This document shows positions 1 through 64,000 of a stretch of 64,000 bases of DNA, piece by piece; the first letter of the stretch is position 1; each line of letters opens with the position of its first letter. The translations under genes were made by a program, and so were the position numbers. The notes under the pieces were generated by a model. The model was given only the letters and a program-made list of their open reading frames with translations. It was not told the DNA's origin and searched no databases. Source of the stretch: Gammaproteobacteria bacterium (lineage in GTDB: Bacteria; Pseudomonadota; Gammaproteobacteria; Pseudomonadales; Pseudomonadaceae); assembly GCA_903970465.1 (NCBI GenBank), contig CAJCIO010000059.1, positions 1 through 64,000 of the forward strand. The letters are read 5' to 3'.

Positions 1-41
1 AGAGGGGGGAGATTTTGCAGTTTTGCGCAAGCCAAGCAGAC

Positions 42-112
42 CCTTTCGCGGGCAAGCCTTGCTCCCACATGAGTACGACTCAGGTGTGGGACCCAGGCTT
101 GCCCGCGAAGAG
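42..112. repeat. REP/REPIN element 1
   Basis: Two inverted REP arms, one with core TTCGCGGGCAAGCCTTGCTC (from 45) and one with GGCTTGCCCGCGAAGAGGC (from about 96), separated by a short unique loop. It lies downstream of the fumarase stop codon and could form a long hairpin. The same family recurs about fifteen times in the window. Confidence 0.85.
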
Positions 113-175
113 GCTATAAGTATCAGCAGGTCTTTTGCGGACAGTCCGCAGAGGCACGCCCCCGCAGACCTTTCG

Positions 176-1699
176 TTACTTGATTTCGACCGCCAGGCTT
201 TCAGCGATCTTCTTCTGCCAGATCGCGGGACCGGTGATGTGCACTGATTCACCTTTGCTGTCCACGGCAACCGTGACCGGCATGTCCTTGACCTCGAACT
301 CGTAAATGGCTTCCATCCCCAGTTCTTCGAAGGCCACCACGCGCGACTTCTTGATCGCCTGGGCGACCAGGTAGGCGGCACCACCGACAGCCATCAGGTA
401 CACGGCCTTGTGGTCCTTGATCGCTTCGATTGCAGTCGGGCCGCGTTCGGATTTGCCGATCATGCCCAGCAGACCGGTCTGATCGAGGATCTGGCGAGTG
501 AACTTGTCCATCCGCGTGGCGGTAGTCGGGCCGGCTGGGCCGACGACTTCTTCGCGCACCGGATCGACCGGGCCAACGTAGTAGATGAAGCGGCCTTTGA
601 GGTCCACTGGCAGCGTCTCGCCGCGGTTGAGCATCTCGACCATGCGCTTGTGCGCGGCATCGCGGCCGGTGAGCATCTTGCCGTTGAGCAGCACGGTCTC
701 GCCTGGCTGCCAGCTCTGCACGTCTTCCGGGGTCAGGGTGTCGAGGTTGACGCGGCGTGCCGACGGGCCCGCTTCCCAGACGATTTCCGGATAGGCGTCC
801 AGGTCCGGCGCTTCGAGCTCGGCCGGGCCGCTGCCATCGAGCACGAAGTGCGCGTGACGAGTGGCGGCGCAGTTGGGGATCATGCACACCGGCAAGGACG
901 CGGCGTGGGTCGGGTAATCCATGATCTTGACGTCGAGCACGGTGGTCAGGCCCCCGAGGCCCTGAGCGCCGATCCCGAGTTGGTTGACCTTGTCGAACAG
1001 CTCCAGGCGGATCTCTTCGATACGATTGGAAGGGCCGCGGGCCTTGAGCTCGTGGATATCGATGGATTCCATCAACACTTCCTTGGCCATGACCGCAGCT
1101 TTTTCGGCGGTACCGCCGATGCCGATGCCGAGCATGCCCGGCGGGCACCAGCCAGCGCCCATGGTCGGGACGGTCTTGAGCACCCAGTCGACGATCGAGT
1201 CGGACGGGTTGAGCATGGCCATCTTCGACTTGTTCTCGGAGCCGCCGCCTTTGGCCGCCACGTCCACTTCCACGGTGTTACCGGGGACGATGGAGTAGTG
1301 GATGACCGCCGGGGTATTGTCCTTGGTGTTTTTGCGGGCACCGGCCGGGTCGGCCAGAATCGAGGCACGCAGAACGTTTTCCGGCAGGTTGTAAGCGCGA
1401 CGCACGCCCTCGTTGATCATGTCATCGAGGCTCATGGTGGCACCGCCCCAGCTCACGCTCATGCCGACGCGCACAAACACGGTGACGATACCGGTGTCCT
1501 GGCAGATCGGCCGATGGCCGGTGGCGCACATGCGCGAGTTGATCAGAATCTGGGCAATGGAATCACGGGCCGCTGGCGACTCTTCGCGCAGGTAAGCCTC
1601 GTGCATGGCCTGGATGAAATCCACGGGATGATAGAAGGAAATGAACTGCAAGGCATCGGCGACGCTCTGTATCAGGTCGTCTTGTTTGATCACGGTCAT
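176..1699 (-). CDS. fumA: Fumarate hydratase, class I (iron-sulfur)
   Basis: Interconverts fumarate and L-malate in the TCA cycle (cytosol). The 507-residue protein has the class I layout: an N-terminal catalytic domain with three cysteines placed to ligate a [4Fe-4S] cluster (C66 in CQDTG, C185 in GAGWCPPG, C277 in IPNCAATRH) and a C-terminal Fe-S-type hydro-lyase domain with GPTTATRMDKF. The 119-residue spacing of the first two cysteines is that of the E. coli class I enzymes. An AAAGAGGAG ribosome binding site precedes the ATG. In P. aeruginosa the orthologous fumarase also lies beside sadC, so the neighbourhood is conserved. An oxygen-labile cluster is expected from the family. Confidence 0.93.
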   Translation of the reverse strand: MTVIKQDDLIQSVADALQFISFYHPVDFIQAMHEAYLREESPAARDSIAQILINSRMCATGHRPICQDTGIVTVFVRVGMSVSWGGATMSLDDMINEGVRRAYNLPENVLRASILADPAGARKNTKDNTPAVIHYSIVPGNTVEVDVAAKGGGSENKSKMAMLNPSDSIVDWVLKTVPTMGAGWCPPGMLGIGIGGTAEKAAVMAKEVLMESIDIHELKARGPSNRIEEIRLELFDKVNQLGIGAQGLGGLTTVLDVKIMDYPTHAASLPVCMIPNCAATRHAHFVLDGSGPAELEAPDLDAYPEIVWEAGPSARRVNLDTLTPEDVQSWQPGETVLLNGKMLTGRDAAHKRMVEMLNRGETLPVDLKGRFIYYVGPVDPVREEVVGPAGPTTATRMDKFTRQILDQTGLLGMIGKSERGPTAIEAIKDHKAVYLMAVGGAAYLVAQAIKKSRVVAFEELGMEAIYEFEVKDMPVTVAVDSKGESVHITGPAIWQKKIAESLAVEIK

Positions 1700-2022
1700 G
1701 GCGCGCGCTCCTCTTTAAGGCGGGAACATTCATTAAGGTGGCTCGGCACAGGCCGACCCATCCTTCAAGGTGCGCCGACCCCTAGTGGTCAACGCAAAAA
1801 GGCGCGGCAGTATAGCGCGCATCCCTTCGCCGCACACGCGCCGAAGGTCTTGTTGCGGGTGTTTGGCGGCCCTGTCGTGAGGGTGTACGGCAGGTGGCAG
1901 GGAGCACAAGAGTTGTACAGAAGGTTAAAAATTGGATAGTTATTTTCGGGCCACGGCACTAAAGTGGCATCTGGCCATAAGCCCATCGGCTGCCAATCAG
2001 GGATGGAGTCCCTTAGCGTACG
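1700..2022. promoter_or_regulatory. Divergent fumA / sadC intergenic region
   Basis: These 323 bases separate the divergent fumA and sadC starts. On the plus strand TTGTAC (1913-1918) and TAGTTA (1937-1942), 18 bases apart, are a plausible but imperfect sigma-70 promoter for sadC. No convincing hexamer pair was found for fumA, and no ORF is supported. Confidence 0.35.
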
Positions 2023-3141
2023 GTGAGTCAACGAGTGACCGAAAAAGCCACACAAACATTACTTCTGAAACGCTTTGCCCTTGCCGCAGGCACCTATTGC
2101 ATGGTGCTGTTGCTGATGTGGGTAGCGATTCTAGGCAATTACTGCCATGCCTCTCTTTTCACTGCCGTTGTGGGCAGCGGCCTCGTGCTGCTCAGCCAAT
2201 CGGTACTGCTGGTGCTGTTCCTGCGCGGTGATAACCAGCGTTTTACCGACCCTAGCCTGACCGAGATACAAGTGGTCATGGCGGTTTGCTGGCATACCTG
2301 GTTCCTGGCTCAGCTGGAGGTGGCACGGGGCTCGTTGCTGGTGTTCTACGTATTGATTCTGCTGTTCGGCCTGTTCCACCTCAAGCAACGGGTGTTCATG
2401 CGCTGCGCGATGCTGGTGTTCCTGGCGTTCTCCGGCCTCAACCTGTGGGAAGGCTACGTCGGAAACCTGGGCGATCCGGGGCTGGCCTCGTTGCAGGTCT
2501 GTGTGCTGTTCGTGGTGCTGGTGTGGTTGTGTCTGTATGCCAGCTATGTGCAGGCTTCGCGCCATCGCATGCGCCAGCGTCGCTTTGCCTTGCAGGCCCA
2601 CCAGGACACCTTGCGCGGCATGATGCGCCAGCTCGAGGACCTGGTGGCCACCGACGAGTTGACCGGCCTGTTCAACCGGCGCCACTTTTTGCGCCTGGCC
2701 TCCCGTGAATTGATGCTGCTGAACAACGGCGCGCGCCACGGCATGGCGTTGATCGACCTCGACCACTTCAAGCGCATCAACGATATGCATGGCCATGCGG
2801 CGGGCGATCAGGTGCTGCAGGCCTTTGCCGAGGTCGCTGCGGGCTGCCTGCGCGAGGGCGACATCCTTGCCCGTTACGGTGGCGAGGAGTTCGTACTGTT
2901 GCTCCCCAACTGCGACAGCGCCCATCTGGTGGCCTGCTGCGAGCGTCTGCGCCTGGCCTTTGCCGGTTCTATGCCGCTGGGTGACAAGATCGATGGCTTG
3001 AGCCTGTCGGCGGGAATGACCCTGCTGGCCCCCGGTGACGATCTCGATGATGCCTTGCAACGGGCCGACCAGGCGCTTTACCGTGCCAAGCGAGGGGGGC
3101 GCAATCGGTGCGCCGCCGCTTGGGAAACAGCTGATGCCTGA
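2023..3141 (+). CDS. sadC: Membrane diguanylate cyclase, SadC-like
   Basis: Makes cyclic di-GMP from two GTP at the inner membrane. The first ~180 residues form about six hydrophobic segments. They are followed by a short amphipathic linker and a GGDEF domain with D245 (LIDLDHFK), the active-site GGEEF at 286-290, and an inhibitory I-site REGD at 277-280 exactly five residues upstream, so product feedback is expected. Translation starts at GTG. The SadC assignment rests on the six-TM architecture and on the fumarase / SadC / ferredoxin-reductase gene order known from P. aeruginosa. SadC there promotes attachment and exopolysaccharide production. The gene overlaps the next by 8 bases. Confidence 0.82.
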   Translation: MSQRVTEKATQTLLLKRFALAAGTYCMVLLLMWVAILGNYCHASLFTAVVGSGLVLLSQSVLLVLFLRGDNQRFTDPSLTEIQVVMAVCWHTWFLAQLEVARGSLLVFYVLILLFGLFHLKQRVFMRCAMLVFLAFSGLNLWEGYVGNLGDPGLASLQVCVLFVVLVWLCLYASYVQASRHRMRQRRFALQAHQDTLRGMMRQLEDLVATDELTGLFNRRHFLRLASRELMLLNNGARHGMALIDLDHFKRINDMHGHAAGDQVLQAFAEVAAGCLREGDILARYGGEEFVLLLPNCDSAHLVACCERLRLAFAGSMPLGDKIDGLSLSAGMTLLAPGDDLDDALQRADQALYRAKRGGRNRCAAAWETADA

Positions 3142-4069
3142 ATTGAGCGTGGGCCAGCAGCGTTGGCCGGTCGCGACCGGCAGCAACCTGCTCGATGCCC
3201 TTAACGATGCCGGCCTGAATGTCCCCTACAGCTGCCGCGCCGGCAGTTGCCACGCGTGCATGGTGCGCTGCGTGGGCGGCGAACCGCTGGACAGCAATCC
3301 TGGCGCACTTGCGCCAGCCCAGCGCGAGCAGGGCTGGCGCCTGGCCTGTCAGTGCCGGGTGGCAGACGACCTTGAAGTAGCGCTGTTCGACCCGCGCCGC
3401 GATGGCCTGGATGCCGAACTCATCGCCTGCGACTGGCTCAGCGCCGGCGTATTGCGCATCCGCGTGCGTGCCGAGCGGCCGCTGCGCTATCAGGCGGGCC
3501 AGCATCTGTTGCTGTACAGCGGCGTCATCGCGCGACCGTATTCGATCGCCAGCCTGCCGCAGCAGGATGATTTTCTCGAGTTTCATCTCGACTGCCGGCG
3601 GCCTGGAGCGTTCATCGATCGCGCGCGGCTGTTCCAGGTAGGCGATCACCTGCGCCTGGGCGAGTTGCGCGGCGGGGCGTTGCACTACGATCCCGACTGG
3701 CAGACTCGGCCGTTGTGGTTGTTGGCGGCGGGCACCGGGTTGGCGCCGTTGTGGGGGATATTGCGCGAGGCGCTGCGCCAGGAGCATCAGGGGTTGATTC
3801 GGCTGGTGCATGTGGTCCAGGAAGACGGCGAGCATTACCTGGCCGACTCACTGCGAGCGCTGGCGGCACAGTTCCCGCAATTGGAGGTGGAATTGCCCGC
3901 TGCGACCGACGTGCAATCGGCGCTGAGCCGGCTGCGCTTGCCGTCACGCCACACCCAGGCATTGGTCTGTGGCTCGCCCGCCAGCGTCGAAGCCTTTTCG
4001 CGAAGGCTATTCCTCGCAGGCCTGCCCCGTAATCAGTTGCTGGCAGATGTGTTCACCGGCCGCGCCTAG
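3134..4069 (+). CDS. 2Fe-2S ferredoxin / FAD oxidoreductase
   Basis: An electron-transfer flavoprotein of 311 residues. The N-terminal plant-type ferredoxin domain has C34, C39, C42 and C72 in the C-x4-C-x2-C...C pattern. The FAD domain has the RPYS motif at 134-137, and an NAD(P)-binding domain has GTGLAP at 200-205. This is the layout of reductase components of oxygenases, but no oxygenase is nearby and the electron acceptor is unknown. The ATG overlaps the end of sadC, so the two are probably co-transcribed. An in-frame upstream ATG at 3035 lies inside sadC and would add residues outside the fold, so it was not chosen. Confidence 0.85.
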   Translation: MPELSVGQQRWPVATGSNLLDALNDAGLNVPYSCRAGSCHACMVRCVGGEPLDSNPGALAPAQREQGWRLACQCRVADDLEVALFDPRRDGLDAELIACDWLSAGVLRIRVRAERPLRYQAGQHLLLYSGVIARPYSIASLPQQDDFLEFHLDCRRPGAFIDRARLFQVGDHLRLGELRGGALHYDPDWQTRPLWLLAAGTGLAPLWGILREALRQEHQGLIRLVHVVQEDGEHYLADSLRALAAQFPQLEVELPAATDVQSALSRLRLPSRHTQALVCGSPASVEAFSRRLFLAGLPRNQLLADVFTGRA

Positions 4070-4098
4070 CCGTCGATTACATGCTTCGTTCAAAAGCT

Positions 4099-4118
4099 AC
4101 CTAGCAGTTCTGCTAGTT
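4099..4118 (+). promoter_or_regulatory. lux-box-like palindrome
   Basis: ACCTAGCAGTTCTGCTAGTT contains a perfect 7+7 inverted repeat around TT and fits the CT-N12-AG rule of LuxR-family operators. I count 14 of 20 positions matching the las/rhl-type box ACCTGCCAGATCTGGCAGGT. Its centre lies about 43 bases upstream of the start expected from a weak -10 (TTGAAT, 4140-4145), the usual spacing for LuxR-type activation. Binding is inferred. Confidence 0.5.
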
Positions 4119-4184
4119 ATGGCCATCGAGATTAGTCGCTTGAATAGACAAGGCATTTGCCGACTCTCAATTCGAGGATTTTTG

Positions 4185-5432
4185 ATGAGCACTCTTGATT
4201 CTTCCAACGACCTCTCTCAAAAGCGTGGCGTATTACCGATCAACGGCGATACCGCAGCCATCCTGCAACTGCCCGACTCGGACAAGAAAATCCTGGCTAT
4301 CAATCTGGGCTCGCTCTACTGCGTAGCTCGGGTCAATGCCGAGTTGGAGCTGGATCTATCGTTCGGCCCCGATGGCAACGGGTATATCGAAGATAGTTTT
4401 GGTGATTTCGGGTTCCCGGCGGCCGCCACGGTATCGTTGCAAGGCGATAAATTGTTGATTGTGGGGGCCTATTTCGACTTCTTCACATCAATCGATCACT
4501 TGGCGCTGGCTCGCTATGACCTGCAAGGGAAGGTCGATACCGACTTTGGCGATAATGGCAAGGTGGTCGTCACGTTGCCTGAGGCCGGCCGTCGGCGCCT
4601 GCAGGGTCGGTTGCGGTCGGGTTCCAATTTACAGATCTGTCGCGACCCGATCGTCCAGGCCGACGGCAAGATTCTGTTTTTCCTTCTGGAGGTCAGCGAC
4701 GCGGATCCTGCCGGTCGCGCATTTCTGATCCGCTTGACCGCCGATGGCGATCTGGACGACACCTTCAATGGTCGAGGCTTCCAGCACGTGACCTTCGGCG
4801 GATACGAAATCAATCCCAGTGGCGTGCAGCTTCAAGATGACCAGCGAATTCTGGTTTACGGGGGGATTCAGGCGGGCACGCAGGGTACCAGTACCCAGAA
4901 CGCGGTCATCGCCCGATACGATGACCAAGGCGGTTTGGACACCACTTTCAACTCGACAGGCTTTGTGACGGAAGGTAGGGAGGGCCAGGTCTCCCGGTTT
5001 ACGGCGCTTCTGATCGACGCGAACAAACGAATCGTGGCCACCGGCGATGATGGAAACGAGTTGTTGATGGTCCGGCGCCTGGAAAACGGCGGGATCGACC
5101 CTAGCTTCAACAAAGGGCTGCCCGCAGTGATCCAGCTGCCTGTCGCCGTGGAAATTCTGCCGACGTTGCAGGTACAGCGTGGTGCCTTGGTGCTGGCTGG
5201 GACTTGCTATCAGCGTGGTACCACTACTTTTCGCGGGTTGCTGTTGCGTTTGTTGCCGGAGGGCGAGCTGGACACTTCCTTCGCTGATGGCCAGGGCTTT
5301 CTCGTCGCCGAGCCGGCATCGCAATGGTTCGCCCTGGCCATCGAATCTGATGACCAGATTGTCACCGCTGGCTATGTCTATGATCAAAACTATCGCGCCT
5401 GGATTCAGCGGGTCGGCATAGAGGGTATGTGA
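4185..5432 (+). CDS. Delta-60 repeat protein
   Basis: A 415-residue protein built from about six delta-60 units, each ending in a variant of [LIV]D-x-[STD]-F-(N/G): LDLSFGPDG, VDTDFGDNG, LDDTFNGRG, LDTTFNSTG, IDPSFNKG and LDTSFADGQG, roughly 50-65 residues apart. The family probably folds as a beta-rich, possibly propeller-like structure and its function is not established. No signal peptide or membrane segment is visible, so location is unknown. The start at 4185 was chosen because a CGAGGA Shine-Dalgarno lies 6 bases upstream; the ORF extends further upstream without support. The gene stands alone, 69 bases after the lux-box-like palindrome, and base composition is slightly less GC-rich than its neighbours. 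Confidence 0.75.
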   Translation: MSTLDSSNDLSQKRGVLPINGDTAAILQLPDSDKKILAINLGSLYCVARVNAELELDLSFGPDGNGYIEDSFGDFGFPAAATVSLQGDKLLIVGAYFDFFTSIDHLALARYDLQGKVDTDFGDNGKVVVTLPEAGRRRLQGRLRSGSNLQICRDPIVQADGKILFFLLEVSDADPAGRAFLIRLTADGDLDDTFNGRGFQHVTFGGYEINPSGVQLQDDQRILVYGGIQAGTQGTSTQNAVIARYDDQGGLDTTFNSTGFVTEGREGQVSRFTALLIDANKRIVATGDDGNELLMVRRLENGGIDPSFNKGLPAVIQLPVAVEILPTLQVQRGALVLAGTCYQRGTTTFRGLLLRLLPEGELDTSFADGQGFLVAEPASQWFALAIESDDQIVTAGYVYDQNYRAWIQRVGIEGM

Positions 5433-5606
5433 ATCACGGGCATGGCGAGCACTGCTCGGCAGAGTTGCGTGGGGTGGTTGGGATCGAAAGCAGAGCCGTA
5501 AGATTTTTATCGTCTGTTCAGCTTTTTAAAGCTGCGCGCCAAATCCCGGCGGGTCCTTTGCTGCGGGCCTGTGCGGCGCGCCCCTCCAGCAGGCCGCGTG
5601 GAGGCA

Positions 5607-5691
5607 CCTGAAGAGAGGGAGATCCCGGCAGGATGCCGGGTCAGGCGCGTTAGGCCATGGATGGCCTATTGCGCCGTGCCCTCTCTTCAGG
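5607..5691. repeat. Predicted three-way-junction palindromic element
   Basis: A perfect 13-bp outer stem (CCTGAAGAGAGGG at 5607-5619 against CCCTCTCTTCAGG at 5679-5691) encloses two further hairpins. One is CCCGGCA-GGA-TGCCGGG (5624-5640). The other joins GGCGC/GCGCC and TAGGCCAT/ATGGCCTA (5644-5675). All three stems are perfect or nearly so. The strand of any transcript is unknown. Confidence 0.65.
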
Positions 5692-5806
5692 CGTGTGCGC
5701 GCGGGTACCCTGAGCCTAGGCGAAGGGCCAATGGGCAGGGCGAGCCGCACAGGCCCGGACCAAGCAGGGCCAGCACGCAAATCTCAAACCCACCGCCAAC
5801 AATCTT

Positions 5807-5842
<36 letters not shown>

Positions 5843-5855
5843 CAGCCGCACAAAT

Positions 5856-5910
5856 AAGCCCCCGATCCCCTCGCTGCGGATAGGGTACGCAGCGAGCGGA
5901 TCGGGGGCCT
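5856..5910 (-). terminator. Terminator of the alginate operon
   Basis: Read on the minus strand, a long GC-rich stem (AGGCCCCCGATCCGCTCGC paired with the segment at 5856-5878) is followed by TTATTTG, 17 bases after the algA stop codon. There is one bulge near the middle of the stem. This should end the twelve-gene alg transcript. Confidence 0.75.
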
Positions 5911-5926
5911 GTTCCAGCCGTGACGC

Positions 5927-7378
5927 TTATTGAGCGATGGTTTTCACCGACACGCCGCGGTCGATCGGGGTCGACCGGCCGTAGATGTCTTCGAAACGCT
6001 CGATATCGTCTTCACCCAGGTAGCTGCCAGACTGAACCTCGATGATTTCCAGCGGGATCTTGCCCGGGTTGCGCAGGCGGTGCACCGACGCGATCGGGAT
6101 ATAGGTCGACTGGTTTTCGCACAGCAGGAACACGTTCTCGTCGCAGGTCACTTCTGCCGTGCCCGACACCACGATCCAGTGCTCGGCGCGGTGGTGGTGC
6201 ATCTGCAGCGACAGGCAAGCGCCCGGCTTGACCGAAATATGCTTGACCTGGAAGCGGCCGCCCATGTCCACCGAATCGTACGAGCCCCATGGACGGTACA
6301 CTTCGCAGTGGTTCTGAGTTTCGCTGCGGCCTTGCTCGTTGAGGGTCGCGACCATCTGCTTGACGCCCTGGACCTTGTCCTTGTGGGCAATCATCATCGC
6401 GTCCTTGGTTTCGACCACGACGATGTTGTCCAGACCGATCACCGACACCAGCTTGCCGTTGCCATGGATCATGCAATTGCGGCTGTCCTGGATGACCACG
6501 TCACCCTTGCTGACGTTGCCGTTGTCGTCCTTGGCGTTGACTTCCCACAGCGAAGCCCAGCAACCGACGTCGCTCCAGCCCGCCTGGAGCGGCACCACGC
6601 AGGCGCGCTGGGTTTTTTCCATCACCGAGTAGTCGATGGAGTTGTCCGGGCACAACGCGAACGTGGCATCGTCGATCTCGACGTTGTCGCCTTCATGCAC
6701 GCTGCGCTCGAGGGTCAGCATGCAGTTGTCGTAGATGTCCGAATCGTGCTTTTTCAGCTCTTCGAGGAAGCGGCTGGCGCGGAACAGGAACATGCCGCTG
6801 TTCCAGAAGTAACCGCCAGCTTCTACGAACTCGGTAGCGCGTTTTTCGTCAGGTTTTTCGACGAAATGCGCGACGCGGCTGACGCCCTCAGGCAGCAGCG
6901 CATCGTTGGTCGACTTGATGTAGCCGTAGCCGGTTTCCGGACGCGTGGCCGGTACACCGAACAGCACCATTTCACCGCGCTCGGCGGCCACAGTGGCCAA
7001 GGCCAGGGCGCGCTGCAGGGCTTTCTGGTCTTCGATGACGTGGTCGGCTGGCAGCACCAGCATCAGGTCGTCGCGGCCTTCGTTGACCAGCTTCATGGCG
7101 GTCAGGGCGACGGCCGGCGCGGTGTTGCGGCCGAAGGGTTCCATCAGGATGCCCTGGGTCTCGAGCTTGAGCTTGGCCAACTGCTCGTTGACGATAAAGC
7201 GGTGGTCCTTGTTGCAGACCACGATTGGCTTGTCCATGCCGTCGAACACCAGGCGTTCCAGGGTTTGCTGGAACAGCGTGTGCTCGCCGGTCAGGGCCAG
7301 AAACTGTTTAGGGAATTGCTTGCGCGAAAGCGGCCAAAGACGTGAGCCGCTACCACCTGACAAGATCACCGGAATCAT
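5927..7378 (-). CDS. algA: Phosphomannose isomerase / GDP-mannose pyrophosphorylase
   Basis: A bifunctional enzyme supplying the first and third steps of alginate precursor synthesis: fructose-6-P to mannose-6-P, and mannose-1-P + GTP to GDP-mannose. The N-terminal nucleotidyltransferase domain shows GGSGSRLWPLSR from residue 8 and FVEKP at 172-176 (K175 binds mannose-1-P in the P. aeruginosa enzyme). The C-terminal cupin isomerase domain has the metal-binding QMHHHRAEHW near 405-415. The start at 7378 gives 483 residues, the family length, with an AGGAG site upstream; an ORF extension to 7474 lacks support. Last gene of the operon. Confidence 0.97.
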   Translation of the reverse strand: MIPVILSGGSGSRLWPLSRKQFPKQFLALTGEHTLFQQTLERLVFDGMDKPIVVCNKDHRFIVNEQLAKLKLETQGILMEPFGRNTAPAVALTAMKLVNEGRDDLMLVLPADHVIEDQKALQRALALATVAAERGEMVLFGVPATRPETGYGYIKSTNDALLPEGVSRVAHFVEKPDEKRATEFVEAGGYFWNSGMFLFRASRFLEELKKHDSDIYDNCMLTLERSVHEGDNVEIDDATFALCPDNSIDYSVMEKTQRACVVPLQAGWSDVGCWASLWEVNAKDDNGNVSKGDVVIQDSRNCMIHGNGKLVSVIGLDNIVVVETKDAMMIAHKDKVQGVKQMVATLNEQGRSETQNHCEVYRPWGSYDSVDMGGRFQVKHISVKPGACLSLQMHHHRAEHWIVVSGTAEVTCDENVFLLCENQSTYIPIASVHRLRNPGKIPLEIIEVQSGSYLGEDDIERFEDIYGRSTPIDRGVSVKTIAQ

Positions 7379-7493
7379 GTTGTTTCTCCTAGATATTCGT
7401 ATGGGCTGACTGTTGTTGCCGTTTCTGTCTTGTTGTTGTTCCCGGTCGACCGGCCACCTGGCCAGTCGACGCAATGCTCATCACGCTAAAGGC

Positions 7494-8168
7494 TTACTTG
7501 CTCGCCACTGGCGGCTTGACCCACACCGGCGACAGGTTGCTGCCGGTGCCGGTGACGTACAGCACGGCCGCTTCACCGCGTTCCAGGGCAACCGGCTTGA
7601 GGTCCGAGACCTTCTTGTCGCCCTGATACAGCGCCAGGGTGACTTTCACCGGATTGATTTCACGATCGCCGTGGGCCTTGGGGGCCACGGAAGGGACCAC
7701 GTCGGTTTTACCGTCGGCGGTTTTCAGGGTCAGGGGCGCGTCGGTGAGGTTCTGCACGCGCACCAGGGATTTCTGCTTGTTCTTGAACGGAGGCTCATCC
7801 ACCAGCACAGGCTGGCCGCTGCCGTTATTGACGATGGTGTAGTACTGGTCCGAAGCCAGCTTCACCGGCAAGGTAGCGCTGCCGATCTTGGCGCTGTAGT
7901 CGCCTTGCGGCATGAAGCTGAAAGCGCTGCTGCCCTGCACGGGGATTTCATTGAGGCTGGTATTGCCGACGCTGGCAGCGACCGGTTGGTTGCCGGCGTT
8001 GTAGACCCGTACAAAAGTCGAGCCCTTGGGCGCGGTGGGGCCATACAGGGCCGAGTCACCGGCGGCGAAGGCCTGGACCGACAGCAGGCTCATGCCCGCG
8101 ACCAGGGCGCAGGCCTTGGCGATACGTTTGACAGCCGGGGTACGGGTGGCGGCAGTAGCGTTAGTCAT
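7494..8168 (-). CDS. algF: Alginate O-acetylation protein AlgF
   Basis: A periplasmic partner of AlgI/AlgJ/AlgX needed to acetylate mannuronate residues. The 224-residue precursor has a long signal peptide ending near residue 36 (SVQAFA-A), followed by beta-sandwich-like domains with FVRVYNAG and LVRVQNLTDAPL. The ribosome binding site AAGAGGAA lies 7 bases before the ATG. It sits between algJ and algA, the canonical order. No enzymatic residues are known for this family; its role is thought to be as an adaptor. Confidence 0.95.
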   Translation of the reverse strand: MTNATAATRTPAVKRIAKACALVAGMSLLSVQAFAAGDSALYGPTAPKGSTFVRVYNAGNQPVAASVGNTSLNEIPVQGSSAFSFMPQGDYSAKIGSATLPVKLASDQYYTIVNNGSGQPVLVDEPPFKNKQKSLVRVQNLTDAPLTLKTADGKTDVVPSVAPKAHGDREINPVKVTLALYQGDKKVSDLKPVALERGEAAVLYVTGTGSNLSPVWVKPPVASK

Positions 8169-8214
8169 GCGTCATTCCTCTTGCAATAGATTCGAGTGTG
8201 GGCCGCTGTGCAGC

Positions 8215-9381
8215 TCAATTGGATTGGCCCACGGCCAGGTTCTGGTTGTTGGTGTCCGAGCTCTTCTTCAAGTCGGCGACCCACTTGGGATCGAACTCGC
8301 TCAGATCATTCTTCATCGGCAGATAACGTTCAGGGAATTCCCAGATCAGCACCTGTGGCGGGCTGTTCTTGAAAGCATCGGTTTGCAGATACTTGAGCAT
8401 CGGCAGAATCGGCCCGTGGCCGTCTTCCGCGTAATTGACAACGTCACTTTTGAGCGACTGCTGCAACGCGCCCAGGAAGTTCCAATGCGGGTTGGCGCTG
8501 TAGCTGGTGCCTACCAGCGCCACCGGAATATCGTTGTTGGCGAACAGCGCGGCGTCACCGGCATCGCTGCTCGAATCAGCCGAACTATTGACCACAGTTG
8601 TTGCACGTTGTTGCAGATCATCAGGCTTCGGCAGCAAATTACTGAACAGCGGATCGAGCGGCAGGAAGGTCGTCAGATCGCCCTTGTAGGGCTCTGTTTT
8701 CACGGCTTCGGTCTTGTACTGCTGGGGCGTACCACTGAGCGGCATCTGCGCGGCGATAGTCTTGCTCAGGTTCTGCGCCACCACTTCGGCGCCCATGGGC
8801 GTCCAGTGGGTATCGGTGCGCAGGAATACCTGGCCCTGCTGCTTGGCCTGCTGCAACGGCGCCAGCAGATCAGGGGCCACGATGCCGGCCTGTTGCGCCT
8901 GGGCATGGAACTGCTGGTAGAGGTCTGCGTGCAGGCTGGTGGGCGTCTGCGCGCCGATGTGTTCGGGATACAGACGCGCCTTGGCCGGCACGATGGCCAT
9001 CACCAATTGCACACCGTGCGCCTTGAGCTGGTCGCGCACGCCACGGATCAGGGCGAAGTTCTCGGCCTCGATCTGCTCGCTGTTGGCCACCGGATCGAAC
9101 TCCTCATCGGTGTACAGCCATTGGTCCTTGCCGAGGATCACACCTGGGCGGCCTTCGTTGAACACCTTGAAGTCCAGCGCGGCCCAGATATTGGTGCCCA
9201 GACGCTTGATCGGGAACTCGTCGTCGTAGTGAGTCTCGACGGCCTTGGCCCACTTGCCGTTGAGCAAGGTCATTTGCTCGGTGCGGTTGAAGTTGCCGAA
9301 CGCGGTCAGGGACCAGATCCCCAAGGCCAGCAACAGCCCCAGGAACAAGGCGATGTAGAGGATGCGTAATGAACGGGTCAT
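8215..9381 (-). CDS. algJ: Alginate O-acetyltransferase AlgJ
   Basis: A SGNH-hydrolase-like periplasmic protein anchored by an uncleaved N-terminal segment (residues 5-27), 388 residues. It takes part in O-acetylation of the nascent polymer. The catalytic triad is visible as D190 and H192 in RTDTHWTP and S293 in VGTSYS. The serine is a few residues later than in P. putida AlgJ because of a Ser/Asp/Ala-rich insertion near 266-279. It lies 12 bases downstream of algI. Confidence 0.95.
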   Translation of the reverse strand: MTRSLRILYIALFLGLLLALGIWSLTAFGNFNRTEQMTLLNGKWAKAVETHYDDEFPIKRLGTNIWAALDFKVFNEGRPGVILGKDQWLYTDEEFDPVANSEQIEAENFALIRGVRDQLKAHGVQLVMAIVPAKARLYPEHIGAQTPTSLHADLYQQFHAQAQQAGIVAPDLLAPLQQAKQQGQVFLRTDTHWTPMGAEVVAQNLSKTIAAQMPLSGTPQQYKTEAVKTEPYKGDLTTFLPLDPLFSNLLPKPDDLQQRATTVVNSSADSSSDAGDAALFANNDIPVALVGTSYSANPHWNFLGALQQSLKSDVVNYAEDGHGPILPMLKYLQTDAFKNSPPQVLIWEFPERYLPMKNDLSEFDPKWVADLKKSSDTNNQNLAVGQSN

Positions 9382-9393
9382 GATTCGGCTCCC

Positions 9394-10956
9394 TCAGAAC
9401 TGGAAGTAAAGGAACGGCGAAAAGCTCTGCGCCGAAAGTTTGAGGATCGAGGCTGCGAACATCAGCAGAATCAAGGTGCGCATCACATAGCGCGGCCAAT
9501 CGGCGACCCAGGCCGAGGCCTGCACGTCGTGACCGTGGGCATAGGCGGCAACCTGTGCCGGCTGGTCGCCCGGGGTGGCGCGCAGCAGACCTGGCTGGGC
9601 AGTAGCGGGGCCGTTGGCCTCGTCACTGTCGGTAGCCTGAGCCTTGGGCGACTTGACCTGCAGCGGCTTGCGATACAGATCGCGCAGGCCGAAGAACGCC
9701 AGGGTGATATAGGCAACCACCAGCGTCGCGACCTGCAAACCGGTGAGGCTCGCCGCGTTCAGCTCGGACAGCTGCCAGTCGCCGAAGCTGAACATGGCGC
9801 CATACATGCGACCGGCCACGTGCAGGTTCTCGGAACGGAAAATCACCCAGCCCATGATCACCAGCAGAAAGGTGAAGGCCCAGCGGATCGGGTTCAGCGC
9901 GCGCGGGGTAGTGTTGATACCCAGCGCCCGCTCGATCGCCAGCCACACACCGTGCCAAGCGCCCCAGACGATGTAAGTGATGTTCGCGCCGTGCCACAGG
10001 CCGCCCAGCAGCATGGTCAGGATCAGGTTGCGGTAAGTGGCGAAGGTGCCGCCACGATTACCGCCCAGGGTGATGTACAAGTAGTCGCGCAGCCAGGTCG
10101 ACAGGCTGATGTGCCAGCGCCGCCAGAACTCGGTGATCGACTGACTGATGTACGGCTGCTTGAAGTTCTCCATGAAGCGGAAGCCCATCATCAGGCCCAG
10201 GCCGATGGCCATGTCGCTGTAGCCGGAGAAGTCGAAGTACAGCTGCGCGGTATAGGCCAGCGCACCCAGCCAGGCATCGCCGGTGGTCGGGTGGGTGAGG
10301 GCGAAGGAGTGGTCGGCGATCACCGCAATGGTGTCGGCGATGAATACCTTCTTGATAAAGCCCTGCATGAACCGCGTCGCGCCCTCGGAGAATTTGTCCA
10401 GGGTGTGCGTGCGGTTGTTGAACTGATCGGCCAGGTCCTTGAAGCGCAGCACAGGGCCGGCGATCAAGTGCGGGAAGATCGCCACGAAAGCTGCGAAATC
10501 GATGAGGTTGCGCGTGGCCGGGGTGTCACCGCGGTACACGTCGATGATGTAGCTGATGGACTCGAAGATGTAGAACGAGATACCGATCGGCAACAGCACA
10601 TGAGTCAGGATGAACGGCTCCAGGCCGAACGAATGCATGATCGCGTTGATGCTCTCGACGCCGAAGTTGGCGTACTTGAAATAACCGAGGATGCACAGGT
10701 CAACGGCCACGCCCATCAGCAAGTAGCGTTGGGCGGATTTGGTCCTTACACCGGCGGCGCCTACGCGCAAGCCGATCCAGTAGTTCCACAGCGTGACGCC
10801 GGCGAACAGGGCGAGGAAATCCACGCGCCACCAGGCGTAGAAGACGTAGCTGGCGACCAGCAGCAGCAGGTTTCGGTAGCGGTTGCCGCTCAAGTAGTAC
10901 AGGCCCAGGAAGACCGGTAGAAACAGGAACAGGAACACGTTGGATGAGAACACCAT
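9394..10956 (-). CDS. algI: Alginate O-acetyltransferase AlgI (MBOAT)
   Basis: A polytopic inner-membrane protein of 520 residues that passes acetyl groups across the membrane to AlgJ/AlgX. It is a member of the membrane-bound O-acyltransferase family. The conserved histidine is H322 in LLGGLWHGANITY, the same position as the essential residue in P. aeruginosa AlgI; EFWRRWHISLSTWLRDY at 277-292 is the other family signature. About a dozen hydrophobic segments are seen. A polar linker of about 50 residues (roughly 440-490) precedes the last TM segment. Confidence 0.96.
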   Translation of the reverse strand: MVFSSNVFLFLFLPVFLGLYYLSGNRYRNLLLLVASYVFYAWWRVDFLALFAGVTLWNYWIGLRVGAAGVRTKSAQRYLLMGVAVDLCILGYFKYANFGVESINAIMHSFGLEPFILTHVLLPIGISFYIFESISYIIDVYRGDTPATRNLIDFAAFVAIFPHLIAGPVLRFKDLADQFNNRTHTLDKFSEGATRFMQGFIKKVFIADTIAVIADHSFALTHPTTGDAWLGALAYTAQLYFDFSGYSDMAIGLGLMMGFRFMENFKQPYISQSITEFWRRWHISLSTWLRDYLYITLGGNRGGTFATYRNLILTMLLGGLWHGANITYIVWGAWHGVWLAIERALGINTTPRALNPIRWAFTFLLVIMGWVIFRSENLHVAGRMYGAMFSFGDWQLSELNAASLTGLQVATLVVAYITLAFFGLRDLYRKPLQVKSPKAQATDSDEANGPATAQPGLLRATPGDQPAQVAAYAHGHDVQASAWVADWPRYVMRTLILLMFAASILKLSAQSFSPFLYFQF

Positions 10957-11065
10957 CCCGATCTCTCCTTTGTTGCGACTTGCAGTCAGGGGCAGCAGTC
11001 ACAGGCCGCGCCCCCCCCAAACCCCCCCGCAGAAGGGTCAATAAAAATCTCTGCCGCAGCGTGCT

Positions 11066-11120
11066 CACCTGTGGGAGCGAGTCTTGCTCGCGAAGTCGTG
11101 GGCAAAGCCCGCTCCCCCAG
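11066..11120. repeat. REP element inside the alg operon (algI-algL gap)
   Basis: CCTGTGGGAGCGAGTCTTGC at 11068 and a diverged opposite arm (GGGCAAAGCCCGCTCCCCCA to 11119) lie in the 181-base gap between algL and algI. Elsewhere the alg genes are tightly packed. As RNA it would form a hairpin that could stall 3' decay or reduce readthrough. Confidence 0.75.
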
Positions 11121-11137
11121 GGAATGCGTTTGCGGTA

Positions 11138-12307
11138 TCAGGAGCCAGCGTCGCTCGATCCGCCGCTGTCTTCCGCACCACCTTTGCCGCCTTTGTCATC
11201 CGCCGGATCGAACACGCGAGTCAGATCGCCGCCCAGACGAAAGGTCTTGTAGGGCTGGCCGACATGACGACGTTGGAGGGTGTCCGGGGCGCAGGCATAC
11301 AGCGAGCAGTAGGGTTCAAGCCATGCCCATTTGCTCTGCACCTTGACCTCGGTCATGTCCGGGCTCTCGCCGTTCCTTGACTGGAACTCGTTCGGGTCCT
11401 TGACGCCATTGAGGATCACGTTGCCCAGGCGCTGCAGGGCGCCGTTGTTTTCGGGGCGCAGATCCACGCCATTGGCCTGGGCGAAGACGGCGATCATGGT
11501 CAGGGGCGCGACCGCATAGGCGTGATACGCCAAGGCGCGTTGCTTGCGCTTCAACTCGTTAGGCAAGAAGCCCTGAGCGTCGACCTGACTGGCACCCTCT
11601 TTGAATTCCTTGACCGACCAGTCGAACAGATCGCGGCGGTTAAGCACGATCGAAGTCGACATCACCGACCAGGCGGCCCAATAGGTGTGGTTGTTGTTCT
11701 TGTCCAGCGGCAGGTTGTCCCAATCGCTGACCACTTGATCGGCCATGCGGCCAAACCAGGCTTCGATCGGTTTGGTCTGCGCCTCCTTGCCGGCCAGTGG
11801 GTGGGTGTCGGCGAACTTCAGTTGCAAGTAGGCCGAGGACATGCTGCCCAATGCCCATTTGCGCATCGACTTGCCGGTGTGGTTGAAGTCGGTGGACATC
11901 AACGCGTTGGCATTGGCCCAGGTGTCGAGCCAGCTAAGGGCGCAGTCCAGCTGCTCCGGACGGCCATCACGCATATAGGCCATGACCACCTTGCTGGTGC
12001 CACGCTCCATGGTGGTGATGTCCTTGGTCGCATCGCGAAATGCGGCGTCGGAATCGGCATTGAACGTCGAACGATCCTTGCCCGAACCTTCGTATTTGCT
12101 GCGGAACTGCAAGCTTTCGGTGTACGGCTTGGGCGGCGAATCGCAGCTGAAATTGCCAGGCTTGACCTTGGGTTTCTCGATGCCGCTGAGGTAGCCCTTG
12201 GGCGGTACCAGATCAGCGGCCTGCGCGGCCACTGCCGGGCCGAACAAGGCCAGGGTCAGCAGTGATGGCGCGAGCCATTGGCGTGTTGCTGTTTTCAAAG
12301 TTTGCAT
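11138..12307 (-). CDS. algL: Poly(beta-D-mannuronate) lyase AlgL
   Basis: A periplasmic family 5 polysaccharide lyase that cleaves alginate by beta-elimination and clears misdirected polymer. It has a signal peptide of about 31 residues (AVAAQA-AD), the [10 protein letters not shown] catalytic motif with H207, and the conserved [12 protein letters not shown] segment at 252-263 carrying the Arg and Tyr used in catalysis. The 389 residues exceed the ~367 of P. aeruginosa AlgL. The excess is mostly an acidic Gly/Ser-rich tail starting near [11 protein letters not shown]. It starts 7 bases after algX. Confidence 0.95.
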
Positions 12308-12314
12308 AGGAACC

Positions 12315-13769
12315 TCATAGCCCGGCCTGAGCCTGTTGCGTTTTCACGCCGGGGAACACGTTGCGTTTGCATACTTTCGCTTCCACCTTCTGGGGTGCGG
12401 CGCCGGCTTCTTCCGGTCCCTGGATTTCCAGGGCCAGCAGGTTCTGCTGTGGCCAGTCCTGGTCATCGCGCATCTCGAAGGCAAAACGCCCGTCGGTATC
12501 GGATGTTGTCGGTTTTTCGATCTTCAACTCCTCGTGGCGACCATTGAGGTACCAGAGGGTAGCTTTCAAGGTTTTCACCGAAGTGTCGGCAAACTTGATG
12601 TCGATCTGATGGGCACCGTTATGCACATCGATGATGCCGTTACGACCATTGACCAACAGCTCGTTCTTGCCGGGCTTGAGCGTGACACTCTCGCTCATCT
12701 GCGTCGGCTTGCCCTCACAACCGTTGTCCAGCAAGGCCATCATCTGGCGATAGATGGTTTCCTGATCCAGGCGATACAGCGGCGAGAATTCCCAGACCAG
12801 AATCTTCGGCGGCCGCTTCTGGAAATCTTCACTGCCCAGATACTGCAGCATCGAACCTTCCAGACCACCACCGGGGAAGGCCACGTTGAGCACATCGGCA
12901 CCGGTGTCCTGCTCCAGGAAGCCCGCGAAGTTGTAGTTCTTGCCGCTGTGGCTGGTCCCTACCAGGGTGATCTCGGGGTTGCCGGAATCACCGAACAGAT
13001 CACCATCGGCTGCAGCCCCTTTAGGCTCGGTGGAGAACTGGTCCATGTACTGGATCGCATAGCTGGTGCCGCACAATTGACCGGCCATGTTGTGCAATGT
13101 TCCGGTCTTGCCCATGCGGCCCGATATACGGGTCTCGAATTCCTTTTTGGGAATGGACGCGAAGGCCGGGATCTTCTTGATGCTCTCGGCGACGATCTTG
13201 GCGGTGCGTTGTGCGCCGTAGGGCGTCCAATGCTGGTCACCGCGGAAGTAGAAGTCGTGTGCCTGTTGCTCGTTGGTCAACGGCGACAGGTCCGGCACGG
13301 TGTAGCCCATGGAGGCGAAGCGACCAAGCATGCTCTTGTAGTTTTTCAGCGCCGTGTCGTAGTCGAACTTGTCGCGATCCGCCGGGAACATCTTGTTGCG
13401 ATCCACCAGGCCGCGGGTCGGCTGATAGACGATTACCAGCTCTACGCCCTTGCTCTTGAAGGCGTCGTGCAGTTCTTTCAGGCGGCGATAGCCTTCCGGC
13501 GAGGTGTCGAACTCGGTGCGCAGGTCCTCGACGGTACGGAACAGCCAATCGCCCTCGCCTTGGAACAGGGTGGTGAAGTTGCGCTGATAGCGGGTCACGT
13601 ACTTGGAGGCATCATGGGCCTCAGGGCAGACATTGCAGCACGGCTCGGCGGTGAATACCGGAGCCGGTGTTGCGGGCGCGGCCTGGGTCCCGCCGGTGGC
13701 GGCCATAAGGCCAGCGGTCAGGGCCGAAAGGCTGAGCAGCTTGAGCGATATGAAAGATGGCGTTCGCAT
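12315..13769 (-). CDS. algX: Alginate O-acetyltransferase AlgX
   Basis: A periplasmic acetyltransferase of 484 residues with an SGNH N-terminal domain and a C-terminal carbohydrate-binding module. It also links the export machinery components. It has a signal peptide to about residue 30. Triad residues are D178 and H180 in [10 protein letters not shown] and S273 in [10 protein letters not shown], matching P. aeruginosa D174/H176/S269. Cysteines at 44, 45 and 48 plus others later suggest disulfides. CTGAGGAAAA provides the ribosome binding site, 9 bases after algG. Confidence 0.96.
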
Positions 13770-13778
13770 TTGTTTTCC

Positions 13779-15419
13779 TCAGTCCTGCATTTCGGTCTGG
13801 CGTTCGACGGGGTCGATCAACACAGCTTTCTTCTGGCGTACCAGCATGTCGAGGATCTCGGCCTGCTTGTCACCCAGGATGCCGTTGAAGGTGATGCCGC
13901 TGGATTTGCTCGGCGCCAGCATCGACACGCGATACAGCTCCAGGCTCAAGGGCGAATCGATCGCCAGTGGGCCGGTGCCGTTGGCGGTCAGCTCGCCGCC
14001 GACGATGATCAACGAGACTTGCGCATCGAACGGGTCGAGGGCGATGTCGCGATCAGTGTCGCTGAGATCCTTGATGTGCCCATAGACGCCGGTCAGGCCG
14101 TTGGCCATGGAGACGTTTTCATAAATGCGGATATTGGTGCTGTTGCGCACGCGAATGCCGTGGCGCTGGTTGCGGATCACCTTGTTGCCCCAGATCAGGT
14201 TGTCACCGCTCTCATAGAGGGTGATGCCGTCGGAGTGGTTGTTGTAGACCTCGTTGTAGGCCACCAGATTGCCGACGCTGTTGCGGTCCAGGACGATGCC
14301 CGAGAGGTTGTTGTCACGGGTACGGTTATTGATGATGAAGCTGTCATCCACTTCCCGCGAAACGATGATGCCGTGCTTCTTGTGGGTGCCGTATACATCG
14401 TTGTCGGCAATGATCAGACCGTGCGAGCGGTCGTGGGGGTCAATGCCGTAGATGATGTTGTCTTTGTAGGTGTTGCTCTTGACCACGAAGTTCTGGGTTT
14501 CATAGCAGTAGAAGCCGTACCACATATCGCTGAACGTCGAGCCGATGATCCAGCCGGTCGGTTCGCTGCGACCCATCTGCGCCTTCATGTTGGGCGTGTA
14601 CTGGGAAATACTGATGCCGTACGACTTGCTCTGGTTGTAGCCAAAGCTGGCTACCACGGTGTTGACCATGTAGGTCTCGGTGCCACCCCAGGACAACAGG
14701 AACGGGCGGAATTCCTTAGGCGCGCGGAAGGTCGCCGGGCCGTTGTCCTTCTCGCGCCAGCCAGTCAACTTGGTGTTGCTGGTAAACAGCTTGCCGTCGT
14801 TGATCATGAATGCGCCAGCTTCCTGGGAGAAACGCAGTTCCTGGGTCTGCTTGTCGATTTCCAGCGCAGCCTTGTTGCCGATGATGATAGGCAGCCGAGC
14901 GAGGTAGACGCCCGGCGAGGTTTCGCTGAAATATTGCTTGGGTACGGTCTTGGTCAGGTCCTTGAGGTTCAGATAGCCGCCCTCGACGAAGATGGCCTGA
15001 GGGATACCGTGCTGACGCGCGACCCACTCGGCCATCTTGTTGTTGCCGCCGATGAATTCCTTGAGCACCACTTCCTGCATCATGCGTCGGATGCTGACCT
15101 TGGCGTGGGGGCCTTTGCGCAGCGGCGCGACCTTGGCGTCGGCGGCCTCGGCGGTGTAGCCAGTCAGATCGGGCAGCTTGGGCGCGGCCATGTCCAGCGG
15201 CTCGGTGGGCGCCGAAGACACGGTGTAGGTCTTGGCCTGGTGCAGCTCCTTGACCACGCCGGGCTTGGCTGCTGCCTGTGCGCTGTCCGCCGGCTTGGCG
15301 CCAGGCTTGGTCACCGGCGCCGGGGTGTTGGCCAAGGCGATGCTGCTGGCCAGCAGCAAGGCGCCGGTCAGCAACGACTCGCGCCAAGGCAAACGGCTGC
15401 TGAGGCTTGAATGATTCAT
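13779..15419 (-). CDS. algG: Mannuronan C5-epimerase AlgG
   Basis: A periplasmic epimerase that converts some D-mannuronate to L-guluronate in the polymer. It has a signal peptide (about 30 residues), an N-terminal extension, then a right-handed parallel beta-helix seen as repeated NNxxxxNxxxGI-type rungs. The catalytic DPHD motif is at 327-330 (D324 in P. aeruginosa). The start was placed at 15419 because AAGGGAG lies 8 bases upstream and gives 546 residues. An in-frame ATG at 15446 overlaps the algE stop by one base and remains an alternative. Confidence 0.95.
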   Translation of the reverse strand: MNHSSLSSRLPWRESLLTGALLLASSIALANTPAPVTKPGAKPADSAQAAAKPGVVKELHQAKTYTVSSAPTEPLDMAAPKLPDLTGYTAEAADAKVAPLRKGPHAKVSIRRMMQEVVLKEFIGGNNKMAEWVARQHGIPQAIFVEGGYLNLKDLTKTVPKQYFSETSPGVYLARLPIIIGNKAALEIDKQTQELRFSQEAGAFMINDGKLFTSNTKLTGWREKDNGPATFRAPKEFRPFLLSWGGTETYMVNTVVASFGYNQSKSYGISISQYTPNMKAQMGRSEPTGWIIGSTFSDMWYGFYCYETQNFVVKSNTYKDNIIYGIDPHDRSHGLIIADNDVYGTHKKHGIIVSREVDDSFIINNRTRDNNLSGIVLDRNSVGNLVAYNEVYNNHSDGITLYESGDNLIWGNKVIRNQRHGIRVRNSTNIRIYENVSMANGLTGVYGHIKDLSDTDRDIALDPFDAQVSLIIVGGELTANGTGPLAIDSPLSLELYRVSMLAPSKSSGITFNGILGDKQAEILDMLVRQKKAVLIDPVERQTEMQD

Positions 15420-15445
15420 TGCATGCACTCCCTTCGCATTAGGCA

Positions 15446-16957
15446 TCAGAAGCGCCAGATCACATCGACAATGGCGCGGTGCATGTAGTTGTCGACGCTG
15501 CTGCCGTAGGCGTCACCCGGCTTGAACACACCGGCACGCAAGCGGATCAGAGCAGACGGCTCGTCGATCGACTGGCTCAGTGCCGCGGGCAGCAGGCCTT
15601 GCTTGAAGTATTTGGTGACGACCAGGTCCATCTCTTGACCGAGGTCCTTGCTGCCGTTGTTGACCGTCGGCAGGGTAGAGAAAGAACCGTCGTTTTGTTC
15701 GTCCACGGCGTTGATGTTGCTGCCGGCAATCCCGGAGTTGCCGTCGACACGCCAGAACTTGTGGTAGATCAGCGAGGCGTCGTATTGATCCTCTTGCTGC
15801 CACGATGCAAACAGCGACGCGACGCGGGTATTGCCCATCTGCGCCTGGTAGGCCTCGCCGAAGCGGCTGATGCGCGAGCGCGTACCGGTCCAGTTCGAGC
15901 GGTTGCTCTGCAGGCCGTTCTGCTCGTAGTTCTTGCTTGCCTGAGAGTAGGCGCCGCCGACCTGCCACTGTGGGTCGAGGCGCAGGCGGATACCGAGGTC
16001 CGATCCCCAGCCACTCAGGTCGCGATTGGTTTTGGGCGAAGCGAGCGTGCGGCCTGAGGCTGAATCGGTTTGCGGGTTGTTCGCATCATAGGCGGCGCTG
16101 TTCAGATCCTGGCTGCCCTGCATGAACGTCATGCTGCCCCAGTAGTTGACTTGGTTCAGGTTGCGGTAGTTGTACGCATCACTGTTGGCGTCGAGACCGA
16201 TCCAGGTCAACTTGCTGTTCTCGCGCTTGTCCAGGTCGTCGACGACTTCACCGGCACTGGCCAACTTGCCATCGTCTTTCACGTAGTGTGCGCGCACCCC
16301 GACCCATTGCCCGGGCATCCACTGGTAGTAGGCGTCGCCGAAGGCGTGCAGGCGATCCTTGTCGCGGGCCGAAAGCTGATCGTAATCGGTGCGGTAATCG
16401 CTGAACCGCTCGGCGACACCCAGGTGGGTTTTGAGCAGGGTGGTGTCGAGGTTCCAGGTCAGGGCTTCGATATTGTTGTCGGCCCACTGGCCGTCATCGT
16501 TGCGCAGGCGCTGGCGGCCGAATTTGGCGTTCTCGCCCGGGTAGGGGGTGAACAGGCCCTGATAGCTGACCCAGAACTCGCGCATGGCGAAGTAGGCGTC
16601 GTTGCCATCGCGGGCCGAGTTGTGGTTGATGCCGGAGGTGTCGACGCCTGCCGCCGTGGCATTCTGTTCATCCAGCGGGTCGGTCTGGATGGTATCGCTG
16701 GCGGCAACCGCCTGACCCATCGCGTAGAACGACCACTGGCCTCGTTCGAGGTAGGCCCAAGGGCGCAGGTCGATACCGATACCGTTGACGTCGCCGCCCG
16801 AGCGCGTACCCAGGTCGCGGTCGTCTTCGGATTGGCCGGTGGCTTTGACTTCAATGCCGAAATTCTGCGACGCAGTCAGCGCCGCGAGCGTAGGGCAAGA
16901 CCACAGGGCGGCAAAGCCGAGGCCGATCCCGGCCTTCATCCATTTATTGAGTTTCAT
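15446..16957 (-). CDS. algE: Outer-membrane alginate export porin AlgE
   Basis: A beta-barrel through which alginate leaves the cell, 503 residues. It has a signal peptide ending near residue 25 (CPTLAA). Alternating amphipathic strands run to a terminal phenylalanine (DVIWRF), the usual BAM recognition signal. Arg- and Lys-rich segments such as [14 protein letters not shown] fit the electropositive pore known for this family. The start codon overlaps the algK stop by 4 bases. Confidence 0.95.
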
Positions 16958-18399
16958 AGGGATTTGTCCTCACCGATGGGGTCTGCAGGCATTTCTTGTT
17001 GGGCCAGGGCGCTGTTGGCCTGGCTGATGCCACCGCGAGCCTTGAGTTCTTGCTGCATCAATTGTTGCGCCTGAGCCTTCTGGCCTGGCTGCAGTTCGGT
17101 TTCGATCAGGGTGTTGAGATCGGTCACCGGCTGTTGCACGTCGGGGCGCATTTTCGCCAGTTGCACGAACACGTAGGCGTTGACCAGGTTCGGCTTGGTA
17201 CCGCGGCCGCCCGAGTAGAGCTGCGCGAGGGCGAAGTCGGCGCTGTTCTGGCCGCTGCGAGCGGCCTTGAGCAGTTCGTCCACGGCCTTTTGCGGCTCTG
17301 GCTTGCCGAGGTAGCCACGGCGGTAGATCTGGCCCATGTAATAGTGCGCACTGACCTGGGTGCCTGCGGCTTTTTGCAGATGATCAAGGGCTTTGCGGGC
17401 GTCGGGGATGACCACCTTGCCTTCGTAGTAGACCTTGCCCAGCAACAGCTCGGCGCGACCTGGATCGGCGCTGTGGCCTTTGTTGATGTAGTCCATCAAC
17501 TTGTCGACGTCACCCAGCTCGGGGAACTGGTACAGCAGTTGCGCGAGGCTGATGTAGGCCGCCGGATAGGTATCGGTGACGCTTTCGAGCAGCGTTTGCG
17601 CGGTCTTCTCGTCGGTCTTGCCGAGGGTCGGATCGGACAGCACTCGGGCCACGCCGTCGATGCGTGCGGCCGAAGCGGTGCCGCCGCTGTAGGCAGACTG
17701 CAACTGCTTGACCAACTCGGCCTGGCGATCGGCCTGACCGCGTTTCTGATAGACGGTGGCCAGCTCGACGTAGCAGACGTCGTTGGCGCTGAGGGCGGCC
17801 TTGCAGATGCGCTCGATGTCGTCCAGGTGCTGATCGTAGGTGCCTTTGGCGCGGTAGAGCATGACCTGGGCCAGGGGCGCGTCCGGATAACCGGCGGCGA
17901 GCCATTGGTCGATCTGCTTCTGTGCGTCGATGTTCGGGAAACTTTGCGGGTATTGCAGGTAGAGCGTGGCGAGCGGCAGCAGGGTGCCGGCCTCGCCGTT
18001 TTGCGCGGCTTTCTTCAACCAGCTTTCGGCTTCGTGCTGCTCGGCGACGGTGCTGCCCGGCTTGGCGGCCAGCAGGCGCCCCAACCGTACCTGGGCACGG
18101 GGGGACGTCTGGGCAGCGGCGCGGTAGATCGCTTCAGCCTTGCGCATGGCTTCTGGGTCACCGGTGTTGACCTGGATATCCGCCAGGCCGATTTGTGCAT
18201 CGGCGTAGCCCAGGTCGGCCAGTTGCTGGAAGTTCTGTTGCGCAAGTTCCGTGTCGCCGTTCTGCAGCGCCTGGTTGGCCAGGCGCTGGTCGGGAAGCCC
18301 GGCGCAACCGGCCAGGCTGATTGCAATGGCCAGGCCCAGTAGCGCGGGATGCGTCAGGGTTCTTCTCGTTGCCACAGGCATTCTCCTTCGCACGCTCAA
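16954..18399 (-). CDS. algK: Alginate biosynthesis lipoprotein AlgK
   Basis: An outer-membrane lipoprotein scaffold made of TPR/Sel1-like repeats that localises AlgE and bridges the secretion complex. The lipobox LAGC follows the hydrophobic segment [13 protein letters not shown]. Helical repeats such as [13 protein letters not shown] and [16 protein letters not shown] fill the rest. The start is uncertain. The ATG at 18381 has GGAG only one base upstream, too close to act as its Shine-Dalgarno, so the in-frame TTG at 18399 or GTG at 18393 may be used. The gene follows alg44 by two bases or less. Confidence 0.92.
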
Positions 18400-18400
18400 C

Positions 18401-19561
18401 TTAGAGGCCTTTGGCCGTGGCTTTGTCGATCAACCAGTTCATCGAGCCACGGTCGCTGTAGACCTCTACCGGACGACCGGCCAGCGCGCTGTTGATCGGC
18501 GCGTCGGGTTTGATCTGCACGCGCAGGTCGGAGGACAGGGCATCCGGCAGCAGGTTGGTGCTGGAGACGATCTGGCCTTGACGAGTGGCGTCTTCGCCAG
18601 CGATCTGGAAGCTCACGCGAGTGCCAGGGCGCACTTCGTTGATCTGGCGATAGGTGAAGCGCGCGTCGATGTTGGCCTGGGCGTCACGCGGCAGCATCTT
18701 GTAGATGATGTCGCCTTTGCTGGCGAATTGGCCGTCCGGAACAAGCTGCTCGGCGACGATGCAGTCGCACGGCGAGGTCAGGGTACCGGTCAGTTGCTTG
18801 CCGAACATTTCGGTGATCTTCGCCGGGGTCAGCTGGGCGTCGTCCAGGTGATCCTTGAGCACGTCGAGCATGCTGGTGCTGAACGTGGCCAGCGGTGCGC
18901 CCTTGGCGGCCTGGGAATTGACGGCAACCAGGCTGTTCACGGTGCCGTCGCGTGGCATGGTGATGTTGCTCGACGGAATGCTCACCACACCCGATACCGC
19001 GTGGCTGACGAAGTACAGACCGTACACCGATTTGGCCACGAAGCCGAAGGCGGCCAGACCGACCACGAAGATACCGAGGCTGAAGGTCACCGCACGCAGG
19101 CGGCCGAGGGCCGACATGCCGTGATTGGTGCCGCCACGCTTGCGCGCCTTGGTGAAGTTGTCGCGCTGCAGGGTCCCCAGCACGCCGCCCATGGTGACCA
19201 ACTCGCCGCTCAGGTGCGAGGTGATCAGGTGGCGCAGGGTGGCGATGTCCTGTTGGTCGAGGTTCTGGAAAGCGCAGCCGGCACGGCCGTCGCTGTCGAG
19301 CGAGCGCACCTGAAACTCGATATCCATACCCAGGCCGAGGTTGTCGATGACGAACATCATCCGGCCTCGGTAAACCTCACCCTGGGTCAGGGATTTCTGG
19401 GTGACGATGCTGAAACCGCCAGCGGAGAGATCCTCGACCTTGGCTTCGAAGGTCTCGCGATTCGGGCCGATGTAGCGCAGCTTGGCCGGGATTTTTACCC
19501 GAGCGTGCTGGCGCTGAGCTTCGGATTCATGGACAACATTGACGTTCACGGCTGTATTCAT
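18401..19561 (-). CDS. alg44: Alginate polymerisation protein Alg44 (PilZ)
   Basis: The c-di-GMP receptor and co-polymerase of the alginate synthase. The N-terminal cytosolic PilZ domain carries R17 and R21 (RQHAR) and D44/S46 in DLSAGGF, the ligand-binding residues known from P. aeruginosa. One TM segment is near 155-180 and is followed by a periplasmic membrane-fusion-protein-like domain (GTVNSLVAVNSQAAKGAPLA, then VRPGTRVSFQIAG). All key PilZ residues are intact, so c-di-GMP activation of polymerisation is expected. 386 residues. Confidence 0.96.
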   Translation of the reverse strand: MNTAVNVNVVHESEAQRQHARVKIPAKLRYIGPNRETFEAKVEDLSAGGFSIVTQKSLTQGEVYRGRMMFVIDNLGLGMDIEFQVRSLDSDGRAGCAFQNLDQQDIATLRHLITSHLSGELVTMGGVLGTLQRDNFTKARKRGGTNHGMSALGRLRAVTFSLGIFVVGLAAFGFVAKSVYGLYFVSHAVSGVVSIPSSNITMPRDGTVNSLVAVNSQAAKGAPLATFSTSMLDVLKDHLDDAQLTPAKITEMFGKQLTGTLTSPCDCIVAEQLVPDGQFASKGDIIYKMLPRDAQANIDARFTYRQINEVRPGTRVSFQIAGEDATRQGQIVSSTNLLPDALSSDLRVQIKPDAPINSALAGRPVEVYSDRGSMNWLIDKATAKGL

Positions 19562-19596
19562 GGCGATTATTCCTACTTAATCCATTGGGTTCCGGC

Positions 19597-21087
19597 TCAG
19601 ACCATCACGAACAGCACAGCAACGAAGATGCTGGCGGCCGAGAAGGTCATGGTCCGGGAGGACCAGGTGTTGAACCATTGTTGAAAGCTGGCAAGATCAC
19701 GCTTGAGCGAGGTGGGCTGACGCGTCCAGGATTGCTTGTCGAGGCGGAAGAAAACGTAGATTTTCATCATGGCCCCGACGATCTGGTTGTAATACAGAAT
19801 CATTGGGTAAGCCGGCCCGACCTTGTGCCCGGAGCACAGCAGCATGACGGTCAGGATCAAACGGGTGATGCCGATCCACAACAGGTACACCAACAGGAAG
19901 TTGATGCCATACATGAGGCTGGCGATGATTGACGCCGTGAGCCCCAGCAAGCTGGTCCACATCGAAACACGCTGGTCGAACAAGACCACTGAGGTAAACA
20001 GTCCCAGGCGTCCTACGCCCAGGCCCAGCGCTCGGGAGTTCTGGCGCAGGTTGTTGCCGTACCAGCGGTACATCAACTTGCGACTGGCCTTCAGGAAGCT
20101 CTTTTCCGGCGGGTGCTCAACGGTATGAATGTTGGCGTCCGGTACGTAGAAGGTGTCGTAGCCCAGGCGCATCAGGCTGAACCAGCTGGACTTGTCGTCG
20201 CCGGTCAAGAACTTGAAGCGGCCCAGACGCCAATGGTCGATGGAGTCGCTTTCGACGTCGGCGATGAATTCAGGGTTGGTCACCACCGAGGCGCGGAACA
20301 CCGACATCCGTCCGGTCATGGTCAGCACGCGCTTGGACAAGGCCATGGAGCACATGTTGATGTGGCGCTGGGCGAAACGCAGCTTGTGCCATTCGCTCAT
20401 GATGTAGCCGCCGCGCACTTCGCAGAACTCGTTGGTGGTCAGGCCGCCGACGTTACCGTACAGGCGGAACCACGGTACGGTCTTGCGCACTACGCCATCG
20501 GCCAGCACGGTATCGCCGTCGATCACCGCAACCACTGCATCCTCGTCCGGCAGGTGGCGGGAGATGGCGCGGAAACCGTAGGCCAGGCCGTCGCGCTTGC
20601 CGGTACCGGCGATGCGCACGAAGTCCAGGGAGACGCGGTCAGGCGGGGCCATTTTCTGCCACAGACTCTTGACCAGCAGTTCGTCGGACATCTCCACCAG
20701 CGAGCAGACCACGGTGGTGGGATAGCCGCAGTTGATGGCCTCGCGAATCACCGAGCTGTACACCTGGGCGGTGGTCAGGGCGTCGATGCGAAAGCTGGTG
20801 ACCATCAGGAACACGTGGGACGGGTCGGCGTCGTCACCGAGCTTGCGCACTTTGCGCCGCAGGTGCGGATAGACCACGTAGAGGAACAGCATGCCGCGCA
20901 CGAAGTGCGTTGCACCCATCGAATAGCGCCAGATACCGATGGCGCCAATCAGGAAAATGAAGTCTTTCGACGCGGGGTCGAAAGTGGTGGCCGGCAGCAT
21001 GAGCGCCAGGACCATCAGGAACACCAGGTAGAACATCCAACCGGAAGCCTGGAGTAGGCCGTGCTTGAGCCTTTGCATGATCTGCAT
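19597..21087 (-). CDS. alg8: Alginate synthase glycosyltransferase Alg8
   Basis: A family 2 glycosyltransferase in the inner membrane that polymerises GDP-mannuronate. Two N-terminal TM segments are followed by a cytosolic GT domain with D190-G-D192 (nucleotide/metal), TGDDKS with D296/D297 (probable catalytic base) and [12 protein letters not shown] (acceptor/product motif). About three C-terminal TM segments follow. 496 residues from the first ATG; an ATG three codons later is also possible. Confidence 0.96.
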
Positions 21088-21182
21088 CCATGTGGGAATC
21101 GGGCCAGTGATAACGGGTCATTGATTGGCCCGAATCGTTCAAGGCATGCGCAGGGCCCGAAGGCCCCGCGCAAGTCCAGCCG

Positions 21183-22499
21183 TTACCAGCAGATGCCTTC
21201 AGTACGGGCAGCAGCGTCGGTGGTTTTGGCCATGAAGCCGACCAGGTCGATGACCTGCTTGCCTTCCGGTACGTTGCTGGCCAGGGCACGGAAACGCTCG
21301 TCACGGTTGCCGAGGATGATCACGTCGGAATTGGCGATCACTGCGTCGAAGTCCGAGTTGAGCAGGGACGAGACGTGAGGGATCTTCGATTCGATGTAAT
21401 CCTTGTTGGCGCCGTGGACGCGAGCGTATTCGACGTTAGCGTCGTAGATGCTCAGGTCGAAGCCTTTACCGATCAGCATCTCGGCCAGTTCCACCAGCGG
21501 GCTTTCACGCAGGTCGTCGGTGCCAGCCTTGAAGCTCAGGCCCAGCAGTGCGACTTTGCGCTTGTCCTTGGAATTGACCATGTCGAAGGCGTTCTGCACC
21601 TGAGACACGTTGCTGCGCATCAGCGAGTTGAGCAGTGGCGCTTCGACGTCCAGCGTGCTGGCACGGTAGGTGAGGGCACGCACGTCTTTCGGCAAGCACG
21701 AGCCACCGAAAGCAAAGCCTGGACGCATGTAGTACTGGGACAGGTTGAGCGACTTGTCCTGGCACACTACGTCCATCACTTCGCGACCATCCACACCCAC
21801 TGCCTTGGCGATGTTGCCAATTTCGTTGGCGAAGGTGACCTTGGTGGCGTGCCACACGTTGCAGGTGTACTTGATCATCTCGGCGACTTCGATGTCCTTG
21901 CGGATGATCGGCGCGTCGAGCTCTTCGTACAGGGCCTGCAGGACATCGCCAGAGGCTTGGTCGAGTTGACCGATAACGGTCATCGGCGGCTTGTCGTAGT
22001 CCTTGATCGCCGTGCTTTCACGCAGGAACTCAGGGTTGACCGCGACGCCGAAGTCGACGCCGGCCTTCTTGCCCGAGCAATCTTCGAGAATCGGGATCAC
22101 CACGTTCTTGACGGTGCCCGGCAGCACGGTGCTGCGGACCACGACGGTGTGACGGGTCGCTTTGTCGCGCAGTACCAGGCCGATTTCGCGGCAGACGGAT
22201 TCGATGTAGTCGAGTTCCAGGTCGCCGTTCTTCTTGCTAGGGGTTCCCACGCAGATCATGGAAAGGTCAGTAGCGCGGATGGCTTCGGCGAAGTCAGTTG
22301 TACCGCGCAGGTTGCCCTTCTTGATCCCTTGCTCCAGAAGTTCTCCCAGACCCGGTTCAACAATTGGCGATTTTCCGTTATTGATCAGATCGATCTTGGC
22401 TTTGGAGACATCCACGCCAACAACGTCGTGACCACGTGCAGAAAGGCAACCGGCACAGACTGCACCGACATAACCCAGACCAAAGATGCTGATACGCAT
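21183..22499 (-). CDS. algD: GDP-mannose 6-dehydrogenase AlgD
   Basis: Oxidises GDP-mannose to GDP-mannuronate with two NAD+, the committing step of alginate synthesis. It has an N-terminal Rossmann fold (FGLGYVGAV), the catalytic C268 in FAFGGSCLPKD (identical numbering to P. aeruginosa AlgD), and a C-terminal UDP/GDP-sugar binding domain (GLSFKAGTDDLRESP). The start at 22499 gives 438 residues with TGAGGTGA upstream. First gene of the operon, about 480 bases downstream of the AlgU-type promoter. Confidence 0.97.
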   Translation of the reverse strand: MRISIFGLGYVGAVCAGCLSARGHDVVGVDVSKAKIDLINNGKSPIVEPGLGELLEQGIKKGNLRGTTDFAEAIRATDLSMICVGTPSKKNGDLELDYIESVCREIGLVLRDKATRHTVVVRSTVLPGTVKNVVIPILEDCSGKKAGVDFGVAVNPEFLRESTAIKDYDKPPMTVIGQLDQASGDVLQALYEELDAPIIRKDIEVAEMIKYTCNVWHATKVTFANEIGNIAKAVGVDGREVMDVVCQDKSLNLSQYYMRPGFAFGGSCLPKDVRALTYRASTLDVEAPLLNSLMRSNVSQVQNAFDMVNSKDKRKVALLGLSFKAGTDDLRESPLVELAEMLIGKGFDLSIYDANVEYARVHGANKDYIESKIPHVSSLLNSDFDAVIANSDVIILGNRDERFRALASNVPEGKQVIDLVGFMAKTTDAAARTEGICW

Positions 22500-22983
22500 C
22501 GCATTCACCTCATTGTTTATCACGCCAGCTCTACTGACAGAGCCAGACTGGGGGTTTGATTAACCAGCAGTTTTCAGGCACTCGGAAGTGCAACAACTTA
22601 ATGCTACAAATCACGGCGCAGGCATAATTAAGAACCCGGTGCCCAAGAAGGTGCACCTAAGTTGGGCGCTCAGGGCCCGTAGAACACGGGCTCGCCCTAG
22701 AATGTAGCCAGCCTTTATTACAATTGATCTCGTTGTTATTCTTGTACGTGTTTTCAGTCCGGTTTTACACCTTGTGAATCAAGCACTTGAGACGTCATGT
22801 TTGAGCTCTGTAGTGCAGCTCGGGCTTGGCCAGATGCTGAGGATAATTGGGTGCGTTCTCTCCTGAGAATAACCGTGCGATCCGTTTGGGATCGACTGAG
22901 TCAACTTCGGCCGGTGCGAGCACCGGTGCCCTGATGAAACGCTGTGTAAGTCATCTCTCACACGCTGCAAGAGAATCGTTACG
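22500..22983 (-). promoter_or_regulatory. Long algD leader
   Basis: About 480 nt between the predicted start site and algD. Notable parts are a hairpin GCCCGT-AGAAC-ACGGGC (22675-22691), a second stem GCCCAA/TTGGGC (22641-22667) enclosing the palindrome GGTGCACC, and a sequence fitting the IHF consensus WATCAAN4TTR (AATCAAGCACTTG, 22777-22789). In P. aeruginosa IHF and other proteins also act within and upstream of the algD leader. No convincing ORF. Confidence 0.5.
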
Positions 22984-22988
22984 GGTGG

Positions 22989-23016
22989 TATGAGCGACAT
23001 ATTCCCTATGAAGTTC
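22989..23016 (-). promoter_or_regulatory. AlgU (sigma-22) type algD promoter
   Basis: On the minus strand GAACTT (-35, 23011-23016) is followed after exactly 17 bases by TCATA (-10, 22989-22993). P. aeruginosa PalgD has GAACTT-N17-TCCTA at the same relative place upstream of a long leader. Transcription would begin near 22983. Confidence 0.75.
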
Positions 23017-23040
23017 CTGAAGGGGACGACCGCTGGTGAA

Positions 23041-23327
23041 TTTTTTTTCATCGCGTGCATGAAAAGCAATAATGGCGTTGCGCCATCAATGTGCTGTTTG
23101 GGCCTTTAAAAATGGGCGGTTGGCGGGTCGCGATATTTTTGTGCCAGTACCTGAAAATAATTGCCGAAAAAGGTAAAAAAAAAGTGAACTGCAAGTGCTA
23201 ATACAATTACCAAGCGTCCAAGTAATATTAACTTGGCGTCATGAAACTGTCAGATGAGGGGTATGCACGATGATTTTGCAGCATGCTGGCGGCGTGTCCG
23301 GGCGGCCACGCCGATGAGCGGTCATGG
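23041..23327. other. AT-rich region upstream of PalgD
   Basis: Contains homopolymer tracts (T run at 23041-23048, A runs near 23155-23180), a palindrome ATGGCGTTGCGCCAT near 23072, and a 7-bp stem hairpin CGGCGTG/CACGCCG (23290-23313) just past the yaaA stop codon. Markedly richer in A+T than the flanking genes, as is usual upstream of algD. Regulator sites are likely here but none could be assigned. Confidence 0.5.
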
Positions 23328-24107
23328 TTATTCGTCAGGATGGTCTCTGAGGAACACCAGATTGTCGGCAGTGGAGTCCTTGGCGTTGAAACGGTAGCCC
23401 TGGCTGTCGAATGCCTTGAGGTGTGCAGGATCATTTATGCGTTCGGTAATGACGAAGCGGCTCATCAAGCCCCGGGCTTTTTTCGCATAGAAACTGATGA
23501 TCTTGTATTGGCCATTCTTGAGGTCGCGAAACTCGGTATTGATTACCCGTGCTTGCAGCGCCTTGGGTTTGACCGCACTGAAGTACTCGTTAGAGGCCAG
23601 GTTGAGCAATACATCGTCGCCTTGTGCGGCCAGGGCCTGGTTGAGCCACTCGGTGATGCGCTCGCCCCAGAAAGCATACAGGTCCTTGCCGCGGGCGTTG
23701 GCCAGCTTGGTGCCCATCTCCAGGCGATACGGCATCATCAGATCCAGCGGGCGCAGCAGCCCGTAGAGGCCGGAAAGCATGCGCAGGTGTTGCTGGGCGT
23801 AATCCAGTGCCTGCTCGTCGAGGCTGGCGGCATCCAGGCCGGTATAGACGTCGCCCTTGAAGGCCAGCAGCGCCTGTTTGGCATTGTCGAGAGTGAACAC
23901 TGGATTCCAGCTGCCGAAACGCGCGGCATTGAGGCCGGCGAGCTTGTCGGAGAGGTGCATCAGCTCGCTGATCTGCGCCGGGCTGAAGTCGCGCAACTGG
24001 CCGATCAGCTCCTGGGAATGGTCCAGGTACTGCGGCTGGGTGAAGCGTTGGGTGGTGGGCGGGGTGTCGTAGTCGAGGGTCTTGGCGGGTGATATCACCA
24101 TCAGCAT
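23328..24107 (-). CDS. yaaA: Peroxide stress protein YaaA
   Basis: A 259-residue DUF328/UPF0246 protein. In E. coli YaaA lowers free iron and limits Fenton damage during H2O2 stress. It has the family N-terminus [13 protein letters not shown] and the conserved [11 protein letters not shown] and FKD-like [19 protein letters not shown] segments. The start at 24107 was chosen for the AAGGAGA site 7 bases upstream; upstream in-frame sequence to 24158 lacks support. It stands apart from the alg operon behind a ~820-base gap. Confidence 0.92.
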
Positions 24108-24221
24108 GTCAGTGTCTCCTTCGGATCGTGAAGGGATTCTAGGGAGATAGACACGCAAACTCTAGCTATCGGTGGGATAGAAGCTTTAGCATCGGGCAAT
24201 AATGTTGCGGTCAATGCACTA

Positions 24222-24295
24222 GCCTCTTCGCGAGCAAGCCTTGCTCCCACAATGGATTTTTTTGCACTGTGGGGGCAAGGCTTGCTCGCAAAGAC
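24222..24295. repeat. REPIN element 3
   Basis: Arms CCTCTTCGCGAGCAAGCCTT (24223) and GGGGCAAGGCTTGCTCGCAA (24271) in inverted orientation around an AT-rich loop. It lies between the divergent yaaA and deacetylase genes. Confidence 0.85.
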
Positions 24296-24346
24296 GATAT
24301 TTCAAGCGCCACTGAACCCGATCCTTATATACCCGGAGAACTGCTT

Positions 24347-25462
24347 TTGCGTTTCGCCTTGTCGTTGGCTTCTTTACTGATCTGCCTGTACGTCGCTGCC
24401 GCGGAACCGCCGGCCGCCGTGCTCGATCGGGCCAATTGGCCCGAGGCACTCACCACCCCGGTGTTGTTCGACGTCGCCTCGCGTGCCGAAGTGCTGGGCT
24501 TCGCCCGTGAACTGAGCGATACCGAACTGCTGAGCGAAGAGGCCTTGGCCCAGCGCCTGGACTTGCGGCAGATCAACATGGAGGCCATCAACGCCCTGCG
24601 CCAACGTCTGTGGGATCGGTTGTGGGACAACTACAACAATGCTCAGCAAAGCTGCGAGCAGGACGCCTCGTTCTGCTACCTCATCGAGGATGAGACCGCG
24701 TTGCGTCGCGAAGCGGCGACCTTCCAGGTCGCCAACGATTCCTTCTATGCGAAGTGGCTGATACCCGGCAAGCAGTTCAATATCGATTACATCGACGAAC
24801 TGCTGCACATGGCGGCCCTGTTTCCGCAAATCAGCAGCGAGGTGGCGCGCTTCAACGATCTGGAGCGCAATGGTGACGATTTCAAGGATCGGGTGTTCCT
24901 GCTCACGTTCGACGGAGGCCCCAGTCTGGCCCCTGGCGGGACCGACTGGATGACCGATTACTTGCGCAAGCAGAAGATGTCGGCGACTTTCTTCGTGCTG
25001 GGCAACAGCGTCGAACTGCGCCGCGATCATCAGCCCGACGAGGATCTGCAGGCCATCTATGCCGATCAATGCGTCGGCGTGCAGGGCTGGCAGTATCGTT
25101 CGCACAGCCAGTGGAATGACTGGAAGGACTCGATCCAGCGCAGCGTCGCACTGGTGCGGGCGCAATTGCCCAACAGCTTCGTGCCGCTGTTCCGCCCACC
25201 GTATGGCCAGCGTCGAGCCGACAGCGGCGCTTTCTTTGCCGCGCAACAGTTGCAGGTGGCGTTGTGGAATATCGATTCGGAAGACGGCCAGTTGACCGCC
25301 GCGCAGTCAGCGGATCGAGTGATCACCTTGATGCTGTTGTGGCGCAAGGGGATCATTGCCTTTCACGATGTCCAGGATCGCGCCAAGGTGGCGGTGCCGT
25401 TGATTCTGAACCAGACGGTGGAAAGCGGGATTGCCTGGGAAGAGTGCCATCAGTTTGACTGA
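24347..25462 (+). CDS. Polysaccharide deacetylase-like protein, altered metal site
   Basis: A NodB-fold (carbohydrate esterase 4) protein of 371 residues with a signal peptide (residues 1-19, ending VAAA) and an N-terminal helical domain of about 160 residues. The NodB motifs are recognisable but changed. Motif 1 reads TFDGGP (D189, G190) where metal-binding enzymes have TFDDGP. Motif 2 reads HSQWND (H253, N257) where HSxxH is expected. R283-P-P-Y-G and F-H340-D are normal. The metal triad is therefore reduced from D-H-H to G-H-N. The start is a TTG at 24347 placed 6 bases after GGAGA; an upstream in-frame GTG at 24269 lies in the REP and was rejected. Confidence 0.72.
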   Translation: MRFALSLASLLICLYVAAAEPPAAVLDRANWPEALTTPVLFDVASRAEVLGFARELSDTELLSEEALAQRLDLRQINMEAINALRQRLWDRLWDNYNNAQQSCEQDASFCYLIEDETALRREAATFQVANDSFYAKWLIPGKQFNIDYIDELLHMAALFPQISSEVARFNDLERNGDDFKDRVFLLTFDGGPSLAPGGTDWMTDYLRKQKMSATFFVLGNSVELRRDHQPDEDLQAIYADQCVGVQGWQYRSHSQWNDWKDSIQRSVALVRAQLPNSFVPLFRPPYGQRRADSGAFFAAQQLQVALWNIDSEDGQLTAAQSADRVITLMLLWRKGIIAFHDVQDRAKVAVPLILNQTVESGIAWEECHQFD

Positions 25463-25801
25463 AAGCCCCGGTTTACAGGGCGCGCGCGGCTTTTCGCAGA
25501 AAAATATTCTGGCCTTGCAGGTGGGGTGGACTTCCGACTTTAACGGCGCTTCGGGCTGACGCCAAGCGCTATTCGTCTCGTCATCAAATAAACTTCAAAA
25601 AACTGTCAAAGTGCTTTTTATCGTCATGGGTTTTGCGGTATCAAGACGTCAGACCGCCGAACCCTGCAACACAGGTGGCGTCTTCAACCGGACCGTACCT
25701 GGTTAGTGGTGCCCTGCCTCAAGGGCACCGTTCGGCGGCTACTTCGCGGCGCAGCACCGTTCAGGTCCTGCGTTGACTGGCTCCCACTAAGGTGACCGAG
25801 T
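25463..25801 (+). promoter_or_regulatory. phoH upstream region with structured leader
   Basis: 339 bases without a gene. The part at 25654-25738 is bounded by a perfect 9-bp stem (CCGCCGAAC / GTTCGGCGG) and contains an inner 8-bp hairpin GGTGCCCT-GCCTCA-AGGGCACC (25708-25729). It is followed by 63 bases to the phoH ATG, which has AAGGTGA upstream. The sequence before it (25590-25625) is AT-rich and likely holds the promoter, but no clear hexamers were found. Confidence 0.5.
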
Positions 25802-27196
25802 ATGGATGATCAAGGACGCAGCACTTCCTCCACCCAGCCAATCCTTTATGTGCTCGATACCAACGTACTGATTCACGATCCAAACGCACTGCTCAACTTC
25901 GAAGAACACCACGTCGCCATCCCGATGACCGTTCTGGAGGAACTCGACAAGCTCAAAAGTGGCAAGCATTCCGTGGCTGCCGAGTGTCGCCAGGCCATTC
26001 GCCTGATCGACAAGACCCTCGGTGAAGCGTCCCCTGCGGACGTCGAAAAAGGCGTGCCGATCCAGCGCGGCAAGGGCGACCCCAAGGGCTTCCTGTCGAT
26101 CCTCATGAACAAGCGTGCCGAACCGGACAGCTTGCTGCCCGAGCACCTCAACGACAACATCATCATCAACCAGTTGATCGACCTGCACGCCGCGCAGCCG
26201 CAGCTCAGCGTGATCCTGGTCACCAAAGACATCAACATGCGCCTCAAGGCCCGGGCGTGCGGGATCGAGGCCGAAGATTACAGTACCGACCAACTGGTCG
26301 ACGACGTCTCCTTGCTGTCGCGCGGCTATCACACCCTCACCGGATCGTTCTGGGACCGCGTCGCCAAGGTCGACACCCGCCAGGACCACGGTCGTACCTG
26401 GCACCGCGTGCAGCTCACCGAAATGCTGCCATCGGTACACATGAACGAGTTCATCATCGACGAGCAGGGCTTCGTCGGTTGGGTCAAGGGCGTCAAGCCG
26501 GACGAACTGTTGATCCTCGACATGCACCAGGAACCCTTGCTGCATCAGGAAGCCTGGGGCCTCAAGCCTCGGGATATCTATCAGGGTCTGGCGCTGTTCG
26601 CCTTGCTTGATCCGGATATCCATCTGGTCAACCTGTCGGGCGCTGCGGGCTCGGGTAAGACCATTCTGGCGTTGGCGGCGGCCATCGAACAGACCATGGT
26701 CACCAAGCGCTATCGGCGCATCATCGCCACGCGCAGCGTGCAGGGCCTGGATCAGGAAATCGGCTTTCTGCCGGGCACCGAAGCGGAAAAAATGGAGCCT
26801 TGGCTGGGGGCCATCACGGACAACCTCGAAGCCTTGCACATGGATGACGAGAACACCCATGGCAGCGTCGATTACATCCTCAGCAAAGTGCCGTTGCAGT
26901 TCAAATCGCTCAACTACATCCGTGGCCGCAGCTTCCAGCAGAGCCTGATTCTGATCGATGAATGCCAGAACCTCACCCCGCACCAGATGAAAACCATCAT
27001 CACCCGTGCCGGCAGCGGTTCCAAGGTGATCTGCCTGGGCAACCTGGCGCAGATCGACACGCCGTATCTGTCGGCCACCAGTTCTGGGCTTACCTACCTG
27101 ACGGAGCGCTTCAAGGATTTCCCGCAAGGCGTACATATCACCCTGCAAGGGGTACCGCGTTCGATTCTGGCCGAATACGCCGAGTCGCATCTCTGA
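25802..27196 (+). CDS. PIN domain-PhoH family ATPase
   Basis: A 464-residue fusion of an N-terminal PIN nuclease domain (LDTNVLIHDP with D19, then E-rich VLEELDKLK) and a C-terminal PhoH-like P-loop NTPase (Walker A GAAGSGKT at 280-287, K286; Walker B LILIDECQN). PhoH2-type proteins of this layout are sequence-selective RNA helicase/RNases in mycobacteria. The role in Pseudomonas is not settled. A strong terminator follows directly. Confidence 0.88.
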   Translation: MDDQGRSTSSTQPILYVLDTNVLIHDPNALLNFEEHHVAIPMTVLEELDKLKSGKHSVAAECRQAIRLIDKTLGEASPADVEKGVPIQRGKGDPKGFLSILMNKRAEPDSLLPEHLNDNIIINQLIDLHAAQPQLSVILVTKDINMRLKARACGIEAEDYSTDQLVDDVSLLSRGYHTLTGSFWDRVAKVDTRQDHGRTWHRVQLTEMLPSVHMNEFIIDEQGFVGWVKGVKPDELLILDMHQEPLLHQEAWGLKPRDIYQGLALFALLDPDIHLVNLSGAAGSGKTILALAAAIEQTMVTKRYRRIIATRSVQGLDQEIGFLPGTEAEKMEPWLGAITDNLEALHMDDENTHGSVDYILSKVPLQFKSLNYIRGRSFQQSLILIDECQNLTPHQMKTIITRAGSGSKVICLGNLAQIDTPYLSATSSGLTYLTERFKDFPQGVHITLQGVPRSILAEYAESHL

Positions 27197-27197
27197 T

Positions 27198-27235
27198 GAG
27201 AAAAGGCCCTCTGAACAGAGGGCCTTTTCAGTTTA
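27198..27235. terminator. Bidirectional terminator
   Basis: AAAAGGCCCTCTG (27201-27213) pairs perfectly with CAGAGGGCCTTTT (27216-27228) with T runs on both sides. It serves phoH on the plus strand and probably the convergent small gene on the minus strand. Confidence 0.9.
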
Positions 27236-27577
27236 CAGTGTCAGCGCGTCAAGCCTTGTGTTGGACTCCGGGCTATAACCAATTGAACGGTAGTCCGCCG
27301 TGCTGCCCTCGGGGTCGAAGCACAACAATTGGCGAATGATCTGTTGTTCATCGCAAATTACTAGAATGTCGACGGGTCTGATCAGGTAGGCGTTGTCGCT
27401 GCCATGACCCATTGCTGCCCGCGTCCGGTTGCCGACGATATAGGAAAAGCTGCACTGGCTTGATTTCTGCCCCTCGGCCAACGCGCCTGTCACCTTTTCC
27501 AATGCGTCGGAGTCCAGAGATTGTCCGATCGCTTGATCGAGGGCGGTCTGTATCCGGTCGAAATCGCTTCTTTTCAT
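27233..27577 (-). CDS. Hypothetical protein, 114 aa
   Basis: I do not recognise a family. The protein is small, soluble and slightly acidic, with an N-terminal helical half (DFDRIQTALDQAIGQSLDSD) and a C-terminal half that looks like beta strands (YLIRPVDILVICDEQQIIRQ). No signal peptide or membrane segment. AAGGAA lies 8 bases before the ATG and the coding bias looks genuine. It is convergent with phoH and divergent from moaC. Confidence 0.6.
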   Translation of the reverse strand: MKRSDFDRIQTALDQAIGQSLDSDALEKVTGALAEGQKSSQCSFSYIVGNRTRAAMGHGSDNAYLIRPVDILVICDEQQIIRQLLCFDPEGSTADYRSIGYSPESNTRLDALTL

Positions 27578-27735
27578 GGGTGCACTTCCTTGGCTGGTTT
27601 TGTCGTTTGCCGGTCGATCCGGCGATCGGAATCATCCGCGTCTGCATGGGCGAAAGTCGGTAGATATGTATCGAGGCCGCGCGGTGATCCTGGCTTTGGC
27701 GTAAAATCGGCCGCCTGGAACCTGGAGTACTGTTC

Positions 27736-28209
27736 ATGCTGACCCATCTCGACGCCCAAGGCCGTGCCAACATGGTCGATGTCACCGACAAGGCCGTGAC
27801 CCATCGCGAGGCTGTCGCCCAAGCATTCATTCGCATGCTGCCGCAAACATTGCAGATGATCGTCGACGGCGATCACCCCAAAGGCGACGTCTTTGCGGTC
27901 GCGCGTATCGCCGGCATTCAGGCGGCGAAAAAAACTTCCGATCTGATCCCGTTGTGCCATCCGTTGATGCTGTCCAGCGTCAAGGTCGAGCTCAGTGCCG
28001 AGGGCAGCGATCGGGTGCGGGTGGTGGCGCGCTGCAAGTTGTCCGGGCAGACCGGCGTCGAGATGGAAGCCCTCACGGCCGCCAGTGTCGCCGCGCTGAC
28101 CCTCTACGACATGTGCAAGGCGGTAGACCGCGCCATGGTGATCGAGAATGTCCAGCTGCTCGAGAAGGTCGGCGGCAAGAGCGGGCATTTCCAGGCGGAT
28201 CCGGTATGA
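27736..28209 (+). CDS. moaC: Cyclic pyranopterin monophosphate synthase
   Basis: Second step of molybdenum cofactor synthesis: rearranges the MoaA product to cyclic pyranopterin monophosphate. 157 residues with the family signatures LIPLCHPL and KVGGKSGHF and the active-site-region [23 protein letters not shown] lies 9 bases before the ATG. moaC, moaD and moaE overlap or nearly touch, so they form one operon; moaA is not in the window. Confidence 0.96.
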
Positions 28210-28448
28210 GCATCAAGGTGTTGTACTTCGCCCGTTATCGTGAGGCGCTGGGGCTGGGCGAGGAGGTGGTCGAGGGCGAGTTCGTCAACGTCGACGCGCT
28301 GCGCCTGCATCTGCTGGCCGGTGGCGCGCGTGCGGTGCTGGCCGAGCGCAACCTGATGTGCGCCCGCAACGAGGAACTGTGCACGCTGCACGAGCCGCTG
28401 ACGGGCGGCGATGAAGTGGCGTTTTTCCCGACAGTCACAGGGGGCTGA
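28206..28448 (+). CDS. moaD: Molybdopterin synthase small subunit
   Basis: A ubiquitin-like sulfur carrier of 80 residues whose C-terminal Gly-Gly (PTVTGG) is thiocarboxylated and donates sulfur to MoaE. The ATG overlaps the moaC stop (ATGA). The N-terminus [14 protein letters not shown] is typical of the family. Confidence 0.95.
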
Positions 28449-28449
28449 G

Positions 28450-28899
28450 ATGGCGATCAGGGTGCAGAGTGCCATGTTCGACCCGGGCGCCGAGCTCAAC
28501 GCGTTGCACGCCGCCAACACCGGTGTAGGGGCCGTGGTGAGCTTCGTGGGCTATGTGCGTGATTTCAATGATGGGCTGGACGTGCGCGGGATGTACCTCG
28601 AGCACTATCCGGGGATGACCGAGAAGGCCCTCGCGGCGATCGTCGTCGAGGCACAGCAACGCTGGCCATTGCTCAAGGTCGAGGTGCTGCACCGGGTCGG
28701 GGCGCTGGAACCGGGTGAGCCTATCGTCTTCGTCGGAGTCGCCAGCGCACACCGGCAAGCGGCGTTCGAAGCGTGCGATTTCGTGATGGACTATCTCAAG
28801 ACCCGCGCCGCATTCTGGAAGAAAGAACACACCGCCGACGGCCCGCGCTGGGTTGAAGGGCGGGAGAGTGACAAGGCGGCGGCCCGGCGCTGGGAGTAG
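28450..28899 (+). CDS. moaE: Molybdopterin synthase large subunit
   Basis: The catalytic subunit that converts cyclic pyranopterin monophosphate to molybdopterin with MoaD. 149 residues. Conserved segments are GAVVSFVGYVRD, YLEHYPGM, HRVGALEPGE, ASAHRQAAFEA and the lysine-bearing LKTRAAFWKKE near the C-terminus. It starts one base after the moaD stop. Confidence 0.96.
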   Translation: MAIRVQSAMFDPGAELNALHAANTGVGAVVSFVGYVRDFNDGLDVRGMYLEHYPGMTEKALAAIVVEAQQRWPLLKVEVLHRVGALEPGEPIVFVGVASAHRQAAFEACDFVMDYLKTRAAFWKKEHTADGPRWVEGRESDKAAARRWE

Positions 28900-28917
28900 C
28901 GAACGCAGAGCCAATGC

Positions 28918-28941
28918 GGCGAGGCAGCAAGCCCCCTCGCC
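28918..28941. other. Hairpin between convergent moaE and rhlB
   Basis: GGCGAGG (28918-28924) pairs with CCTCGCC (28935-28941) around a 10-base loop, in the 53-base gap between two convergent stop codons. No T run. It may slow both transcripts; it resembles a second, shorter palindromic repeat type. Confidence 0.4.
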
Positions 28942-28952
28942 ACAGGGTTGGA

Positions 28953-30485
28953 TCAGGCATCAGTAGTCGAAACTGGCGGACGCTTGCGCTCCACTGGCAC
29001 GAGCAACTCGGCCGGTGGCGTTTCGCAGCTGATCTTGTGCCCCAGCAGCGCCTCGATGGACGGTAACTGGTAAGAGTCGTCTTCCCCGGCAAAGCTGATC
29101 GACACACCGCTGGCCCCGGCCCGACCAGTACGGCCGATACGGTGCACGTAGTCATCCGGAACTTCAGGCAGGGTGAAATTGATCACGTGGCTGATGCCGT
29201 CGATGTGAATCCCGCGGCCCGCCACGTCCGTGGCCACCAGCACGCTGATGCGGCCTTCGCGGAAGTTTTCCAGGGTCTTGATGCGTTTGTGTTGCGGCAC
29301 ATCCCCCGACAGTTGCGCAGCGTTGACGCCATCGCGCACCAGTTTTTCTTCGATACGGCGCACTTCGTCCTTGCGGTTGGCGAACACGATCACCCGTTCC
29401 CAGTTGTTCTGGGTCACCAGGTTGTAGAGCAGGCGATACTTGTCGGCTCCGGCCACAGCATAGACATGCTGCTCGACGGTGTCGCTGGCGACGTTCTCGG
29501 GTTCGATCTCGACGATCGCAGGGTCAGTGGTCCATTGCTTGGCGAGGTTCATCACGTCTTCGGTGAAGGTGGCCGAGAACAGCAAGGTCTGGCGTTCGGC
29601 CTTGGGCGGTGTCTGGCGGATGATCTGGCGTACTTGCGGAATGAAGCCCATGTCGAGCATGCGGTCGGCTTCGTCCAGTACCATGACTTCGACCATGTCC
29701 AGGTGCACTTCACCGCGCTGGTTGAAATCGAGCAGGCGGCCCGGGGTGGCCACGAGGATGTCGCAGTGGCGCGCTTCGAGCAGCTTGAGCTGCTTGTCGA
29801 ACTCCATGCCGCCGACAAACGTCATGACGTTGAGGCCGGTGTACTTGGTCAGGTCGGCCGCGTCCTTGGCAATCTGTACCACCAGCTCGCGGGTGGGGGC
29901 GATGATCAGTGCCCGCGGCTCGCCCATGTAGCGTTCCTTGGGCGGTGGCGTCTGTTGCAATTGAGTGATGATCGAGATCAAAAAGGCGGCGGTCTTGCCG
30001 GTGCCGGTCTGGGCGCGGCCGATGGCGTCCTTGCCCTTGAGGGTAAAGCCCAGTACCTGCGCCTGGATCGGTGTGCAGTAAGGGAAACCGAGGTCATGGA
30101 TGGCATGCATCAGGTCGGCTGACAGTGGGAAATCGTGAAAGCGGGTCTTGCCCTCTTGTGGCTCGACGGCGAAATCTTCCAGCTTCCAGGTGCTGGCTGC
30201 CGGTTTCGGCTGGCGTCGAGGGCGCTCCGCACGGCGCGGCGCGTGGTCTGCCGGCAATGGCTTGGCCTCCAATACGGTGCTGTCTGTCACCGTCGCGCTC
30301 GCGGCCTGGGGGCCGGGGGGCGGGGCAGCCTCCAGCATCGCGGCGGCATTCAGCTCGGCCGCGGCCTTGGGCACGTTGTCGGCGGGCTGATCAAACGCGG
30401 CGGTGGAGCGGGTGGAGGCAGTCGTTACGGGGGCGAGCGGCTCAGCCTCGCTTTTACCGAACATTTTCTTGAGTGCTTTGAGCAC
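28953..30485 (-). CDS. rhlB: ATP-dependent RNA helicase RhlB
   Basis: A DEAD-box helicase of 510 residues that unwinds RNA for degradation. A Pro/Ala-rich, probably disordered N-terminal region (residues 10-100) precedes the helicase core. Visible are the Q-motif region FHDFPL...PYCTPIQ, Walker A AQTGTGKT (158-165), DEAD (271-274), SAT (304-306) and [10 protein letters not shown]. The C-terminus is short, as in RhlB rather than DeaD. The N-terminal extension is longer than in enterobacterial RhlB and typical of Pseudomonas. Confidence 0.92.
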
Positions 30486-30610
30486 GGTCTTCTCATCGGT
30501 TGGTTAAGGAATGTACGCCGGGCAGTGTAATGCAAGAATCGGGCTCGGCGTAGTGGCTGGCGCGTTGCGCTACAGCCACCGAGGCCATTGCTGTCAAGCC
30601 GTATGGCGAT

Positions 30611-31778
<1,168 letters not shown>

Positions 31779-32807
31779 ATGAAGATGTTGAAATCCACCC
31801 TGGCCGTACTGACCGCTGCAACCGCCCTCGGCGTTGCCAGCTTTGCTCAGGCAGGGACTACCCTTGATGCAATCCAGAAGAAAGGCTTCATCCAGTGCGG
31901 CGTCAGCGATGGCTTGCCTGGTTTCTCGGTAGCGGATTCGACCGGCAAGATCAACGGCATCGACGCCGACGTCTGCCGCGCTGTGGCCGCTGCTGTATTC
32001 GGCGACGCCACCAAGGTCAAGTTCAGCCAACTGAACGCCAAGGAGCGCTTCACCGCTCTGCAATCCGGCGAAATCGACGTGCTTTCGCGTAACACCACCT
32101 GGACCAGCTCCCGTGATGCGGGCATGGGTCTGGTATTCACCGGCGTGACTTACTACGACGGCGTTGGCTTCCTGGTGAACAACAAGCTGGGCGTCAAGAG
32201 TGCCAAAGAGCTGGACGGTGCGACCATCTGCATCCAGGCCGGTACTACCACCGAGCTGAACGTTGCCGACTATTTCCGTGGTAACAACCTCAAATACACC
32301 CCCATCACCTTCGACACCTCCGATGAAAGCGCCAAGTCGCTGGAAAGCGGCCGTTGCGACGTACTGACCTCCGACAAGTCGCAGCTCTACGCACAGCGCA
32401 GCAAGCTGGGCAACCCGAAAGACTACGTGGTCCTGCCAGAAACCATCTCCAAGGAGCCGCTGGGTCCAGTGGTACGCCGTGGCGACGAAGACTGGAGAGC
32501 CATCGTCGAGTGGACCCTGTTCGCTATGCTGAACGCTGAAGAAGCGGGCGTTACCTCGAAAAACGTCGAGGAACAGGCCAAGTCGACCAAGAACCCGGAC
32601 GTCGGTCGTCTGCTGGGTGCTGACGGCGAATACGGCAAAGACTTGAAGCTGCGCAAGGATTGGGTCGTGCAGATCGTCAAGCAGGTCGGCAACTACGGTG
32701 AAGTGTTCGAGCGCAACCTCGGCAAGAACACCCCGCTGGCCATCGACCGCGGCCAGAATGCCTTGTGGAACAACGGCGGTATCCAGTACGCACCTCCAGT
32801 GCGCTGA
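31779..32807 (+). CDS. aapJ: General L-amino acid ABC transporter, binding protein
   Basis: The periplasmic solute-binding protein of the AapJQMP polar amino-acid importer, 342 residues. It has a signal peptide to about residue 25 (SFAQAG), then family 3 binding-protein sequence with GFIQCGVSDGLPGFS, the ligand-region LSRNTTWTSSRD, and GATICIQAGTTTELN. TTGGAGG lies 7 bases before the ATG. First gene of the operon. Confidence 0.93.
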   Translation: MKMLKSTLAVLTAATALGVASFAQAGTTLDAIQKKGFIQCGVSDGLPGFSVADSTGKINGIDADVCRAVAAAVFGDATKVKFSQLNAKERFTALQSGEIDVLSRNTTWTSSRDAGMGLVFTGVTYYDGVGFLVNNKLGVKSAKELDGATICIQAGTTTELNVADYFRGNNLKYTPITFDTSDESAKSLESGRCDVLTSDKSQLYAQRSKLGNPKDYVVLPETISKEPLGPVVRRGDEDWRAIVEWTLFAMLNAEEAGVTSKNVEEQAKSTKNPDVGRLLGADGEYGKDLKLRKDWVVQIVKQVGNYGEVFERNLGKNTPLAIDRGQNALWNNGGIQYAPPVR

Positions 32808-32814
32808 TCGGCTG

Positions 32815-32846
32815 AACGCCCGGTAGCCCTTCGGCTATCGGGCGTT
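32815..32846 (+). promoter_or_regulatory. Intercistronic hairpin aapJ-aapQ
   Basis: AACGCCCGGTAGCC pairs with GGCTATCGGGCGTT around CTTC, with one mismatch and no following T run. Such hairpins between a binding-protein gene and its permease gene commonly keep the upstream message more abundant. Confidence 0.7.
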
Positions 32847-32874
32847 GCTCGTTTCATTTCTCCTGGGGCATTCA

Positions 32875-34053
32875 ATGCAAAATCAAATCGGCGCACCCAA
32901 AGGGTTTTCCCTGACCGATCCACGTGTGCGTGCGTGGCTTTTCCAGATCATCACGGTACTCGCGGTGATCTCGCTGGGCTGGTTTCTGTTCGACAACACA
33001 CAAACCAACCTGCAGCACCGAGGCATCACCTCGGGCTTTGGCTTCCTGCAGAACAGTGCCGGTTTCGGCATTGCTCAACATCTTATCGACTACAAAGAAT
33101 CGGACAGCTACGCGCGGGTCTTCCTGATCGGGCTGTTGAACACTTTGCTGGTCACCTTCATCGGCATCATCCTGGCGACCTTGCTGGGTTTTGTGCTCGG
33201 TGTGGCGCGGTTGTCCAAGAACTGGATGATCAACAAGCTGGCGACGGTCTACATTGAAATCTTCCGTAATATCCCGCCGCTGTTGCAGATCCTGTTCTGG
33301 TACTTCGCGGTCTTCCTGACCCTGCCGGGGCCGCGTGCAGCGCACAGCATCCTGGGCTACTTCTTTGTCAGCAGCCGCGGCCTGAACATGCCGGCGGCGA
33401 TTCCTGCTGCCGGCGTATGGCCCTTCGTGATCGCCGTGATCATCGCCATCGTCGCGATCGTGGTGATGTCGAAATGGGCCACCAAGCGCTTCGAGGAAAC
33501 CGGTGTGCCGTTTCACAAGTTCTGGGCCGGTCTGGCCTTGATCATCGTGATCCCGGCGCTGAGCACGCTGATCTTCGGTGTGCCGTTGCACTGGGAGCTC
33601 GCCCAGCTGCAAGGTTTCAACTTCGTGGGTGGCTGGGTGATGATCCCCGAGCTGCTGGCGTTGACGCTGGCGCTGACCGTGTACACCGCTGCCTTCATCG
33701 CCGAGATCGTGCGTTCGGGTATCAAGTCGGTCAGCCACGGTCAGACCGAAGCCGCGCACTCGCTGGGGCTGCGCAATGGTCCTACGCTGCGCAAGGTCAT
33801 CATTCCGCAGGCACTGCGGGTGATCATCCCGCCGCTGACCAGCCAGTACCTCAACCTGGCGAAGAACTCCTCGCTGGCGGCCGGTATCGGTTATCCGGAA
33901 ATGGTCTCGCTGTTCGCCGGTACCGTGCTCAACCAGACCGGTCAGGCGATCGAAGTGATTGCCATCACCATGAGCGTCTACCTGGCCATCAGTATCAGCA
34001 TTTCCTTGCTGATGAACTGGTACAACAAGCGCATTGCGCTGATCGAACGGTGA
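32875..34053 (+). CDS. aapQ: General L-amino acid ABC transporter, permease AapQ
   Basis: An inner-membrane permease of 392 residues with about eight hydrophobic segments. The C-terminal EAA loop reads EAAHSLGLRNGPTLRKVIIP, the docking site for the ATPase. The start at 32875 (MQNQIGAPKG) was preferred over an in-frame ATG at 32845, which lies in the hairpin. Confidence 0.92.
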   Translation: MQNQIGAPKGFSLTDPRVRAWLFQIITVLAVISLGWFLFDNTQTNLQHRGITSGFGFLQNSAGFGIAQHLIDYKESDSYARVFLIGLLNTLLVTFIGIILATLLGFVLGVARLSKNWMINKLATVYIEIFRNIPPLLQILFWYFAVFLTLPGPRAAHSILGYFFVSSRGLNMPAAIPAAGVWPFVIAVIIAIVAIVVMSKWATKRFEETGVPFHKFWAGLALIIVIPALSTLIFGVPLHWELAQLQGFNFVGGWVMIPELLALTLALTVYTAAFIAEIVRSGIKSVSHGQTEAAHSLGLRNGPTLRKVIIPQALRVIIPPLTSQYLNLAKNSSLAAGIGYPEMVSLFAGTVLNQTGQAIEVIAITMSVYLAISISISLLMNWYNKRIALIER

Positions 34054-34063
34054 GGATGCGCCC

Positions 34064-35161
34064 ATGAGCACTCATAATTTCAAACCTGACATGCCGCCAC
34101 CGGGCAAGGTCTTCGGGCCGATGGCCTGGATGCGCAACAACCTGTTCGACGGCTGGTTCAACACCCTCCTGACGCTCGTCGCGGTGTACCTGATCTACCT
34201 GGTCATCCCGCCGCTGCTCGAGTGGGCCATCTTCAAGGCAAGCTGGGTCGGCACTACCCAGGCCGATTGCAACAAGGAAGGCGCGTGCTGGGTGTTCATC
34301 ATCCAGCGCTTCGGCCAGTTCATGTACGGCTACTACCCGGCGGAATTCCGCTGGCGCGTCGACCTGACCGTGTTGCTGGCAATCATCGGCGTGGCGCCGC
34401 TGTTCATCGCCAAGGTGCCGAAGAAGGGCTACTACGGGCTGGGCTTCATCATCCTGTACCCGATCATCGCTTACTTCCTGTTGCACGGCGGCGCGTTCGG
34501 CCTCGAAAACGTCGCGACCAGCCAATGGGGCGGCCTGATGCTGACCCTGGTGATCGCTGTGGTCGGTATTGCTGGCGCCTTGCCGCTGGGCATTCTGCTG
34601 GCGCTGGGCCGTCGTTCGAACATGCCGGCGGTGAAGGTGGTCTGCGTGACCTTCATCGAATTCTGGCGGGGCGTACCGCTGATCACCGTGCTGTTCATGT
34701 CTTCGGTGATGCTGCCGTTGTTCCTGCCTGAAGGCATGAACTTCGACAAACTGCTGCGGGCACTGATCGGTGTGATTCTGTTCCAGTCGGCCTACGTCGC
34801 CGAAGTGGTCCGTGGTGGCATGCAGGCCATTCCCAAGGGGCAGTACGAAGCTGCGGCCGCCATGGCACTGGGCTACTGGCGCACCATGGGCCTGGTGATC
34901 CTGCCGCAAGCCTTGAAAATGGTGATCCCAGGGCTGGTCAACACCCTGATCGCGCTGTTCAAGGATACGAGCCTGGTGATCATTATTGGCCTGTTCGATC
35001 TGCTCAACAGCGTCAAGCAAGCGTCCGCCGACCCTAAATGGTTGGGCATGGCGACCGAGGGCTATGTATTCGCCGCTCTGGTCTTCTGGATTTTCTGTTT
35101 CGGTATGTCCCGCTACTCCATGCACCTGGAGCGCAAGCTGGACACTGGCCACAAGCGTTAG
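34064..35161 (+). CDS. aapM: General L-amino acid ABC transporter, permease AapM
   Basis: The second permease subunit, 365 residues, pairing with AapQ. Hydrophobic segments run through the protein; the EAA loop is [20 protein letters not shown] near residue 264. It starts 10 bases after aapQ with GAGGA upstream. A soluble loop with three cysteines ([12 protein letters not shown]) lies near residue 70 on the predicted periplasmic side. Confidence 0.92.
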
Positions 35162-35171
35162 GAGTTTTCCC

Positions 35172-35936
35172 ATGAGCGAAGCGATCAAACAGCCAGCGGG
35201 CGCCCCGGGCATCATTCAGATGCAGGGCGTCAACAAGTGGTACGGCCAGTTCCACGTACTGAAAGACATCAACCTCAATGTGCAACAGGGTGAGCGGATC
35301 GTGTTGTGCGGGCCTTCGGGCTCAGGCAAGTCGACCACCATCCGCTGCCTGAATCGTCTGGAAGAACACCAGAAGGGCACTATCATCGTCGACGGCGTCG
35401 AACTGACCAACGATCTCAAGCAGATCGAGTCGGTGCGTCGTGAAGTCGGCATGGTGTTCCAGCACTTCAACCTGTTCCCGCACCTGACCATTCTGCAGAA
35501 CTGCACGCTGGCGCCGATGTGGGTACGCAAGATGCCCAAGCGCCAGGCCGAAGAAATCGCCATGCACTACCTGCAGCGCGTACGGATTCCGGAACAGGCT
35601 CACAAGTTTCCGGGGCAACTGTCCGGCGGCCAGCAGCAGCGTGTGGCGATTGCCCGCGCACTGTGCATGAAGCCCAAGATCATGCTGTTCGATGAGCCGA
35701 CCTCGGCACTCGATCCGGAGATGGTCAAAGAGGTGCTGGACACCATGATCGGCCTGGCCGAAGACGGCATGACCATGCTCTGTGTGACCCATGAAATGGG
35801 CTTCGCGCGCACCGTGGCCAACCGGGTGATCTTCATGGACAAGGGCGAAATCGTCGAACAGGCAGCGCCTAACGACTTCTTCGATAACCCTCAGAGTGAT
35901 CGTACGCGGATGTTCCTCAGCCAGATCCTGCATTGA
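35172..35936 (+). CDS. aapP: General L-amino acid ABC transporter, ATPase AapP
   Basis: The ATPase that drives AapQM, 254 residues. Walker [10 protein letters not shown] (47-55), Q-loop [11 protein letters not shown], signature LSGGQQQR (150-157), Walker B IMLFDEP (170-176) and the switch histidine in CVTHEMG are all present. GGAG lies 8 bases before the ATG at 35172; the open frame runs further upstream through aapM without support. Confidence 0.95.
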
Positions 35937-35956
35937 TCGGTTGAATGGCGTTGCTG

Positions 35957-35989
35957 AAAAACCCGGGCTCAGGTCCGGGTTTTTTTTCG
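35957..35989 (+). terminator. Terminator of aapJQMP
   Basis: AAAACCCGG pairs with CCGGGTTTT (35957-35981) and a run of eight T follows, 20 bases after the aapP stop codon. Confidence 0.88.
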
Positions 35990-36068
35990 GCCCGGTAAAA
36001 CAGCTCGGGTTGACCGGGCAGGGGTGCAACTGCCACAGTTGATTGCTAGCCATTCTTGCGAGCCCCCC

Positions 36069-37418
36069 ATGTCGATTCAACCCCAGCAGGCCGCTTCGGT
36101 CCCCGAGCCTGTGTCGATAACGACCACTGACGGCGCTTTGCCTGCCACTGCATCTATTGCTTCTGAACCTGCCACGACTCCTGGGTCTGCTGCTGCTCCC
36201 GTGGGAGCGGGCTCTGCCGGCGAAGCCCTTTCTGCAAACCCGATAGTTCCCCGCCGCTGGCTGCTCTTGCTTGGCCTGGTGCTGGTCGCGCTCAACCTGC
36301 GTCCGGCGCTGTCGAGTATGGCGCCGTTGCTGGGCGAAGTGTCCGCTTCGCTAGGGCTCTCTGGCACTCAAGCCGGATTGTTGACCACCTTGCCAGTGTT
36401 CTGCCTGGGCCTGTTTGCGCCGTTGGCACCGTTGCTGGCCCGCCGCCTGGGCAGTGAGCGGGTGGTGCTGTTGATTCTGCTGGTGCTGGCGGCAGGCATC
36501 GGTTTGCGCAGCCACTTTGGCGTGGCCGGGCTGTTCGCCGGCAGCCTGGTGGCCGGGGCCAGTATCGGGATCATCGGCGTGTTGCTGCCTGGCATCGTCA
36601 AGCGCGACTTCGCCCGGCAGGCTGGGATGATGACTGGGGTCTACACGATGGCCCTGTGCCTGGGGGCGGCGTTGGCGGCAGGCAGCAGTGTGCCGATCAG
36701 CAAGGTGCTGGGCGGGCATTGGCAATCGGGGCTGGGTTTCTGGTTGTTGCCGGCATTGTTGGCGGCACTCGTCTGGTGGCCGCAGGCTCGCACGCTGCAC
36801 GCGTCGCACAAGGTCGCCTACCGGGTGCGTGGGCTGTTGAAGGACCCGCTGGCGTGGCAGGTGACCTTGTTCATGGGCCTGCAATCCTCGCTGGCGTATA
36901 TCGTCTTCGGCTGGCTGCCATCCATTCTGGTGGGCCGGGGCCTGTCGGCGGAGGACGCCGGGCTGGTGATGTCCGGGTCGATCATCGTGCAGTTGGTCAG
37001 TGCGCTGACAGCACCGTGGTTCGGCACCCGCGGTCGTGATCAACGGCTGGCGATCGCGGTGGTGATGGCGCTGTCCATGGCCGGCCTGTTCGGGTGTCTG
37101 TATGCGCCGCTGAGCGGTCTGTGGGGTTGGGCGGTGGTCCTGGGATTGGGCCAGGGCGGGGTGTTCGCGCTGGCGTTGACCTTGATCGTGCTGCGTTCCC
37201 GTGACGCCCATGTGGCAGCCAATCTGTCGAGCGTGGCCCAGGGCGTCGGCTACACCATCGCCTCGCTGGGGCCTTTCGCTGTGGGTCTGGTGCATGACAT
37301 GACTGGCGGCTGGAGCGCGGTCGGCTGGGTGTTCGCGTTCATCGGTATTGCGGCGACGATCGCCGGGATGGGGGCAGGGCGGTCGTTGCAGGTGAATGTG
37401 AGCAGCGAACGGGTGTGA
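36069..37418 (+). CDS. MFS transporter, CynX/NimT-like
   Basis: A 449-residue major facilitator with about twelve TM segments starting at residue ~63 (RRWLLLLGLVLVALNLRPALSS). NLRPA followed by SSMAPLLGE is the signature region of the cyanate/nitroimidazole-transporter family. The substrate is unknown. Residues 1-60 are a polar N-terminal extension of low complexity. Within it, residues 44-54 (PVGAGSAGEAL) are encoded by a REP-like sequence. The start at 36069 has no good Shine-Dalgarno, so translation start remains uncertain. No partner gene is adjacent. Confidence 0.8.
   Translation: MSIQPQQAASVPEPVSITTTDGALPATASIASEPATTPGSAAAPVGAGSAGEALSANPIVPRRWLLLLGLVLVALNLRPALSSMAPLLGEVSASLGLSGTQAGLLTTLPVFCLGLFAPLAPLLARRLGSERVVLLILLVLAAGIGLRSHFGVAGLFAGSLVAGASIGIIGVLLPGIVKRDFARQAGMMTGVYTMALCLGAALAAGSSVPISKVLGGHWQSGLGFWLLPALLAALVWWPQARTLHASHKVAYRVRGLLKDPLAWQVTLFMGLQSSLAYIVFGWLPSILVGRGLSAEDAGLVMSGSIIVQLVSALTAPWFGTRGRDQRLAIAVVMALSMAGLFGCLYAPLSGLWGWAVVLGLGQGGVFALALTLIVLRSRDAHVAANLSSVAQGVGYTIASLGPFAVGLVHDMTGGWSAVGWVFAFIGIAATIAGMGAGRSLQVNVSSERV
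36199..36229 (+). repeat. REP-like half-element within MFS gene
   Basis: CCGTGGGAGCGGGCTCTGCC followed by GGCGAAGCCC matches one arm of the local REP family (GTGGGAGC...GGCTCTGCCCGCGAAGGGCC) with a base lost. It lies inside the open reading frame, in the N-terminal extension. Confidence 0.65.
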
Positions 37419-37448
37419 TTCTACGGTTGATTTGGTGTTGAACTTGCT

Positions 37449-37538
37449 GGCCTCTTCGCGAGCAAGCTTTGCTCCTACAGGTGCAGGGCGCAGGATCTGC
37501 TTGCACTGTGCAAGCAAGGTTCGGCGGCGAAGAGACCG
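37449..37538. repeat. REPIN element 5
   Basis: Inverted arms GGCCTCTTCGCGAGCAAGC (37449) and GCAAGCAAGGTTCGGCGGCG (37511, diverged) between the MFS and SnoaL-like genes. Confidence 0.8.
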
Positions 37539-37619
37539 GTGAGATCAACGCGAATAGTATGGCAACCGCCTGTGGCTCCTGTTAAAACTGCCCGCACAAT
37601 AACTGCTGGACGACCCCTG

Positions 37620-38096
37620 ATGAGCGAAGCCCTGATCCGCGATTTCTACACGGCGTTCAGCCGCCTCGATGCCGAGGCCATGTGCGCCTGCTACACCGAC
37701 GACGTGGTTTTCAGCGATCCGGCCTTCGGCACCTTGCGCGGCGATGATGCCCGGGACATGTGGCGCTTGCTCGCGTCCCGCGCCCAGCAGTTTTCCCTGA
37801 CTTTCGATCAGATTCGCAGCGACGAGCGCGCCGGCGCCGCTCATTGGGTGGCGACCTACCTGTTCAGCCAGACCGGCCGCACGGTGGTCAACGATATCCA
37901 GGCGCGCTTCGTGTTCCGCGACGGCAAGATCTGCGAGCACCACGACCAGTTCGATTTCTGGCGTTGGTCGCGCCAGGCCCTGGGCACTCCGGGGCTCCTG
38001 CTGGGCTGGACGCCGATGCTGCGCAGCAAGGTCAATCAGCAGGCGCTCAAGGGCCTGCGCAGCTTCCAGGCCGGGCGCGCTGGCGCTGCGCTCTGA
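37620..38096 (+). CDS. SnoaL-like / NTF2-fold protein
   Basis: A 158-residue protein of the nuclear-transport-factor-2 superfamily, recognised by [33 protein letters not shown] and the later [20 protein letters not shown] strand pair. Members include small-molecule isomerases and many uncharacterised proteins; the ligand cannot be named. The start at 37620 is the first ATG consistent with the fold. It lies 13 bases before the GIY-YIG gene and is probably co-transcribed. Confidence 0.78.
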
Positions 38097-38109
38097 TATC
38101 CTTCGCCGC

Positions 38110-38523
38110 ATGACTGATCTGATCTGCGCGGCGCCGGCGGCGCCCTCTCCCAAACCCTGGGCCGTGTATCTGGTACGCGCGGCCAACGGTGCCCTGTACT
38201 GCGGCATCAGTGACGACCCGCAACGCCGCTTCGCCAAGCATCAAAGTGGCAAGGGCGCACGGTTCTTCGCCTCCAGCCCGGCGGTGGCGCTGGTGTACGT
38301 CGAGGTGTGGCCTGACAAGGGCGAGGCGCTGCGCCAGGAGCGGTTGATCAAGCGTTTGCGCAAAAGCGCCAAGGAGGCGCTGGTGGCTTCCTATACTGTT
38401 GATGCGGGTGGCCCCTTCGCGGGCAAGACTTGCCCCCACAATGCAAATCATCCCCATCCCAGCGTCGTACACCTGTGGGTGCAAGGCTTGCCCGCGAAGG
38501 CGTCCGAGCAGTTGGCCGAATAG
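38110..38523 (+). CDS. GIY-YIG nuclease-fold protein with REP-encoded tail
   Basis: A small GIY-YIG protein of the YhbQ/UPF0213 type, 137 residues. [18 protein letters not shown] holds the GIY/YIG-equivalent tyrosines; R39 ([17 protein letters not shown]) and E76 ([12 protein letters not shown]) are the expected catalytic residues. The usual family length is about 100 residues. Residues from about 101 to the end (starting GGPFAGKTC) are encoded by a complete inverted pair of REP arms, so the tail looks like read-through into an inserted repeat after loss of the ancestral stop codon. Biological role of the family is poorly known. Confidence 0.78.
38410..38501. repeat. REPIN inside the GIY-YIG coding sequence
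   Basis: GGCCCCTTCGCGGGCAAGAC (38410) and GGTGCAAGGCTTGCCCGCGA (38478) form the two arms. The whole element is within the reading frame of the upstream gene, which ends 22 bases after it. Confidence 0.85.
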
Positions 38524-38600
38524 TCAGGCACCAATGGGTAGGCCAATGCCCTGCACGCGGGTAAGCTGGGAGTACAACCTCCAACAGCGGACCGCTGCCC

Positions 38601-39536
38601 ATGTCAGAGCTCATCCTCCACCATTACCCCGCTTCGCCTTTCGCTGAAAAGGCCCGCCTGATGCTTGGTTTCAAAGGCCTGTCCTGGCGGTCGGTGGTCA
38701 TCCCGCCGATGCTGCCCAAGCCCGATCTCATGCCGTTGACCGGCGGCTATCGCAAAACGCCGGTGTTGCAGGTCGGCGCCGACATTTATTGCGACACCGC
38801 GCTCATCGCGCGTCGCCTGGAGCAGGAAAAGGCCCTGCCCGCGTTGTTTCCGGCCGGTCAGGAAATGATCACCGCCACCTTCTCGGCCTGGCTCGACTCG
38901 TTCGCATTCGCCAACTGCGTGGCTCTGATCTTTCAGCCGGAGTCTGCAGCGGTGCGATTTGCGCGTTTCTCGCCTGAAGCGCGGCAGGCCTTTATCGAGG
39001 ACCGCATGAAGTTGTTTGCGGGTGGCACCGCCACGCGGGTCGCCGTGGAGCAGGCCAAGCAGCAGTGGCCGGTGATCATGGCGCGCCTCGAGCAACAATT
39101 GCAGCGCGAAGCCGGTGATTACCTGTTCTGCGAGCCGAGCATCGCCGACTTCTCCATGGCGCACCTGTGCTGGTTCCTCAAGGGCACCCCGATCACCGCG
39201 CCGCTGGTCGATGCCTATCCGGCGGTGAGCGCCTGGTTCGCGCGGGTGCAGGGCTTCGGTCATGGCGCCTCCAGTGAGCTGAGCGCCGAGCAGGCCCTGG
39301 ATATTGCGCGGGACGCAACGCCAGCGCCATTGCCTGCCGAGCCGTTCGATGATCCCAACGGCTTCAAGGCCGGCGATCAGGTGACGATCGCGGCTGTTGA
39401 TTACGGTGTCGATGGGGTGGAAGGGGAACTGGTGTATGCGGGCGGTGAGGAGTTTATCCTCAAGCGCCAGGATGAACGCGTCGGCACGGTGCATGTGCAC
39501 TTTCCGCGGCTGGGGTTTCGCGTCGAAAAACGCTGA
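38601..39536 (+). CDS. Glutathione S-transferase-like protein
   Basis: A 311-residue cytosolic protein with an N-terminal thioredoxin-like GST domain (LILHHYPASPFAEKARLMLG, then RKTPVLQVGADIYCDT, the conserved cis-Pro and substrate-Asp/Thr region) and an all-helical C-terminal domain (DYLFCEPSIADFSMAHL). An extra C-terminal segment of about 70 residues (from KAGDQVTIAAVDYG) resembles a small beta-barrel and is unusual for a GST. Substrate unknown. Confidence 0.82.
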   Translation: MSELILHHYPASPFAEKARLMLGFKGLSWRSVVIPPMLPKPDLMPLTGGYRKTPVLQVGADIYCDTALIARRLEQEKALPALFPAGQEMITATFSAWLDSFAFANCVALIFQPESAAVRFARFSPEARQAFIEDRMKLFAGGTATRVAVEQAKQQWPVIMARLEQQLQREAGDYLFCEPSIADFSMAHLCWFLKGTPITAPLVDAYPAVSAWFARVQGFGHGASSELSAEQALDIARDATPAPLPAEPFDDPNGFKAGDQVTIAAVDYGVDGVEGELVYAGGEEFILKRQDERVGTVHVHFPRLGFRVEKR

Positions 39537-39555
39537 AATGTGCGTCGCTTGAAAC

Positions 39556-39632
39556 GGCCTCTTCGCGGGCAAGCCTTGCTCCCACGGGTGTAGGGCTCAG
39601 GAGCGCTGTGGGAGCAAAGCTTGCTCGCGAAG
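39556..39632. repeat. REPIN element 7
   Basis: Arms GGCCTCTTCGCGGGCAAGCC (39556) and GGGAGCAAAGCTTGCTCGCG (39610) between convergent GST-like and yejK genes. Confidence 0.85.
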
Positions 39633-39656
39633 ACGGCAGTCAGGCCGCCGCTTATG

Positions 39657-40664
39657 TCAGTCCTTGCGACGCTTGAGCTGATCGGTCAGCTGAGTCGGCA
39701 GGCCTTTGATGATCAAGGTGCCGGCTTCTTCGTCATATTCGATCTTGGAGCCCAGCAAGTGCGCTTCGAAACTGATCGACAGCCCCTCTGCGCGGCCGGT
39801 GAAGCGGCGAAACTGATTGAGCGTGCGTTTGTCCGCCGGGATCTCCGGTGACAGCCCGTAGTCCTTGTTGCGGATGTGATCGTAGAAAGCCCGCGGGCGC
39901 TCCTCGTCGATCAGCCCGGAGAGCTCCTCCAGGGCCATCGGCTCGCCCATTTTCGACTGGCTGCTGGCGTAATCCACCAGGGCCTGGGTTTTCTCCCGGG
40001 CATCTTCCTCGGGCAGGTCCTCACTCTCGACGAAATCGCTGAAGGCCTTGAGCAGGGTGCGGGTTTCGCCCGGCCCGTCGACGCCTTCCTGGCAGCCGAT
40101 GAAGTCGCGGAAGTATTCCGAGACCTTCTTGCCGTTCTTGCCCTTGATGAACGAGATGTACTGCTTGGACTGCTTGTTGTTCTGCCATTCGGACAAGTTG
40201 ACCCGTGCCGCCAGGTGCAACTGGCCCAGATCCAGATGCCGTGACGGGGTGACGTCGAGCGCGTCGTTCACGGCCACGCCTTCGCTGTGGTGCAGCAGGG
40301 CAATCGCGAGGTAGTCGGTCATGCCTTGCTGGTAATGGGCAAAGACCACGTGGCCGCCGGTGGAGAGGTTGGACTCCTCCATCAGTTTTTGCAGGTGCTC
40401 GACGGCGGTGCGGGTGAACCCGGTGAAGTCCTTGTCGCTGTCGAGGTATTCCTTGAGCCAGCCGCTGAACGGGTGCGCGCCGGACTCGGCGTGGAAGAAT
40501 CCCCAGGCCTTGCCCTGTTTGGCGTTATAGCTCTCGTTGAGATCGGCGAGCATGTGCTCGATGGCTTGCGAGGCCTGCAATTCGGTGTCGCGGGCATGGA
40601 GCACAGCGGGGCTGCCGTCGGGTTTCTTGTCGATCAGGTGGACGATGCAATGACGGATCGGCAT
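39657..40664 (-). CDS. yejK: Nucleoid-associated protein YejK
   Basis: A 335-residue NdpA/YejK family protein associated with the nucleoid. It starts [14 protein letters not shown], with later [18 protein letters not shown] and [22 protein letters not shown] typical of the family. The start at 40664 gives the usual length; the open frame continues upstream to 40931 without a family match. The molecular activity is not established. It is divergent from the HU-like gene. Confidence 0.92.
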
Positions 40665-41093
40665 AGGCTTCTCGGCTGATGAAAAGGGTGCCAGCGTAGC
40701 GGGGCGGGCGCTCGCTGCAAAGTCGCCAAGTGTAGCGCAATGGGGGGCGGGACGGTCCATGACAGCCCGGAATAGGGCTCGGTGCGACACTTTTGGATGT
40801 TTTTTGGCCAAATGATCAATAAACCTGACTATTTGCGCCATCAGTGGCGGATATTTATCCGTTGCTGTGCTAGTTTTGCCCGGTCTTGCGCCCTGTTCGG
40901 TATCGAACATCGACTGAGCGGCGCGCATCACTCGCAGCTAACTGCTGTCAGGTCGAACCAAACGCCGATTTGCGTATCTACAGTTGCGATTGGCGTGGCA
41001 TCAACACCCTTGCCAGGCCCCTGCCGGGTCTGGTCCGACGACCGACATTGCACACTGCAATCCAAATGAATTTGATAGGGAAGGAACACCACC
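40665..41093. promoter_or_regulatory. yejK / HU divergent intergenic region
   Basis: 429 bases between two genes for nucleoid-associated proteins. The middle (40790-40870) is A+T-rich and probably carries promoters for both, but no strong hexamer pair was found. GAAGGAAC upstream of 41094 is the ribosome binding site of the HU gene. No credible ORF. Confidence 0.4.
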
Positions 41094-41375
41094 ATGGCAT
41101 TAACCAAAGACCAACTGATCGCCGACATTGCTGAAGCCATCGACGCGCCTAAAACCACCGCGCGCAATGCTCTCGAGCAACTGGGCCAGATCGTTGCTGA
41201 TCAGTTGGAAAATGGCAGCGAGATCACTCTGCCTGGTATCGGCAAGCTGAAAATCACCGAGCGTCCAGCTCGCACTGGTCGCAACCCTTCGACTGGCGCT
41301 GCCATCGAAATCGCTGCCAAGAAAGTCGTCAAGTTCGTACCAGCCAAAGTGCTGACCGACTCTGTTAACAAGTAA
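41094..41375 (+). CDS. HU family DNA-binding protein
   Basis: A 93-residue histone-like protein: helical dimerisation half (LTKDQLIADIAEAIDAPKTT) and the DNA-clasping arm with RPARTGRNPSTGAAI, where the Arg-Asn-Pro motif intercalates into DNA. Pseudomonas carries several HU paralogues. The MALTKDQLIADIAEAI start suggests the HupN-like one, but this cannot be decided here. A strong terminator follows. Confidence 0.93.
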   Translation: MALTKDQLIADIAEAIDAPKTTARNALEQLGQIVADQLENGSEITLPGIGKLKITERPARTGRNPSTGAAIEIAAKKVVKFVPAKVLTDSVNK

Positions 41376-41395
41376 TTGTAAACAGGCTTTCAGAG

Positions 41396-41433
41396 ACCGC
41401 GCCGTGGGGTGAACCCAGGCGCGGTTTTTTATT
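41396..41433 (+). terminator. Terminator after the HU gene
   Basis: ACCGCGCC (41396-41403) pairs with GGCGCGGT (41418-41425) and six T follow. Confidence 0.9.
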
Positions 41434-41454
41434 GTCTGGTGAAAAGATCAAAAG

Positions 41455-41538
41455 CTTCGCGGGCAAGCCTTGCTCCCACAGTGTTAGCCAATCCAGAGTC
41501 GTACACCAGTGGGAGCAAGGCTTGACCGCGAAGAGGCC
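41455..41538. repeat. REPIN element 8
   Basis: CTTCGCGGGCAAGCCTTGCT (41455) and GTGGGAGCAAGGCTTGACCG (41509) between convergent HU and rlmF. Confidence 0.85.
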
Positions 41539-41556
41539 GGCCCAGTCAACGCCAAT

Positions 41557-42468
41557 CTATGGCTGAAACGTCCAGGCGATAAACCGGCTCTGCTTCTGTC
41601 CCTGACCCATCTCGACGACTTTGCTGTTCACCGCCCCGGCTTTTTTCAACGCCGCCTGAATCCCCGGCAGGTTGGTGGCCTTCGACACCAGCGTGCTGAA
41701 CCAGCGCACCTGTTGCCCGAACGCTGCGCTCTCGGCCACCAGCTGGCTGGTAAAACGGATTTCGCCGCCCTCGCACCACAGTTCGTTGTTCTGCCCGCCA
41801 AAATTGAGCACCGGCAGCTTGCGCTTCGGGTCGGCCTTGCCCAGCGCCCGCCATTTGCGTTCGCTACCCTTTGTAGCCTCGGCCAGGGACGCGTGGAAGG
41901 GTGGATTGCACATTGTCAGGTCAAAGCGCTCGTCGGGCTGGATCAGGCCTTTGAGGATGTACCTGGGATCGGCCTGGCGCAGGCTGATGGCTTTCTCCAG
42001 GCTGTTGGCCTTGACGATCGCCCTGGCCGATGCCAGCGCCACAGCGTCGATATCCGAGCCCACGAACTGCCAGCGGTAATCGCTGTAGCCCAGCAGCGGG
42101 TAGATGACGTTGGCACCCACGCCGATATCCAGCACTCGCACGGCGTTGCCGCGTGGGATCTCGCCGCCCTGTTCAGCGGCCAGCAGATCGGCCAGACAAT
42201 GCAGGTAGTCCGCACGGCCGGGGATCGGCGGGCACAAGTAGCCTGCAGGAATGTCCCAGTGCTGGATGCCATACAGCGCTCGTAACAGGGCGCGGTTGAA
42301 CACCTTGACCGCCGCCGGATTGGCGAAGTCGATGCTTTCCTTGCCATAGGGGTTGATGATCATGAACTGCGCCAGCTCGGGGCTGCTTTTGATCAGTTTG
42401 GGGAAGTCGTACCGGCCCTGATGGCGGTTGCGCGGGTGCAGGGTGGGTTTGGCGGGAGGGGCAGTCAT
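41557..42468 (-). CDS. rlmF: 23S rRNA (adenine-1618-N6)-methyltransferase RlmF
   Basis: A 303-residue SAM-dependent methyltransferase for A1618 of 23S rRNA. The SAM-binding motif is [16 protein letters not shown] and the N6-adenine catalytic motif is CNPPFH. The N-terminus [16 protein letters not shown] is the family signature. The start at 42468 was chosen because the in-frame ATG at 42507 lies in the flanking REP; the Shine-Dalgarno is weak. Confidence 0.92.
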
Positions 42469-42490
42469 GGAGAGGTCCGGTGTCTGGGTG

Positions 42491-42563
42491 GGCCTCTTCG
42501 CGGGCAAGCCTTGCTCCTACAGTCGTATACCTGTGGGAGCAAGGCTCTGCCCGCGAAAGGGCC
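42491..42563. repeat. REPIN element 9
   Basis: GGCCTCTTCGCGGGCAAGCC (42491) and GGAGCAAGGCTCTGCCCGCG (42536) arms, between valS (upstream) and rlmF on the minus strand. Confidence 0.87.
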
Positions 42564-42575
42564 CTCCAGATTTGA

Positions 42576-45422
42576 TTACAAGCTACTGATCCGCGCGTGC
42601 TGCTCGGCCAGTTTGCCCAGCGCCTGCTCGGCTTCGGCCAGCTTGGCGCGTTCTTTGTCGATGACCGCAGGCGGTGCCTTGTCGACGAAGGCCGCGTTCG
42701 CCAGCTTGCCGCCGACACGCTGTACTTCACCTTGCAGACGCTGGATTTCCTTGTCCAGGCGCGCCAGTTCGGCGTCCTTGTCGATCAGCCCGGCCATCGG
42801 CACCAGCACTTCCATCTCGCCCACCAGCGCGGTGGCGCTCAACGGTGCTTCAGCGCCCGCATCCAGCACGGTGATCGACTCGAGCTTGGCCAGCTTCTTC
42901 AGCAAGGCTTCGTTTTCGACCAGGCGGCGCTGGTCTTCGCTGCTGGCGTTCTTGACGAAAATCTGCAGCGGTTTGCCTGGGCCGATGTTCATTTCGCCAC
43001 GGATGTTGCGAGTGCCCAGCATCAGGCCCTTGAGCCATTCGATGTCGTCTTCGGCGGCCACATCGATGCGCGACTCGTTGGCCACTGGCCACGGCTGAAG
43101 CATGATGGTCTTGCCTTCGGCACCTACCAACGGCGCCAGGCGCTGCCAGATTTCTTCGGTGATGAACGGCATGAATGGATGCGCCAGGCGCAGCGCCACT
43201 TCGAGCACGCGCACCAGGGTGCGACGGGTACCGCGCTGGCGTTCGACCGGCGCGTTCTCGTCCCACAGCACCGGCTTGCACAGCTCCAGGTACCAGTCGC
43301 AGTATTGGTTCCAGATGAACTCGTACAGCGCCTGGGAGGCCAGGTCGAAGCGGAATTGATCCAGTTGGCGGGTCACTTCGGCTTCGGTGCGCTGCAACTG
43401 CGAGATGATCCAGCGATCCGCCAGGGACAGCTCGTAGGCTTCGCCGTTCTGGCCGCAGTCGTCGCCTTTGTCGAGCACGTAGCGGGCGGCGTTCCAGATC
43501 TTGTTGCAGAAGTTGCGGTAGCCTTCGACGCGGCCCATGTCGAACTTGATGTCGCGGCCGGTGGACGCCAGCGAGCAGAACGTGAAGCGCAGGGCGTCGG
43601 TGCCGTAACTGGCGATGCCATCGGCGAACTCGTCGCGGGTCTGCTTCTCGATCTTCTTCGCCAGCTTGGGCTGCATCATCCCCGAGGTGCGTTTTTCCAC
43701 CAGGGCTTCGAGTTCGATGCCGTCGATGATGTCCAGTGGGTCAAGCACGTTGCCCTTGGACTTGGACATCTTCTGGCCTTGGCCATCGCGCACCAGGCCG
43801 TGCACATACACAGTCTTGAAGGGTACCTGCGGGGTGCCGTCTTCGTCCTTGATCAGGTGCATGGTCAGCATGATCATCCGGGCGACCCAGAAGAAAATGA
43901 TGTCGAAACCCGTCACCAGCACGTCGGTGGAGTGGTACTTTTTCAGGAATTCAGTCTGCTCCGGCCAGCCAAGGGTGGAGAATGTCCACAGCCCCGAGCT
44001 GAACCAGGTGTCGAGCACGTCGTTGTCCTGGTTGAGCACAACGTCGTCGCCCAGCGCGTTTTTAGCGCGGACTTCGGCTTCGCTGCGGCCGACGTAGACC
44101 TTGCCCGATTCGTCGTACCAGGCGGGAATCCGGTGGCCCCACCAGAGCTGCCGGCTGATGCACCAGTCCTGGATGTCGCGCATCCAGGAGAAGTACATGT
44201 TTTCGTACTGCTTGGGCACGAATTCGATGCGGCCATCTTCCACGGCGGCGATAGCAGGCTCGGCCAGCGGCTTGGTGGACACGTACCACTGGTCGGTCAG
44301 CCATGGCTCGATGATGGTGCCGGAGCGGTCGCCCTTGGGCACCTTGAGGCCGTGGTCGTCGACGCTGACCAGCAGGCCAAGTTCGTCGAAAGCGGTGACG
44401 ATCTGCTTGCGCGCATCGAAGCGATCGAGGCCCGCGTATAGTGCTGGCAGGGTGCCGTCGACGCCGTCGTTGAGGCTGCCATCGAGATTGAACACCTGGG
44501 CGGCGGGCAGCACGTGGGCGTTCTTGTCGAAGATATTGAGGAGCGGCAGGTTGTGGCGCTTGCCGACTTCGTAGTCGTTGAAGTCGTGGGCCGGGGTGAT
44601 CTTCACGCAGCCGGTACCGAACGCAGGATCGCAGTAATCATCGGCGATGATCGGGATGCGACGGCCCACCAAGGGCAGCTCGATGAACTTGCCGATCAGC
44701 GCCTGATAGCGCTCGTCGTTCGGGTTCACGGCAACCGCGGCGTCGCCGAGCATGGTTTCCGGACGGGTGGTGGCGACGATCAGGTAATCGTTGCCCTCGG
44801 CGGTTTTAGCGCCGTCAGCCAGCGGGTACTTGAGGTTCCACAAGAAGCCTTTTTCGTCGTGGTTTTCCACTTCGAGATCGGAGATCGCGGTGTGCAGCTT
44901 GGTGTCCCAGTTGACCAGGCGCTTGCCACGGTAGATCAAGCCGTCTTCGTGCAGGCGCACGAAGGCTTCCTTGACCGCTTCGGACAGGCCGTCATCCATG
45001 GTGAAGCGCTCGCGGCTCCAGTCCACGGACGAACCCAGGCGGCGGATCTGGCGGCTGATGTTGCCGCCGGACTGATCCTTCCACTCCCAGATCTTGTCGA
45101 GGAATTTTTCCCGACCCAGGTCATGGCGATTCAGGCCTTGAGCTTCGAGCTGGCGTTCAACCAGCATCTGGGTGGCGATACCGGCGTGGTCGGTGCCCGG
45201 CTGCCAAAGGGTGTCGCGCCCCTGCATGCGGCGAAAACGGATCAGGGCGTCCATGATCGCGTTGTTGAAGCCGTGGCCCATGTGCAGGCTGCCGGTGACG
45301 TTCGGCGGCGGGATCATGATGGTGTAGGACTCGCCCGCGCCTTGCGGGGCAAAGTAGTTCTCGGACTCCCAGGTCTGGTACCAGGAAGTTTCGATGGCGT
45401 GCGGCTGGTAGGTCTTATCCAT
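42576..45422 (-). CDS. valS: Valyl-tRNA synthetase
   Basis: Charges tRNA-Val, 948 residues. The class I signatures are HMGH (47-50) and KMSKS (551-555). The editing (CP1) domain lies between them with [10 protein letters not shown] and the [19 protein letters not shown] segment. The anticodon-binding domain and a C-terminal coiled-coil arm ([20 protein letters not shown]) complete it. First gene of a conserved pseudomonad neighbourhood with holC and pepA. Confidence 0.98.
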
Positions 45423-45487
45423 GCGCGGCGGGACCCTATAGGCATTAATTCAGGAAAGCCGACAAGTATAACGCCAATGGGCTGCAG

Positions 45488-45683
45488 GTGGGAGCGTGGC
45501 TTTATGGGGAGGGTGGGCTTGCGGACGCCTTCGCGGGCAAGCCTTGCTCCCACAGATGCACGACTCAAGATCGACACGGTGGGAGCGAAGCTTGCGGACG
45601 CCTTCGCGGGCAAGCCTTGCTCCCACAGATGCACGATTCAAGATCGACACGGTGGGAGCGGACTCTGCCTGCGAAGAGGCCCC
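45488..45683. repeat. REP cluster with 73-bp tandem duplication
   Basis: Upstream of valS, the unit beginning CTTGCGGACGCCTTCGCGGG starts at 45518 and again at 45591. The two ~70-base copies differ at one base, and a partial third REP arm follows to 45683. The near-identity points to a recent tandem duplication. Confidence 0.88.
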
Positions 45684-45701
45684 TGAGGTCGCCGGTAGGG
45701 C

Positions 45702-46097
45702 TCAGTTACCCAGCAAGCGCTCCAGACGCGCTTCGAGGCGGCGTTTGACCTCGGCTTCGATGTGTGGGGCGAAATCGTCGATCACGTCCTGCATGATCAA
45801 TTGCGCGGCGGCGCGCAGTTCGGCGTCCAGATGCAGCAGGGTGTCCTGGCGGTTGCGCTCGTGCTGCGCGTTGTCGGACACCGGCGCAGCGGCTGGCGGT
45901 GCAACGGGCGCGGGGATGGCTTGGGCGGCGCCAGGGCGCTCGTCAGCCAGCTCGAACAGCAGCGGAATCTGTTCGTCGTCAGTGACCGTTTCAGTCAGCA
46001 GCGGCGGTTGCAGGTTGTCATCGCCGAGCAGTTGGCGGATCGACTCGAGGTCGTCCAGCAGGTGCGCGGATTGTGGCAAGTTGTATGGTTTGTCCAT
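45702..46097 (-). CDS. Hypothetical protein, 131 aa (between holC and valS)
   Basis: A conserved-position pseudomonad protein of unknown function. The N-terminus (YNLPQSAHLLDDLESIRQLL) is helical, the middle (residues 55-78) is a Pro/Ala-rich linker, and the C-terminus (LRAAAQLIMQDVIDDFAPHI then EAEVKRRLEARLERLLGN) is strongly helical and may form a coiled coil. It lies 7 bases after holC, so both are co-transcribed, but no link to the replisome is shown. Confidence 0.75.
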   Translation of the reverse strand: MDKPYNLPQSAHLLDDLESIRQLLGDDNLQPPLLTETVTDDEQIPLLFELADERPGAAQAIPAPVAPPAAAPVSDNAQHERNRQDTLLHLDAELRAAAQLIMQDVIDDFAPHIEAEVKRRLEARLERLLGN

Positions 46098-46104
46098 CGT
46101 CGGC

Positions 46105-46533
46105 TCAAAGTCGCGTCAAGCGGTGATCTTGCAAAGGATAGCCCTTCTCCCGGTAGAAACGGAAACTCTCCCGGGCAGCCTGGCGAATCGCTGGGTCTTC
46201 GACCACGATCTCGGCCACGCGGGCAAAGCGCGCGAAGTCGGTCGGTATGCTCAGGCCAAGGTTGACCAGCAGGTCGCTGTGCTCGCCGCTCTGGTCGTCC
46301 AGACCCAGAGCGATCGGGGCGTCGTCGGCTTCCTCGATCAGGCTGTGGGGCACGAAGCTCTCGCCCTTGAAGCTCCAGAGGCGCGCATCCAGCGCTTCAC
46401 GTTGTTCGTTGTCGGCGCACTGCAGATAGACCCGGTGGCCAAGGCGCCAGGCTTTTTCCGTGAGTTTGCAGGCGAAATCCAGGCGTGCGTCAGGGGAGGG
46501 GCTGGGGAGGATGTAGAAATCGATTTTGGTCAT
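46105..46533 (-). CDS. holC: DNA polymerase III subunit chi
   Basis: The chi subunit of the clamp loader complex, which contacts SSB, 142 residues. Family features are the N-terminal KIDFYIL strand, the RVYLQCADNEQREALDARLW helix and LWSFKGESFVPH. Its position next to pepA and valS is conserved across gammaproteobacteria. Confidence 0.93.
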   Translation of the reverse strand: MTKIDFYILPSPSPDARLDFACKLTEKAWRLGHRVYLQCADNEQREALDARLWSFKGESFVPHSLIEEADDAPIALGLDDQSGEHSDLLVNLGLSIPTDFARFARVAEIVVEDPAIRQAARESFRFYREKGYPLQDHRLTRL

Positions 46534-46664
46534 GGGCTGAAACTCGGTATTGCTGGAACCATTATGGCAAGGAGGCTTGCTTCCGATAGGCCTTCACTGA
46601 TCCACAGCGACGTGTCAGCTACGGCCTCTCGGGATCAAGCCCCCTCACCACAGTGGGATGCGTG

Positions 46665-48263
<1,599 letters not shown>

Positions 48264-48289
48264 CTAGGCGACGGATGCTGACAACCCTC

Positions 48290-48318
48290 TATATAGGGTG
48301 CGAAGCCAGCTGCTTCAA
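48290..48318 (-). promoter_or_regulatory. Candidate sigma-70 promoter of pepA
   Basis: Minus strand TTGAAG (48313-48318) and TATATA (48290-48295) are 17 bases apart, each matching consensus at four of six positions. The start would be near 48283, giving a leader of about 130 bases. Confidence 0.45.
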
Positions 48319-48383
48319 GTGCCGGCCGTGTCGGTAGCGTGGATGTGCCGGCCATGAAATTTGGTCGGGAGCGAGCACGCCAA

Positions 48384-48412
48384 GTGACACGGAAGGTCAA
48401 TCACAGGATAAT
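48384..48412 (+). promoter_or_regulatory. Sigma-70 promoter of lptFG
   Basis: GTGACA (48384-48389) and GATAAT (48407-48412) are exactly 17 bases apart, each matching consensus at five of six positions. The start would be near 48419, 100 bases before lptF. The rest of the 48156-48518 intergenic region holds only the pepA promoter candidate. Confidence 0.65.
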
Positions 48413-48518
48413 GCGCCGACTTTTTCGTTGGCGTGCCCCGGCATGCCGGCCAACGCTGTCTTGACTGCTGCGTTCAATTGTTCGGCTGCCTGAGCCTGAC
48501 AACCCTGGAGTGTCTGGT

Positions 48519-49640
48519 TTGATCGTCTTCCGTTATCTATCCCGCGAGGTCATGTTGACCATGAGCGCCGTCAGTGCGGTGCTGCTGGTCATCATCATGA
48601 GCGGTCGCTTCATCAAGTACCTGGCTCAAGCGGCGCAGGGCATCATCGACCCGGGCGTGCTGTTCCTGATCATGGGCTACCGGTTGCCCGGCTTCCTGCA
48701 GTTGATCCTGCCACTGGGTTTGTTCCTGGGCATCCTGCTGGCCTACGGCCGCCTGTACCTCGAAAGCGAAATGACCGTGCTGGCCGCTACCGGCATGAGC
48801 CAGCAACGTCTGTTGGCCATGACCATGGGTCCGGCCACCGTGTTGTTCGTCATCGTCGCCTGGTTGAGCCTCAGTCTGGCGCCGCAGGGCGTGGCGCAGT
48901 GGATGAAGGTGGTGGACCAGCAGGACTCCATGACCGAGTTCGACACCTTGGTGCCTGGCCGTTTCCAGATGCTGCGCGACGGCTCTCGGGTGACCTATAC
49001 CGAGCAGATGTCTGACGATCGTGTGGATCTGAGCGGCGTGTTCATTTCCGAGCGCCATGACGTGCAACCCGGCAAGAAAGACCCTGGCATCGCCGTGCTG
49101 GTCGCCGAGAAGGGCCGCCAGGAAGTGCGTCCCGACGGCAGCCGCTACCTGATCCTGCAAAACGGCTATCGCTATGACGGCAAGCCGGGCCAGCCCGACT
49201 ACCGCGCGGTGAAGTACGACACTTATGGCGTATTGCTGCCTAAGCCGGACATCGCAGCAGACCTGTCCGAGCGCGAATCGATTCCGACCTCGCAACTGTT
49301 GGCCACTACCGCTGACCCACGTTCGAGCGCCGAGCTGCAATGGCGCCTGTCGCTGCCGTTGCTGGTATTCATCGTGACTCTGATGGCGGTGCCGCTGTCG
49401 CGGGTCAACCCTCGTCAGGGCCGCTTCCTCAAACTGCTGCCGGCGATTCTTTTGTATATGGCTTACCTGACCATCCTGATCGCCGCACGTGGCGCCCTTG
49501 AAAAAGGCCATCTGCCGGCCGCGCTGGGGCTTTGGTGGGTGCACGCGATCTTCCTCGCCATCGGTGCCGGGCTGATGCTCTGGGAACCCATGAAATTGCG
49601 CCGTGCCAGCCAGAAAGCTGTACGGGGTGTAGCACGATGA
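48519..49640 (+). CDS. lptF: LPS export ABC transporter permease LptF
   Basis: An inner-membrane subunit of the LptB2FG complex that extracts lipopolysaccharide for transport to the outer membrane. 373 residues: two TM segments, a third pair near 55-110, a periplasmic beta-jellyroll domain (about 125-265), and three C-terminal TM segments. A TTG at 48519 was chosen (MIVFRYLSREV), 8 bases after GGAG; the in-frame GTG at 48510 would put the start within a few bases of the GGAG. Confidence 0.93.
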   Translation: MIVFRYLSREVMLTMSAVSAVLLVIIMSGRFIKYLAQAAQGIIDPGVLFLIMGYRLPGFLQLILPLGLFLGILLAYGRLYLESEMTVLAATGMSQQRLLAMTMGPATVLFVIVAWLSLSLAPQGVAQWMKVVDQQDSMTEFDTLVPGRFQMLRDGSRVTYTEQMSDDRVDLSGVFISERHDVQPGKKDPGIAVLVAEKGRQEVRPDGSRYLILQNGYRYDGKPGQPDYRAVKYDTYGVLLPKPDIAADLSERESIPTSQLLATTADPRSSAELQWRLSLPLLVFIVTLMAVPLSRVNPRQGRFLKLLPAILLYMAYLTILIAARGALEKGHLPAALGLWWVHAIFLAIGAGLMLWEPMKLRRASQKAVRGVAR

Positions 49641-50698
49641 AATTACTCGACCGCTACATCGGCAAGAGTGTTCTGTTCGCCATCCTGGCCGTACTGGGCA
49701 TCATTCTCGGCCTGGCCTCGTTGTTTTCGTTGATCGATGAAATCAAGGACGTCGACGAAACCTACACGTTGCTCAACGCCCTCAGCTTCGTGGCGCTGAC
49801 CGCGCCGCGGCGTCTTTACGACATGCTGCCGATGGCCGCGCTGATCGGCTGCCTGATCGGTTTGGGCAGCCTGGCCAGCAGCAGTGAGTTGACCATCATG
49901 CGTGCGGCCGGGGTATCCATTGGCCGTATCGTCTGGGCGGTGATGAAACCCATGCTGCTGCTGATGGTGATGGGCGTGCTGATCGGTGAGTATGTGGCAC
50001 CGGTCACCGAGAGCCAGGCTCAGGCCAATCGCGCGCTGGAGCAAGGTGGTGACCAGGCGCAGACCGGCAAGTACGGCCTGTGGCATCGCGAGGGAGAGGA
50101 CTACATCCACATCAACGCCGTGCAACCCAATGGCCTGTTGTACGGTGTGACCCGTTATCACATCGATCCCGAGCGCCACATGCAGACGGCCAGCTTTGCG
50201 CGCAAGGCTCAGTACGCTAACGATCACTGGATGTTGACCGACGTCACCACCACTCACTTCATGGGTGATCACACCGAGATCAAGACCGCGCCTGAAGAGC
50301 GTTGGGACGTCTCGTTGACGCCGCAGTTGCTGGCAACGGTCATCCTCACGCCTGACTCGCTGTCGATTACGGGTATGTGGCGCTATATCCACTACCTCGC
50401 CGATCAGGGCTTGAACAACGGTCAGTATTGGTTGGCGTTCTGGACCAAGGTCACCCAGCCCCTGGTGACGGCGGCACTGGTGTTGATGGCGATTTCCTTT
50501 ATCTTCGGGCCGCTGCGTTCGGTGACGCTCGGCCAGCGGGTGTTTACCGGTGTGCTGGTGGGCTTCACCTTCCGTATCGTGCAGGACCTGCTCGGGCCTT
50601 CGAGCCTGGTGTTCGGCTTCCCACCGTTGTTGGCAGTGCTGGCGCCGGCCACCGTGTGTGCGCTGGCCGGACTGTGGTTGATGCGCAGGGCTGGTTGA
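49637..50698 (+). CDS. lptG: LPS export ABC transporter permease LptG
   Basis: The partner permease of LptF, 353 residues with the same TM / periplasmic domain / TM layout. The N-terminus MKLLDRYIGKSVLFAILAVL is typical. ATG overlaps the lptF stop by four bases, so translation is probably coupled. Confidence 0.94.
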   Translation: MKLLDRYIGKSVLFAILAVLGIILGLASLFSLIDEIKDVDETYTLLNALSFVALTAPRRLYDMLPMAALIGCLIGLGSLASSSELTIMRAAGVSIGRIVWAVMKPMLLLMVMGVLIGEYVAPVTESQAQANRALEQGGDQAQTGKYGLWHREGEDYIHINAVQPNGLLYGVTRYHIDPERHMQTASFARKAQYANDHWMLTDVTTTHFMGDHTEIKTAPEERWDVSLTPQLLATVILTPDSLSITGMWRYIHYLADQGLNNGQYWLAFWTKVTQPLVTAALVLMAISFIFGPLRSVTLGQRVFTGVLVGFTFRIVQDLLGPSSLVFGFPPLLAVLAPATVCALAGLWLMRRAG

Positions 50699-50728
50699 TT
50701 CCATCGGCTGCGGGCGCGGCCGATAAAG

Positions 50729-50813
50729 TTTTCGCGAGCAAGCTTTGCTCCCACAGTGCAAGACATTCCTTAGGCGGGTGCTTGTGGGCGCAAGACTCAC
50801 CCGCGAAGCGGCC
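50729..50813. repeat. REPIN element 11
   Basis: TTCGCGAGCAAGCTTTGCTC (50731) and GGGCGCAAGACTCACCCGCG (50786) arms, between convergent lptG and the RDD gene. Confidence 0.82.
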
Positions 50814-50820
50814 CTTGCGT

Positions 50821-51303
50821 TTAACCTCTGCGCGGCAACCGCACGATCTGCGATGCCGAGTAGATGTCATGCCAGCTGCGCTTTTGTCGGTCGATCAGCA
50901 CCCAGATAACGCCCAGCCCCAGGCATAGCCACGACGCTACCGCGACCAGGAAGCGCAACAGCGCTTGCCACAGGCTGATGGCGCTGCCGTCGGCATTCTG
51001 CACCCTGATGCCCCATACCTGCATGCCCAGCGTCTGCCCCGCGCGGGTCCAGAACGTGGCAAAAAAACCGAACAGCACGAACACCAGCAGCGTCGACAGC
51101 AGCGGATCGCCATCGAGCGCGCCGGCGTCCGATAATTGCCGCAGGCGCGCCTCGCCGAAGATGGCCATGGCCGCCAGTTTGTACAGCAGGGTGGTGACCA
51201 TCAGCAGTGCGATGCACAGCAACAGGTCGTAGGCTGTTGCGGCCAAGCGACGGCAGAATCCGGCGGCGGGGAATGGGCCTTCGGGGGATAGTCGTTGAGT
51301 CAA
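50821..51303 (-). CDS. RDD family membrane protein
   Basis: A 160-residue inner-membrane protein with three hydrophobic segments (about 25-48, 68-85, 122-138). The RDD signature is here a variant: RRLAATAYDLLL at the start of TM1, plus GQTLGMQVWGIRV between TM2 and TM3. Function not established for this group. The conserved position downstream of lptFG on the opposite strand is also seen in P. aeruginosa. Confidence 0.8.
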   Translation of the reverse strand: MTQRLSPEGPFPAAGFCRRLAATAYDLLLCIALLMVTTLLYKLAAMAIFGEARLRQLSDAGALDGDPLLSTLLVFVLFGFFATFWTRAGQTLGMQVWGIRVQNADGSAISLWQALLRFLVAVASWLCLGLGVIWVLIDRQKRSWHDIYSASQIVRLPRRG

Positions 51304-51353
51304 GCGGGATGCCTGGGCAGTAGCAATGTGGGACGGCTACTTTAGCTCAAAAG

Positions 51354-51433
51354 CTTCGCCGCCGAACGCTCACCCTTGCCTCCACAGGCGTACAACTCAG
51401 GCTGTGGGAGCAAGGTTTGCCCGCGAAAGGGCC
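51354..51433. repeat. REPIN element 12 (diverged left arm)
   Basis: A degenerate left arm CTTCGCCGCCGAACGCTCAC (51354) and an intact right arm GTGGGAGCAAGGTTTGCCCG (51404). Confidence 0.72.
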
Positions 51434-51462
51434 TGTTGCCCTGACGCAAAACTCACAGGCAT

Positions 51463-51495
51463 AAAAAACCCCCGCCGTGACCGGCGAGGGCTTTT
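51463..51495 (-). terminator. Terminator of the cold-shock gene
   Basis: On the minus strand AGCCCTCGCCGG pairs with CGGCGGGGGTTTTTT around TCA, 14 bases after the stop codon. Confidence 0.88.
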
Positions 51496-51508
51496 TGTCA
51501 CGCGCTAA

Positions 51509-51721
51509 TCAGGCTTCGGCTTGAACTTCGTCAGCCTGCATGCCTTTTTGGCCTTGCACCGCAACGAAGGTCACTTTCTGGCCTTCTTTCAGGCTCTTGA
51601 AGCCGTTACCCTGGATCGCGCGGAAGTGGACGAACAGATCCGGACCGCTCTCTGGAGTGATAAAACCAAAACCCTTTTCGTCGTTGAACCACTTGACGGT
51701 ACCGCTCTGACGAGTCGACAT
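51509..51721 (-). CDS. Cold-shock domain protein (CspA family)
   Basis: A 70-residue OB-fold RNA chaperone with RNP1 KGFGFI and RNP2 LFVHF, preceded by [11 protein letters not shown]. Pseudomonads carry several such genes and the paralogue (cspA, capB or cspD-like) cannot be fixed from sequence alone. AAGGGA lies 9 bases before the ATG. Confidence 0.94.
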
Positions 51722-52144
51722 AGCTTATTTCCCTTGAAACAGAATGTGTGACAGCTTCTTCCAAATGAAAGAGTACTGGGCTGGTTGCAGGAAAGTTTAG
51801 CGCCGTCGAACGGGGGTTGTAGCAATACTCAGAGCTACTGCCCAGGCCACGTACTATAGCGACCCATGCAAACACAGTCGCTAGACTCTACGACAACTCT
51901 CGTGACAAAAACAAGCCTGCCAGGCGGTGCTTTTAGCGCTTTTGAGCACCTTTTTGTTCGAGGTCAATTACATCCCGCCATTACCCGCTGTTCGGTCATT
52001 TTCGATTCCGTACAGTGACTTTCGATATTGAATCGAGACAGTTCTTCTAAGCCCTTGTTAGTGCGAATAAAAGTTTTTGAGGCGAAGGTGGCCTGGTCCG
52101 CAAACAGCGTGCACGACCGGCAAGATCGCGCACCTGCTAAGTGC
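51722..52144. other. Region between cold-shock gene and gcvT
   Basis: 423 bases, no gene supported. The part next to the cold-shock gene is probably its promoter and leader (a lone -10-like TATAGT on the minus strand at 51853-51858 without a matching -35). A hairpin GGTGCT/AGCACC near 51926-51950 followed by TTTTTG and a palindrome GCCTGCCAGGC at 51914-51924 may end transcription from gcvT. Confidence 0.4.
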
Positions 52145-53269
52145 CTAGCCGCGGTAATAACGCTGAACCACGAAGGGCATCTTGCTGACCTTGACCGCTA
52201 CACGCTTGCCGCGCACCACGGCCCACAAGTCGCTGTCCAGCGCAGTGTGAGCCGTATCGACATAGGCCATGGCCACCGGCGCGCCCAAGGTCGGACCGAA
52301 GCCACCGCTGCACACACTGCCCACTACCTTGCCCTCGGCATCCACCACCTCGGCACCTTCACGTACCGGGGTACGCTCTTGTGGCAGCAGGCCGACGCGC
52401 TTGCGGGCGATGCCATCACGCTGCTGGGCGAAGATCACCTCGGCACCCGGGAAACCGCCCGCCCGCGGACCGTCGCTACGACGGGCCTTGGAGATGGTCC
52501 ACAGCAGGCTGGCTTCGATGGGAGTGGTTTCGCTATTCATGTCATGGCCATACAGGCACAGCCCGGCTTCCAGGCGCAGCGAGTCGCGGGCGCCGAGGCC
52601 GATCGCGGCGACTTCCGGCTCGGCCAGCAGACGGCGTGCCAAGGCTTCGGCGTGTTCGGCGGGCACGGATATTTCGAAGCCATCTTCACCGGTGTAGCCG
52701 GAGCGGCTGACGTAGCAGTCGATGCCATCGATGCTGACGGCGGCGAACTGCATGAAGGTCATGGTTGCGACGCTGGGCGCCAGGCGCGCCAGCACGGTAA
52801 CGGCAGCGGGGCCTTGCAGCGCCAGCAGCGCGCGCTGTTCGAACAATGGCTCGACGGTGCACTGGTCGCCCAGGTGGGCGCGCAGATGGGCCAGGTCTTG
52901 CTCTTTGCAGGCGGCATTGACCACCAGAAACAGCTGGTCGTCGCCCAGGTTGGCGACCATCAGGTCATCGAGGATGCCACCCTGAGGATTGGTGAACATT
53001 GCATAGCGCTGCATGCCCACGGGCAGGTCGATGATATCTACGGGTACCAGCGCCTCGAGGGCCTTGGCGGCGTCGACGCCGGTGAGGCGAATCTGGCCCA
53101 TGTGCGAGACGTCGAACAGGCCGGCCTGTTCGCGACTGTGCAGGTGTTCCTTCATGACGCCCAGCGGGTATTGCACAGGCATGTCATAGCCGGCGAACGG
53201 CACCATGCGCGCGCCCAATTCGAGGTGCAAGGCGTGCAGGGGAGTGTGTTGCAGGGATTCGGTGGACAT
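52145..53269 (-). CDS. gcvT: Glycine cleavage system T protein (aminomethyltransferase)
   Basis: Transfers the methylene of H-protein-bound aminomethyl to tetrahydrofolate and releases ammonia. 374 residues starting MSTESLQHTPL; the YDMPVQYP, FDVSHMGQ and GARDSLRLEAGLCLYG motifs mark the folate-binding fold, with D-containing LRLEAG near the catalytic region. AAGGAACC precedes the ATG at 53269. Separated from gcvP by 174 bases that contain a REP. Confidence 0.95.
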   Translation of the reverse strand: MSTESLQHTPLHALHLELGARMVPFAGYDMPVQYPLGVMKEHLHSREQAGLFDVSHMGQIRLTGVDAAKALEALVPVDIIDLPVGMQRYAMFTNPQGGILDDLMVANLGDDQLFLVVNAACKEQDLAHLRAHLGDQCTVEPLFEQRALLALQGPAAVTVLARLAPSVATMTFMQFAAVSIDGIDCYVSRSGYTGEDGFEISVPAEHAEALARRLLAEPEVAAIGLGARDSLRLEAGLCLYGHDMNSETTPIEASLLWTISKARRSDGPRAGGFPGAEVIFAQQRDGIARKRVGLLPQERTPVREGAEVVDAEGKVVGSVCSGGFGPTLGAPVAMAYVDTAHTALDSDLWAVVRGKRVAVKVSKMPFVVQRYYRG

Positions 53270-53340
53270 GGAGAGGGTTCCTTGAAAATTGGGCAGGCCC
53301 GCGCTCGGTGAGAATTCTATGGTTTTGCGCCAGCGGTCCC

Positions 53341-53405
53341 GGCCTCTTCGCGGGCAAGCCTTGCTCCTACAGCGCGAGTCGTACACCTGTAGGAGCGGCT
53401 TACCC
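53341..53405. repeat. REP element 13 (gcvP-gcvT gap)
   Basis: An intact arm GGCCTCTTCGCGGGCAAGCC (53341) and a truncated opposite arm CCTGTAGGAGCGGCTTACCC (53386). Confidence 0.8.
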
Positions 53406-53443
53406 AAAACCAGAGAATCTCCCACAAGGGAGTGTGCGTGAAG

Positions 53444-56305
<2,862 letters not shown>

Positions 56306-56315
56306 GACGGATTCC

Positions 56316-56693
56316 TTAGCCTTGGGCGCTGATCAAGTTGTCATAGGCTAGCTGATCGAGCAGCGTATCGAGTTGACCGGCGTCGGCTGGCACGAAACGA
56401 AAGAACCAGCCGTCGCCCAGCGGGGCGTCGTTGACCAGCTCCGGGGTGGCGTCCAGCGCGCTGTTGACTTCGACCACCTCGCCGTCCAAGGGCATGTTGA
56501 TGCTGCTGGCGGCCTTGACCGATTCCACCACCGAGACTTCGGCATGCTGGCTGTAGCGGGCCAGGTCCGGCAACTGCACGAAGACCACATCGCCCAAGGC
56601 GTTCTGGGCGAAGGCGGTGATGCCGACGGTGACGCTGCCATCGGCTTCCAGACGCAGCCATTCGTGCTCCACGGTAAAACGCAACTCGCTCAT
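56316..56693 (-). CDS. gcvH: Glycine cleavage system H protein
   Basis: The lipoylated shuttle protein, 125 residues. The lipoyl-lysine is K60 in [12 protein letters not shown]. The fold is the usual hammerhead barrel ([20 protein letters not shown], then [11 protein letters not shown]). First gene of gcvHPT and nearest to the sigma-54 promoter. Confidence 0.96.
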
Positions 56694-56774
56694 TGAAACT
56701 CCTCAGGGACAGCGCTATGGGCTGGCCGATGCAAAGGTGGCCCGCGCAGGCTTGGGCTGATCTGGCAGCATGGT

Positions 56775-56793
56775 TTGCAAGTTTGTTGCCAAG
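56775..56793 (-). promoter_or_regulatory. Sigma-54 promoter of gcvHPT
   Basis: On the minus strand CTTGGCAACAAACTTGCAA has the GG (-24, 56789-56790) and GC (-12, 56777-56778) exactly 10 bases apart and a good TTGGCA...TTGCA match. The start would be near 56766, 73 bases before gcvH. Confidence 0.75.
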
Positions 56794-56857
56794 TTGGGGT
56801 GGGTGTCGGAAACAGCGGGGTTGGGGGCGTTTTTGCGCTTTTCAGCGTGGGGGCGGC

Positions 56858-56875
56858 TGGAACGAAATCGATACG
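56858..56875 (-). promoter_or_regulatory. GcsR-like box A
   Basis: Minus strand CGTATCG-ATTT-CGTTCCA matches TGTAACG-N4-CGTTCCG, the GcsR motif as I recall it from P. aeruginosa, at 11 of 14 fixed positions. Centre about 77 bases upstream of the -24 element. Confidence 0.6.
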
Positions 56876-56937
56876 GCTGGTGGGGGTTTATAAAGTGGCG
56901 TCTATTCAGCGCCTTACCGGCGGGCCTTGGAGGCTAT

Positions 56938-56955
56938 TGGAACGATTTCGATACG
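56938..56955 (-). promoter_or_regulatory. GcsR-like box B
   Basis: Minus strand CGTATCG-AAAT-CGTTCCA, the same half-sites as box A, centred 80 bases further upstream. Confidence 0.6.
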
Positions 56956-56956
56956 A

Positions 56957-56974
56957 TGTAACGGTTTCGTTCCG
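56957..56974 (+). promoter_or_regulatory. GcsR box C (exact match, opposite orientation)
   Basis: Plus strand TGTAACG-GTTT-CGTTCCG matches the fixed positions of the GcsR motif exactly, one base away from box B and in the reverse orientation. Confidence 0.7.
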
Positions 56975-56994
56975 GGTTGGGCGGTGATTTCAAT

Positions 56995-57043
56995 GGCCGC
57001 TTCGCGAGCAGGCTTTGCTCTCTGAACTGCCCGCGAAGATGCC
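56995..57043. repeat. Degenerate REP element 14
   Basis: GGCCGCTTCGCGAGCAGGCT (56995) and a truncated opposite arm CTGCCCGCGAAGATGCC (57027), just past the gcsR stop codon. Confidence 0.65.
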
Positions 57044-57053
57044 GGATGCCGCG

Positions 57054-58562
57054 CTAGAGATCCCTGGGAATACCGTACTTGCGCAACCGATGGGCAATCG
57101 CTGTATGAGAGGTCTGCAACCGCGCCGCCAACTGCCGAGTGGAGGGGTAGTTGACGTAGAGCTTCTCCAACAGCGCTTTCTCGAAGCCTTCCACGGCCTG
57201 TTCCAGGCTATCGATCTCGATATCGCTCTGGCGCGCGACCGAGGTGCCGGCGATGTCCAGGTCGCCGATATCCACCAAGGTGCTCTCGCAGATGGCCGCC
57301 GCGCGGAAGATCACGTTTTGCAACTGACGGACATTGCCCGGCCAGCGGTTGCCCAGCAGCGCCGGATAGGTGCCGGGCGCCAGCCGGCACAGCGGGCGCT
57401 GAATCTGGGTGCAGGCCTGCTGCATGAAATAGCGCGCCAGCATCAGGATGTCCTGGCCACGTTCGCGCAGCGGCGGCACCTCCAGCGACAGCACGTTGAG
57501 ACGGTAGTAGAGGTCTTCGCGGAAGGTGCCTTCGGCGACCATCTTTTGCAGGTTGCGATGGGTGGCGCTGAGGATGCGCACATCGACCTTGACCTCCCGG
57601 TCGCCGCCTACTCGCCGGAAGCTGCCGTCATTGAGAAAGCGCAGGAGCTTGGCTTGCAGATAGGGAGACATTTCGCCGATCTCGTCGAGAAACACCGTGC
57701 CTTGGTTGGCCAGCTCCATCAGGCCTGGTTTACCGCCGCGTTGAGCACCGGTGAACGCGCCGGGGGCATAACCGAACAGCTCGCTTTCAGCCAGATTCTC
57801 GGGCAATGCCGCGCAGTTGAGCGCCAAAAACGGCGAGCTGTGGCGTGCGCTGATGGCATGGCAGCCGCGGGCGACCAGTTCCTTGCCGGTCCCGGTTTCA
57901 CCCTGGATCAGCAGGGGGGCATCGAGCGCCGCCACTCGCAGCGCGCGGGTCTTGAGGGTGCGGATGGGCGGTGAATCGCCCAGCAGCGAGTCGAAGCCCT
58001 CGGCGTGATCATGGTGCAGTGCGGCCAAGCGTTCGCCCATGCGATTGGGCGGGTAGAGGGTCACCAAGGCGCCGGCGTCGGTGATGGGCGTGGCGTCGAG
58101 CAGCAGGGTCTGGCCATTGAGCAGCACCTCGCGCAGCGGTAGCCGAAAGCCTTGCTCGATCAGGGTGGCCAGCAGTTCATCGTCGCCCAGCAGCTGGCCG
58201 AGGAATTCGTCACGCGGATCGCGGCCATAGAGGGCGATCAACGCCGGATTGGCCAGCAACACTCGGCCGACGCTGTCCAGCGCCAATACCGGGTCGGCCA
58301 TGGCCGCCAGCAGTGCTTCGAGCTGCAGGTGCCGACGCTGCCCTGGCAGGATGTCGACCACGGTGACTGCCTGCACGCCGCGCACGCTGAGCAGCGCGTG
58401 ATGAAGCTCCTCGAGGACCTGAGTGCTCAGTGTCGGCGCGTCGATATAGACATTCGGCGGGACCATCTCCACGGCATCCAGATTGAGGTTGCGAGCCCCC
58501 AGTATCGCCAGTACTTCCTGGGTGATGCCGACTCGGTCGATGAAACTGACGTGGATGCGCAT
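57054..58562 (-). CDS. gcsR: TyrR-like sigma-54 activator GcsR
   Basis: An enhancer-binding protein of 502 residues: N-terminal ACT domain ([20 protein letters not shown]), a PAS domain (about 80-170, [20 protein letters not shown]), an AAA+ domain with Walker A GETGTGKE, the sigma-54 contact loop GAFTGA and Walker B VFLDEIGE, and a C-terminal TyrR-type HTH ([20 protein letters not shown]). The intact GAFTGA means it can activate sigma-54, unlike E. coli TyrR. In P. aeruginosa GcsR turns on glycine cleavage genes in response to glycine, and the neighbouring boxes and promoter support that here. Confidence 0.93.
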
Positions 58563-58661
58563 GGGCGAGCAGAGGTTCTGGACAGCAGGGACGCGCAGTA
58601 TGCCTTGGCGGGGCGGGGATTGGAAAATCGCTGGGCTTCAGAAGGGCATTACACAAGCCGC

Positions 58662-58732
58662 ACTGGCCTCTTCGCGGGCAGAGCCCATTCCCGCATCAGA
58701 GTGGGGCGGGCTCTGTCCGCGAAGGGGCCAGT
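58662..58732. repeat. REPIN element 15
   Basis: ACTGGCCTCTTCGCGGGCAG (58662) and its partner CTGTCCGCGAAGGGGCCAGT (58712) give a long, nearly perfect inverted repeat upstream of gcsR. Confidence 0.87.
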
Positions 58733-58748
58733 GGCACCTGTGGAACGC

Positions 58749-59102
58749 TCAGACGCGCTCGGTATTCACCGGGTCGCCCGAATGTCGGCCGAGCTTGTTG
58801 CGCACGTCTTCGAACATCGCGTCGTATTGCTTGTGCACCGCTATCGGCAGCACCTTGGCCTTGGGCAGACCGTGCTTGTGGGCGATGCGTTCGGCGTTGC
58901 TGGCGAAATTGCAGGCCATGTCCTGAGGGAGGTCGAATTGGTCTTCGAATGCCTTGCCGTCGATCTGGCCGCTGATGTCGAAGTGCATCAGTGCGCCGCG
59001 CTCAGCGTCGGTGCGCACTTCGTACTTGAGGTGGATGTCATAGCCGACTTCGTCAGGAAGCAGCTTGGCGTGCTGGAGGTGCAGATGACCGGGTTCGAAC
59101 AT
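58749..59102 (-). CDS. DUF5064-type hypothetical protein
   Basis: A 117-residue soluble protein. It has beta-strand-like segments (GYDIHLKYEVRTDAERGALMHF, each strand short) followed by a helical C-terminus (NFASNAERIAHKHGL). The naming rests on overall resemblance to a small Pseudomonas-restricted family and is tentative; no function is known. Its ATG is preceded by AGGAGAA (CCCAGGAGAACCCTTCCC). Confidence 0.65.
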   Translation of the reverse strand: MFEPGHLHLQHAKLLPDEVGYDIHLKYEVRTDAERGALMHFDISGQIDGKAFEDQFDLPQDMACNFASNAERIAHKHGLPKAKVLPIAVHKQYDAMFEDVRNKLGRHSGDPVNTERV

Positions 59103-59171
59103 GGGAAGGGTTCTCCTGGGCTGATGCGTGCAGGATAGACCCTTGCCGGGACCTGTGGTTCAGCGTGGCGA

Positions 59172-59567
59172 TCAGCTGCGGCGTTCTTCGGGCCGCGACC
59201 AGATCCACAGATTGACCAGCACCATGCCGCCAATGGCCGCATAGAGGAACCACAGGTGCTTGAGGGTCAGCCACATCACCACGCTGCAGATCAGCATGCT
59301 CACAGTGGCGCTGACCTTGGCCTTGCGCTTGATGATCTTGCCATCGCGCCAGTTGGTGATGATCGGACCGAACAGCCGATGGTTCTCCAGCCACGCGCTC
59401 AGCGCTGGCGAGCTGCGGGTCGCGGCCCAGGCGGCCAGCAGGACGAACTCGGTCGTCGGCAAGCCGGGGATGACGATGGCGATCAGGCCGATGGCCAGGC
59501 TCGTGTAGGCCAGTACGCCATACAGCACACGAGCGATCTTGGAGCGGGGCGGCCTAGGGTTGTCCAT
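59172..59567 (-). CDS. YbaN family (DUF454) membrane protein
   Basis: A 131-residue inner-membrane protein with about three hydrophobic segments. The DUF454 signature GLIAIVIPGLPTTEFVLLAA and the later LENHRLFGPIITNWRDGK are clear. Function unknown; in several Pseudomonas heme-uptake loci a member follows heme oxygenase, as here. The start at 59567 avoids overlap with hemO; an ATG at 59600 inside the hemO end is the alternative. Confidence 0.85.
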   Translation of the reverse strand: MDNPRPPRSKIARVLYGVLAYTSLAIGLIAIVIPGLPTTEFVLLAAWAATRSSPALSAWLENHRLFGPIITNWRDGKIIKRKAKVSATVSMLICSVVMWLTLKHLWFLYAAIGGMVLVNLWIWSRPEERRS

Positions 59568-59581
59568 GGAGTCCAGGTTGA

Positions 59582-60196
59582 TCACGCCGAGTCGTTGCAT
59601 TCGGCGGTGTAGGTGTATTGCAGCAGTACGTGCAGACGGGAAAAGGCGTCGAGTGCGGCTTGGTCGGCTTCGGCTTCGGCGGCCTCGCTGAATACCAGCG
59701 CGTCGAATACCGCATTGAACGCTTTCCAGCCCTTGGCACGGCCGCCTTCGGGTTCGGCCAGGTGACGGGCACCGAACGCTTCGGTGAAGCCGAGGGCATT
59801 GGCACGCTTGATCAGGATGGCGGCGCCGAGTTTAGACCCTTCGGAGACACGAATCCAGGTCAGTGCGGTGGCCTGACTGGGGTTGTTCAGGGCGCTCGGC
59901 AGTGGCGCCGGCACCGGCAGACCGATATCGGCGAGGTCCGCCTTGGCGGCATCGGCGCGGCAGCGCTCGGGCAGGTCGGGGAACAGCGCGACCAGCGCCG
60001 GATCGTTGTACAGGTGCTGCAGCTCGGCCTGGAACAGGTACTGCATCTGCACGAAATGGCCGTAACTTTCGACGCTGTCAAAAGGGGCATAGCCGGCGAC
60101 GACCTGCTCGAGCTCGTCATGCAGGCTGTGACTCAGGGCACGCAGGCGCGCAGAGCGCAGAGGGGTGGCGTTTGGAACCTGTTCGATGACAGTCAT
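59582..60196 (-). CDS. hemO: Heme oxygenase HemO
   Basis: Opens heme to biliverdin, CO and free iron in the cytosol. 204 residues, of the short bacterial HemO/PigA type. The proximal heme ligand is H26 (HSLHDELE), the same position as in P. aeruginosa PigA. The distal helix region WIRVSEGSKLGAAIL with the flexible Gly-Ser-Lys-Leu-Gly is conserved. Downstream of the receptor gene, separated by 185 bases with a hairpin, so it may have its own promoter as well. Confidence 0.93.
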   Translation of the reverse strand: MTVIEQVPNATPLRSARLRALSHSLHDELEQVVAGYAPFDSVESYGHFVQMQYLFQAELQHLYNDPALVALFPDLPERCRADAAKADLADIGLPVPAPLPSALNNPSQATALTWIRVSEGSKLGAAILIKRANALGFTEAFGARHLAEPEGGRAKGWKAFNAVFDALVFSEAAEAEADQAALDAFSRLHVLLQYTYTAECNDSA

Positions 60197-60344
60197 GGTC
60201 GAATCCTTGAAAAAGTGCAGTGCTGTATTAACCAGACGAATCAGGCGCGGTCGTCAGTAAAAAAAGCGCTAAACAAGAGTAATAAACAAACGCTGAAAAC
60301 GGCTGAAGGGTTATCCCGATACTGCGTTTCAGGTTCGTGAGTCA

Positions 60345-60370
60345 TACCGCCAGCAACCGTGCTGGCGGTA
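60345..60370 (-). terminator. Hairpin between heme receptor and hemO
   Basis: TACCGCCAGCA and TGCTGGCGGTA form a perfect 11-bp stem around ACCG, 12 bases after the receptor stop codon on the minus strand. No T run follows, so this may attenuate or protect the receptor message rather than fully terminate. Confidence 0.6.
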
Positions 60371-60381
60371 CAGTGCCACGA

Positions 60382-62946
60382 TCAGAGATCCCAGACCAGA
60401 TTGATCGCGAAGTTGCGGCCGGGTTGGGTCAGGCGGTCGAGGTTGGCGGGTTGGGTCGCCGATGCCTCGCCGACGCTGTCGTAGCCGCGAACGTCGTCCC
60501 ATAGCCAGTACTTCTTGTCCGTCACGTTGTACAGGCCCGCGTTCAGCGTCAGGTCTTTGGAGATCTTGTAGTAGCCGGTGAGGTCGAGGATGCCGAAGCC
60601 GGGTGTCTTGAACTGGCTGCTGGTGCCGTCCGGTACGTGGAATTCTTCGCTGTCGACCCGGTTCTTGCGTTTCACTAGTGTCCAGTTCAGCAAGGCGCCA
60701 TATTGCTCGCCATCGTAACCGAGGCCGAACACGCCCTTGAGCGGGTTGACGGCATTGAGTGGCTGCCCGGTGTCCTGGTTCTCGCCGCGGGCATAGGCAA
60801 TCGACCCTTGCGTGTAGAGGCCCTGTGAGGCACCAAGGTACTCCAGATTCAAGCGTCCCTTGGCTTCCAGGCCCTGGATCCTGGCGCGTGAAATGTTCGC
60901 AGCCTGGTACGTAGCCTCGTTGGCGCCAGTCGTCACCGAGTTCTCGTCGATGAAGTCGCGATAGGTGTTGTAGAAGGCTGTCAGGTCGAAGTTGCCAGCC
61001 TCGAACTGGCCACGCAGGCCGGTCTCGTAGCTTTTGCTGGTTTCTGGCTGCAGATCCGAATTGGGCTCCACAACGTAGCCGACGGTCGGGTTTTCATAGC
61101 GCCCGTAGAGCATTTTTGCGGTGGGTGTGCGGAAACCTTCGGCGTATTGGCCGTACCAGGTGTAGTTGTCGTTGAAGTCGTAGGTCACGCCCAGTTTGGG
61201 TGAAACCTTATGCCAGTGTTTGGTCTTGGTGTTGACGGTGTCGGTGGCAGTGGCTCCGGCACCTGCGAGGAAGGCGGCGGAGATGTGCGGCTTGATTTCG
61301 GTGTAGTCGTAACGTGCCCCTGGCAGGAAGGTCCAGTTGTTCCAACTGATCTGATCCTGGGCGAACAGGCTGTAGGTGTTGATTGTCGGGTCCGGGAAAT
61401 CGCTGGAGGGTGTCAGATTGTCCCCGGCGGCTGCCAGGCTCGGCTGCCCGGCCACCGGACAGTTAGGCAGGACGACTGTCTGACAGATGCCGCTGCCCGT
61501 GCGCAGGTCGCTGACTTTGTCGTTCTTGATGGTGGTGCCGTAGGTCAACCGATGTTCGGTGCTGGCAATGGCGAAGTTTTTTTCGAGCTGGGTATCGAAT
61601 ATCCATTGCTTGTCTTCGTAGTGGGTCTCGCGGGTGCGCAGGACCACGCGGGACGGGGCGTAGAGCTCGGTGGTCCTTTCGTCGGTCTTGGCCACTTGAT
61701 AGTTCAGGCTCCACTTCACGTGATCAGCGAACAGGCTGTCGACGCCGACGCTGTGCTCTATGCCGAAACGCTCGCGGGTGATGGTGTCATCGGTATTGCG
61801 CGATCGGTAGAAGCCGAAGGCACGGCCGCCGCCGAATGGGCCGCCGACTGCGCTTTTTTGATCGGTCTCTCGCTCGCCTTTGTAGTGCTCGTAAGTCAGA
61901 GCGATGCGGGCGTCGTCTGCGTAGTTCCAGCCCAGTTTGGCCAACACGTTGGTGGTTCGGGTTTCTTCGGGGTTGGCGGCAGTGCGGTTCAAGCCGGTAC
62001 CACCGGTCTCGCCGTAGGATTCGGTCTCGTGCCCGTTACGTTGGCTCACGTGCAGCAAGCTGTCGAAATCACCGAGGCGCCCGGCCAGCGTGCCGGAAGT
62101 CAACCAACTGCGGTCTGCGGAGCTATAACCGGTTTTCACGCGGGCGCCGTAATCCTGACCGGGCTTGATGATGTCGTCCGGGTTCAGGGTGTAGTAGCTG
62201 ACGGCGCCGCCGATGGCGTTGCTGCCGTAGAGGACCGACGCCGGGCCACGGAGAATTTCCACGCGCTTGATGATTTCAGGGTCTACGTAGTTGCGTTGTG
62301 TCTGGGCGTAGGGGCCGTAGAAAAAATTATCGGGGACTTCAACGCCGTCGATCTGGGTCAGCACGCGGTTACCGTCAATGCCGCGAATGTTATAGCTGGT
62401 GGTGCCAGATCGTTGACCCGCGCCACCTACCGAAACGCCTGGCTCCTCGCGGACGATATCGCGTATCGAGTTCACGTTTTGCCGATCAAGCGTCTGGCGG
62501 GTTTGTACCGTCACGATACCCGGTACTCGCGCGATGTCCTCAGCCTGACGCGTCGCACTCACCGTAATCTCCTGCAACGCCACCACCGCGGTGCTGCTGC
62601 GCTCCAGCACAATGCTGTTGTTACCCAGCTTGCGATAGTTGAGCCCTGTGCCCAGCAGCAGGCGTTCGAGCGCTTTGTCGGGCGTCAAGGCGCCCTTCAC
62701 GCCGGGAGAGGAGACACCTTGTGCCAGTTCCGCTGGCAAGCCCACCTGCCAGCCGGTGACCTGGCTGAAATTGTTCAGCGCGGCCACCAGCGGTTGCTGG
62801 GTGATGGCAAAGGTGTAGGCGCCGCCCTGCTGGCGCGTGGAGGGCACGCTATCGGCGGCGATGACGGGCAGCGTGACACCGGCGCAGATGAGGGCGACGG
62901 CGAGGACTGACAGAGCATGAACGGGATGGTAGGAACCTGATGGCAT
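60382..62946 (-). CDS. TonB-dependent heme receptor with signalling domain
   Basis: An outer-membrane receptor of 854 residues. It has a signal peptide, then a periplasmic STN domain (about 40-110: FAITQQPLVAALNNFSQVTG) used to talk to an anti-sigma factor. A TonB box region LQEITVSATR follows, then the plug (SYNIRGIDGNRVLTQIDGVE, LRGPASVLYGSNAIGG) and a 22-strand barrel ending in VWDL. EGFRTPTAKMLYG matches the heme/hemoglobin receptor family. With hemO and a FecR protein beside it, heme or a hemoprotein is the likely ligand; HasR- and HxuA-like receptors share this layout, so no symbol is given. The start at 62946 was chosen to begin at MPSGSYHPVHAL. Confidence 0.9.
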   Translation of the reverse strand: MPSGSYHPVHALSVLAVALICAGVTLPVIAADSVPSTRQQGGAYTFAITQQPLVAALNNFSQVTGWQVGLPAELAQGVSSPGVKGALTPDKALERLLLGTGLNYRKLGNNSIVLERSSTAVVALQEITVSATRQAEDIARVPGIVTVQTRQTLDRQNVNSIRDIVREEPGVSVGGAGQRSGTTSYNIRGIDGNRVLTQIDGVEVPDNFFYGPYAQTQRNYVDPEIIKRVEILRGPASVLYGSNAIGGAVSYYTLNPDDIIKPGQDYGARVKTGYSSADRSWLTSGTLAGRLGDFDSLLHVSQRNGHETESYGETGGTGLNRTAANPEETRTTNVLAKLGWNYADDARIALTYEHYKGERETDQKSAVGGPFGGGRAFGFYRSRNTDDTITRERFGIEHSVGVDSLFADHVKWSLNYQVAKTDERTTELYAPSRVVLRTRETHYEDKQWIFDTQLEKNFAIASTEHRLTYGTTIKNDKVSDLRTGSGICQTVVLPNCPVAGQPSLAAAGDNLTPSSDFPDPTINTYSLFAQDQISWNNWTFLPGARYDYTEIKPHISAAFLAGAGATATDTVNTKTKHWHKVSPKLGVTYDFNDNYTWYGQYAEGFRTPTAKMLYGRYENPTVGYVVEPNSDLQPETSKSYETGLRGQFEAGNFDLTAFYNTYRDFIDENSVTTGANEATYQAANISRARIQGLEAKGRLNLEYLGASQGLYTQGSIAYARGENQDTGQPLNAVNPLKGVFGLGYDGEQYGALLNWTLVKRKNRVDSEEFHVPDGTSSQFKTPGFGILDLTGYYKISKDLTLNAGLYNVTDKKYWLWDDVRGYDSVGEASATQPANLDRLTQPGRNFAINLVWDL

Positions 62947-62974
62947 GACAAGCGTTCTCTGGCACGGGTAATAG

Positions 62975-62998
62975 TGAATGATTCGAATGGGAATCAAT
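62975..62998 (-). promoter_or_regulatory. Putative Fur box upstream of heme receptor
   Basis: TGAATGATTCGAATGGGAATCAAT contains GATTC/GAATC hexamer repeats in the arrangement typical of Fur sites, but it matches the 19-bp consensus only moderately. It lies 29-52 bases before the receptor ATG. Iron repression of the receptor is expected from its function. Confidence 0.45.
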
Positions 62999-63109
62999 TG
63001 CATCGACTATGACGAGACGTGCCAGGGAAATGATTGCGTAAAAATAATTGGCGGGGCTTGGGCTATGTGGGGGGGTGATGGCCTCTTTGCGGGCAGGCGC
63101 AGAATAGAG

Positions 63110-64000
63110 TCAGTTGAGAATCACCAGCCCCGGATACTCCTGCAGGTGGGCCGAGGTCACATGGGCCAACGAGCGCAGCACGTCCTGCGGTTGATCCAGG
63201 CGGTAGTTGCCGGTGATCTTCATGGCATCCAATTGGGCATTGCGGCTGACGATCCAGCCCGGGTAGTAGCGGCGCAACTCGGCCAGCACCTCGCCCAGCG
63301 GGCGGTCTTCGAACACCAGGCGACCTTGCACCCAGGCCAGGTCTACCGCCGGGTCCATGCGCTCGCGTCGGGCGAAGCCATGGGGGCCGATGCGGATGCT
63401 GTCACCGGCGCTCAGGCGCAGGCTTTGGGCGTCGTTGGCTTGCAGATCGACATTACCGCGCTGCACCTTGACCTGGGCCTCACCGTCCACGTAGCTCACC
63501 GCGAACGCCGTGTCGTGCACGCTGGCAAGCACCGGGCCGGCCTGCACTTCCAGCGGTAATGCCGGGTTGCCATTGACCTCGAAGAACGCCTCGCCTTGTA
63601 AAAGCCGGGTGCGGTGATGGTCGATATCGAAAGTCGAGGCGATGGCCGAGTGGGTGTTGAGCAGCACCTTGGAGCCGTCCTGCAACTCGATCCGCTGCCG
63701 CTCGCCGACCTGGGTCAGATGATCGGCTTGCAGGCGCATCGGCAGGTTGCTGAAGCTCAACAGGCCGAGCACCAGCACTGCTGCGGTCGCCAAGGGTTTC
63801 CAATAAGCCGCCAGACGCCGAGGCGGGCGTGCGCTGCGCCGCGCCTGTAATATCTCCGCCGCCTGACGGACTGATGGCCCCTGCCATAATGCTGCAGCCT
63901 TCGCGAACGCCGCGGCATGCTCTGGCGCCGCCACCAGCCACGCGTCAAAGGCTACGCAATCTTCAGCGCTGGGGCTTTCGAGGCGGATCAGCCAGTCCAG
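63110..64000 (-). CDS. FecR-like anti-sigma factor (5' end outside window)
   Basis: The last 296 residues of a FecR/DUF4880 protein that holds an ECF sigma factor at the inner membrane and receives the receptor signal. The open frame reaches the window edge: upstream of the GTG at 63934 it still reads LDWLIRLESPSAEDCVAFDA, the family N-terminus, so the gene is cut. One TM segment (TAAVLVLGLLSFSNL) is followed by the periplasmic FecR domain (GERQRIELQDGSKVLLNTHS, LLQGEAFFEV) and a C-terminal STN-like domain (VLAELRRYYPGWIV). Its sigma factor should lie immediately beyond position 64000. Confidence 0.9.
   Translation of the reverse strand: MDWLIRLESPSAEDCVAFDAWLVAAPEHAAAFAKAAALWQGPSVRQAAEILQARRSARPPRRLAAYWKPLATAAVLVLGLLSFSNLPMRLQADHLTQVGERQRIELQDGSKVLLNTHSAIASTFDIDHHRTRLLQGEAFFEVNGNPALPLEVQAGPVLASVHDTAFAVSYVDGEAQVKVQRGNVDLQANDAQSLRLSAGDSIRIGPHGFARRERMDPAVDLAWVQGRLVFEDRPLGEVLAELRRYYPGWIVSRNAQLDAMKITGNYRLDQPQDVLRSLAHVTSAHLQEYPGLVILN

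Follow-up and report, generated by a model that had tools for sequence, protein, structure and literature searches.

Control of a glycine catabolic operon by GcsR and RpoN through three sites has been published for Pseudomonas aeruginosa, and further GcsR sites were predicted in Pf0-1, KT2440, and DC3000 (PMC4894688). The three sites were demonstrated by EMSA, a P. aeruginosa reporter in E. coli was dependent on glycine, GcsR, and RpoN, and the PAO1 operon was tied to gcsR by RNA-seq (PMC4894688), while in vivo binding at gcvH2 was obtained by both 3D-seq and ChIP-seq (PMC9159945). The three 18-bp sites are called a "tandem repeat" by the authors (PMC4894688); by word search, "spacing", "inverted", and "looping" are absent from the main text of that paper, and its lone "orientation" concerns a plasmid. 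Here, we analyzed a 64-kb stretch of DNA (hereafter, the window) in which a sequence-only reading had placed three GcsR-like boxes and a sigma-54 promoter in control of gcvHPT, with an arrangement that was thought to differ from that of P. aeruginosa. We conclude that this is very likely a regular sigma-54 promoter of the kind by which GcsR controls the glycine catabolic operon in Pseudomonas: the observation is correct and the biology ordinary, the notable departure being the absence of an IHF-type site.

For the comparison, GcsR was searched in 248 family genomes, 107 of which (own genome included) had a match at E ≤ 1e−150, and in a named genome collection, from which 80 loci were kept (18 of them Pseudomonas). 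The script used for placing gcvH received 156 sequences, i.e., the window, L001–L029 of the 80 named-collection loci, and L081–L206, with the distant relatives L030–L080 omitted. It placed gcvH downstream of gcsR in 102 of the 156 (the own locus being counted twice, as the window and as L081) and dropped the other 54. Two loci with a gcvH farther away, L009 (P. tremae) and L109 (hereafter L208), were restored to the set; many other dropped sequences reached only ~1.5 kb past gcsR, and the comparison is thus a selected one. Duplicate removal left 103 gcsR-gcvH loci, the window's own included. L208 was chosen to represent the P. aeruginosa group, partly for its operon content and the −79 position of its promoter; we take it to belong to this group, and its operon was read as gcvH-gcvP-glyA-sdaA-gcvT, glyA and sdaA being putative assignments. 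Two PCR primers did not single out a P. aeruginosa genome, the 16S primer matching 4 and the oprL primer 23 of 25 genomes.

The gcsR-gcvHPT locus and its three boxes

In the window, gcsR lies directly upstream of gcvH, followed by gcvP and gcvT, the gcsR orthologue thus adjoining the gcv operon (Table 1). The boxes and the −24/−12 site are all situated between gcsR and gcvH, with box C farthest from the promoter when following the coding direction. The gcsR ORF is 87–89% identical to its nearest same-genus copies, and its product matched Sigma54_activat (PF00158, 2.9e−66), AAA_lid_14 (PF25601), HTH_50 (PF18024), and PAS in Pfam; the GAFTGA loop can be read directly in the translation, and the sigma-54 AAA+ domain and the C-terminal HTH are both present. 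GcsR has been described with ACT and PAS domains (PMC4894688); the Pfam search retrieved the PAS match (3.2e−5) and no ACT model at E ≤ 0.001.

A search of the own genome for a second gcvP at E ≤ 0.001 gave only gcvP itself. The gap between gcvP and gcvT (174 bp, 53270–53443), which contains what looks like REP-type repeat sequence, lacks the putative sdaA-like gene that relatives such as L001 carry at this place; two other matches to this gene were found in the own genome, at 60% identity and one of them at a contig edge. The sequence around the gcsR end (~56995–57045) likewise resembles the REP repeats of fluorescens-type Pseudomonas. As a side observation, the gcvH match beside gcsR shows one internal TGA in three of the compared genomes (G024:C1:3157464-3157838, G145:C30:3706-4080, and G154:C1:2675430-2675804), which may be the natural stop, as the match extends to the final residue of the query.

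Table 1 Features of the gcsR-gcvHPT locus (positions within the window)
Feature	Position	Strand	Description
Box C (distal)	56957..56974		TGTAACGGTTTCGTTCCG on +; 0 mismatches to TGTAACG-N4-CGTTCCG
Box B (middle)	56938..56955		3 mismatches in either direction; 1 bp from C
Box A (proximal)	56858..56875		3 mismatches in either direction; 80 bp from B
Putative sigma-54 −24/−12 promoter	56776..56791	-	TGGCAACAAACTTGCA; 2 mismatches to TGGCACG-N4-TTGC
A to −24 linker	56792..56857		C-rich, 65% GC; without IHF-type site, best match 4 mismatches
Weak IHF-like sequence	56904..56916		2 mismatches, in the B–A linker; any function would be conjectural, may be nothing
gcsR	57054..58562	-	ORF; TyrR-like enhancer-binding protein (PAS, sigma-54 AAA+ with GAFTGA, HTH_50)
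gcvH	56316..56693	-	Pfam GCV_H 3.5e−34
gcvP	53444..56305	-	Pfam GDC-P 4.2e−196
gcvT	52145..53269	-	Start = ATG at 53269, chosen by us; Pfam GCV_T 1.5e−88 on longer ORF

Three 18-bp boxes of the TGTAACG-N4-CGTTCCG type are present upstream of gcvH, and between them and this gene there is a putative RpoN −24/−12 site, recognized by sequence only and scored against the sigma-54 consensus TGGCACG-N4-TTGC; its −24 element is 77 bp from the centre of box A. The earlier reading had the boxes and the promoter right, as well as the following details: box C matches the GcsR motif exactly, the starts of A and B are 80 bp apart, and the single base 56956 separates B from C. In order to score the boxes, a half-site matrix was trained without the window's own locus, on 100 others, and gave 19.3 for C and 18.7 for both B and A, the next best site within the 64-kb window reaching 7.0. 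No site in 40 × 64 kb of Markov controls attained the score of the weakest box, and one of 20,000 simulated 360-bp intergenic sequences contained a site at this score. Because the training loci are relatives of the window locus, these scores measure family resemblance. By the published consensus, box C is the sole exact match in the 5.5-Mb genome, while boxes A and B are singly unremarkable, as the whole genome holds 255 matches at ≤ 3 mismatches vs. 799 for the backward control; it is the clustering of A and B with C that is remarkable.

The letters of the boxes also bear on which protein uses them. Given the close similarity of GcsR and TyrR sites (PMC4894688), another TyrR-type regulator (PhhR-like) could be their main user instead of GcsR, which we consider highly improbable: the boxes carry CG at positions 6–7 and 12–13, the very difference described for GcsR, the PAO1 operon is linked to gcsR by the published RNA-seq (PMC4894688), and gcsR neighbours the boxes in the window, as it does in nearly all of the compared loci, which were selected for this. 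GcsR is thus retained as the predicted user of the boxes.

The half-sites are of more than one type across the family. The GcsR proteins of all 21 TGGA-type loci (G at half-site position 3 in 5–6 of the 6 halves), which fall among L167–L201, have Gly490 and Gln491; in the remaining 72, of TGTA or mixed type, residue 490 is Ala throughout (72/72), with His or Lys as residue 491 in 62. More than one GcsR was found in 17 family genomes, 15 of which hold a TGGA-type locus, the other copy having TGTA-type boxes in 15/15, and these pairs look like insulated duplicate circuits. In the GcsR tree (89 rows, 5 unclassed), the 18 Gly rows make up one clade, and therefore the pairing of Gly490 with TGGA counts as one evolutionary event; phylogeny was considered as independent support for the pairing of helix and half-site and was rejected, as the tree shows a single origin of the Gly form.

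Layout and direction of the boxes among relatives

All three boxes were recovered in 93 of the 103 gcsR-gcvH loci and in none of 309 simulated controls. Their spacing is nearly fixed in these 93 loci: B and C are 19 bp apart in 90 and 20 bp in 3; A and B are separated by 80–85 bp in 89 (81 in 58, 84 in 11, 82 in 6, 80 in 5, 83 in 5, and 85 in 4), the remaining ones having 70 (2 loci), 73 (1), or 59 bp (1); and the distance from the centre of A to −24 is 73–77 bp in 92 (75 in 41, 76 in 23, 74 in 21, 77 in 4, 73 in 3), with 62 bp in the last one. Thinning of similar promoters left 74 loci with the same picture (B–C of 19 bp in 72 and of 20 bp in 2). Most of the 10 loci without a full trio at the threshold used have one or two good boxes together with degenerate copies, and one (L138) has no strong box. 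In P. baltica (L008), the distal boxes are weak, and an inverted repeat can be seen by eye at ~7571–7659, in the linker between the distal and proximal boxes.

The 2+1 layout is therefore the norm among the loci compared, an ordinary arrangement. L208 displays it as well, with box spacings of 20 and 81 bp, and its sigma-54 site stands 79 bp before gcvH, the distance given for PAO1 (PMC4894688). Since L208 has the same 2+1 spacing, the P. aeruginosa arrangement appears to be that of the window, and the claim that the two differ was not upheld, with the trio present in 93/103 loci.

That claim had rested on direction, one box being taken as inverted and the layout as unusual enough to alter looping or cooperativity relative to P. 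aeruginosa. Read in the operon sense against the published consensus, box C has indeed 4 mismatches forward and 0 reversed, and its GGAACG-type half faces the opposite way from those of A and B; the opposite orientation noted earlier therefore holds for these halves but not for A and B as whole boxes, which are tied at 3 mismatches both ways. Further points in its favour come from the 93 loci, where L208 alone (1/93) has all three boxes nearer to the forward form, and the distal box (reversed in 38, forward in 6, tied in 49) and the middle box (58, 4, and 31, respectively) lean towards the reversed one, the proximal box being evenly divided (forward in 16, reversed in 15, tied in 62). However, the window's pattern (distal reversed, the other two tied) occurs in 14/93 loci, the arms are fully palindromic in many of the relatives' boxes, and L208 shares the spacing described above. 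In this comparison, the distal box is more often reversed than forward, the P. aeruginosa-group locus being the exception, and we regard a functionally distinct inverted box as very doubtful.

Box direction was accordingly rejected as a distinguishing feature after scoring in both directions in the 93 loci, although the family-wide reversed lean of the distal and middle boxes remains. As each box is a dimer site, its direction probably carries little information; the excess of reversed over forward forms (38 vs. 6 and 58 vs. 4) means that it may not be wholly neutral, and the lean may come from relatedness.

The linker between box A and the promoter

The linkers between box A and −24 were screened with the IHF consensus. 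A perfect match was found in 58 of the 93 loci and one mismatch in 24 more (0–1 mismatch in 82), compared with 0.6% and 9–11%, respectively, in shuffled linkers, and 11 loci had at least two mismatches. Position and direction are also regular, as 74 of the 87 matches with up to two mismatches run in one direction, 31–33 bp after box A. Nine of the 10 loci lacking the full trio have a site with 0–1 mismatch before −24 as well, the tenth being P. baltica L008. In the window, the same consensus search of this linker found 4 mismatches at best, and its GC content is the second highest of the 93 (mean 39%). In the GcsR tree, five relatives (L011, L014, L106, L107, and L108) group with the window and have an IHF match with 0–1 mismatch, while P. 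baltica, which is at the same open fork of this tree as the window, has no such site. By consensus matching, the missing IHF-type site is the one departure of the window promoter from its relatives. The weak IHF-like sequence of the window (Table 1) sits in the B–A linker, as far from box A as the CAAGGCTTTGATC (1 mismatch) of many relatives; matches with 0–1 mismatch are present in this linker in 30 of 91 loci. A word search of the GcsR paper finds no mention of IHF in its main text (PMC4894688), and "integration host factor" is absent among the literature matches listed for IHF with gcvH, Pseudomonas, or glycine cleavage.

This linker, with a best IHF match at 4 mismatches and 65% GC, in front of an operon without the sdaA-like gene, could suggest a decaying promoter in which GcsR control is weak or lost, all the more as P. 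baltica L008, near the window in the tree (open fork), combines 3 mismatches to the IHF consensus with weak distal boxes. Yet the three boxes of the window score high, with C exact and the distances in their usual range, the reading frames of gcsR and gcvHPT are open, and gcvP has no second match in the genome. Moreover, L208 of the P. aeruginosa group is also without an IHF match (5 mismatches at best), and the corresponding PAO1 promoter is experimentally functional. We thus find decay unlikely and keep the reading of a regular GcsR-dependent promoter.

GcsR dimers, supplied by the gene just upstream, would bind the three near-palindromic 18-bp boxes, C and B side by side (19 bp apart) and A 80 bp nearer to the promoter. 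In response to glycine, the dimers would assemble into an ATPase ring that reaches the sigma-54 polymerase at −24/−12, transcription would start near 56765, and gcvH, gcvP, and gcvT would be switched on. Between box A and −24, the DNA of most relatives is probably bent by IHF, whereas the window promoter would loop without the IHF bend or with another bend. Control of gcvHPT by GcsR and sigma-54 via three boxes, as first proposed for this locus, is well supported as a prediction by the comparison, while its claimed peculiarity found no such support; GcsR binding, the glycine response, and sigma-54 dependence are predicted here by analogy, and we infer them from the work on P. aeruginosa.

With the spacing of trio and promoter nearly fixed and the IHF-type site presumably lost here (and missing in L208), a single enhancer may occur naturally in forms that use IHF and in forms that do not, the latter having become IHF-independent through other looping, a suggestion that we make tentatively and hold to be somewhat less probable than its opposite. 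As for the arrangement itself, it is standard in the compared loci (distal pair at 19 bp, third box usually 81 bp on, and −24 a further ~75 bp away, most often across a gap that contains an IHF-type site). This spacing rule can aid the annotation of GcsR targets and helps in asking how much of sigma-54 enhancer geometry, as opposed to the bend, is essential.

Comparison with known systems

TyrR/PhhR boxes (TGTAAA-N6-TTTACA) are, like those of GcsR, near-palindromic 18-bp sites for TyrR-like proteins, and the GcsR boxes differ by their extra inner CG pairs (PMC4894688). Other Pseudomonas GcsR promoters share the trio and its geometry with the window and differ in the letters of their half-sites. 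For instance, the B–C, A–B, and A to −24 distances are 19/81/75 in L001 (P. brassicacearum) and 19/80/75 in L009 (P. tremae) vs. 19/80/77 in the window. The distal pair is 19 bp apart in the window and 20 bp in L208, and gcsR, directly upstream of gcvH here, is separated from it by ~3 kb in L208. The PAO1-type gcs2 order, gcvH-gcvP-glyA-sdaA-gcvT, is replaced in the window by gcvH-gcvP-gcvT without glyA or sdaA. As far as the PAO1 gcs2 promoter is described, it resembles that of the window in having gcsR near the operon, three 18-bp boxes, and a sigma-54 site before gcvH (PMC4894688).
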